IMG/VR virus record: IMGVR_UViG_3300009001_000054
Span: 1 to 30,757 of that record
Origin: a virus
Strand: one strand, 5' to 3'
DNA: 30,757 nucleotides
How positions within the stretch are numbered: position 1 is the first letter of the stretch; each line of letters begins with the position of its first letter. A model generated the notes under the pieces. It searched no databases. It was given only the letters and a program-made list of their open reading frames with translations, and was not told where the DNA came from. Positions 1 to 30,757 of the stretch are shown here, piece by piece. Both the position numbers and the translations under genes were made by a program.

Positions 1-1
1 A

Positions 2-502
2 GTTCTTGCAGGTGTTCCAGGTAATCATGGTGAGATGTCCAGGACCAGTAAAGGTCAAGTTGCAACAAGCAGATTAGATAACTCTGATACCATGCACTTA
101 CAGATATGTGAAGAGATTATGTCTGCTAATAAAGAACGTTACAAGAATGTAACAGTAGAAGTGCCAGATGGTTTTCACCAGGTAATGACTATCAAATCAA
201 TACCGTGCGGCTGGACACATGGACACATGACTGGTGGCAGCGGTGGTAATCCTGAGAATAAAATAGAGAACTGGTGGAAGGGTCAGATGTATGGATTCTT
301 ACCGATGAGTGACGTACAGATTCTTATTACAGGTCACTATCATCACTTCCGTGCAAAACAACAAGGTGATAGGACTTGGTTTCAATCTCCTAGCTTAGAT
401 AAAAGCATAGACTTTACAGCTAGGTCTGGTCTTTGGTCCCATCCAGGTGTACTTACATTTACTGTAAATAAAAAAGGATGGGATAACCTAAAGATTCTTT
501 AA
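2..502 (+). CDS. Metallophosphoesterase, 5'-truncated by the window edge
   Basis: The reading frame is open from base 2, and the codons before the first ATG (35) already encode a Gly-Asn-His-Gly-Glu motif (bases 20-34). This is the GNH[D/E] metal-binding block of calcineurin-like phosphoesterases, so the gene starts outside the window and 35 is not its start. Downstream come a Thr-His-Gly-His block (about bases 215-226) and Ile-Thr-Gly-His-Tyr-His-His (about 326-346), matching the last two metal-ligand motifs of the family. Enzymes of this fold hydrolyse phosphomono- or diesters with two metal ions; phage members are often DNA-repair (SbcD/Mre11-like) nucleases or phosphatases. The substrate cannot be told here because the N-terminal half is missing. 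The stop codon overlaps the stop of the converging leftward gene. Confidence 0.8.
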   Translation, partial: VLAGVPGNHGEMSRTSKGQVATSRLDNSDTMHLQICEEIMSANKERYKNVTVEVPDGFHQVMTIKSIPCGWTHGHMTGGSGGNPENKIENWWKGQMYGFLPMSDVQILITGHYHHFRAKQQGDRTWFQSPSLDKSIDFTARSGLWSHPGVLTFTVNKKGWDNLKIL

Positions 503-714
503 CCGTTTACTGGCACCTTAAAGTTAGGGTCACCGTATGCACGTGTTAAAGTCAAGAGATAAGACAACACTTCTTGTGTCTGTGTGTCATCTATAGTTTC
601 AGAGTGGTCAACAAATAACATGAAGTTACGCAGCAGTGCGTGTACCCTGGGATTGTTTATCTCCCACATCTTAGATTCTTTAATAGCATCTTCTAACATC
701 ATGTCCATTACCAT
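499..714 (-). CDS. Hypothetical protein, 71 aa, last gene of the leftward module
   Basis: No family is recognised. The product is small, acidic in its first half and probably helical. The ATG at 714 overlaps the stop of the preceding gene as TAATG, and a GAGGAGG ribosome-binding sequence lies just upstream. In-frame ATGs at 708 and 702 are alternative starts. The stop codon shares bases with the stop of the converging phosphoesterase, so nothing separates the two convergent genes. It should be expressed with the six genes upstream of it in the unit that begins at 2739. Confidence 0.65.
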   Translation of the reverse strand: MVMDMMLEDAIKESKMWEINNPRVHALLRNFMLFVDHSETIDDTQTQEVLSYLLTLTRAYGDPNFKVPVNG

Positions 715-896
715 TACTCCTCCTCTGCTGGTGTATCTAGCTTCATCTCTACTGCAGCCATGATACCCAGCAGCTGCACTCTTCCATCCTTAGCAGTTAT
801 AGTTGCTTCTCTAAACAACCTAACTCCGTTGTCTGTACCTCTTGTTAATAGTTCTTTTATTAATACAAGTGTATCTATATTTTTTAAATCACTCAT
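714..896 (-). CDS. Hypothetical protein, 60 aa
   Basis: No family is recognised. The small protein has a leucine-rich first third, an Arg-rich middle and an acidic tail ending in three Glu. Its ATG overlaps the previous stop as TAATG and its own stop overlaps the next ATG the same way, so translation is probably coupled along this chain. Support comes from tight packing and an intact frame rather than from similarity. Confidence 0.6.
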   Translation of the reverse strand: MSDLKNIDTLVLIKELLTRGTDNGVRLFREATITAKDGRVQLLGIMAAVEMKLDTPAEEE

Positions 897-1168
897 TAGA
901 ATGGTGCCTCCTCATCGTCTGTTAATCTATACATAGCTACATTACCTCTATGATTGTGGTTCCAATACATGTGGTCTCTACATTGTGCAGCTTCAATACC
1001 ATAACCCATCTTGCGTAGGTCTGCTACGCGTTGTGCGTATGTAGGTAAAAACATTTGTTGGAATGTAGTTCCACATACCCAGTCCCAATTAGCTTCTTTT
1101 AGCTTCTCCAGGACTCGGTGTGAATCGGTCCCTTCATTAGGTATCTTCTTCACTCTCATGTACTGCAT
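896..1168 (-). CDS. Winged-helix/HTH-like DNA-binding protein, 90 aa
   Basis: Residues about 42-85 (Leu-Pro-Thr-Tyr-Ala-Gln-Arg-Val-Ala-Asp-Leu-Arg-Lys-Met-Gly-Tyr...) follow the pattern of small phage winged-helix domains. In these, an R-[IV]-x-[DE]-L-R-[KR]-x-G-[YW]-x-I-E recognition helix and wing is followed by a strand ending in a Tyr-Arg-Leu-like motif, here Met-Tyr-Arg-Leu near residue 80. Such proteins bind DNA as regulators or accessory replication factors. The gene lies 1 base after the annealing-protein gene, suggesting a role in DNA metabolism or early regulation. The ATG at 1168 is preceded by a GGACGG sequence; a second ATG three codons in is possible. The fold call rests on motif memory alone. 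Confidence 0.6.
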   Translation of the reverse strand: MQYMRVKKIPNEGTDSHRVLEKLKEANWDWVCGTTFQQMFLPTYAQRVADLRKMGYGIEAAQCRDHMYWNHNHRGNVAMYRLTDDEEAPF

Positions 1169-1169
1169 G

Positions 1170-2063
1170 TTATGAACCGTCCTTTAAAGACCAAGTATTT
1201 GTATCTACCCAATCAAAGATATTACCTTTGTTTATCTTACCGCTTGACAATGCTGCTTTAGCTTTTGCTGCAAGCTCATCGTCTCCGTTGTCAATAGCTT
1301 TGTTAACACAGTTATTAAATGTGTTGAGTTGCTTCTCACTAGGTGCGTCCTTCTCCCAGTCTCCGCTTGGTATGTCTGCCATGTCATCTCCTTCTTTTAT
1401 TTCTACGTCACCACTAAATGTTTCAATGATGTCATTAACTACATCTGAATTACCTTGACGTTCTTCAAATGTTTTCTTTTGCTTTTCTATGTATTTAGAA
1501 GCTACATCTATAAATGTCTTTTGGTTATCATCGCTGTAGTCTGCCATCTCTTTTGGCATACCTTGCTTGACAGCCATTCTATCTACAGTGTACTTCCATA
1601 CGTTAGCTGCAAACTTCTTATCACCTGCACACATGGTCAAGATTATCTCCTTCATTTCATTAGAAAGGGATGTCTTGCTCTCTTGTGCTATAGGTTTTTT
1701 TTTAGGTGCAGCTGGTTTACTGTCAGATACTTTGCTCATCTCTTCTCTGCTTGGTCTAGGTTTATTGCTGCCCTGGTATTTCCAGTTAGCTAAAGCTCTA
1801 CCTATTGCAGAAGTCTCGCAGTTCTCCATCCATGCGTCAGCATTAGCAAAGCCACCTTGACCTTTAGTCTCTTGTGCTGTACCAGTAGTCACTGGTCTTG
1901 CATCTGTTAGGTCCTTGTATAGTTCTGCTTTAATAGTTACGCATGTACCGTCATCAGTTATGTGTACTATATCTGTCTCTATTCTGCCGTCTGGATTATC
2001 CTTCCAGAACAGTTTTAATCTATCTTCTACTGTCTCGTAGTTCTCTAAATTAAACTTTGCCAT
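1170..2063 (-). CDS. ERF/RecT-like single-strand annealing or ssDNA-binding protein
   Basis: The N-terminal 100 residues contain Tyr-Glu-Thr-Val-Glu-Asp-Arg-Leu and later Gly-Gly-Phe-Ala-Asn-Ala, then Glu-Asn-Cys-Glu-Thr-Ser-Ala-Ile-Gly-Arg-Ala-Leu-Ala-Asn. The second block is a signature I associate with ERF-like recombination/ssDNA-binding proteins of actinobacterial phages. Such proteins coat single-stranded DNA and promote annealing in phage recombination and replication. The remaining two thirds is charged and low-complexity (Pro/Lys-rich around residues 115-130, acidic patches around 210-240), with a Ser-Glu-Lys-Gln-Leu-x(3)-Asn segment near the C-terminus that may be a partner-binding domain. 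The start at 2063 has AAGGAAGG 5 bases upstream, inside the end of the preceding HTH gene. The exact family (ERF versus RecT versus ssDNA-binding) is uncertain. Confidence 0.65.
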   Translation of the reverse strand: MAKFNLENYETVEDRLKLFWKDNPDGRIETDIVHITDDGTCVTIKAELYKDLTDARPVTTGTAQETKGQGGFANADAWMENCETSAIGRALANWKYQGSNKPRPSREEMSKVSDSKPAAPKKKPIAQESKTSLSNEMKEIILTMCAGDKKFAANVWKYTVDRMAVKQGMPKEMADYSDDNQKTFIDVASKYIEKQKKTFEERQGNSDVVNDIIETFSGDVEIKEGDDMADIPSGDWEKDAPSEKQLNTFNNCVNKAIDNGDDELAAKAKAALSSGKINKGNIFDWVDTNTWSLKDGS

Positions 2064-2274
2064 CGTTACCTTCCTTGTTTACTATTGTGTACACATGCTT
2101 GCGTGATATACCAGCAGCTGCAGCGATGTCATCTACTGTCATCTTTGTTGTACTCCTGGCATCAAACAAGTGTGTAATCATACTGTTACGTGATTGAATC
2201 TTGCTCTTGATTAATCTGCTAGTAGATTTTAATTCTTCAAATAATAAATCTTCATAGCTTGATAATTTATTCAT
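2050..2274 (-). CDS. Small helix-turn-helix protein, 74 aa
   Basis: The C-terminal third reads Met-Thr-Val-Asp-Asp-Ile-Ala-Ala-Ala-Ala-Gly-Ile-Ser-Arg-Lys-His-Val-Tyr, a classic helix-turn-helix with the A-x(3)-G-[IV]-S turn and a basic recognition helix. The N-terminal part is a charged helix that could dimerise. It probably acts as a small DNA-binding regulator or accessory factor. Its ATG overlaps the preceding stop as ATGA, and its 3' end overlaps the annealing-protein gene by 14 bases and carries that gene's ribosome-binding site. Confidence 0.7.
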   Translation of the reverse strand: MNKLSSYEDLLFEELKSTSRLIKSKIQSRNSMITHLFDARSTTKMTVDDIAAAAGISRKHVYTIVNKEGNDGKV

Positions 2275-2390
2275 CTTCTCCTTCCTCTTTTGAGTTCTTT
2301 AATTAAGTCCTGGACTGTATCATTGACAGTCAGTTCTAATTCTAGTTCTGCAAGTAGTCTGTTAAGACTCTCTTCATCCCACTTAGACAT
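2271..2390 (-). CDS. Mini-protein, 39 aa, acidic helix with Arg-rich tail
   Basis: This short frame starts at ATG 2390, one base after the stop of the 115-aa gene, and ends in a TGA that overlaps the next ATG as ATGA. The product is a leucine-rich acidic helix (Leu-Leu-Ala-Glu-Leu-Glu-Leu-Glu-Leu) followed by a basic end of Arg-Gly-Arg-Arg-Arg. No family is recognised. Without it there would be an unexplained 117-base gap in an otherwise gap-free chain, and the exact coupling at both ends supports it as a gene. No strong Shine-Dalgarno is seen, so translation is probably coupled. Confidence 0.6.
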   Translation of the reverse strand: MSKWDEESLNRLLAELELELTVNDTVQDLIKELKRGRRR

Positions 2391-2391
2391 G

Positions 2392-2739
2392 TCATGCTGT
2401 GCTGGGTGCTAACATACCTATTTGTTTATAAGCAGAATCAGCTAACGAATAAAATATTGATTTTTGAAACTCATATTGTTCATAGATTTGTAATCCTAAC
2501 TCTTCCATATATGAATCAAGTTTCTCTTTTATTTCTTCATTAGACTTGCCTTGTTTCTTCATTCTTTGTGCTTCAATAATCGCATTCTCTCCCCAGTTCA
2601 TTATCTTTTGAGTAGCAATAGGATTAATTGGTCTGCCGTTTTCTGCACGCATAGTATTCTCTTTGCTGTAAACGATACCTTCCTCCACTAACATACGTAA
2701 TGTCTGTGGTCTTAATGCTTTTATTAAATTATAGCTCAT
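2392..2739 (-). CDS. Hypothetical protein, 115 aa, first gene of the 2739 unit
   Basis: No family is recognised. The product is mixed-charge and mostly helical, with an internal Lys/Glu-rich stretch (residues about 60-80) and an aromatic C-terminal third. A strong GGGAGG ribosome-binding site sits 8 bases before ATG 2739, and the TGTAACC/GTCTAA promoter lies 23-52 bases upstream. That makes it the promoter-proximal gene of a unit that continues through the mini-protein, HTH, annealing protein, winged-helix protein and two small genes to base 499. Confidence 0.7.
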   Translation of the reverse strand: MSYNLIKALRPQTLRMLVEEGIVYSKENTMRAENGRPINPIATQKIMNWGENAIIEAQRMKKQGKSNEEIKEKLDSYMEELGLQIYEQYEFQKSIFYSLADSAYKQIGMLAPSTA

Positions 2740-2761
2740 AGCTTTACCTCCCTTTGTCTTG

Positions 2762-2791
2762 TTAGACTCTTCTAGTTATTAATTGGTTACA
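2762..2791 (-). promoter_or_regulatory. ECF-like early promoter for the 2739 unit
   Basis: TGTAACC (2791-2785) and GTCTAA (2767-2762) are separated by 17 bases. The site is one of seven with this arrangement in the window. The last bases of the TTG-start zinc-peptide gene, including its TAA, lie inside the upstream box. The predicted transcript would begin near 2755, leaving a short leader with GGGAGG before ATG 2739. Confidence 0.65.
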
Positions 2792-2918
2792 AATAAACTG
2801 GTGTATTTACAACAGTTACTTGTGGCTGCATGTACATTCTGCATAATTCATTTATGCAGACATGCCTGGCATTCACAACGTGAGTGTGATTGCCGCACAT
2901 CATACAAATGCTTGACAA
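2787..2918 (-). CDS. Cys-rich mini-protein, 43 aa, TTG start
   Basis: A perfect AAGGAGGT (2930-2923) lies 4 bases before TTG 2918, while the first in-frame ATG (2903) is too far away at about 19 bases, so the TTG is the likely start. The product has Cys-Met-Met-Cys-Gly-Asn-His near the N-terminus and Cys-Ile-Asn-Glu-Leu-Cys about 16 residues later. This C-x2-C ... C-x4-C layout suggests a single zinc knuckle. It ends within the next promoter. The function is unknown; a nucleic-acid or protein-binding adaptor is plausible for such phage zinc peptides. Confidence 0.6.
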   Translation of the reverse strand: MSSICMMCGNHTHVVNARHVCINELCRMYMQPQVTVVNTPVYL

Positions 2919-2958
2919 CGTAACCTCCTTTTACGTTACTTAGTATATATTATACACG

Positions 2959-3096
2959 TTACTTCATGTTACGCATGCGTTTTTTTGCATAACGATAACC
3001 CTTCCATGTTTGGAAGTTAAAGTATGCAGCAAGTAGTGTGAATCCTACAATGAACGCAGTCATTGTAAGTAGGATAAATCCTTGCCAACTACACAT
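2959..3096 (-). CDS. Single-pass membrane mini-protein, 45 aa
   Basis: ATG 3096 has an ideal GGAAGGAGGT site 5 bases upstream, inside the end of the Cys-rich gene. Residues about 4-27 form a hydrophobic segment (Trp-Gln-Gly-Phe-Ile-Leu-Leu ... Leu-Leu-Ala-Ala-Tyr-Phe). A strongly basic tail (Lys-Lys-Arg-Met-Arg-Asn-Met-Lys) follows, implying an N-out/C-in single-span inner-membrane protein by the positive-inside rule. It might be holin-like or an early host-membrane modifier, but no family is recognised. Confidence 0.65.
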   Translation of the reverse strand: MCSWQGFILLTMTAFIVGFTLLAAYFNFQTWKGYRYAKKRMRNMK

Positions 3097-3099
3097 GAG

Positions 3100-3369
3100 T
3101 CACCTCCTTCCTTTTATTTCTAGTAATACTTTGTCCCTGTCGGGGTTAAACATTGGAGAAGAACAACCACCACCGAATGCTGGACTGAAGTCTGCCATGT
3201 TGTCTGGCATGCCAGCTTGTATCTCGTCATACTTCTCACAAAAATAATTACCTGGCTTGTCACCACCAAGATATATGCAAGCTAAGTTATCTTCGCTTGT
3301 TGGTTTACCGAACGGACATGGTCTCTGCTTGCAGCAGAAACCAGACCGAACACAAGAAGCAAACTCTAT
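3100..3369 (-). CDS. Cys-rich protein, 89 aa, lacking a canonical start codon
   Basis: This frame opens after a TAA at 3387-3385 and runs to TGA at 3102-3100. Its N-terminal half is dense in Cys: Cys-Val-Arg-Ser-Gly-Phe-Cys-Cys-Lys, then Cys-Pro-Phe-Gly, Ala-Cys-Ile-Tyr and Phe-Cys-Glu-Lys-Tyr, followed by Phe-Gly-Gly-Gly-Cys. It resembles a Cys-rich hypothetical family I recall from other phages and may bind Zn or Fe-S. No ATG, GTG or TTG lies before the first Cys; the only candidates are ATA 3369 or ATT 3384. GAGGAG sits 5 bases before the ATA, whose bases overlap the stop of the previous gene as ATAG. An AUA start, a frameshift from the upstream gene, or a base error could explain this. 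The frame itself is convincing; the start is not resolved. Confidence 0.65.
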   Translation of the reverse strand: MEFASCVRSGFCCKQRPCPFGKPTSEDNLACIYLGGDKPGNYFCEKYDEIQAGMPDNMADFSPAFGGGCSSPMFNPDRDKVLLEIKGRR

Positions 3370-3671
3370 TGTTGCTCCTCTAATTTAAGCAAGTTGCTGC
3401 ATGCCTCGTACACTTGCAAGTACCCATTGTTTTTGAATACTTTAAGTGCATCACCTAGCATGACATACTCTGTGAAACCCATAAACTCATGGGCTTTGGA
3501 CGCATCCTCAACACAATTTGCACCTAGAATCTCATCGCTGTAACCGATGATGTCTAAGAACAAAGCAAAAGGATTTTTACCTGGCTCAAAGTTAAAGCTC
3601 CACTCGTGTAGCTCTGTTAACTGCTCCTGTACCTCTTGTATTTGAGTTAGCATTGATTTGTTTTTAGGCAT
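3366..3671 (-). CDS. Hypothetical protein, 101 aa, first gene of the 3671 unit
   Basis: No family is recognised. The N-terminus is a predicted helix rich in Gln/Glu/Leu (possible short coiled coil, residues 7-25), followed by a hydrophobic-aromatic core with one Cys near residue 52 and another near residue 91. AAAGGAGGG lies just upstream of ATG 3671, and a TGTAACT/GTCTAA promoter sits 29-57 bases upstream. The end overlaps the start region of the Cys-rich gene by 4 bases. Confidence 0.65.
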   Translation of the reverse strand: MPKNKSMLTQIQEVQEQLTELHEWSFNFEPGKNPFALFLDIIGYSDEILGANCVEDASKAHEFMGFTEYVMLGDALKVFKNNGYLQVYEACSNLLKLEEQQ

Positions 3672-3695
3672 TCTGCCCTCCTTTTATTGCGTACA

Positions 3696-3887
3696 TTATT
3701 TAGACTCCACATCGTGAAAAAAGTTACACTTACAATCCAAAAAACTTTTATAGATTGTGCGCAAGTGTTGCATCTCTCTGTACTTGTGTATGTCTAAACC
3801 TTCATTCATTATCCTGGTTCGCAGCTGGTCAACGTGACACTGGACCATCTCGTGTAATGATTCGTGTCCGTATTTATTTTTCTTCAT
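3696..3887 (-). CDS. Hypothetical protein, 63 aa
   Basis: No family is recognised. The small basic protein is rich in His and has Cys at residue 17 and a Cys-Lys-Cys pair near residue 53. Its start overlaps the end of the 67-aa gene by 14 bases. Its last ten codons contain the next promoter, and the terminal Val-Glu-Ser-Lys is shared with the unrelated 173-aa protein for that reason. Confidence 0.6.
   Translation of the reverse strand: MKKNKYGHESLHEMVQCHVDQLRTRIMNEGLDIHKYREMQHLRTIYKSFLDCKCNFFHDVESK
3700..3728 (-). promoter_or_regulatory. ECF-like early promoter for the 3671 unit
   Basis: TGTAACT (3728-3722) and GTCTAA (3705-3700) are 16 bases apart. The whole element lies in the last codons of the 63-aa gene and accounts for that protein ending in Val-Glu-Ser-Lys. 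It is followed by AAAGGAGGG and ATG 3671. Confidence 0.65.
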
Positions 3888-4077
3888 TTAGTACATCTTT
3901 TAAAAATTTAGCTGCATCACGTGAACCCATCTCTTTAAACAACAATGCAATTAATGTATCTATTGCTTTAGTTATTTTTAAATCCACAATAGTTGTATTA
4001 AGTCCCATGTCTTTTGCTTTAGCATGTAGTGTTTTTAAAGACTTAATTCTTTTTTGATAGTCCATTACTAATACCAT
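3874..4077 (-). CDS. Hypothetical protein, 67 aa
   Basis: No family is recognised. It is a predicted helical protein with basic N-terminal and acidic C-terminal parts (ending Asn-Glu-Glu-Lys). AGGAAGGAAG lies a few bases before ATG 4077; an in-frame ATG at 4065 is the alternative. It lies 12 bases after the 107-aa gene and is probably transcribed from the same promoter upstream of 4413. Confidence 0.6.
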   Translation of the reverse strand: MVLVMDYQKRIKSLKTLHAKAKDMGLNTTIVDLKITKAIDTLIALLFKEMGSRDAAKFLKDVLNEEK

Positions 4078-4089
4078 TCTTCTTCCTTC

Positions 4090-4413
4090 CTATGCTGCCA
4101 CCGCAACATCTTCTACTCTCTCAACTTCCAAGTAAAAATCTATCTCTGCATCATTAAAGGTTCTGTACTCCCATCCTTTTAGGTAATACATACCATGAAT
4201 ATGAGAACCGTAATATTTTTTTTCTTTAGATACAAACTTAGGTTGGTCCTTGTAAATATCTATCTCATCCCATAGTTCTTGCAGCTCCTGCTTTGTACCG
4301 TACTTGACCCACTGTGTACCTTCCTTAACAAAGCCCAGGTCTTTTAAGAACGCAGCTTTAGTTGCACCAAGCACTGGCTTGACTGCATACAACTTCGCTA
4401 TCTCCTGCATCAT
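4090..4413 (-). CDS. Hypothetical protein, 107 aa, first gene of the 4413 unit
   Basis: No family is recognised. The product has a Lys-rich N-terminal helix, a Gln-Trp-Val-Lys-Tyr-Gly-Thr-Lys-Gln-Glu-Leu-Gln-Glu-Leu segment (residues about 38-52) and an aromatic, acidic C-terminal half ending in Val-Ala-Val-Ala-Ala. Two adjacent ATGs (4413 and 4410) follow AAGGTGG. The TGTAACT/GTCTAA promoter lies immediately upstream, so this gene leads a unit with the 67- and 63-aa genes. Confidence 0.65.
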   Translation of the reverse strand: MMQEIAKLYAVKPVLGATKAAFLKDLGFVKEGTQWVKYGTKQELQELWDEIDIYKDQPKFVSKEKKYYGSHIHGMYYLKGWEYRTFNDAEIDFYLEVERVEDVAVAA

Positions 4414-4434
4414 TCACCACCTTTTTTTATCACG

Positions 4435-4821
4435 TTACTTAGACACCTGCTCTTCTAATTTAGTTACATCTTTTTTTTCACGATACTTACCATACTCAAA
4501 CTGTGGTTCGGGATTTGCTTTGACTGTTGCCTTCATATCTTCTAGTACTTTTATGAACGCATCAATTGTGTGAAGCACATCTGACGTACCGTAAGCTATC
4601 GCACCAGACTGGCTGGTATAAAATGTCCAGAATGTTTTTCCAAATAGTTTTTCTAACTCTTCACGTGGATGCCAGTCATAATCCGCATCAATTCTAAATG
4701 GAACTGACACATCTTTAGCACATGACTGATTCCAAATTTTATATTCGTAATCAACACCACGCTCTAGCACTTCATCATTATCATTACTGGACCATCTGTA
4801 ATTTACTTTTTTGTTATACAT
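4435..4821 (-). CDS. Hypothetical protein, 128 aa
   Basis: No family is recognised. The product is rich in aromatic and charged residues, with a compact-looking middle (Phe-Gly-Lys-Thr-Phe-Trp-Thr-Phe-Tyr, about residues 60-68) and a Lys/Glu-rich C-terminal tail. ATG 4821 overlaps the stop of the 47-aa gene as TAATG, and AAGGAAGG lies a few bases upstream. It closes the 5159 unit, and its last codons carry the next promoter. Confidence 0.65.
   Translation of the reverse strand: MYNKKVNYRWSSNDNDEVLERGVDYEYKIWNQSCAKDVSVPFRIDADYDWHPREELEKLFGKTFWTFYTSQSGAIAYGTSDVLHTIDAFIKVLEDMKATVKANPEPQFEYGKYREKKDVTKLEEQVSK
4439..4468 (-). promoter_or_regulatory. ECF-like early promoter for the 4413 unit
   Basis: TGTAACT (4468-4462) and GTCTAA (4444-4439) are 17 bases apart. 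The element is embedded in the last codons of the 128-aa gene, which therefore ends Val-Ser-Lys. The bases after the -10 (GTAACGTGATA) are the same as those after the 5187-5216 site. Confidence 0.65.
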
Positions 4822-4964
4822 TACTCACCTTCCTTTACAATCTCTGGCAATACTGGTTCTGATATTGCCACTAACTTATCTAATTGGTTCTTTGCACCTG
4901 TAAAGTTATCTTCTTCAAGTGATTCTATTATTTGTTTTTTTAATTTGTTTATTACTTGGTTCAT
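4821..4964 (-). CDS. Mini-protein, 47 aa, helical
   Basis: The frame starts at ATG 4964, four bases after the zinc-ribbon gene, with an AGGAGGG site upstream that lies within the end of that gene. The TAA stop overlaps the next ATG as TAATG. The product is a Lys/Ile-rich amphipathic helix followed by an acidic end. No family is recognised. It fills what would otherwise be a 146-base gap with exact coupling at its end, which supports it as a real gene. Confidence 0.6.
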   Translation of the reverse strand: MNQVINKLKKQIIESLEEDNFTGAKNQLDKLVAISEPVLPEIVKEGE

Positions 4965-4967
4965 TAC

Positions 4968-5159
4968 TTACCCTCCTAACGGTTCATTACATTTTTCACA
5001 AGTGTAATCACCTAAGAAAAACGCATTACCCGCATCTTCTAATATGTACCCTGGTATTTTTGTAAAACAGTTACCGCAATTAAGCACACTGTCTTTTGTT
5101 AGTTCTAAATCTTCATCTGTCAAGCCAGTAATGGCTTTATAAAAATCATAATCTAACAT
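4968..5159 (-). CDS. Zinc-ribbon mini-protein, 63 aa
   Basis: Two Cys-x2-Cys knuckles are present (Cys-Gly-Asn-Cys at residues 28-31 and Cys-Glu-Lys-Cys at 54-57), 22 residues apart, which is the layout of a four-Cys zinc ribbon. The preceding residues are acidic and helical (Leu-Thr-Asp-Glu-Asp-Leu-Glu-Leu). I chose ATG 5159 because GGAAGG lies 5 bases before it. A GTG six bases upstream would overlap the end of that binding site. It is the first gene after the 5187-5216 promoter. It is likely a nucleic-acid or protein-binding adaptor; the exact role is unknown. Confidence 0.65.
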   Translation of the reverse strand: MLDYDFYKAITGLTDEDLELTKDSVLNCGNCFTKIPGYILEDAGNAFFLGDYTCEKCNEPLGG

Positions 5160-5182
5160 TCTCACCTTCCTTTTCTATCACG

Positions 5183-5704
5183 TTACTTAGACTCAACATC
5201 TTCTGAATTGGTTACATCTTCTGCCATCTTTTTTAATTTCTCCCAGTGCGGTTCAAACGTAGGAATAAAATAGTTCTGCATGTAATCTGCATGGCTGTCA
5301 TACCCTGGGAATCTTGCAGCAAATTCTTTTGGTTCTAAAGACCACATCTCTTTTGCAAGATGGAATGGACTGTGATACTCATGCTTGAATGTTATCTCGT
5401 TGAGTTCCTTCATGGTATATTCTTTGTAAACGTAGTCACCTTCTGTTAGTACATAAGTTTTCTTGACATACTCCTGGAATGGCATCCCGTCAATGATATC
5501 GTCAACAGCACCATCAATATACTTTGCGCTGATTGAGTCATCATAAACAGTATTTGTTTTTTTGTTTAACAAGAACGCATGACCACCGTAGTGCGCAGCA
5601 CCTTTAAATATATCTCTTAGTGCATGGACCACAACCCACTCATCACCTTTTGAGAAATCATTGATTGCATTCCATGCAGCTGGATAGCAGTTACCAGCAC
5701 CCAT
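5183..5704 (-). CDS. Possible papain-like/transglutaminase-fold Cys protein, 173 aa
   Basis: The N-terminus reads Gly-Asn-Cys-Tyr-Pro-Ala-Ala-Trp-Asn-Ala, putting a Cys (residue 6) at the head of a helix. Tyr-Gly-Gly-His-Ala-Phe-Leu-Leu follows (His 42), then Val-Tyr-Asp-Asp-Ser (Asp 55). A Cys-helix / Gly-His-Ala-strand / Asp-strand order is the active-site layout of papain-like and transglutaminase-like folds. I recall small phage proteins with similar G-N-C-[FY] and H-A-[FW] motifs. The rest (residues 60-173) is acidic and aromatic and not assignable. If active, it could be a thiol peptidase or amidase acting on a host target early in infection. The start at 5704 overlaps the preceding stop as TAATG. 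Confidence 0.5.
   Translation of the reverse strand: MGAGNCYPAAWNAINDFSKGDEWVVVHALRDIFKGAAHYGGHAFLLNKKTNTVYDDSISAKYIDGAVDDIIDGMPFQEYVKKTYVLTEGDYVYKEYTMKELNEITFKHEYHSPFHLAKEMWSLEPKEFAARFPGYDSHADYMQNYFIPTFEPHWEKLKKMAEDVTNSEDVESK
5187..5216 (-). promoter_or_regulatory. ECF-like early promoter for the 5159 unit
   Basis: TGTAACC (5216-5210) and GTCTAA (5192-5187) are 17 bases apart, inside the last codons of the 173-aa gene (which ends Val-Glu-Ser-Lys). The predicted transcript begins just before the GGAAGG binding site of the zinc-ribbon gene. Confidence 0.65.
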
Positions 5705-5859
5705 TATCTTTTACCTTTTGTTGGTTGAGTTTTTTCCATTCTGTAAATCACACCACCCCATTTATCTGCAGTGTTGTAAGCATCTTCATAGAATGTTGGA
5801 GCTGTGACTCTGATTTCTCCAGCATCATTCCAGAAAATTACTCTATAAATTTCTTTCAT
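5704..5859 (-). CDS. Hypothetical protein, 51 aa
   Basis: No family is recognised. It is a small beta-rich protein (Ile-Tyr-Arg-Val-Ile-Phe-Trp ... Ile-Arg-Val-Thr-Ala-Pro) with a basic Thr-Lys-Gly-Lys-Arg end. I place the start at ATG 5859, because that ATG overlaps the stop of the 38-aa gene as ATGA and has AGGTGG upstream. The longer version beginning at 5886 would lie mostly inside the 38-aa gene. Its stop overlaps the next ATG as TAATG. Confidence 0.6.
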   Translation of the reverse strand: MKEIYRVIFWNDAGEIRVTAPTFYEDAYNTADKWGGVIYRMEKTQPTKGKR

Positions 5860-5972
5860 GCTGCCACCTTGCTGTGTTGGTAACACACTTCTTCACCAAC
5901 CATCTCTTTAGTATCAAAGTAGTATGTTGTTACGCATCCGCATGACATATACTCAGTTGCTTTTTTTCTCAT
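5856..5972 (-). CDS. Cys-rich mini-protein, 38 aa, first gene of the 5972 unit
   Basis: The short frame starts at ATG 5972 with AAGGAAGG upstream and ends in a TGA overlapping the next ATG. It encodes Cys-Gly-Cys-Val-Thr at residues 11-15 and Cys-Tyr-Gln-His at 30-33, a C-x-C ... C-x2-H pattern consistent with a minimal zinc site. The TGTAACC/GTCTAA promoter lies directly upstream. The function is unknown. Confidence 0.6.
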   Translation of the reverse strand: MRKKATEYMSCGCVTTYYFDTKEMVGEEVCYQHSKVAA

Positions 5973-5995
5973 GTTTTTTCCTTCCTTCATATTTA

Positions 5996-6025
5996 TTAGA
6001 CAATTACTTTTACGATTAGGTTACA
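5996..6025 (-). promoter_or_regulatory. ECF-like early promoter for the 5972 unit
   Basis: TGTAACC (6025-6019) and GTCTAA (6001-5996) are 17 bases apart. The TAA of the -10 box is also the stop codon of the P-loop kinase gene, so the promoter is wholly inside that gene's 3' end. Confidence 0.65.
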
Positions 6026-6595
6026 AAGTTTTTGCAAGAATCTTGACTTGATTGAGTTGTAACCTTGTACTTCTTGATATTCAATATAGCCAGTGGATGC
6101 CAGCGCTTGCAATTTTTCCGCGGTGTACACTGTACCCCCGAAGTCTTTAGCGCATACTGATAAGAACATTTTGCGCTTGCTGGTTTTGTTGCGTCTATGA
6201 ACATTGTAAAGACAGCTTGCTAAATCATTTTTGACATAGACAAAGCGCACTTGCAAGCCAGCTGATTTTGCGGCTGTAATCCTGGATTCTACTTTATCCC
6301 AGTTCTTGCCGCGGTTATCAAAGATAACTGAACTACAATTATAACGGTCAAGAAAATCATCTTGATTATAAAAGTAATTGAACAGTAATGACTGACTAAG
6401 TTCTGAAGCCGCTGGATGCAAAGCCGCGTTAGTTTCAGAACATACTGGTTCTTGATTATTTAAAGCCAGCTTAATAGCATCCGCGTCAATAATGAACGCA
6501 TCTTGCTGACCAGCTAATTTATTGGCATGTCTTGACTTACCAGAACCAGAAGCCCCGATAAGGAATGTAATTGTGTTTTGTGTTTTTGTTTTCAT
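5996..6595 (-). CDS. P-loop kinase-like ATPase, 199 aa
   Basis: Residues 13-21 (Ile-Gly-Ala-Ser-Gly-Ser-Gly-Lys-Ser) are a canonical Walker A loop following a hydrophobic strand. Ile-Ile-Asp-Ala-Asp-Ala-Ile (about 35-41) fits the kinase substrate-binding strand, and a strand with Val-Ile-Phe-Asp-Asn-Arg-Gly (about 89-95) fits Walker B. The size and layout match the AAA_33/zeta-toxin-like/polynucleotide-kinase superfamily, whose members phosphorylate nucleic-acid ends or small molecules. The substrate is not determined. It is the first gene of the leftward module. No ribosome-binding site is visible; the promoter -10 ends only 5 bases before ATG 6595, so the message is probably leaderless. Confidence 0.7.
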   Translation of the reverse strand: MKTKTQNTITFLIGASGSGKSRHANKLAGQQDAFIIDADAIKLALNNQEPVCSETNAALHPAASELSQSLLFNYFYNQDDFLDRYNCSSVIFDNRGKNWDKVESRITAAKSAGLQVRFVYVKNDLASCLYNVHRRNKTSKRKMFLSVCAKDFGGTVYTAEKLQALASTGYIEYQEVQGYNSIKSRFLQKLCNLIVKVIV

Positions 6596-6600
6596 GCTAC

Positions 6601-6630
6601 TTAGAGCTTCAAGAGTTACAAAAGGTTACA
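6601..6630 (-). promoter_or_regulatory. ECF-like early promoter for the P-loop kinase gene
   Basis: TGTAACC (6630-6624) and CTCTAA (6606-6601) are 17 bases apart. Transcription starting about 6 bases downstream would begin at or next to ATG 6595, giving a leaderless message. The surrounding 11-mer ATGTAACCTTT is identical to that at 24208-24198. Confidence 0.6.
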
Positions 6631-6662
6631 TATTATTTTAAATTATTTTTCTATGGGATATC

Positions 6663-6680
6663 TATCAATCCTTATCAATC
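6663..6680. repeat. Tandem TATCAATC operator-like direct repeat
   Basis: TATCAATC occurs at 6663-6670 and 6673-6680, a period of exactly 10 bases (one helical turn). The pair lies about 35-55 bases upstream of the -35 box of the 6601-6630 promoter, which suits an activator or repressor binding two subunits on one face of the DNA. Confidence 0.5.
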
Positions 6681-6742
6681 TAACCCATGCCATTATCATT
6701 TTAAAAAAAATATATGGTATTTTCTGACATACATTCTCATAA

Positions 6743-6770
6743 GCTGTAATTGTTGCATATATGCTGTAAA
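6743..6770. repeat. GCTGTAA direct repeats 20 bases apart with a central palindrome
   Basis: GCTGTAAT (6743-6750) and GCTGTAAA (6763-6770) start exactly 20 bases apart. A perfect 10-base palindrome, GCATATATGC (6755-6764), lies between and partly overlaps the second copy. The two-turn spacing suggests a protein-binding site in the control region. Confidence 0.45.
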
Positions 6771-7078
6771 TGCTTGATTTTATTAACCTAGTAACGCAAC
6801 ATAATAGTAGTTATAGGACAATGAACGGGAATGTCAATTTGGCTGGGGTGTATTCGTATTCGTAACACTAGGGTTGTTTAATACCAATTTATTACTATAT
6901 ATAGTATGTCTAATAAAAAGGTACTATATATTGTGTTTACTTATAACTTTTGTAGATAATGTACATACACTAGGTGCAGCGTCACACATTACCTGGACTT
7001 CATTAATTTCTTTTAAAGTGTTATTACACTCTTTACATTTCATATATAATTTTTATTTTATTAAAACTCTTTGGGGAT

Positions 7079-7097
7079 ATAGCGGGCTATTTTTTTT
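7079..7097 (+). terminator. Weak rightward terminator-like hairpin
   Basis: A short stem (ATAGC / GCTAT with a tiny GG loop, or a 4-pair stem with loop CGGG) is followed directly by a run of eight T. The stem is short, so this is only a candidate. Confidence 0.25.
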
Positions 7098-7141
7098 ATA
7101 TATTCAAATATGAACTAGGATGTTTCACTAGACCTTGGGTA

Positions 7142-7185
7142 TCTCACTTGTCTTTCTAGTTGGTCTTACTGGCTGTAAGGTGAGA
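7142..7185 (+). other. Structured non-coding patch
   Basis: TCTCAC (7142-7147) can pair with GTGAGA (7180-7185). An inner hairpin CTTAC / GTAAG (7165-7169 / 7175-7179) with loop TGGCT abuts the outer stem, and a T-rich stretch follows. The patch is visibly richer in G and C than its surroundings and has no frame. It could be part of an untranslated RNA or a leader; no known RNA family was recognised. Confidence 0.3.
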
Positions 7186-7362
7186 CTTTTGTACTCCCGA
7201 TGTCCGCTTTACCTGTATCTTGCTACTTGCTCCTGGTTGTTTGTAGTTCGCTAACTTTATCATAAAGGAGAATCTAAAACAATTTAGAGAAAAAATTTTT
7301 TTTATGCTCGCTTTGTTCGCTAGTTTCTATATAATAAATTTATCTTGGGATGGACCCAGGAT

Positions 7363-7390
7363 TTAGATATGAATAAATATTTATATCTAA
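7363..7390. repeat. 28-base AT-rich imperfect palindrome
   Basis: TTAGATAT (7363-7370) is matched by ATATCTAA (7383-7390), and the interior continues to pair (AATA / TATT), leaving one mismatch pair. It could be an operator or an RNA hairpin upstream of the 7495 terminator. Confidence 0.45.
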
Positions 7391-7494
7391 TAGAAAAGAA
7401 AAGATGCTTTTCATCGGTTTTAGGACAGTGGATGATTTGTGTAATTTCATTTTCTTTCATACAAATAGTATTGGACATACTATACGTGAACGAG

Positions 7495-7528
7495 AACCTA
7501 CTTCTTGCCCGAAGTAGGTTTTTGTTTT
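7495..7528 (+). terminator. Strong Rho-independent terminator, rightward
   Basis: A perfect 10-base stem, AACCTACTTC (7495-7504) with GAAGTAGGTT (7511-7520) and loop TTGCCC, is followed by TTTGTTTT. The opposite strand has no T-run after the stem, so it terminates rightward transcription only. No rightward gene precedes it, so it ends either leak-through or a non-coding RNA from the control region. It overlaps the 3' end of the leftward zinc-finger gene. Confidence 0.75.
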
Positions 7529-7713
7529 GTCGGGTCTATATTTCTACCTTTGATTCTTGGATAACTTCTAGGTTTATGTTTATGACAATATTTATATTTG
7601 TTATATTGAGATAAGATGGTAGTACAAGCAGAATGCACGCAGGTTCGGTTTTTCTGATACTGCGTATTCTTTTTGAAGTTCGGATACTTGTTACCCGATA
7701 TGTATTCTGCCAT
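7498..7713 (-). CDS. Small zinc-finger protein, 71 aa, probably leaderless
   Basis: Residues 25-46 contain Cys-x4-Cys-x12-Cys-x2-His (Cys 25, 30, 43; His 46) with Tyr-Asn-Lys-Tyr-Lys-Tyr-Cys between. This is the layout of small phage zinc fingers in which the last pair is C-x2-H. The rest is strongly basic, consistent with nucleic-acid binding. No ribosome-binding site precedes ATG 7713; instead a TATACT (7725-7720) ends 6 bases before it, which would give a leaderless message. It is divergent from the late genes and overlaps their predicted promoter, so it may regulate the late module, but that is inference. Confidence 0.6.
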   Translation of the reverse strand: MAEYISGNKYPNFKKNTQYQKNRTCVHSACTTILSQYNKYKYCHKHKPRSYPRIKGRNIDPTKQKPTSGKK

Positions 7714-7716
7714 AAT
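7688..7716 (+). promoter_or_regulatory. Candidate sigma-70-type promoter for the late module
   Basis: TTGTTA (7688-7693) and CATAAT (7711-7716) are separated by 17 bases. Transcription would start just before AGGAGG (7725-7730) and ATG 7735. It is the best match in the divergent region downstream of the 7495 terminator. It overlaps the start codon of the leftward zinc-finger gene, so the two directions could interfere. Confidence 0.4.
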
Positions 7717-7734
7717 TAAAGTATAGGAGGACAG

Positions 7735-7803
7735 ATGCCAGGTAAGGGATATTCATATAAAAAAGGTATGAAAAAAAATAAAGGTAAAAAGAAGAGAAGA
7801 TAA
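7735..7803 (+). CDS. Lys/Arg/Gly-rich peptide, 22 aa
   Basis: A strong AGGAGG lies 4 bases before ATG 7735, and the TAA overlaps the next ATG as TAATG. The peptide (Met-Pro-Gly-Lys-Gly-Tyr-Ser-Tyr-Lys-Lys ...) is more than half Lys/Arg. Similar short Lys-rich peptides near structural genes are familiar from marine phages, and this one leads the late operon. It may bind DNA or RNA or accompany packaging; the role is unknown. Confidence 0.6.
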   Translation: MPGKGYSYKKGMKKNKGKKKRR

Positions 7804-8060
7804 TGGCTGAATGGCGAGGTATGAAGGTCAAGTTAAATAATCCCACTAGGATTCAAAAAGGTGAACCAGGGTATGGTCGTAAGAAATTTAAAGTGTTTGT
7901 AATGGCTAATGGGAAAGTTAAAAAGGTTATGTTCGGGGACCCAAACATGGAGATTCGTAAAGATAACCCTAAAGCTAGAGCTTCATTCCGAGCCAGGCAT
8001 AAATGTTCAACAGCTAAAGATAAAACAAGTGCAAGATATTGGTCTTGCAAGATGTGGTAG
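7803..8060 (+). CDS. Conserved basic phage protein, 85 aa
   Basis: The protein is basic, and its C-terminal 30 residues (Arg-Ala-Ser-Phe-Arg-Ala-Arg-His-Lys-Cys ... Ala-Arg-Tyr-Trp-Ser-Cys-Lys-Met-Trp) form a motif I recognise from many marine T4-like and podovirus-like phages, with two conserved Cys and Trp. The middle has Val-Met-Phe-Gly-Asp-Pro-Asn-Met, also typical. The function is not established to my knowledge; its place before the terminase suggests a head-assembly or packaging accessory. The start overlaps the preceding stop. Confidence 0.75.
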   Translation: MAEWRGMKVKLNNPTRIQKGEPGYGRKKFKVFVMANGKVKKVMFGDPNMEIRKDNPKARASFRARHKCSTAKDKTSARYWSCKMW

Positions 8061-8066
8061 GAGATT

Positions 8067-8228
8067 ATGGCAAAGAAAAAACAAGTATGGGATAAGAAGA
8101 GACCTAAGTCATTAGGTAAATCTAAACCACTTACAGCTGCACAAAAAGCTAAAGCAAGAGCTAGAGCTAAAAAAGCTGGAAGAACATATCCAAATTTAGT
8201 TGACAATATGTGGGCTGCTAACCAGTAG
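8067..8228 (+). CDS. Small basic conserved phage protein, 53 aa
   Basis: ATG 8067 has GGAG 4 bases upstream and the frame ends at TAG 8228, six bases before the terminase start. The product is Lys/Ala/Arg-rich, with a helix of repeated Ala-Lys-Ala-Arg followed by Ala-Gly-Arg-Thr-Tyr-Pro-Asn-Leu-Val-Asp-Asn. That Ala-Gly-Arg-x-Tyr-Pro-Asn motif is familiar from short proteins next to terminase genes in marine phages. It may bind DNA or the packaging motor; the role is unproven. Confidence 0.65.
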   Translation: MAKKKQVWDKKRPKSLGKSKPLTAAQKAKARARAKKAGRTYPNLVDNMWAANQ

Positions 8229-8234
8229 TACTAC

Positions 8235-10130
8235 ATGGCAAATTTAAAAACTGTTAGTTGTCCACACTGTGGAGATAAATTTAAACAACAACACGGTCGT
8301 CAAAAATATTGTAAGATACAATGCACTAAAGCTGCTAATGCAAGACAGAGAACCGCAGCTAAAAAAGAAGAAAAGAAACTAGCAACAGAATCTAACGCAC
8401 GTGCTAGTCGTGGTGAACATTATTTATATTTCGTAGAAAACTATGCAGAAGAATTACTAGAAGGTCAATTTACACAAAAGTTTGTAGCAGAAGATATAGG
8501 AGTTGACCAGAGTGTTGTAGCAAGAATGTTACTTGCATACAAAGAAGATAAAGCTGTAGCTGAAGCAAGAGAAGGCTGGGATATACCAGAAGAAGCTAAA
8601 GATGCACTGACATCATTTGAAAAGTTTAGAGATAGATACTTCCTAACAGAAACTGGTAAACCATATGAGACTGCTAAGTTTCACAAAAACTGGATAAAAA
8701 ATATTTTAAAATCTATAAAGAACGGTTCACAACTTATGATACTGTCACCACCTAGACATGGTAAAACAGATTTACTTACACACTTTGCAGTATGGCAAGT
8801 ATGTAAAAACCCTAACATTAGAATTATGTGGGTAGGCGGTAATGAAGATATTGCAAAGAATGCAGTAGGTGCTGTACTAGACCATTTAGAGAACAACGAA
8901 AAATTAATAGAAGATTTTTGTGGTCCAGGAGAAACATTTAAACCAAAGAGTAGAACTGGTAAGACCTGGAGTTCTGGTCAGTTTACAGTTAAGACAAGAA
9001 CTGTAACTGGTATTAAATCACCTACTATGGTCGCTGTTGGTAAAGGTGGTAAGATTCTATCACGTGACTGTGACTTGATTATTGCTGATGACATTGAGGA
9101 CCACGGCACAACAATACAACCTAGTTCACGTGAACAAACAAAGAGATGGTGGACTACAACATTGTCATCACGTAAAGAGGAACATACAGCAATAGTTGTT
9201 ATTGGTTCTAGGCAGCATCCAGATGATTTATATAATTCTTTAATAGACAATGATGAATGGCATAAAATAATAGAATCTGCACATAGTTTAGATATTCCTA
9301 TAGATTCTGGAGAACCTAAAGACCACAAAAAACATATGTTGTGGTCAAGCAAAAGAAGTTACAAGTGGCTCATGGCACAAAGAAGGAACGCACAAACAAC
9401 TGGTGGTCTTGCAATATTTGAGATGGTATATCTTAATAGACCATTTTCAGAAGGGCTGCAAATGTTTAAGGTAGATTCCTTAGATGCTGCAAGAGATGAT
9501 TCCAGGAACATTGGTCATGTACCAGCAGGTACAAGACTTATTGCTGGACTTGACCCAGCTGCAACTGGTTACCAGGCAGCATTTTTATGGGCATATCATG
9601 TAGAATCTGGCAAGTTATACATGGTAGATATAGAAAACACAAAAGGTGGTGGCATACCACAAGCATTTAAAACTATAAAAGAATGGTATGCAAAGTATCA
9701 ATGTTCGCACTGGATAATAGAAGAAAATGGTTTTCAACGTGCTATTAGACAAGATAGAGAATTAAAAGAATGGACATCATCAAAAGGCATACATTTAGAA
9801 GGACATCAAACACAAAAAAATAAATTTGACCCATATTTTGGTGTTGGGTCTATGAGTGAGTTGTTTGACAAAGGATTAGTAAATCTTCCTTATGGTAGTG
9901 CAGATTCACAAAATAAGAGTAATATATATCGTAGGCAGCTTTTGTATTTTTCAAATGCTGCTAATAAGGCAAGTAGCAGGGGTTACAAGTCAGATATAGT
10001 TATGGCTAGTTGGTTTCCTATAAAGATTGTAAGGAGATTACAAAAGGAGTTTATCGCAGAGATGGGATATGATTACCAACCAAGTTATGGCAATTTTGAT
10101 GTAAGTAGCATGAACACTGCACCATGGTAG
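8235..10130 (+). CDS. terL: Terminase large subunit with N-terminal zinc ribbon and HTH
   Basis: This is the packaging motor: an ATPase that translocates DNA into the prohead and a nuclease that cuts it. Residues 171-178 (Ser-Pro-Pro-Arg-His-Gly-Lys-Thr) are the Walker A-like loop and Leu-Ile-Ile-Ala-Asp-Asp-Ile-Glu (281-288) is Walker B. The RNase H-like nuclease acids fit Asp 440 (Ala-Gly-Leu-Asp-Pro), Glu 496/497 (Ile-Ile-Glu-Glu-Asn) and Asp 587 (Ser-Asp-Ile-Val). Unusually, the first 30 residues form a four-Cys ribbon (Cys 9, 12, 26, 30), and residues about 80-105 look like a helix-turn-helix (Val-Ala-Glu-Asp-Ile-Gly-Val-Asp-Gln-Ser-Val-Val). At 631 aa it is somewhat long for a TerL, which fits the extension. 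No separate small subunit is apparent. No clear ribosome-binding site precedes ATG 8235. Confidence 0.92.
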   Translation: MANLKTVSCPHCGDKFKQQHGRQKYCKIQCTKAANARQRTAAKKEEKKLATESNARASRGEHYLYFVENYAEELLEGQFTQKFVAEDIGVDQSVVARMLLAYKEDKAVAEAREGWDIPEEAKDALTSFEKFRDRYFLTETGKPYETAKFHKNWIKNILKSIKNGSQLMILSPPRHGKTDLLTHFAVWQVCKNPNIRIMWVGGNEDIAKNAVGAVLDHLENNEKLIEDFCGPGETFKPKSRTGKTWSSGQFTVKTRTVTGIKSPTMVAVGKGGKILSRDCDLIIADDIEDHGTTIQPSSREQTKRWWTTTLSSRKEEHTAIVVIGSRQHPDDLYNSLIDNDEWHKIIESAHSLDIPIDSGEPKDHKKHMLWSSKRSYKWLMAQRRNAQTTGGLAIFEMVYLNRPFSEGLQMFKVDSLDAARDDSRNIGHVPAGTRLIAGLDPAATGYQAAFLWAYHVESGKLYMVDIENTKGGGIPQAFKTIKEWYAKYQCSHWIIEENGFQRAIRQDRELKEWTSSKGIHLEGHQTQKNKFDPYFGVGSMSELFDKGLVNLPYGSADSQNKSNIYRRQLLYFSNAANKASSRGYKSDIVMASWFPIKIVRRLQKEFIAEMGYDYQPSYGNFDVSSMNTAPW

Positions 10131-10134
10131 GAAT

Positions 10135-11862
10135 ATGAATACAGCTGAATTACAAGATAAGATAACGCAATTACATTACGATAATCAAGAGAATCATGCG
10201 ATGCGTGGTCGTATTCGTTCCATTATGAACGGTGGTGCTAGTGGTATCTTAGCTTTACTAGGTGACCAAGTAAAAGGATTCCAGGACTGGCAAGTACCTA
10301 TGCCAAACCTTATGATGTCTGGATTAGAACACCTTGCACAAAAGATAGGACGTATTCCTAATCTAAAAGTAGATGTACCTAACAATAAAGATTCAGAACG
10401 TGCAAGACAACGTGCAGATAAAATTGCAAGAATAATTACTGCATATGATGACGTACAGAGATTAGATTTACAGATGCCACAAGTTGGTAGATGGTTACCA
10501 GGTTATGGTTTTGCTGCATGGATTATAAAAGAAAAGAAGGATGCTAACGGCACACCTTATCCTATTGCAGAACTTAGAGACCCGTATAATTGTTTTCCAG
10601 GGTATTTTGGTGCAGACCAAACACCTAAAGAAATGTCTATTGTACGAAGAGTACCTAAAGCTGCATTGGCTAAAACGTATCCACAATATGCAGAAAAAAT
10701 TAAAAAAGAAAAAAATGTAATTAATGTAGCAAGCGGATATGCTTCTGCATACCAAGACGCATATAACGGTTCTTGGGCTAACTCAAACAACGAAGGTGAT
10801 TTAATATCTGAATACTATAACGAAGAAGGTACTTATGTTTATCATTTAACTTCTGGAACTATCTTAGATTTTATTCCTAACCCAATTAAATCTGGACCAG
10901 CATTTGTTGTAGCTAAGAAATTTAGCTTTGACCAGATGCAAGGACAGTATGACCAAATTATAGGACTTATGGCTTCTATGGCAAAAATTAATGTTATGTC
11001 AATTATTGCGATGGAAGATGCAGTCTTTACAGAAACAAACATAACTGGTGAATTAGAATCTGGACAATACAAAAAAGGTAGATTTGCAGTTAATTATTTT
11101 TCTCCAGGTAGCACAATTTCTAAACCAGCATCTAACATACCTTATCAAATATTCCAACAGATAGACAGAATAGAGAGACAACTACGTGTAGGTGCTTCTT
11201 ATCCTGCAACAGACGATTCACAGTCACCACTTAGCTTTGCTACTGGTAGAGGGTTAGAAGAACTAGGTGCATCTATGTCACTTATGATTAGAGAATATCA
11301 TACAGTAATGGCAGATGCTATAGAACAGATAGACTCTAAAAGACTTGAATGGGATGAAAACATGTACGGTGGTCAAACAAAAGAATTATCTGGATATAGA
11401 GATAATAAATTTTTTAGTGAAACATACGAACCAAAAAGAGACATACAAAGTTCTTATAAGACTAGAAGAGTCTATGGTGCTATGGCTGGTTACGATGAAC
11501 CACAGAAGATTGTAACAGGGCTGCAGCTTCTTAGTTCTGGTGTTATTGACACACAAACATTACAAGAAAACTTAGACGGTTTAGATGATTTAAGTAGAGT
11601 AAACGAAAGAATTACAAAAGAAAAGATGGATAAAATATTAGAAGATACTTTATTACAACAAGCATCTGCTGGTGACCAAAAAGCTGTTATGGCTGTGGTA
11701 CAAATCAGAGCTAATCCATCTGCTAAACAGTCAATACTAGATAAATTTTTTACAGCTGAAAAGCCCGAAATACCCGAACAAGAAGCAGCGATGATTGAAG
11801 GTATGGGTCCGACACCACCTGGACCCGCACCTTCTATACAATCAGTATTAGGAATAGGATAA
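10135..11862 (+). CDS. Portal protein
   Basis: At 575 aa directly after the terminase, it has portal-like features. These include an early Met-Pro-Asn-Leu-Met-Met-Ser-Gly-Leu-Glu-His-Leu-Ala block, a Trp-Leu-Pro-Gly-Tyr-Gly core (residues about 120-125), Leu-Arg-Asp-Pro-Tyr-Asn-Cys-Phe-Pro-Gly, a long helical region around 270-300, and a charged C-terminal helix ending in a Pro-rich tail. Portals form the dodecameric channel at one capsid vertex through which DNA enters and leaves and on which the neck assembles. GGTAGGA precedes ATG 10135. The stop overlaps the next ATG. Confidence 0.85.
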   Translation: MNTAELQDKITQLHYDNQENHAMRGRIRSIMNGGASGILALLGDQVKGFQDWQVPMPNLMMSGLEHLAQKIGRIPNLKVDVPNNKDSERARQRADKIARIITAYDDVQRLDLQMPQVGRWLPGYGFAAWIIKEKKDANGTPYPIAELRDPYNCFPGYFGADQTPKEMSIVRRVPKAALAKTYPQYAEKIKKEKNVINVASGYASAYQDAYNGSWANSNNEGDLISEYYNEEGTYVYHLTSGTILDFIPNPIKSGPAFVVAKKFSFDQMQGQYDQIIGLMASMAKINVMSIIAMEDAVFTETNITGELESGQYKKGRFAVNYFSPGSTISKPASNIPYQIFQQIDRIERQLRVGASYPATDDSQSPLSFATGRGLEELGASMSLMIREYHTVMADAIEQIDSKRLEWDENMYGGQTKELSGYRDNKFFSETYEPKRDIQSSYKTRRVYGAMAGYDEPQKIVTGLQLLSSGVIDTQTLQENLDGLDDLSRVNERITKEKMDKILEDTLLQQASAGDQKAVMAVVQIRANPSAKQSILDKFFTAEKPEIPEQEAAMIEGMGPTPPGPAPSIQSVLGIG

Positions 11863-12053
11863 TGCACGAGATATTTGAAGATATAGTTGACAACAGTTTA
11901 TGGGAACTAGACGAAGAAGGCGATGACATTATCATGGAAGATTTTATAAAGAAACAACAGTTCAATAAATTTCCTAGAATAATATCAAGATTTTTTGTAA
12001 CAGAAATAATACATTTAGATGAGGATGATATAGATGGCAACCAGAATTACTAA
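11862..12053 (+). CDS. Acidic hypothetical protein, 63 aa
   Basis: The start overlaps the portal stop as TAATG, so translation is probably coupled. The product is strongly acidic in two patches (Glu-Leu-Asp-Glu-Glu-Gly-Asp-Asp and Leu-Asp-Glu-Asp-Asp-Ile-Asp) around a basic, aromatic centre. The 3' end overlaps the next gene by 20 bases. No family is recognised. Confidence 0.6.
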   Translation: MHEIFEDIVDNSLWELDEEGDDIIMEDFIKKQQFNKFPRIISRFFVTEIIHLDEDDIDGNQNY

Positions 12054-12375
12054 AAGAAATAATGCTGTAAAACCAGCATCTAATAATTACATAGACCAAA
12101 CAAGAATGACATATGGTGAAAAAGAACCACTAAAAGATTTGAATAGTGAGGTACAGAATTTAAATTTACCAGAAGAGACACCTATGCCAGTTGCAGCACC
12201 ACAACCACAACAAAGTGTTTTTAGAAGTACAGACCAACCTATGAGACCAGTAGAAGATGGTTTACCTTTTGGTCCTGGAGTAGGTGCGCAAGAACCAATA
12301 GATACTACAGAATCTTTAATACAACAATTTTATGACTTAACTGGTGACCCGCTTTTAGCAAGATTATTAAGATAA
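12034..12375 (+). CDS. Hypothetical structural-module protein, 113 aa
   Basis: The N-terminus is basic, the middle is Pro/Gln-rich and probably disordered (Pro-Met-Pro-Val-Ala-Ala-Pro-Gln-Pro-Gln-Gln), and the C-terminal 25 residues form a predicted helix. A Val-Glu-Asp-Gly-Leu-Pro-Phe-Gly-Pro-Gly stretch is reminiscent of small proteins that follow portals in marine phages. GAGGATG lies before ATG 12034. It may be a portal- or core-associated factor; the function is unknown. Confidence 0.6.
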   Translation: MATRITKRNNAVKPASNNYIDQTRMTYGEKEPLKDLNSEVQNLNLPEETPMPVAAPQPQQSVFRSTDQPMRPVEDGLPFGPGVGAQEPIDTTESLIQQFYDLTGDPLLARLLR

Positions 12376-12376
12376 C

Positions 12377-15300
12377 ATGTCGTACAGTGTATTTGATGCG
12401 GCATCATTCCAAGATGATTCAGAGACCAAAAGAGCTATAAACAAAGCTGTAGCACCTTCTAGTGTTAACCAGGAGCAAGCACAAAGAGCATCTGCAATAG
12501 TAAAACGTTATCCAACAATAAGTAAAGGTTCTTTAGTTGGTGCAGTCAAACTAGGTATCGCAGCAGATGACCCAAGACTGCAGCAAATAGTTATGAAAGA
12601 ATCTATACAAAAAGAAGATGATGGTGAAGGTAAATTAAAAAGCGCTATACGTAGGTCAGTACGTGGTGCGTTTATAGGTTTTCAAAACTTATGGGAGATG
12701 GCAGCGCCAAGAGGAGTAAGATATTTAGAAGGCAGACAACAAGGTATGTCTCACGAAGAAGCAAGTCAAAAAAGTAAAGCTACGTTACTTGGTGAGATAG
12801 ACACAGCTAAAGCTGCAGGTAAAGATATAGATTTAGGTCAAGGATGGTTTTTAGGCAGCACTGACCCAACACAAACATCTGAATATAAAAACTTATTAGC
12901 ATCTGGTGTTGACCCACTAGAAGCAAGAGAATGGGTTAGAGACAATATATTAGGTGTACAGATATACGAAGAACAAAAGAAAAAAGCAAATCAAATACAA
13001 TTTGTTGGTGAACGTGCAGAAAAATTTAGAGCTGCAGGTTTAGACCCTACAGTTACAATTGGTAGATATTTATTTAAACCAGTAGATGACGTTATAGAAC
13101 CAGGCACAAAAGCATACAACTACATGACTGGTGCTATAGATATAGTTGCGCAGATATTTGCAGACCCAGTAGGTTTAGCAACATTAGGTGTAAGTAAAAT
13201 ACGTAAAGGAGCATCTACATTTAGTGAGTTAGAAAATCTAAGTGGAATGGCTAAGGTTTTTGAAAATACTGGTTTATTACAAGGTGCTAGAAAAACTGTG
13301 TTTGGTCCAACTGTCCAGGAGTTTATGGCTGGTAAAGCTGGTGTTGCATTTAAAAAATTTCTATGGGAAAACTCAACAACAGATATTATTGCTGCATCTA
13401 AAAATAACATAGATGATTTTAAATTTTACGATGAGTTAGATAAGTTTAAAGCAAAAAATAAAGGTAAGTCATTTGAAGAAATAGATGCAGACTTAACAGA
13501 AAACTTAGTTAAGAAAAATTTACTTATAGAAGCTACGCAAAACAATTTACCTACAGTAAAGAGAAAAGGTAACAGATTGACAGGTATGTTAGAGAGAACA
13601 TACGGTACAAGACTAGTTACAGAAAACAAAGATGATGCTTTTGTTAAGTTAAATAGATTTATTAGATTAGCTACTTCTGGATTAGAAGAAACTAAAAAAG
13701 TAAAAGTAAGAGATAAGTTTATGTCAGATGCAATTAAAGCACTTAATGCTGCAGATGCACCTACAGAAACAGCTAAGTTAGTAGGTAACTTTGTGCAACG
13801 TCAATTTAGACCACAAGTTATAAAAGCATTAGGTGGTAGAGATAAACTAACTAAGTTTCAAACAGATTTAGTAGATAAAGGTTTAGAAGTACAAGCTAGA
13901 TTTATTGGTACTGCACAAAGACAAAAAGGTTTAGTTAGAAGTTATGCAATAGATTCTACTGGAGAAAACTTACCAGTAACACAAGTACTTAGACAATTAC
14001 AAGGTGGCAAGTTAGATGGAGTTGCAGAACTTGTGGACCCAGTTACTGCAGTGCAGCTAGCAGATGAAATATTTTTACCTAACTCCAGGCAAGTAATTAG
14101 AGCTGCTAAAACACTAGATAAAAACTTTGGCAAGATAGGCAGCAAAATATTTGCAAGTGATAATGCAGAAACAATAACAAGATTTATGGATTGGTATTAT
14201 GGTTCTTTATTTAAACCATTAGTGCTGCTTAGACCAGCATGGACAGTTCGTGTAATTGCAGAAGAACAAGTAAGGTTATTATCTTCTGGTGTAACAAATG
14301 TTATTACACATCCAGCACAAATGATTGCAAGAATTATAGGTAAACAAAAAGAATCTAGTAATACTTTATTAGGAACTTTTGAAGATAATGCACAGTTTAT
14401 AGATGTCACACTTAACGGTGCTGGTACTCCTAGTGCAGTAAGAAGAGGGTATGGCAACACTGGTGAGTTTACAACTGTTACAAGACAAGAAAACAAAAGA
14501 GCATGGGGAGAAGCTACATTTAGAAACTTTATGCAGCATAAGTTTGACCCATTGTCCAGGAGACTTGCACAAATACAATTAGAACCTAGCACAGCTAAAA
14601 GAAATCAATTACTTGCTGCAGTAATAAAAGAAGCACAAACACAAGGTAATGCGTTAAATAAACATATTAGAAAAGTTACTGGTGCAGAAGGTCACGCATT
14701 TAAAGGTGCAGGATTTTCTAGTAACCCAGGTAAAGCTAAAGCAGAAGAGTTTGTACATTATGTAAATGCTGCAGTCGCACAAGCTACTGGAGGTAAAGTT
14801 CTTACTTCTACTGCTAAAGGTTCTCCTAGACTTGCTAGAAATTGGATTGATGAAAACGGTAATGAAGATTTATTAAAAGCATTAGCAGATGAAAACATGT
14901 CAGCACAAGAGTTAGTAGGTTTAGAAAATGTTAACTTAGATAAATATTGGAAGGGAGAACTATCACCAGAAGAATATACATCTATTACTACAACACTTAG
15001 AAAAAATCAAGAAAACATGAAAAAAGAATTTGTTAAAAAATATTTAAATGTATTACCAGAATCTGCACGTGGTGAATTAAAAAACTCTATATCAAGACAA
15101 TCAAGAATGCTTGATGACTTTGTAGATGATATGTTTAATTTTTTAATGACAGTGCCAACAAAAAAACTATCACGTGCGCCAGCATTTAAGTTTCATTATT
15201 GGAATAAAGTAGGAGACTTTGGTCAGCATTTAAACGCAGCAACTCTTAAAAAAGTAGTTAAACTTGCAGAAGATGCTGGTCTAGCTACTGGTACTGCTAG

Positions 15301-17044
15301 AGAAAAGAAAATACTTAAAAAATTACAATCTTATAAAGGTGTTACTGGTGGTGTAAATGATGTAAAGACAATAGATAAAGTTGCATCTTCACATGCACTT
15401 ACAGAAACTAAAAAACTTTTATATGATGTAACAACTAAAACTAGATTAGGTAATGCAACTAGAGCTATATTTCCATTCGGTGAAGCATACGTAGAAATAT
15501 TTTCTACATGGGCAAGATTAATAAATTCAGAATCACTTAGACCATTAAGACGTGTGGACCAAGTAATACAAGCTGCACGTAAACCTAATCCAATATTTGA
15601 TGATGAAGGACAAAAAGGTTTTTTTTACAAAGACCCAAACACTGGAGAAGAATTATTTGGTTATCCAGGAGAAGGTTTAATAAAGAAATTTATGTTTAAA
15701 GATTTAGAAGAAAATGGAGTCAAAGTTAATTTACCTGTATTTGCACAATCACTTAACATAGCTGGCAATATTATTCCTGGTTTTGGTCCAACTATTACAG
15801 TGCCAGCAGCTGTACTAAATAAATATTTTAATTTACTTAGACCAGGTAAATGGGAAGAGACATTAATATTTGGTGACTTTGCACCACCTAGAGTAGATAG
15901 TGCAGCAGAGGTAATTAAAGGTTTGACGCCAGTTCCATCGTGGTTAAACAAAATGTTAACTGCTTTTGAAATAGGTGGACCAGAAGCTAAAAGACAATTT
16001 GCAAATACAAGCATAGATGTATATAAAGCATTGTTATATGCAGGACAAATAGATGACAGTAGTCCAGAAGGTGTTAATGCAGGTATAGAGTTAGCTGCAG
16101 ATTATGCAAGAAAAATATTTATTATAAGGTCTATATCACAAGCAATAGGACCATCTGGTGCAGTAAGTCCTAAGTATGAAATATCAGATAAAACTGGACA
16201 GATGTATTTGTTTGAAACTCTTGCACAAGAATACTGGAATATATCTAATGCAGTAGAAGATAGTTCAACAGCAGTAAAAGTATTTACAGATAGATTTGGA
16301 TTTGACCCAGTTGCATTAGCTACTGGTAGAACTATGACTGTAAAGAAAAGACCAGTAACAGAAGATGGTGCTACATGGGAGAGAAATAATCCAGAGTTAG
16401 TAGAAAAGTTTGACTTAACATACGCATTCCTTATAGATGAAACTGATTCAGAATTTATGTATGAAAACTATTATGCACAATTACTTAGTGGAGATAGAGT
16501 ACCAAAGACACCAGAACAATGGGTACAATCTAAAAACATATTGCTTGGCAACATAGAGTATAAAAACTTTTTAAAGAAAAATAATTTACTTACAAGAAAT
16601 GATAAACAAGCAATCATAGCTAAAAGAAATAAAAAAGCAGAAATAGCTATGAGATACCCTGGATATGGTAGAAGCATAGACTATACACCAACAAAACCAG
16701 AGATAGATGATTTAATTGACGAACTATATACCTGGGTTAATCCAGTTACATACGTGTTAGACCCAAGACTTGTAGGTAATCCAGCTGCAGAAGGATTGAA
16801 AGAATATTTACAACTTAGAGATAAAGTTATTGCAGAAACAAAGAAACTAGACCAAACATATTCTGATACATCATTTAGACGTGCAAACAAATTAGCACCA
16901 TATAGAACCTTGTTAAGAGATAAGATTAAAGCTATATTGGTTACAAAGCCAGAATTTGCACCGTTAGCTAAAGAAATCTTTGAAAGAGAGTTACGAGAAG
17001 CAGAAGAGGATATAGAATTATTAAAGGGATTATATGACAGTTGA
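12377..17044 (+). CDS. Giant internal virion (ejection-type) protein, 1555 aa
   Basis: At 1555 aa it is the largest gene in the window. It is mostly helical, rich in Lys/Glu/Ala, with scattered hydrophobic stretches at roughly residues 250-275 (Ala-Ile-Asp-Ile-Val-Ala-Gln-Ile-Phe), 603-635 (Leu-Phe-Lys-Pro-Leu-Val-Leu-Leu ...), 1028-1050 and 1245-1260. No nuclease, polymerase, protease or peptidoglycan motif is evident. Its size and its position before a lytic transglycosylase, among other large proteins, fit the internal core proteins of podoviruses, which are injected to form a channel across the cell envelope. A tape-measure role is an alternative, but no accompanying tail-tube genes are seen. 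It overlaps the next gene by 11 bases. Confidence 0.6.
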   Translation: MSYSVFDAASFQDDSETKRAINKAVAPSSVNQEQAQRASAIVKRYPTISKGSLVGAVKLGIAADDPRLQQIVMKESIQKEDDGEGKLKSAIRRSVRGAFIGFQNLWEMAAPRGVRYLEGRQQGMSHEEASQKSKATLLGEIDTAKAAGKDIDLGQGWFLGSTDPTQTSEYKNLLASGVDPLEAREWVRDNILGVQIYEEQKKKANQIQFVGERAEKFRAAGLDPTVTIGRYLFKPVDDVIEPGTKAYNYMTGAIDIVAQIFADPVGLATLGVSKIRKGASTFSELENLSGMAKVFENTGLLQGARKTVFGPTVQEFMAGKAGVAFKKFLWENSTTDIIAASKNNIDDFKFYDELDKFKAKNKGKSFEEIDADLTENLVKKNLLIEATQNNLPTVKRKGNRLTGMLERTYGTRLVTENKDDAFVKLNRFIRLATSGLEETKKVKVRDKFMSDAIKALNAADAPTETAKLVGNFVQRQFRPQVIKALGGRDKLTKFQTDLVDKGLEVQARFIGTAQRQKGLVRSYAIDSTGENLPVTQVLRQLQGGKLDGVAELVDPVTAVQLADEIFLPNSRQVIRAAKTLDKNFGKIGSKIFASDNAETITRFMDWYYGSLFKPLVLLRPAWTVRVIAEEQVRLLSSGVTNVITHPAQMIARIIGKQKESSNTLLGTFEDNAQFIDVTLNGAGTPSAVRRGYGNTGEFTTVTRQENKRAWGEATFRNFMQHKFDPLSRRLAQIQLEPSTAKRNQLLAAVIKEAQTQGNALNKHIRKVTGAEGHAFKGAGFSSNPGKAKAEEFVHYVNAAVAQATGGKVLTSTAKGSPRLARNWIDENGNEDLLKALADENMSAQELVGLENVNLDKYWKGELSPEEYTSITTTLRKNQENMKKEFVKKYLNVLPESARGELKNSISRQSRMLDDFVDDMFNFLMTVPTKKLSRAPAFKFHYWNKVGDFGQHLNAATLKKVVKLAEDAGLATGTAREKKILKKLQSYKGVTGGVNDVKTIDKVASSHALTETKKLLYDVTTKTRLGNATRAIFPFGEAYVEIFSTWARLINSESLRPLRRVDQVIQAARKPNPIFDDEGQKGFFYKDPNTGEELFGYPGEGLIKKFMFKDLEENGVKVNLPVFAQSLNIAGNIIPGFGPTITVPAAVLNKYFNLLRPGKWEETLIFGDFAPPRVDSAAEVIKGLTPVPSWLNKMLTAFEIGGPEAKRQFANTSIDVYKALLYAGQIDDSSPEGVNAGIELAADYARKIFIIRSISQAIGPSGAVSPKYEISDKTGQMYLFETLAQEYWNISNAVEDSSTAVKVFTDRFGFDPVALATGRTMTVKKRPVTEDGATWERNNPELVEKFDLTYAFLIDETDSEFMYENYYAQLLSGDRVPKTPEQWVQSKNILLGNIEYKNFLKKNNLLTRNDKQAIIAKRNKKAEIAMRYPGYGRSIDYTPTKPEIDDLIDELYTWVNPVTYVLDPRLVGNPAAEGLKEYLQLRDKVIAETKKLDQTYSDTSFRRANKLAPYRTLLRDKIKAILVTKPEFAPLAKEIFERELREAEEDIELLKGLYDS

Positions 17045-18065
17045 TGAATTTTTTAACCGAATAGAACAGTTAATTATACAAGTTAATGATAGTGCTACAT
17101 TAGGACAGAATAAGATAGGCATAACTACAGAGCAAAGACTAGATATATTAAATGCTAATACCATAGACGATGCTTCTAAATATCTTATTGCTGCAGGAAT
17201 ACCACAATACATTGTTGACTTTGCTATATCTGGAACTGATATAAGCGGTATAACTGGTGATGATGCTGCATTAGCTGCAGCTGCAGAACAGACTGGATTG
17301 TTTGGTAATCAAGATGCAATCATAGGTGTACCAGCTAATTACTTACCACCAAGAGAATCAGCTACAGATTTTTATACAGAAAACGATTTAGTTAACTTGT
17401 TTGCTGGAATAGAAGAAGAACAAATAGCAGCAATACAAGCAGATTTAATTAATGCCAAGTTACTTAGTGTTGGTGATGGATTTATTCCAGGAGATTGGGA
17501 TAGTGCTACACAAAGAGCATTTACACCAGTATTGGCTAGAGCAAACAGAGGTGGTGTTACAGAATATGAGAAACAATCTGGTGCAGCATGGAGGAATGTA
17601 TTAGAAGAATACGTAGCTAATCCAGTTCCTACTATGCCAGATGACGATGTATTTTTACCACAAGACCCAGCAACTAATGCACAACAAGTTAAGTCATTGT
17701 ATGCCAGGGAACTAAACAGAGACCCATCTCCATACGAACTTAAATTATTATCTAACGAATTATATAAAGAAGCAGAAGCTGCATACGCACAATCTCGTGA
17801 ATTAGGACAAGTAGCACAAGCACAACCAGTATTTACTGGTGATGATTTACTTGCTGGTGAGTATGGCAACTATGCTGCAGAGAATGTACAACAAGCAATA
17901 GATGACGAAGGCATGACACAAATAGACCCACAAAGTAGAATGAAAGAAAAGTTTGATGTTTTAATGGAAAATGAAAAGAATAGGTTAGGAGAAAATTATT
18001 CGGCACGTAATACTAGGAGTGCTATTCTTAGTAGCATCTCCGCTAGGACAGGACGACCAGCATAA
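17034..18065 (+). CDS. Hypothetical virion-module protein, 343 aa
   Basis: No family is recognised. The product is helical and acidic, Ala/Gln-rich in its second half (residues about 210-275), and ends in a Ser/Arg-rich segment. It begins inside the end of the giant protein gene and stops one base before the transglycosylase ATG, so the three are probably translated together. By context it is likely part of the internal core or ejection set. Confidence 0.6.
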   Translation: MTVDEFFNRIEQLIIQVNDSATLGQNKIGITTEQRLDILNANTIDDASKYLIAAGIPQYIVDFAISGTDISGITGDDAALAAAAEQTGLFGNQDAIIGVPANYLPPRESATDFYTENDLVNLFAGIEEEQIAAIQADLINAKLLSVGDGFIPGDWDSATQRAFTPVLARANRGGVTEYEKQSGAAWRNVLEEYVANPVPTMPDDDVFLPQDPATNAQQVKSLYARELNRDPSPYELKLLSNELYKEAEAAYAQSRELGQVAQAQPVFTGDDLLAGEYGNYAAENVQQAIDDEGMTQIDPQSRMKEKFDVLMENEKNRLGENYSARNTRSAILSSISARTGRPA

Positions 18066-18066
18066 C

Positions 18067-18789
18067 ATGAGTCAAGAATTAGTTGCATTTATGGAATCAA
18101 TCAGAGAGCAAGAGAATGCTGGTGGTAATTATTTATTAAAGCATAGACCTACAACAATTATAGGTTATGACGGTAATCCAGTTAAAGTCCAGGCACTTGG
18201 TGCATATGGCATATTAGATATTAACTGGGATAAATGGGCAGAACAAGCTGGCTACGAAGGTGCAGACTGGAGAGTACCAGAGATGCAAGATATTGTAGCT
18301 GCGCATAAGTTTACAGAATATTATAACAGATATGGCAGCTGGGATTTAGTAGCTGTTGCATGGTATGCAGGTCCAGCTAGAGCTAACAAAGCTAAGAACA
18401 TGGGCATAGATTCTGTAGGTGACATAGAAAACATAGAAGGTTTTGGTCCTAATGTACAAGAGTATGTCAATAGTGTTATGGGTAAGTATGAAGATAATTT
18501 AGAGTCTGCTTCTAATACAACCGTAGAGAGTTATGTAAGTCAAACAGAACAACAAACTGTTACACCTAATGTTGCAACACAAGGTGATGGCATGACACCT
18601 ACTACAAATCCTATGGAGAAATACGCAGCAGATTTATTAGCAGCATTAGTACCTAGAAGAAACTTAGAGTTTGAATCACAAGTACCAGAAGAAGTTGCAG
18701 ACTTTCAAGAAGCTAAGATTAAAACAGATATACAAAGAGAAGAGTCTATAGGTATGCAAGACTTATTAAATGCGATTGATGCAGAATGA
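18067..18789 (+). CDS. Virion lytic transglycosylase (SLT-like)
   Basis: The N-terminal 125 residues match a soluble lytic transglycosylase-type fold. A helix with Arg-Glu-Gln-Glu-Asn-Ala-Gly-Gly-Asn-Tyr gives the likely catalytic Glu 16, then come Gly-Ala-Tyr-Gly-Ile-Leu-Asp-Ile-Asn, the family's GA-x-G-x-x-Q/D-I block, and Ala-Trp-Tyr-Ala-Gly-Pro-Ala-Arg-Ala, the A-Y/W-N/Y-A-G block. Such enzymes cleave the MurNAc-GlcNAc bond of peptidoglycan and, when in the virion, open the wall for DNA entry. The C-terminal half is Thr/Gln-rich linker and helix. I use ATG 18067, just after the previous stop; an in-frame ATG at 18019 would overlap that gene by 47 bases and add non-domain residues. Confidence 0.8.
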   Translation: MSQELVAFMESIREQENAGGNYLLKHRPTTIIGYDGNPVKVQALGAYGILDINWDKWAEQAGYEGADWRVPEMQDIVAAHKFTEYYNRYGSWDLVAVAWYAGPARANKAKNMGIDSVGDIENIEGFGPNVQEYVNSVMGKYEDNLESASNTTVESYVSQTEQQTVTPNVATQGDGMTPTTNPMEKYAADLLAALVPRRNLEFESQVPEEVADFQEAKIKTDIQREESIGMQDLLNAIDAE

Positions 18790-18893
18790 AACCAGTAGAA
18801 CAAATGTCAAACGCAGAACAAAAAAGATTATTTTTTCTTAATCACGCATCTAAAAGAAACAGATATAAAAAGATATTTACTGGTAAAAAATAA
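18786..18893 (+). CDS. Basic mini-protein, 35 aa
   Basis: The frame begins at an ATGA overlap with the transglycosylase stop and ends at TAA 18893, two bases before the next ATG. The product is basic (Lys-Arg-Asn-Arg-Tyr-Lys-Lys-Ile-Phe-Thr-Gly-Lys-Lys at the end) with a short Leu-Phe-Phe-Leu core. It fills the only gap in this stretch of the operon exactly, which supports it. No family is recognised. Confidence 0.5.
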   Translation: MKPVEQMSNAEQKRLFFLNHASKRNRYKKIFTGKK

Positions 18894-18895
18894 CC

Positions 18896-20800
18896 ATGGA
18901 ACAAGAAGAACTTGTTGAACTTGGTGCAACTACAACTGCAGTAGCAGCTCCCTTAGATGTATCAAGAAGGTCATTAAATTATTTACGTTATTATGACCCA
19001 GGAATAATATATAAAAATAATTACGAAATAAAAGATTTAGATAATCTATTAAAAATATACGATGATGTAATTAAATTTTTAGGAGAGGACCCTAAAGTAT
19101 TTGATAAAAAAATTATAGATGATTTGTTAGACGGTATTGGGGTATTGGGTAGAACACATTTTGATGTAGCGGAAAGAACAGAAGATTTTTTAACAGATAT
19201 TTTTGTACAAAAAAACCCACTAGATGCAGAGAAAAACATAGGAAAAGTATTAACAAACTTAATAGAACTAGAAGAAAGTATATCTGGGACTCTTAGAAAA
19301 GTAGCTGATTCTGGTGTAGATGCTCATGGATTAAGTTTATTTGAACAAGCTAATGGTGGATTAACTAACGCTATAGACCAATCTATAGATGAATTAAAAA
19401 AAATATCTAAGCAGCCTAATGCAACTCTATTAGATATTGCTAAACAATTACAAGATGGTAAGTTTTCAAATATTGTAGGTGCGCAGCAGCAAGTGTTTGA
19501 TATAGGTAGGACACTTATAGGACATATGACCTGGGCAAAAGTAGGAACAATAACTAGAGGTGTTGTAGTAGAAACTGCACTTTATACAGATATATTAAAC
19601 GTTTTAACAAATTTACCTAAAGAACAAATAGCAGCAATAGACAAATTAACACAAGAAGTAAACCCTGGATTTAGAAACATAGAAGATTTAGAAAATATAC
19701 CAGTTACTAGAAATAAAACTATGACTATGAATACCTTGCAATCTATGCAAGATAATATGAAGGAGTTTTTAAATACTAGATATAATTCATATTTAAAAAG
19801 AGATGCAGATTTTTTTTGGAGAATAAATCCAAAAGTCATAGAAAAAGAAGAACGTGCAATCTTTGCTATGGGTGATTACATGAGAACATTAAGTACAGTA
19901 GTACCAGATGAGATGAATAAAAAAATATTCTTACCACAAAAATATGATTATGCCGCAAACATACCAGTTAATGAATATATGGATAAAAAATTAGATGTTG
20001 GTTATGAACCTAAAGTTCCAGAAACAGGAGTTTTAAGACAAATACCAATGGAGTTTGCAGATGATGCAACATTATTAAAAGCTCCAGACATAACTTTTAA
20101 CAAAGTAGGTAGATACCACATGACACCAGCTGCAAATATTGCATCTATAGCAGACAATGTAGGGGTAGATATGCTGGTGTATAGTAAAAGAAAAGGTGGT
20201 TTAGTTCCTTTATCTGTAATTAATTTAGTTGATGCAAGTGACACATTAGAAATGTGGAAAGCTCCAGGTACAACAGATGAAGATGTTGTAAAGTTTGTAG
20301 ATGCTGTTGTTGATAAACCCTTAGATAGTGCAAATTTTAAATTAACTATAGAAGAACCAGAAATAAAAACAGAGATAAAAAAACCTATAGTGCAGCAAGT
20401 ACGTGAGACTTTTGCAAAGACACATACACCAGAAGCAGTTAAAGCTGCAGACAATGTAGTAAAAACTAAACCTAAGTTTGCTACAAAGGTATTTAATAAC
20501 CTAAGTAAACTAGATATAGGACAAGAAGTTATAGAAAAAGGATTAGCTAAACTTGGCACTAAGTACGGTGCTGCAAGTCTTACTGGTCCAGCTGCAGCAG
20601 CTTTAGCATTTTATGAGACTATGGTTTTTGCTGCAGATGTAACTAATGCTGCCACTAAAGCTATAGATAAAGACGTAGATTTTTTTGATAACTTTGGCAA
20701 GATAGACGATAAGTATTCTATTACATATAAGTTAACAAAACCTTTTTATGAGACTTTATTTAAGGGAATAGGTGGTATAAGTTCAGACAATAAGGATTAA
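18896..20800 (+). CDS. Large virion-module protein, 634 aa
   Basis: No family is recognised. It is predicted mainly helical, with a Lys/Asp-rich first 150 residues, a globular-looking middle and a Lys/Pro-rich charged linker around residues 480-520. An Ala/Gly-rich hydrophobic segment (Leu-Thr-Gly-Pro-Ala-Ala-Ala-Ala-Leu-Ala-Phe, near 560-570) may touch a membrane. Position and size suggest another internal or ejection protein. Codon choice is uniformly A/T-rich like its neighbours. Confidence 0.55.
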   Translation: MEQEELVELGATTTAVAAPLDVSRRSLNYLRYYDPGIIYKNNYEIKDLDNLLKIYDDVIKFLGEDPKVFDKKIIDDLLDGIGVLGRTHFDVAERTEDFLTDIFVQKNPLDAEKNIGKVLTNLIELEESISGTLRKVADSGVDAHGLSLFEQANGGLTNAIDQSIDELKKISKQPNATLLDIAKQLQDGKFSNIVGAQQQVFDIGRTLIGHMTWAKVGTITRGVVVETALYTDILNVLTNLPKEQIAAIDKLTQEVNPGFRNIEDLENIPVTRNKTMTMNTLQSMQDNMKEFLNTRYNSYLKRDADFFWRINPKVIEKEERAIFAMGDYMRTLSTVVPDEMNKKIFLPQKYDYAANIPVNEYMDKKLDVGYEPKVPETGVLRQIPMEFADDATLLKAPDITFNKVGRYHMTPAANIASIADNVGVDMLVYSKRKGGLVPLSVINLVDASDTLEMWKAPGTTDEDVVKFVDAVVDKPLDSANFKLTIEEPEIKTEIKKPIVQQVRETFAKTHTPEAVKAADNVVKTKPKFATKVFNNLSKLDIGQEVIEKGLAKLGTKYGAASLTGPAAAALAFYETMVFAADVTNAATKAIDKDVDFFDNFGKIDDKYSITYKLTKPFYETLFKGIGGISSDNKD

Positions 20801-20831
20801 ATGAAGTACAATAAATTAAGGAAAGAAGTAA

Positions 20832-22781
20832 ATGGCATATCAAGGTGACAAATACGTAGGTGATTTAGCACTCTACTACATAGCAAAGAAACTAGAATCT
20901 GGAGAAAAGACTGGTTCTGTTAAAGATGTTATTAGCCAAAGTGATATTAATAAACAATTAAAAGGTTCTTCTGATAGGAAGCCAGTTGCAGAATTAGGCA
21001 AAGTAAAGATATATCCTATCTTTGGTCCTAATGCTACTGCTAAAGCTACACAATTTAATCAAGATGAAATAAGCGCTGCTATGAACATGGCAGATAATTT
21101 ACTTGGTTTACCAGACCCAATAGACACAGACGATGCAGTTGCTAAGTTTCGTGAGATGGAGAGAAACACAGAAGAAGTAAAGAATGTAGAAAAAGTTGTT
21201 GAACAGTTTGCTGGACCTAATGATATTACATTTGACTTTGCTCCTAATAAACCAATAGAAGTAGTGATACAAGATTCTAAAGGTGCAAAGGACCCAGTAT
21301 ATACAGGAGTTACTTTTGATTTTGCTCCTGGAAGAGACCCACAAGATGTTATAGCAGAAGCTAAGTTAGCTGTAGAAGCAGGAGTTCCTGCATCTTTTGA
21401 TGTACCGCAAACAACTGTAGAAGAAATGGGATTTGAACCAGGTACACCAACTGACCCAGTATCAAAACCAATTACACCAACACCTACTCCAACACCTACT
21501 CCAACACCTACTCCAACACCAACACCTACACCAGTTCCAAAAGAACAAGTTATTAATCCTAATAAAAATGTATTTAATAATATTCCAGAAGGTGCAGATT
21601 TAGTAGATGTAGAAGGACAACTGTATTTACGTTATGCAGTTCCAGGTGCAGGTGAACTGTACGAAGGCAGCACAATATTTATGTTTTATGAAGTAAGATA
21701 CAATGACCCAGTTAAAGCTGGCTTTGTAACTCCAGGACAAGAATATTATATTAACGCAAAGTTTAGTAATGATGATTTAGATTTGATGGGAGTAGTTGCA
21801 GGTAACAGTGCAGACTTACCAGGTAATGACCCAGCAACAGGTCAAGCACCACATCCGTTTACATCTTTTGCAGAGACAATAGCTACTGAAGCAACAATTA
21901 AACCATGGATATTAGACCCAGATTCAATAGCATTGTTAGCTGAAGCTGCATTAGAAGGAAGAGAAGTTACAGAAGCTGAATGGTTTGGTACTAACTGGTA
22001 CGATACACATACAGAATCTGAACGTGCATGGCTGCGTGAATATTACAAAGACCCTATTACAGCAGAACAAAAAGCTAATGACTACAAGATACAAGTAGCA
22101 TCTGCACTTAGAGCTGCTGGTGTATCTGGTGGATATGATACAGAAACTAATCAAGAGTTAGCAGCACCAGATGCTTTGTCACAATGGATAGCTAACAAGT
22201 GGGTTACTGGTTCTTGGTCCGAAGCATACACAACAGAACAGTTAGCTTTGTTTGCTGACCCATTCAGAAGTGGTGTAAGAGATGCAGACTTTACACAATA
22301 CATTAACACTGCTGGACTTGGTGGATTAAACAGAAGTGCAGAACAAGAAGATAGAATTAAAGGTTTATATACACAATGGTTAGGACCAGTGTTTGGTAAG
22401 TTAACAGATGCAGAAGCTGCAGAAAAAGCTGGTAGGTTACGAAACAATCCAGACTATGAACAAGCATTAGTAGAGAGTTTAAAGACAAGTAGATTAGCTT
22501 TATTTCCTAAATATACAAATACAGAATTAACATATGATGATATTGTATCTCCATGGAGAGGATTAACTAGACAAACATGGGGTCAAGAAGCTGACGAAAC
22601 ACAAGGATGGTGGCAAGATATGGTAGCCACTAATGATTATGAAGCTGGTCAAGAATTACTTAGAACTAAAGGATTAGAACAAAACATAGGACAAGTTACA
22701 GTAGAAGCAACACAAGCGCTGCAGCAAGCATTAGGTGGAGCTGCAGGTTCTGTTGAAGCAAACTTAGGAGTTAATCAATAA
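20832..22781 (+). CDS. Large virion-module protein with Thr-Pro hinge, 649 aa
   Basis: The protein has three parts. An N-terminal region (1-210) carries two copies of a Thr-Phe-Asp-Phe-Ala-Pro motif (133-138 and 161-166). A pure Thr-Pro repeat (about residues 215-236) acts as a hinge. A C-terminal region (240-649) is rich in Trp and acidic helices (for example Trp-Leu-Arg-Glu-Tyr-Tyr and Trp-Trp-Gln-Asp-Met). Thr-Pro repeats are typical of extended, flexible linkers between domains of secreted or virion proteins. No catalytic motif is seen. AAGGAAAG precedes ATG 20832, and the stop overlaps the next ATG as TAATG. Confidence 0.6.
   Translation: MAYQGDKYVGDLALYYIAKKLESGEKTGSVKDVISQSDINKQLKGSSDRKPVAELGKVKIYPIFGPNATAKATQFNQDEISAAMNMADNLLGLPDPIDTDDAVAKFREMERNTEEVKNVEKVVEQFAGPNDITFDFAPNKPIEVVIQDSKGAKDPVYTGVTFDFAPGRDPQDVIAEAKLAVEAGVPASFDVPQTTVEEMGFEPGTPTDPVSKPITPTPTPTPTPTPTPTPTPTPVPKEQVINPNKNVFNNIPEGADLVDVEGQLYLRYAVPGAGELYEGSTIFMFYEVRYNDPVKAGFVTPGQEYYINAKFSNDDLDLMGVVAGNSADLPGNDPATGQAPHPFTSFAETIATEATIKPWILDPDSIALLAEAALEGREVTEAEWFGTNWYDTHTESERAWLREYYKDPITAEQKANDYKIQVASALRAAGVSGGYDTETNQELAAPDALSQWIANKWVTGSWSEAYTTEQLALFADPFRSGVRDADFTQYINTAGLGGLNRSAEQEDRIKGLYTQWLGPVFGKLTDAEAAEKAGRLRNNPDYEQALVESLKTSRLALFPKYTNTELTYDDIVSPWRGLTRQTWGQEADETQGWWQDMVATNDYEAGQELLRTKGLEQNIGQVTVEATQALQQALGGAAGSVEANLGVNQ
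21477..21512 (+). repeat. 12-base tandem repeat encoding the Thr-Pro hinge
   Basis: CCAACACCTACT is repeated three times without change (21477-21512) and then decays into related CCAACACC/CCTACACC units up to about 21540. The perfect repetition, without synonymous variation, points to recent slippage, and hinge length probably varies between related phages. Confidence 0.85.
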
Positions 22782-23608
22782 TGGCAACATACTTAGAAGA
22801 AGCACAAGCATTATATCCAAACTTATCTGCAACGTTACTTAACTTGTTTGCAGCTGAATGGGCTAAGTCTGGTAATCCAGTTACTGCTATACAAGAAGTT
22901 AGACAGACAGATGAATACAGAACAGAGTTTCCTGGTAACTATAATCCAGCAACTGGTCAAGTTAGATACAATGAGACTACATACAAAGCATTAGAACAAT
23001 CTTATATTGGTACACTCCAGGAGTATGGCATACCAGAACAAACATCAAGAGTATTACTTGCTGATAGATTTGTAGGTTTACTTGAAGGTGAAGTATCTGC
23101 AAGAGAGTTTCAACAAAGAGTAAGCGCAGCATACGAAGGTATTGTAGATAACATACAAGGAGTACAAAACTTTTTCTCTACTAATTACAATGTTGACTTA
23201 ACACCAGAAGCTATATTCATGGGAGCATTGGACCCGTCAATAGGTGAAGAGATTATCTCTGGTAGAATTACTGCAGCACAAATTGGTGGTGAAGCTGCAA
23301 GAGCTGGCTTTGCTATAACAAGAACAGAAGCTGAAGGATTAAGACAAGCTGGTTTAACGCAGCAACAAGCTAGACAACTTTATAGTGCAGCACAAAAAGA
23401 TTTACCTAGACTTAGAGAGATACAACAAAGAGTAGAACCAGACGCAGAAGAATTATCATTAGAACAATTTACACAAGCTGTTGTATTCCAGGACGCAGAC
23501 GTGTTAGATGATATAAGAAGATTAGAAGCAGAAGAAACTTCTATGTTTACACCACAAGTTGGTGCAGCTAGAAGAGGTGCTAGAGTTACTGGACTTCAAG
23601 AACAATAG
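22781..23608 (+). CDS. Virion-module protein, 275 aa
   Basis: No family is recognised. It is helical, rich in Glu/Gln/Ala, with an Ile-Gly-Gly-Glu-Ala-Ala-Arg-Ala-Gly-Phe-Ala stretch around residue 170 and a Gln/Arg-rich end. It overlaps the previous stop and is the last gene before the terminator at 23608, so it closes the terminase-to-core transcription unit. It is likely a further internal virion or core-assembly protein. Confidence 0.55.
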   Translation: MATYLEEAQALYPNLSATLLNLFAAEWAKSGNPVTAIQEVRQTDEYRTEFPGNYNPATGQVRYNETTYKALEQSYIGTLQEYGIPEQTSRVLLADRFVGLLEGEVSAREFQQRVSAAYEGIVDNIQGVQNFFSTNYNVDLTPEAIFMGALDPSIGEEIISGRITAAQIGGEAARAGFAITRTEAEGLRQAGLTQQQARQLYSAAQKDLPRLREIQQRVEPDAEELSLEQFTQAVVFQDADVLDDIRRLEAEETSMFTPQVGAARRGARVTGLQEQ

Positions 23609-23658
23609 CAAAAACCCCAACTGAAAAACACAAAAACAGTTAGGGCTTTGCTTTATTT
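23608..23658. terminator. Bidirectional terminator between convergent genes
   Basis: An imperfect stem pairs AACTG with CAGTT (one C-A mismatch, then CCC/GGG, then GCAAA/TTTGC with a bulge) around an A-rich loop. T-rich tracts lie on both sides: TTTATTT rightward, and TTTTTG when read leftward. It sits exactly between the stop of the 275-aa gene and the stop of the antisense gene. Confidence 0.7.
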
Positions 23659-24025
23659 ATTCTTCTTCAGTAGCAGCAAATATTTTTTGATTATTTAAAT
23701 CGTGATAAACTGCTTGTTCTCTTACTGTTCCTTTCCAAGTATCTTTATTTCGTTCCATAAGTGTCCATCTACTTGGTTGTAATCTATCTAAACCGCTATC
23801 ATTTAAAATACTAAATAACTGTATAGTAGATAATTTAAGTTGAGTACCATCTACAAAATCAATTAGATAACCACTACCAACTTCTCCCGAAGATAGTTTT
23901 TCGTGATTAATTTCTTTCCACCAAATAGTATCTAATCTATCTCCGTAGATAAAGCAATCACCACTTTGTGCATTCTGTAGTAATTGATTTCTTTCTAGTT
24001 CCTCTCTTGGTATTTCTTTACCCAT
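23657..24025 (-). CDS. Antisense-island protein, 122 aa
   Basis: No family is recognised. The product is soluble and mixed-charge, with an Asp-Thr-Ile-Trp-Trp-Lys-Glu-Ile core near residues 32-39, a Gly-Ser-Gly-Tyr-Leu-Ile-Asp-Phe segment and an acidic end. The start is translationally linked to the preceding 41-aa gene (TAATG) with GGGAGA upstream. It lies leftward inside the rightward late module and is driven by an early-type promoter, suggesting early expression. Confidence 0.65.
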   Translation of the reverse strand: MGKEIPREELERNQLLQNAQSGDCFIYGDRLDTIWWKEINHEKLSSGEVGSGYLIDFVDGTQLKLSTIQLFSILNDSGLDRLQPSRWTLMERNKDTWKGTVREQAVYHDLNNQKIFAATEEE

Positions 24026-24150
24026 TACTTATCTCCCTTCGCATTATCTATTAGTTGTTTCCAATACTCTGGTGATTCTGTATCTATAAACCAGTCACCA
24101 TTTTTAACAAAAGCATCGTATTCTTCTTCTGTTTCAAAAGCACCGTACAT
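24025..24150 (-). CDS. Antisense-island mini-protein, 41 aa
   Basis: ATG 24150 has GGAAGG upstream and the frame ends in TAATG with the next gene. The product is very acidic and aromatic (Glu-Glu-Glu-Tyr-Asp-Ala-Phe, Asp-Trp-Phe-Ile-Asp, Glu-Tyr-Trp-Lys). Acidic mini-proteins of this kind can act as inhibitors or DNA mimics, but no family is recognised and this is only a thought. The TGTAACC/GTCTAA promoter lies 29-57 bases upstream. Confidence 0.6.
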   Translation of the reverse strand: MYGAFETEEEYDAFVKNGDWFIDTESPEYWKQLIDNAKGDK

Positions 24151-24178
24151 GTGTTTTCCTTCCTTTCGCTTACATTAA

Positions 24179-24207
24179 TTAGACTACATAGAAAAAAAAA
24201 GGTTACA
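24179..24207 (-). promoter_or_regulatory. ECF-like early promoter of the antisense island
   Basis: TGTAACC (24207-24201) and GTCTAA (24184-24179) are 16 bases apart, the same arrangement as the six sites in the leftward early module more than 17 kb away. Here there is no upstream gene to constrain the sequence, which argues that the motif itself is under selection. Confidence 0.65.
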
Positions 24208-24219
24208 TGTTTTTTTTTG

Positions 24220-24228
24220 TGATATAAT
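24220..24228 (+). promoter_or_regulatory. Extended -10 promoter candidate
   Basis: TG-A-TATAAT (24220-24228) is a perfect extended -10 element. The -35 region is poor, which extended -10 promoters tolerate. A start near 24235 would give a transcript of about 85 bases ending at the 24286 hairpin. Confidence 0.4.
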
Positions 24229-24234
24229 TTATTT

Positions 24235-24320
24235 AAGGATTCTTCTCTAGCAATAGATTAGTATAACCTTCCTTTCGTGTACGTAAAAATAGTGGGTGTA
24301 AAAACCCACTATTTTGTTTA
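24235..24320 (+). ncRNA. Candidate small RNA of about 85 bases
   Basis: The interval between the extended -10 element and the strong hairpin plus T-run contains no reading frame with a ribosome-binding site on the + strand. The layout (promoter, about 50 bases, terminator) is that of a small RNA gene. It is divergent from the antisense island and lies ahead of the capsid unit. The end points are inferred, not seen. Confidence 0.35.
24286..24320. terminator. Strong bidirectional terminator upstream of the capsid unit
   Basis: AAAATAGTGGGT (24286-24297) and ACCCACTATTTT (24304-24315) form a perfect 12-base stem with a 6-base loop. Rightward it is followed by TTTTGTTTA; leftward the stem runs into a T-rich strand as well. 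It shields the capsid unit from upstream transcription. Confidence 0.8.
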
Positions 24321-24327
24321 TGTAGTA

Positions 24328-24333
24328 TATAAT
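24328..24333 (+). promoter_or_regulatory. TATAAT -10 of the capsid unit
   Basis: A perfect TATAAT lies 13 bases after the terminator stem, with no good -35. It would start a message with a leader of about 205 bases before ATG 24549. A weaker alternative at 24401-24428 (TGTAAG-N16-GTCTAG) resembles the early promoter motif but differs at two positions. Confidence 0.4.
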
Positions 24334-24548
24334 TAGAGTATCGGATTGCGGCTGTCTCCGAGTATAAATGGATGCTGCACCTTCCAGCTTATAGCTGACG
24401 TGTAAGCTGCGTATTACAATTCGTCTAGTATCTCAACAGTCTGAAGTGGCTGGCAATTCTCATTGTTGTTTAATTATTATTTGTCGCGTATCGCATCATT
24501 AACCCAAGGATGATGTAGTTAATACCAACACTTGGAGTAGGAGATAAA
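24334..24548 (+). other. Structured 5' leader of the scaffold/capsid message
   Basis: These 215 bases have no frame. They contain several stems: TCGGA/TCCGA (24341-24345 / 24357-24361), CAGCTTA/TAAGCTG (24385-24391 / 24403-24409), then near the start codon CATCAT/ATGATG (24494-24499 / 24510-24515), ATTAAC/GTTAAT (24498-24503 / 24518-24523) and CCAAG/CTTGG (24504-24508 / 24531-24535). The first two of the last group share bases and cannot form together. The stretch is less AT-rich than nearby spacers. No known riboswitch class was recognised. Confidence 0.45.
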
Positions 24549-25007
24549 ATGGAAAACGAAGTAGAAAATACAGTAGAAGAAGTACAAGAAGATAATAATG
24601 CTATCAAGCAAATGCGAGACCGCATTAAAGAACTTGAATCAGTAGAGAAGGAATATAAATCTGTACAGATGGCTAATGCTATCAAGGATGCAGGTTTTGA
24701 CCCAGAGACTGGTCCAGGTAAAGCATTAAAAGACTTGTATAAAGGTGAGTTACAAGCAGATGCAATAAAAGAATTTGCATCTCAATATGGTTGGGGAAAT
24801 GCTCCAGCTGAACCCACACAAGATGAATTGCAAAGACAAAGAGTTGTTTCTAGTCAAGACAATTTAGATACTGTGATTGAAGCATCAGTACCAGTAGAGC
24901 CAGTTTCGCTAGATGACCAGATTGCACAAGCGCAAACAGATGGTGATTGGCAAACTGCCGCTAATCTCAAAGCAGATAAATTAAAAGCATTAACCCGAAA
25001 AGAATAG
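24549..25007 (+). CDS. Scaffolding-type protein, 152 aa
   Basis: The product is acidic, highly charged and helical. It begins with Glu-rich coiled-coil-like sequence (residues 1-45), contains Gly-Phe-Asp-Pro-Glu-Thr-Gly-Pro-Gly-Lys-Ala-Leu, and ends in a basic helix (Lys-Ala-Asp-Lys-Leu-Lys-Ala-Leu-Thr-Arg-Lys-Glu). A Glu/Lys-rich helical protein with a basic C-terminus, coded immediately before the major capsid protein, is typical of phage scaffolds that guide prohead assembly and then leave. GGAGTAGGAGA provides a strong ribosome-binding site. The call relies on composition and position. Confidence 0.75.
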   Translation: MENEVENTVEEVQEDNNAIKQMRDRIKELESVEKEYKSVQMANAIKDAGFDPETGPGKALKDLYKGELQADAIKEFASQYGWGNAPAEPTQDELQRQRVVSSQDNLDTVIEASVPVEPVSLDDQIAQAQTDGDWQTAANLKADKLKALTRKE

Positions 25008-25021
25008 TAAAGGAGATTTAA

Positions 25022-25960
25022 ATGGGTGCAGTAAGCGGATTGGGAGACTCTTATGACCTCCCGAATTACGTGGGTGAGTTATTTAATATAACTCCAAACG
25101 ATACACCGTTCCTCTCCGCTATTGGTGGAATGACAGGAGGTAAATCAGTTACCTCTAAACAATTCACCTGGCAAACAGTTGACAATGCAGCAGCTGCTCA
25201 AACAGTAGTAGTTGAAGGTGCAGACGCAACTTTCGCAGAGAGAAGCAGAAGCGAAGTAACAAACGTTACTCAAATCATGCAATATGGTGTTCACGTATCA
25301 TATACAAAACAAGCAGCAACAGGTAACCTTAGTGGAGAATCCATCTTAGGTAACCAACCAGTACAAGATGAATTAGCTTTCCAATTGGATATGGCTATGA
25401 AAAGAGCAGCTAGAGACATTGAGTTCTCTTTCTTGCAAGGTGCTTATGTTGCAGATACAGATATATCAACAGCAAGAAAAACAAGAGGTATGTTGACAGC
25501 TATTTCTACAAACGAAGTAGCAGCAGCAGCAGCAGCTCTTGACCAAGCTAAAGTTGATTCATTGTTAAAGTCAATGGCAGATAACGGCGCTCCTTTTGAG
25601 CAACCAGTTATTTTTGCCAACGCTTTTCAAAAGCAAAAATTATCATCAATCTATTCAAGTGCATTATCACTTGCACCAAGAGATAGAAATATTGGTGGAG
25701 TAAATATCACCACTATTGAAACTGACTTTGGTGAGATTGGTATAGTCTATGACAGACACTTACCAGCTGATGATATTATTATTGCTGACCTTGCATTCTG
25801 TAAGCCAGTATTCTTAGACATTCCTGGAAAAGGACACTTTTTCGCAGAACCACTTGCACAAACTGGTTCAGCTTATAAGTTCCAAATCTATGGAGAGGTC
25901 GGATTAGAATATGGTCCAGAGCAATTCCACGGCAAAATTACAAACCTATCAACTTCCTAA
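25022..25960 (+). CDS. Major capsid protein (SU10/DUF5309-like, HK97 fold)
   Basis: The 312-aa protein opens with Leu-Pro-Asn-Tyr-Val-Gly-Glu-Leu-Phe-Asn-Ile-Thr-Pro-Asn-Asp-Thr-Pro-Phe-Leu-Ser-Ala-Ile and continues with a Phe-Thr-Trp-Gln block, an Arg-Ser-Arg-Ser-Glu-Val-Thr-Asn segment, and Met-Lys-Arg-Ala-Ala-Arg-Asp-Ile-Glu-Phe-Ser-Phe-Leu. I recognise this as the SU10 major capsid protein family (DUF5309), which has the HK97-type shell fold. About 415 or more copies would form the head. AAGGAGA lies 6 bases before ATG 25022. Codon choice shifts towards C-ending codons (ttc, acc, gac) relative to neighbours, as expected for the most highly expressed phage gene. Confidence 0.88.
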   Translation: MGAVSGLGDSYDLPNYVGELFNITPNDTPFLSAIGGMTGGKSVTSKQFTWQTVDNAAAAQTVVVEGADATFAERSRSEVTNVTQIMQYGVHVSYTKQAATGNLSGESILGNQPVQDELAFQLDMAMKRAARDIEFSFLQGAYVADTDISTARKTRGMLTAISTNEVAAAAAALDQAKVDSLLKSMADNGAPFEQPVIFANAFQKQKLSSIYSSALSLAPRDRNIGGVNITTIETDFGEIGIVYDRHLPADDIIIADLAFCKPVFLDIPGKGHFFAEPLAQTGSAYKFQIYGEVGLEYGPEQFHGKITNLSTS

Positions 25961-25984
25961 TTAGGAATTAGATAGTATATTTAT

Positions 25985-26012
25985 TAGAGGGAGATAAATA
26001 CTTCTCCCTCTA
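25985..26012 (+). terminator. Hairpin after the capsid gene, possible partial terminator or processing site
   Basis: TAGAGGGAGA (25985-25994) and TCTCCCTCTA (26003-26012) make a perfect 10-base stem with an 8-base loop. No T-run follows, so full termination is unlikely; it may stabilise the capsid message or be a cleavage site that lowers expression of the neck genes. Confidence 0.5.
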
Positions 26013-26027
26013 GTAACATAGGTATAT

Positions 26028-26930
26028 ATGGCAGCAGTAAGTACATTAGTAGATAGAATCTACAGAGATTTTTTAAATAAACCAGATGACTTATCAGCAT
26101 TTTCTAGGTTAGATGGTGCAATAAATGATTCAGTAACTTCTTTAACTTATGAGTCTGGATTGTTTTCATCTGAAGAAGAGAACCTATTAGGTAATGGTGC
26201 TTTAGTAGAAGTTGACCAAGAGATAATGTTAGTTACAGCATCTAACACTTCTACTAGAACATTAACTGTTGCTAGAGGTTATTCTGGCACAACAGCTGCA
26301 AGTCACAATGACAAATCTAATATATTTATCAATCCAACTTTTCCACGTAAATCAGTATTTGATGCAGTTGCAGATAATATTGTAAGATTATATCCAACTC
26401 TATACAACGTAACAACAATAACAACCACAGCTAATAGCACATACCAGGAAGTAGCAGCTAGCACTGTAGAAGTATTATCTTCTTATGTACAGAATGCTAG
26501 TGGTGAACAATATACTTCTGCTGGTATAGAGCTGCTTAAAAATTTTCCACCATCTACAACAAACACAGCTGTACAGTTTTACAATACAAGCAACGGTAAA
26601 ACAGTTTATTTAGTTGTTAAAAGAAAATTTGTTAGACCATCAGCAGAGACAGACGATTTATCTACTGCATGTTTATTAGAAGATGAGTACCAACAAATAG
26701 TTATGGTAGGTGCAGTAGCAGATATTGTAGGTGCTACAGATATAGATGCAACCACACAAGAGTTTATAACAGAAAAATTAGCAGCAGAAAATTATCCAGT
26801 AGGTTCTGGTGAGAGATTAAGGAATGCACTACTAAGACTAAGGTCATTGTTGATTGATGAAGCAAGAGGTAATTTACGTTCGCTATATCCAGCTCCAGTA
26901 TCAATAATGAATATAAACTATAGTGCATAA
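26028..26930 (+). CDS. Head-tail adaptor/neck protein, 300 aa
   Basis: It sits directly after the capsid gene, where a head-completion adaptor is expected. The N-terminus (Thr-Leu-Val-Asp-Arg-Ile-Tyr-Arg-Asp-Phe-Leu) and the C-terminal helices (Leu-Leu-Arg-Leu-Arg-Ser-Leu-Leu-Ile) fit an adaptor that binds the portal. Residues about 55-105 carry a small beta module (Val-Asp-Gln-Glu-Ile-Met-Leu-Val ... Arg-Gly-Tyr-Ser-Gly-Thr-Thr-Ala-Ala-Ser-His) seen in several phage neck and baseplate proteins; a divergent copy is also at the start of the fibre gene here. The stop overlaps the next ATG. Confidence 0.65.
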   Translation: MAAVSTLVDRIYRDFLNKPDDLSAFSRLDGAINDSVTSLTYESGLFSSEEENLLGNGALVEVDQEIMLVTASNTSTRTLTVARGYSGTTAASHNDKSNIFINPTFPRKSVFDAVADNIVRLYPTLYNVTTITTTANSTYQEVAASTVEVLSSYVQNASGEQYTSAGIELLKNFPPSTTNTAVQFYNTSNGKTVYLVVKRKFVRPSAETDDLSTACLLEDEYQQIVMVGAVADIVGATDIDATTQEFITEKLAAENYPVGSGERLRNALLRLRSLLIDEARGNLRSLYPAPVSIMNINYSA

Positions 26931-28846
26931 TGTCGGTATTACCTTCACCAAGCAACACATCTGCACCAGAGTCACAAGGTTTTGAAGCTAACTTAGACGA
27001 CCTATTTCTTAGGTTTGCTGTTGGTCCAGGACGGCAGCTTAACATAAATACAGCGCCACTCCAGGCACAAGCTATACAAACATCAGAAACCCCAGAGGAT
27101 TTTCAACAGGAGTTTGGTCAGATATATTCTAGGACAGATTTTTCTGGTGGTTCTGGATTAGACAAAGCACACAGAAGAAATGCAAGTGAAACTGATTTTC
27201 AAAGATTTTGGGATAGTAAAGGTATAGATGTATTTAACGGAAAAGAAGTAGGACAAGAATACAAAGTATCTTTGTTGCATGATACAGATGAATTATCTTC
27301 TTCTACAGAAACTAATTTATATATGCAAGAGTTAAGTGGTTCTATATTTTTTGCAGATGGAGATGTTTTAAAAAGAATTGATTCTCCATTAGATGCTAGT
27401 CCAACGGTAACATCTGAAACTGCACCTAGTACAGGGAATGATATTACAAGTATGGCTGTCTTAGGAACAAGGCTATACCTAGTAGCTAATGGTGATGTGT
27501 ACGTTAGAACTGCAGCTTCTACATATTCAGTACATAATAATCACAAGACGTATAGCAAGATATGGTCTATGAAAGGTCGTATTGTTGCTAGTGATACTTC
27601 TGGAGATTTGTTTGAATTACCAGATGGCAGCACACCAACAACAATAAAAACATTACCTACTGGCACAGAATGGACAGATTTAACAGATGGTGGTGCAGTA
27701 GTTTTAGCAGCTGCATCTGATGGGTATATATATTCTTTTGCAGATGAGTCATCAACACTTACATTAAAAGGACAAACATTTATTGAAGGTGAAGTACCTA
27801 ATGCAATAGACGCAGCCCAAGGTTTTATTTTTTATGGAACATATCAAAACACAACAAGTGGCAAGATAGGAAGATTATATAGAGCAGAAATAACTAATGC
27901 TAATAATTTATACGTATTAGTAAATGCACAGTTAATTAAACAATGGGGAGATGGAACAACTACATTAAACCAGGCACCATACAAAATCATATCTACTAGA
28001 GATAGTATTTACACAGGCATTGTAGATAGTGCAAGTAAAACTAATTTATGGAGATACTATTTACCTACTGCTGGTATAGCTAGAGATATAGAGTTTGCGG
28101 AGAGTGGCATAGTAGAAGCTATGGCAGTATTTTCAGATAGATTATTTGCCACTATATCTGGCGGTGGATTGTATAGAGAATCTACTAACTACGTAAGCAC
28201 AGGTTACATAATTACTTCTCTTGGTGATTTTTTTACTTCTGAAAAAAAACAATGGGTAGGTGCAAAACTAAATACTAATGTAGTCATATCTGGTTCTGTA
28301 AAATTATTTACATCTACTATTGCTGCAGACATAAACAATGCAGATGCTGCAACATGGTCAGAACAAGTATCTATATTTTCTGGTACAGGTGGTGATGAAG
28401 AAGTTATGACACTTGTAGATGGTAGATGGATAACTGGTAAATTAGAAATTAATACTGATGACGTAACACAATCACCAGAGTTGTTATCTTTTGCTATTAG
28501 AGGTTTCCAGTTAGTTAATGACTTAGTTGTTGATATGCCAATAAATATATCTGACCAGATAGAACGTCCATTTAGAAAAGCATTATTGGTCCAAGGACAA
28601 GGAGATTTAGTTTACCAGGCACTTCGTAACAAAGAAGGTAAGAATGTTCAGTTAGAGATATTTAGACCAGATACGTTATTACGAGGTATAATAGAAAATG
28701 TTAGCAGTCCTATAGAGGAAATAAGTCCTAGAGGGTCTGTAACAAGCTATTGCTTAGTAAGATTTAGAGGTAGTAAAGTAGTACAAACTTCAACATCTGG
28801 AGTAGGATTAGGAATAGAACTATTAGGAGTAGGACAACTAGGATAG
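26930..28846 (+). CDS. Tail protein, probably beta-propeller nozzle-like, 638 aa
   Basis: The middle 400 residues alternate short strands and loops with recurring patterns such as Leu-Tyr-Leu-Val-Ala-Asn-Gly-Asp-Val-Tyr, Gly-Tyr-Ile-Tyr-Ser-Phe-Ala and Arg-Leu-Phe-Ala-Thr-Ile-Ser-Gly-Gly-Gly-Leu-Tyr. These read like propeller blades. The last 100 residues look like a compact strand-rich domain (Val-Gln-Leu-Glu-Ile-Phe-Arg-Pro-Asp). Proteins of this size and build form the tail nozzle or tube of podoviruses. The position between the neck adaptor and the fibre agrees. No enzymatic motif is seen. Confidence 0.6.
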   Translation: MSVLPSPSNTSAPESQGFEANLDDLFLRFAVGPGRQLNINTAPLQAQAIQTSETPEDFQQEFGQIYSRTDFSGGSGLDKAHRRNASETDFQRFWDSKGIDVFNGKEVGQEYKVSLLHDTDELSSSTETNLYMQELSGSIFFADGDVLKRIDSPLDASPTVTSETAPSTGNDITSMAVLGTRLYLVANGDVYVRTAASTYSVHNNHKTYSKIWSMKGRIVASDTSGDLFELPDGSTPTTIKTLPTGTEWTDLTDGGAVVLAAASDGYIYSFADESSTLTLKGQTFIEGEVPNAIDAAQGFIFYGTYQNTTSGKIGRLYRAEITNANNLYVLVNAQLIKQWGDGTTTLNQAPYKIISTRDSIYTGIVDSASKTNLWRYYLPTAGIARDIEFAESGIVEAMAVFSDRLFATISGGGLYRESTNYVSTGYIITSLGDFFTSEKKQWVGAKLNTNVVISGSVKLFTSTIAADINNADAATWSEQVSIFSGTGGDEEVMTLVDGRWITGKLEINTDDVTQSPELLSFAIRGFQLVNDLVVDMPINISDQIERPFRKALLVQGQGDLVYQALRNKEGKNVQLEIFRPDTLLRGIIENVSSPIEEISPRGSVTSYCLVRFRGSKVVQTSTSGVGLGIELLGVGQLG

Positions 28847-28847
28847 A

Positions 28848-30722
28848 ATGACAGCACAAGAAACTAACTTATTAAATGCGTTTGAGACAACTCTAACTGG
28901 TACTATTGGTGCATCCGATTTAACAATGACAGTAAACTCTGTTGTTGATTCAGCATCAAATACTCTTACAGCTCCGTGTTATTTAGTATTAAACCCAGAC
29001 AGTGCAACTAATAGAGAAGTTGTCTTAGTTAGCAGCATTAATGTAGGTACAAAAACATTAACAATATCTGCTATAGGTAATAGATATTTAACTGGTTCTG
29101 CAGCAACATCTGGTTTATCACATGCTTCTGGTTCTGTTGTTCGTATGTCACCATTACAACAACACATAGAAGATATTAATGACAGAGTAGATACCATAAT
29201 AAATTCTGATGGTACAGCAGTTGTTACTACAGGAGTTGTAAAAGATGAAGATGATATGGCATCAGATAGTGCTACACATATTGCAACACAACAATCTATT
29301 AAAGCCTATGTAGATAGCCAGGTAACAGCACAAGACTTAGATTTTGGTGGCGATAGTGGAACTGGTGCAGTTGATTTAGATTCACAAACATTTACTATTG
29401 CTGGTACAGCAAATGAAGTTGAAACAAGTGCAACAGGTCAAACACTAACAATAGGATTACCTAGCTCTATAACAGTGAATGTCACAGGTAACTTGACAGG
29501 TAATGTAACAGGAGATGTTACAGGTGATGTTACAGGTGACTTAACTGGTAATGTAACAGCAACATCAGTATTAGCTGATGGTGTTACTGCTACCACACAA
29601 TCTGCTAGTGATAACTGTACTAAAGTAGCAACGACTGCTTATGTAGATGCACAAGTTACAGCAGAGGATTTAGACTTTGGTGGTGACACAGGCACAGGTT
29701 CTGTAGATTTAGACAGTCAGACATTTACTATAGCAGGTACAACTAACGAGATAGAAACATCTGCTACAGGACAGACTTTAACAATAGGTCTGCCTTCTAG
29801 TATCACTGTTAATGTTACTGGTAACTTAACTGGTAATGTTACAGGAGATGTCACTGGAGATGTCACTGGAGATGTTACAGGAAACCTTACAGGAAATGTA
29901 ACTGGAAATGTTACAGGAGATATAACAGGTAATGTAACTGCTACTTCTGTACTTGCAGATGGAGTAACAGCTACTACACAAAGTGCTGGAGATAACAGTA
30001 CAAAGGTAGCTACTACTGCTTATGTTGATGCAGTATCTGTAGATGATAACTTAACTGTTAGTGATGGTTCTACTTCTACAACAATAGACTTAGACACACA
30101 GACTTTTACTATTGCAGGAACTGCTAATGAAGTAGAAACTACTACTTCTGCACAGACAATAACTATTGGATTACCTTCATCAATTACAGTTAATGTAACT
30201 GGTGACTTAACAGGTAATGTGACTGGTAATGTGACTGGTAATGTCACAGGTAACTTAACAGGTGATGTGACTGGTAACGCAGATACAGCTACTGCTTTAG
30301 AAACAGCAAGAACTATTGCAGGACAATCTTTTGATGGCACAGGAAACATAACAATAGCTGCTGGTGATTTATCAGATGTAGATACAACTGGTGTTACAAA
30401 TGGACAAGTATTAGTTTACAACTCTACATCTAGTGAGTTTGAGCCAGGTTCTGTAGGTTCAGCAACTGCACTTATAGATGGTGATAGTGACTTTACTTTA
30501 TCAGATGGTGTTGCTAATGGAATACACTACGAGTTGGACAATACAGATATGGCTGACTGGAATCAAGGTGGTATTGCCTTAACAACAGCAGGTGGTATCT
30601 TTAGACATAATCAGACACAAGCTGCAACATATACAGTTGCTTCAACAGAAGGTGCAGTATTAGCTGGACCTATTACAATAACAGGAACAGTAACAAATGC
30701 TGGTACAATGGTAATACTATGA
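28848..30722 (+). CDS. Repeat-built tail fibre protein, 624 aa
   Basis: Residues 1-150 form a globular attachment region including a divergent copy of the neck beta module (about 45-98). Residues 153-263, 264-390 and about 391-479 are three copies of one unit. The first two contain Ala-Tyr-Val-Asp, Leu-Asp-Phe-Gly-Gly-Asp, Phe-Thr-Ile-Ala-Gly-Thr, Ile-Gly-Leu-Pro-Ser-Ser-Ile-Thr-Val and an array of [N/D]-[V/L/I]-T-G tetrapeptides; the third is diverged. Such VTG arrays are common in marine-phage fibres and form triple-stranded beta shafts. The C-terminal 140 residues carry no repeats and probably form the receptor-binding tip. Its stop overlaps the next ATG as ATGA. Confidence 0.8.
   Translation: MTAQETNLLNAFETTLTGTIGASDLTMTVNSVVDSASNTLTAPCYLVLNPDSATNREVVLVSSINVGTKTLTISAIGNRYLTGSAATSGLSHASGSVVRMSPLQQHIEDINDRVDTIINSDGTAVVTTGVVKDEDDMASDSATHIATQQSIKAYVDSQVTAQDLDFGGDSGTGAVDLDSQTFTIAGTANEVETSATGQTLTIGLPSSITVNVTGNLTGNVTGDVTGDVTGDLTGNVTATSVLADGVTATTQSASDNCTKVATTAYVDAQVTAEDLDFGGDTGTGSVDLDSQTFTIAGTTNEIETSATGQTLTIGLPSSITVNVTGNLTGNVTGDVTGDVTGDVTGNLTGNVTGNVTGDITGNVTATSVLADGVTATTQSAGDNSTKVATTAYVDAVSVDDNLTVSDGSTSTTIDLDTQTFTIAGTANEVETTTSAQTITIGLPSSITVNVTGDLTGNVTGNVTGNVTGNLTGDVTGNADTATALETARTIAGQSFDGTGNITIAAGDLSDVDTTGVTNGQVLVYNSTSSEFEPGSVGSATALIDGDSDFTLSDGVANGIHYELDNTDMADWNQGGIALTTAGGIFRHNQTQAATYTVASTEGAVLAGPITITGTVTNAGTMVIL
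29478..30275 (+). repeat. Three [N/D]-[V/L/I]-T-G coding arrays in the fibre gene
   Basis: The arrays lie at about 29478-29558 (7 tetrads), 29811-29939 (11 tetrads) and 30192-30275 (7 tetrads). The 16-residue length difference between the first two fibre units equals exactly four tetrads. Within arrays the same amino acids use different codons (gta/gtt/gtc, aca/act, ggt/gga), so the pattern is kept at protein level. Confidence 0.85.
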
Positions 30723-30757
30723 GTGAAATACAAGTAAACACAATCAATGAATATACA
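30719..30757 (+). CDS. Fibre-like or structural protein, 3'-truncated by the window edge
   Basis: ATG 30719 overlaps the fibre stop as ATGA, and thirteen codons are visible (Met-Ser-Glu-Ile-Gln-Val-Asn-Thr-Ile-Asn-Glu-Tyr-Thr). This opening resembles the Met-Ser-Glu-Ile-Lys-Val-[ND]-x-[IL] start that I recall from many phage tail-fibre or structural proteins. The rest is outside the window. Confidence 0.55.
   Translation, partial: MSEIQVNTINEYT

Follow-up and report, generated by a model that had tools for sequence, protein, structure and literature searches.

A putative anti-Shine-Dalgarno small RNA beside a swappable early-promoter cargo site in uncultured marine phages

Introduction

As described in PMC12197685, each of the phage small RNAs c4, sar, OOP and aQ has a single phage gene as its target, and the other phage small RNAs covered there act mostly on host genes. 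The c4 RNA of P1/P7 blocks translation of a phage mRNA, ant, by pairing around its ribosome-binding site, and has a role in lysogeny/immunity through this one target; OOP and aQ of lambda and sar of P22 are short RNAs that control genes of phage development, each a single gene (cII, Q and ant) and mostly in antisense (PMC12197685). VpdS, encoded by phage VP882, and PreS, encoded by lambda, are trans-acting; the former regulates VP882 replication in Vibrio and the latter host dnaN in E. coli (PMC12197685). Among cellular RNAs, the C-rich small RNA B11 binds G-rich tracts in the 5' UTRs of mycobacterial mRNAs (PMC10470900), and binding by 6C was reported, in work cited in PMC10470900, to occur without RNA chaperones.

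The locus described here belongs to a group of uncultured marine phages and lies in a 30,757-base virus record (the window, that is, the whole stretch of DNA that was analysed). We consider it probable that it encodes an anti-Shine-Dalgarno small RNA acting as a repressor of early mRNAs of the same phage, next to a cargo site under an early promoter. Like c4, this RNA is predicted to pair around the ribosome-binding site of phage mRNA and block translation, but its conserved region fits such sites in many early genes, whereas c4 has one target (PMC12197685). Like OOP, aQ and sar, it would be a short RNA controlling genes of phage development, but it would differ from them in having many targets, none of which it overlaps. 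Like VpdS and PreS, it would be a phage-encoded trans-acting RNA, although their descriptions in PMC12197685 give no anti-Shine-Dalgarno matching to a class of early-gene sites. As in actinobacterial B11/6C, a cytosine-rich sequence is predicted to meet G-rich 5' UTR tracts of several mRNAs; B11 and 6C are cellular and use C-rich loops (PMC10470900), whereas the RNA described here is phage-borne and its CCUUCCUUU stretch lies between a GNRA hairpin and a terminator.

Searches of the open-access literature turned up no phage RNA described as matching early ribosome-binding sites as a class. The genes beside the RNA recall morons, the autonomous cargo of phage late regions, which consist of extra genes with their own promoter and terminator. 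Like morons, they are extra genes so equipped, at a site that stands empty in relatives; unlike morons, they adjoin a conserved RNA gene and carry the phage's own early-type promoter, and no sign of prophage expression was seen.

Results

Small leftward genes fill the window from ~500 to 6600, and genes of terminase, capsid and tail type run rightward from 8235. This rightward series is interrupted at 23657-24150 by two leftward ORFs, p122 (23657-24025, minus strand; 122 aa) and p41 (24025-24150, minus strand; 41 aa), both found where a preliminary description of this DNA had placed a two-gene island. In most pairs of p41 homologs, dN/dS is ~0.1 (dN 0.01-0.13, dS 0.1-1.5), and 239 of the 359 differences fall at third codon positions, as do 184 of 322 in the core of p122; these values indicate that p41 and p122 are real coding genes, the products of which are conserved proteins under purifying selection. 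The p41 protein is acidic and hydrophilic (pI 4.06, GRAVY -1.04), and homologs 71-95% identical to it occur only in this slot, with weak and partial matches elsewhere. The cargo proteins tested had no significant match in Pfam, PHROG or PADLOC, which does not count against the anti-host or anti-defence role that the preliminary description considered possible. Structure prediction for p122 from 4 and then 8 sequences gave low mean pLDDT values (45 and then 38), and neither a family nor a fold could be assigned to the cargo genes.

The major capsid protein, used as query, retrieved 80 related loci, on contigs of metagenomic virus records, and both flanking genes were found in 67 of these; the slot was taken as the interval from the p275 stop to the p152 start. 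It is empty in 50 of the 67 relatives, with an interval of 204-270 nt, and in 16 it holds a conserved RNA-like element, with or without leftward genes, the gene sets swapping from phage to phage. In the remaining one, the non-carrier L002, a 541-nt interval contains two short rightward ORFs, cysteine-rich and headed by a TTGACA/TATAAT promoter of their own, which indicates that the slot accepts other kinds of insert too. A pattern scan of viral contigs added three further element-bearing phages (carriers), giving 20 with the window; p41 is present in 9 of these, one other gene in 4, and no cargo gene in 7. In each of its nine carriers p41, the commonest cargo gene, is followed by others, either of the p122 family or of 69, 66, 71 or ~96 aa, and some p41-bearing slots also have genes of 50, 49 and 45 aa.

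Members of the p122 family are found in four other slots and in other contexts. One relative lies in the early region of L141, beside a homolog of the window gene at 35-502, and others lie in L142, L144, L145 and L146, in whose fetched stretches no similarity to the tested window genes could be detected; the p122-family proteins of L144 and L057 are closely alike (~9/10 residues). A relative of the 50-aa gene of L062 adjoins p122 in L146, and L047, a phage without the RNA element, has a 70% match to the cargo protein of L096 in its early region. The earlier suggestion of a moron-type cargo slot is thus borne out by the many empty slots, the swapping gene sets, the early-type promoter and the recurrence of some cargo genes in early modules and unrelated phages. 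Far from being present in all relatives with slow evolution, the pair is anything but universal, and nothing in the analysis points to its late co-transcription.

The cargo unit has a predicted promoter and terminator of its own. A bidirectional intrinsic terminator at about 23607-23652, which separates the p275 unit from the leftward cargo, has a fold of -13.4 kcal/mol (z -2.97), in agreement with the left bound proposed previously, and the same CAAAAACCCCAAC...GGGCTTTGC terminator element also occurs 3' of p275 in the remaining slots with cargo. Upstream of p41, a pattern match marks an early-type (ECF-like) promoter, TGTAAC-N17-GTCTAA, at 24207-24179 on the minus strand. This pattern occurs six times in the window, always leftward and never rightward (0.06 expected in shuffles), and the five further occurrences are at leftward early sites, so that the claim that the island is headed by the same promoter as the early module stands. 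Among the 44 relatives searched, the promoter was found only in element-bearing ones and in L028, the slot of which is off-contig; a search for a phage-borne sigma factor that might recognize it found no Sigma70_r2 domain in 14 large relatives. The strong hairpin described as the right bound does exist, at 24286-24315, but it lies outside the two-gene island and appears to be more than a boundary of p41/p122, terminating a distinct, small-RNA-like element that reads rightward. The preliminary description was right about swappable genes but missed this constant divergent element, beside which the cargo is the optional part; the two leftward genes are thus best seen as optional cargo at a site between the p275 terminator and a constant, putative small-RNA gene.

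The element is present in every slot with leftward cargo and in seven slots without. Its order is always TATAAT/TATACT, GGA, a GCAA-loop hairpin, ACCTTCCTTTCGTG and a terminator, and it stands between the early promoter, where that is present, and the leader of the capsid operon. In the window, the -10 box (24223-24228, plus strand; TATAAT or TATACT in the copies listed) is divergent from the early promoter, and the putative small RNA of ~83 nt extends from about 24235 to 24318 on the plus strand. It comprises a 5' hairpin with a GNRA loop, TCTA-GCAA-TAGA (24246-24257), the invariant region ACCUUCCUUUCGUG (24266-24279), which is identical in all aligned copies and complementary to early ribosome-binding sites, and a near-palindromic intrinsic terminator (24286-24315), all on the plus strand. 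The stem of the hairpin has compensatory changes (UA/GC/CG, AU/GC and an outer CG/AU pair), and the terminator has one from U-A to G-C. Standard pairs fill 98.9% of the paired cells of the alignment, compared with 37-52% when the partners were slid by 1 to 3 columns, and double changes affect 4 pairs, in 13 cells compared with 3.5 in shuffles. The ACCUUCCUUUCGUG core is invariant while the adjoining p41 has dS values of 0.1-1.5. The 5' end of the RNA is predicted to be able to pair with part of the conserved region.

A covariance model of the element (R1) found one copy per carrier contig searched, at the slot, with 91-105 bits; apart from noise, its other matches in carriers were to the mirror image of the element itself on the reverse strand (26-34 bits), and in non-carriers it found no copy (scores of at most 21.5 bits). 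When viral contigs were scanned for the pattern, the complete element turned up in this phage group and this slot only. Comparison with Rfam gave no family at the gathering threshold, the weak match to STnc50 scoring 24.8 bits against 55. With a conserved promoter box and intrinsic terminator of its own, as a free-standing gene would have, and a conserved, covarying structure, we read the constant element as a putative small RNA gene. In bacterial genomes, the pattern of the small RNA matched at five places. Three of these lack the hairpin and lie in unrelated sequence; the other two (L136:3902-3968 and L137:1507-1573, Bacillota/Oscillospiraceae MAG contigs) are nearly identical to each other, have AACCTTCCTTTCGTG in common with a strong GGGTGGG hairpin after it, and score 30.9 bits with R1, but their hairpin differs, and no GCAA hairpin of the small-RNA type was seen.

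Read leftward, the conserved region is CGAAAGGAAGG, which resembles early ribosome-binding sites, and it might accordingly serve a very short minus-strand leader ORF, with no plus-strand RNA at all. We rejected this reading as highly improbable: there is no conserved start codon at a usable spacing, a distant TTG opens frames of varying length, no leftward promoter was seen upstream, and the GNRA loop forms on the plus strand, for the transcription of which the -10 box and the terminator are placed.

Downstream, the capsid operon has a -10 box at 24328-24333 (plus strand), where empty slots such as that of L007 read TTGACA-N-TATAAT, and a structured leader at 24340-24548 (plus strand) in which an H-type pseudoknot adjoins the Shine-Dalgarno site. 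This leader is conserved in carriers and non-carriers. Stem 1 of the pseudoknot (24494-24499 with 24510-24515) pairs in 55 of the 55 relatives aligned and stem 2 (24504-24508 with 24531-24535) in 54 of the 55, with compensatory changes in both; no Rfam family scored above threshold. An apparent second copy of the leader in L064 was dismissed as a false pattern match.

The complement of the conserved region of the small RNA is CACGAAAGGAAGGT, and 8-mers were listed in the 30 nt upstream of ORFs, covering leftward ORFs in eight carriers and seven non-carriers and rightward ORFs in carriers. The commonest 8-mer of the carrier early leaders is AAGGAAGG (33 of 384), which occurs in 1 of 334 non-carrier early leaders and in none of 342 late (rightward) leaders of carriers; by these counts, the conserved region is complementary to its presumed target mRNAs, as a trans-acting small RNA would be. 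No part of the RNA outside this region has more than a few complements in early leaders. Among 75 whole contigs, none but carriers and L028, the slot of which lies off the contig, has at least two AAGGAAGG-N-ATG sites, and the early sites of non-carriers are of the GGAG type. The mean predicted pairing energy with the RNA is -11.1 kcal/mol for carrier early leaders, -9.5 for non-carrier early leaders and -7.5 for late leaders. The ECF-like promoter is missing from three carriers (L057, L022 and L071) that nevertheless retain both the RNA and the AAGGAAGG sites, and the RNA therefore tracks the ribosome-binding site, not the promoter. GGAAGG precedes the ortholog of the shared early gene at 1170-2063 in seven carriers but in none of the non-carriers examined; in sequence, the L057 copy resembles the L031 and L007 copies more than that of the window, yet it has the carrier-type site. 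The fit is partial: this ortholog lacks GGAAGG in carriers L029, L054, L037 and L040, as do many carrier early genes, and early genes have stronger Shine-Dalgarno sequences in general, with which any anti-Shine-Dalgarno-like sequence will pair.

The conserved region ACCUUCCUUUCGUG also resembles the general 3' tail of 16S rRNA. The RNA might thus act mainly on host mRNAs with similar Shine-Dalgarno sequences, or on ribosomes as a mimic of the tail, and shut down host translation. We regard this as improbable, given that the region is matched not to the usual GGAGG but to AAGGAAGG, a site enriched in early leaders of this phage lineage itself.

Of all window genes, p41 has the ribosome-binding site (AAGGAAGG; 24158-24165, minus strand) for which the strongest pairing with the RNA is predicted, -23.3 kcal/mol, as would be expected if p41 and the divergent RNA formed a type I toxin-antitoxin pair in which the RNA silences a small toxin. 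We rejected this idea too, with hardly any probability left to it: the acidic, hydrophilic p41 is no small hydrophobic toxin, the RNA does not overlap it in antisense, the pairing weakens to between -8 and -16 kcal/mol in other phages, and 11 of the 20 carriers have the RNA without p41, so that toxin and RNA would not always go together.

Discussion

Carriers and non-carriers are distinguished by the genes to the left of the slot. Compared with the window, carriers have terminase identities of 86-96%, against 62-65% in non-carriers, and p275 identities of 81-97%, against 40-60%; p152, the capsid gene and the genes beyond it have been exchanged freely between the two groups. The stretch at 23608-24549 is a recombination joint, and the slot lies exactly at it. 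Carriers appear to form one backbone lineage from terminase to p275, and the co-occurrence of the RNA and the early sites is consequently mainly that of one lineage and not of many independent events; shared ancestry could be its source. Independent contrasts on the capsid tree were set aside, since capsid genes are exchanged freely and such contrasts are not independent.

This common backbone, the swapping of cargo with its own promoter and terminator and the generally strong Shine-Dalgarno sequences of early genes are what would be expected if the locus were ordinary moron-type cargo, the element a mere promoter-terminator boundary and the match to ribosome-binding sites a by-product of the sequence habits of the lineage. 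We think this unlikely, though the least so of the alternatives. The element is kept in the seven cargo-free slots, including that of L097, where it stands alone between p275 and the capsid leader, without the left terminator, the early promoter or cargo; a boundary needs neither a covarying hairpin nor an invariant core; and of the whole RNA it is the conserved region alone that matches early leaders in number.

We therefore return to repression of early mRNAs by an anti-Shine-Dalgarno small RNA as the preferred reading. It builds on features seen in the sequence, namely the variability of the slot, the identity of the promoter, the covariation and invariance of the RNA and its complementarity to a class-specific early site. 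Early genes would be transcribed from ECF-like promoters, and the small RNA would be made from a plain -10 promoter divergent from that of the cargo and would accumulate. It would then pair in trans with the AAGGAAGG leaders of leftward early genes and block ribosome binding, so that early synthesis would end, and late mRNAs would be spared because they lack a AAGGAAGG site. The cargo of the slot would be expressed with the early class, and in the window p41 would be both cargo and the strongest predicted partner of the RNA. The joint of two genome modules would thus hold two layers, a constant small RNA and optional cargo.

Phages usually rely on promoters, sigma factors or antiterminators to pass from one gene class to the next; the sequences described here suggest a switch at ribosome binding instead. 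More tentatively, we speculate that the variant Shine-Dalgarno sequence AAGGAAGG marks the early genes and that the fitted anti-Shine-Dalgarno RNA of ~83 nt is a class-specific translational switch that spares late mRNAs of the GGAG type, a proposal that we hold with somewhat less than even confidence. If true, it would explain the lineage-wide difference in early ribosome-binding sites, would provide a portable two-part regulator consisting of a variant early site and an RNA fitted to it, and would show where uncultured marine phages park swappable early genes.

The host was sought by a capsid search in bacterial genomes, which gave no match; named phages with related capsid and terminase proteins point to Actinobacteria, by distant similarity only. 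Three further regions of the window may be mentioned. The early genes at 5996-6595 (AAA_33/polynucleotide-kinase or zeta-like) and 5183-5704 (no family assigned) are present in 7 of 7 carriers and in 0 of 7 non-carriers. A small leftward gene at 2050-2274 encodes a helix-turn-helix protein that matches TetR_N and phage late-activator-like proteins weakly and may regulate transcription in the phage. Finally, the ~1.1 kb at 6596-7700, between the early and late modules, contains little convincing coding sequence and may hold an origin or further RNA genes.
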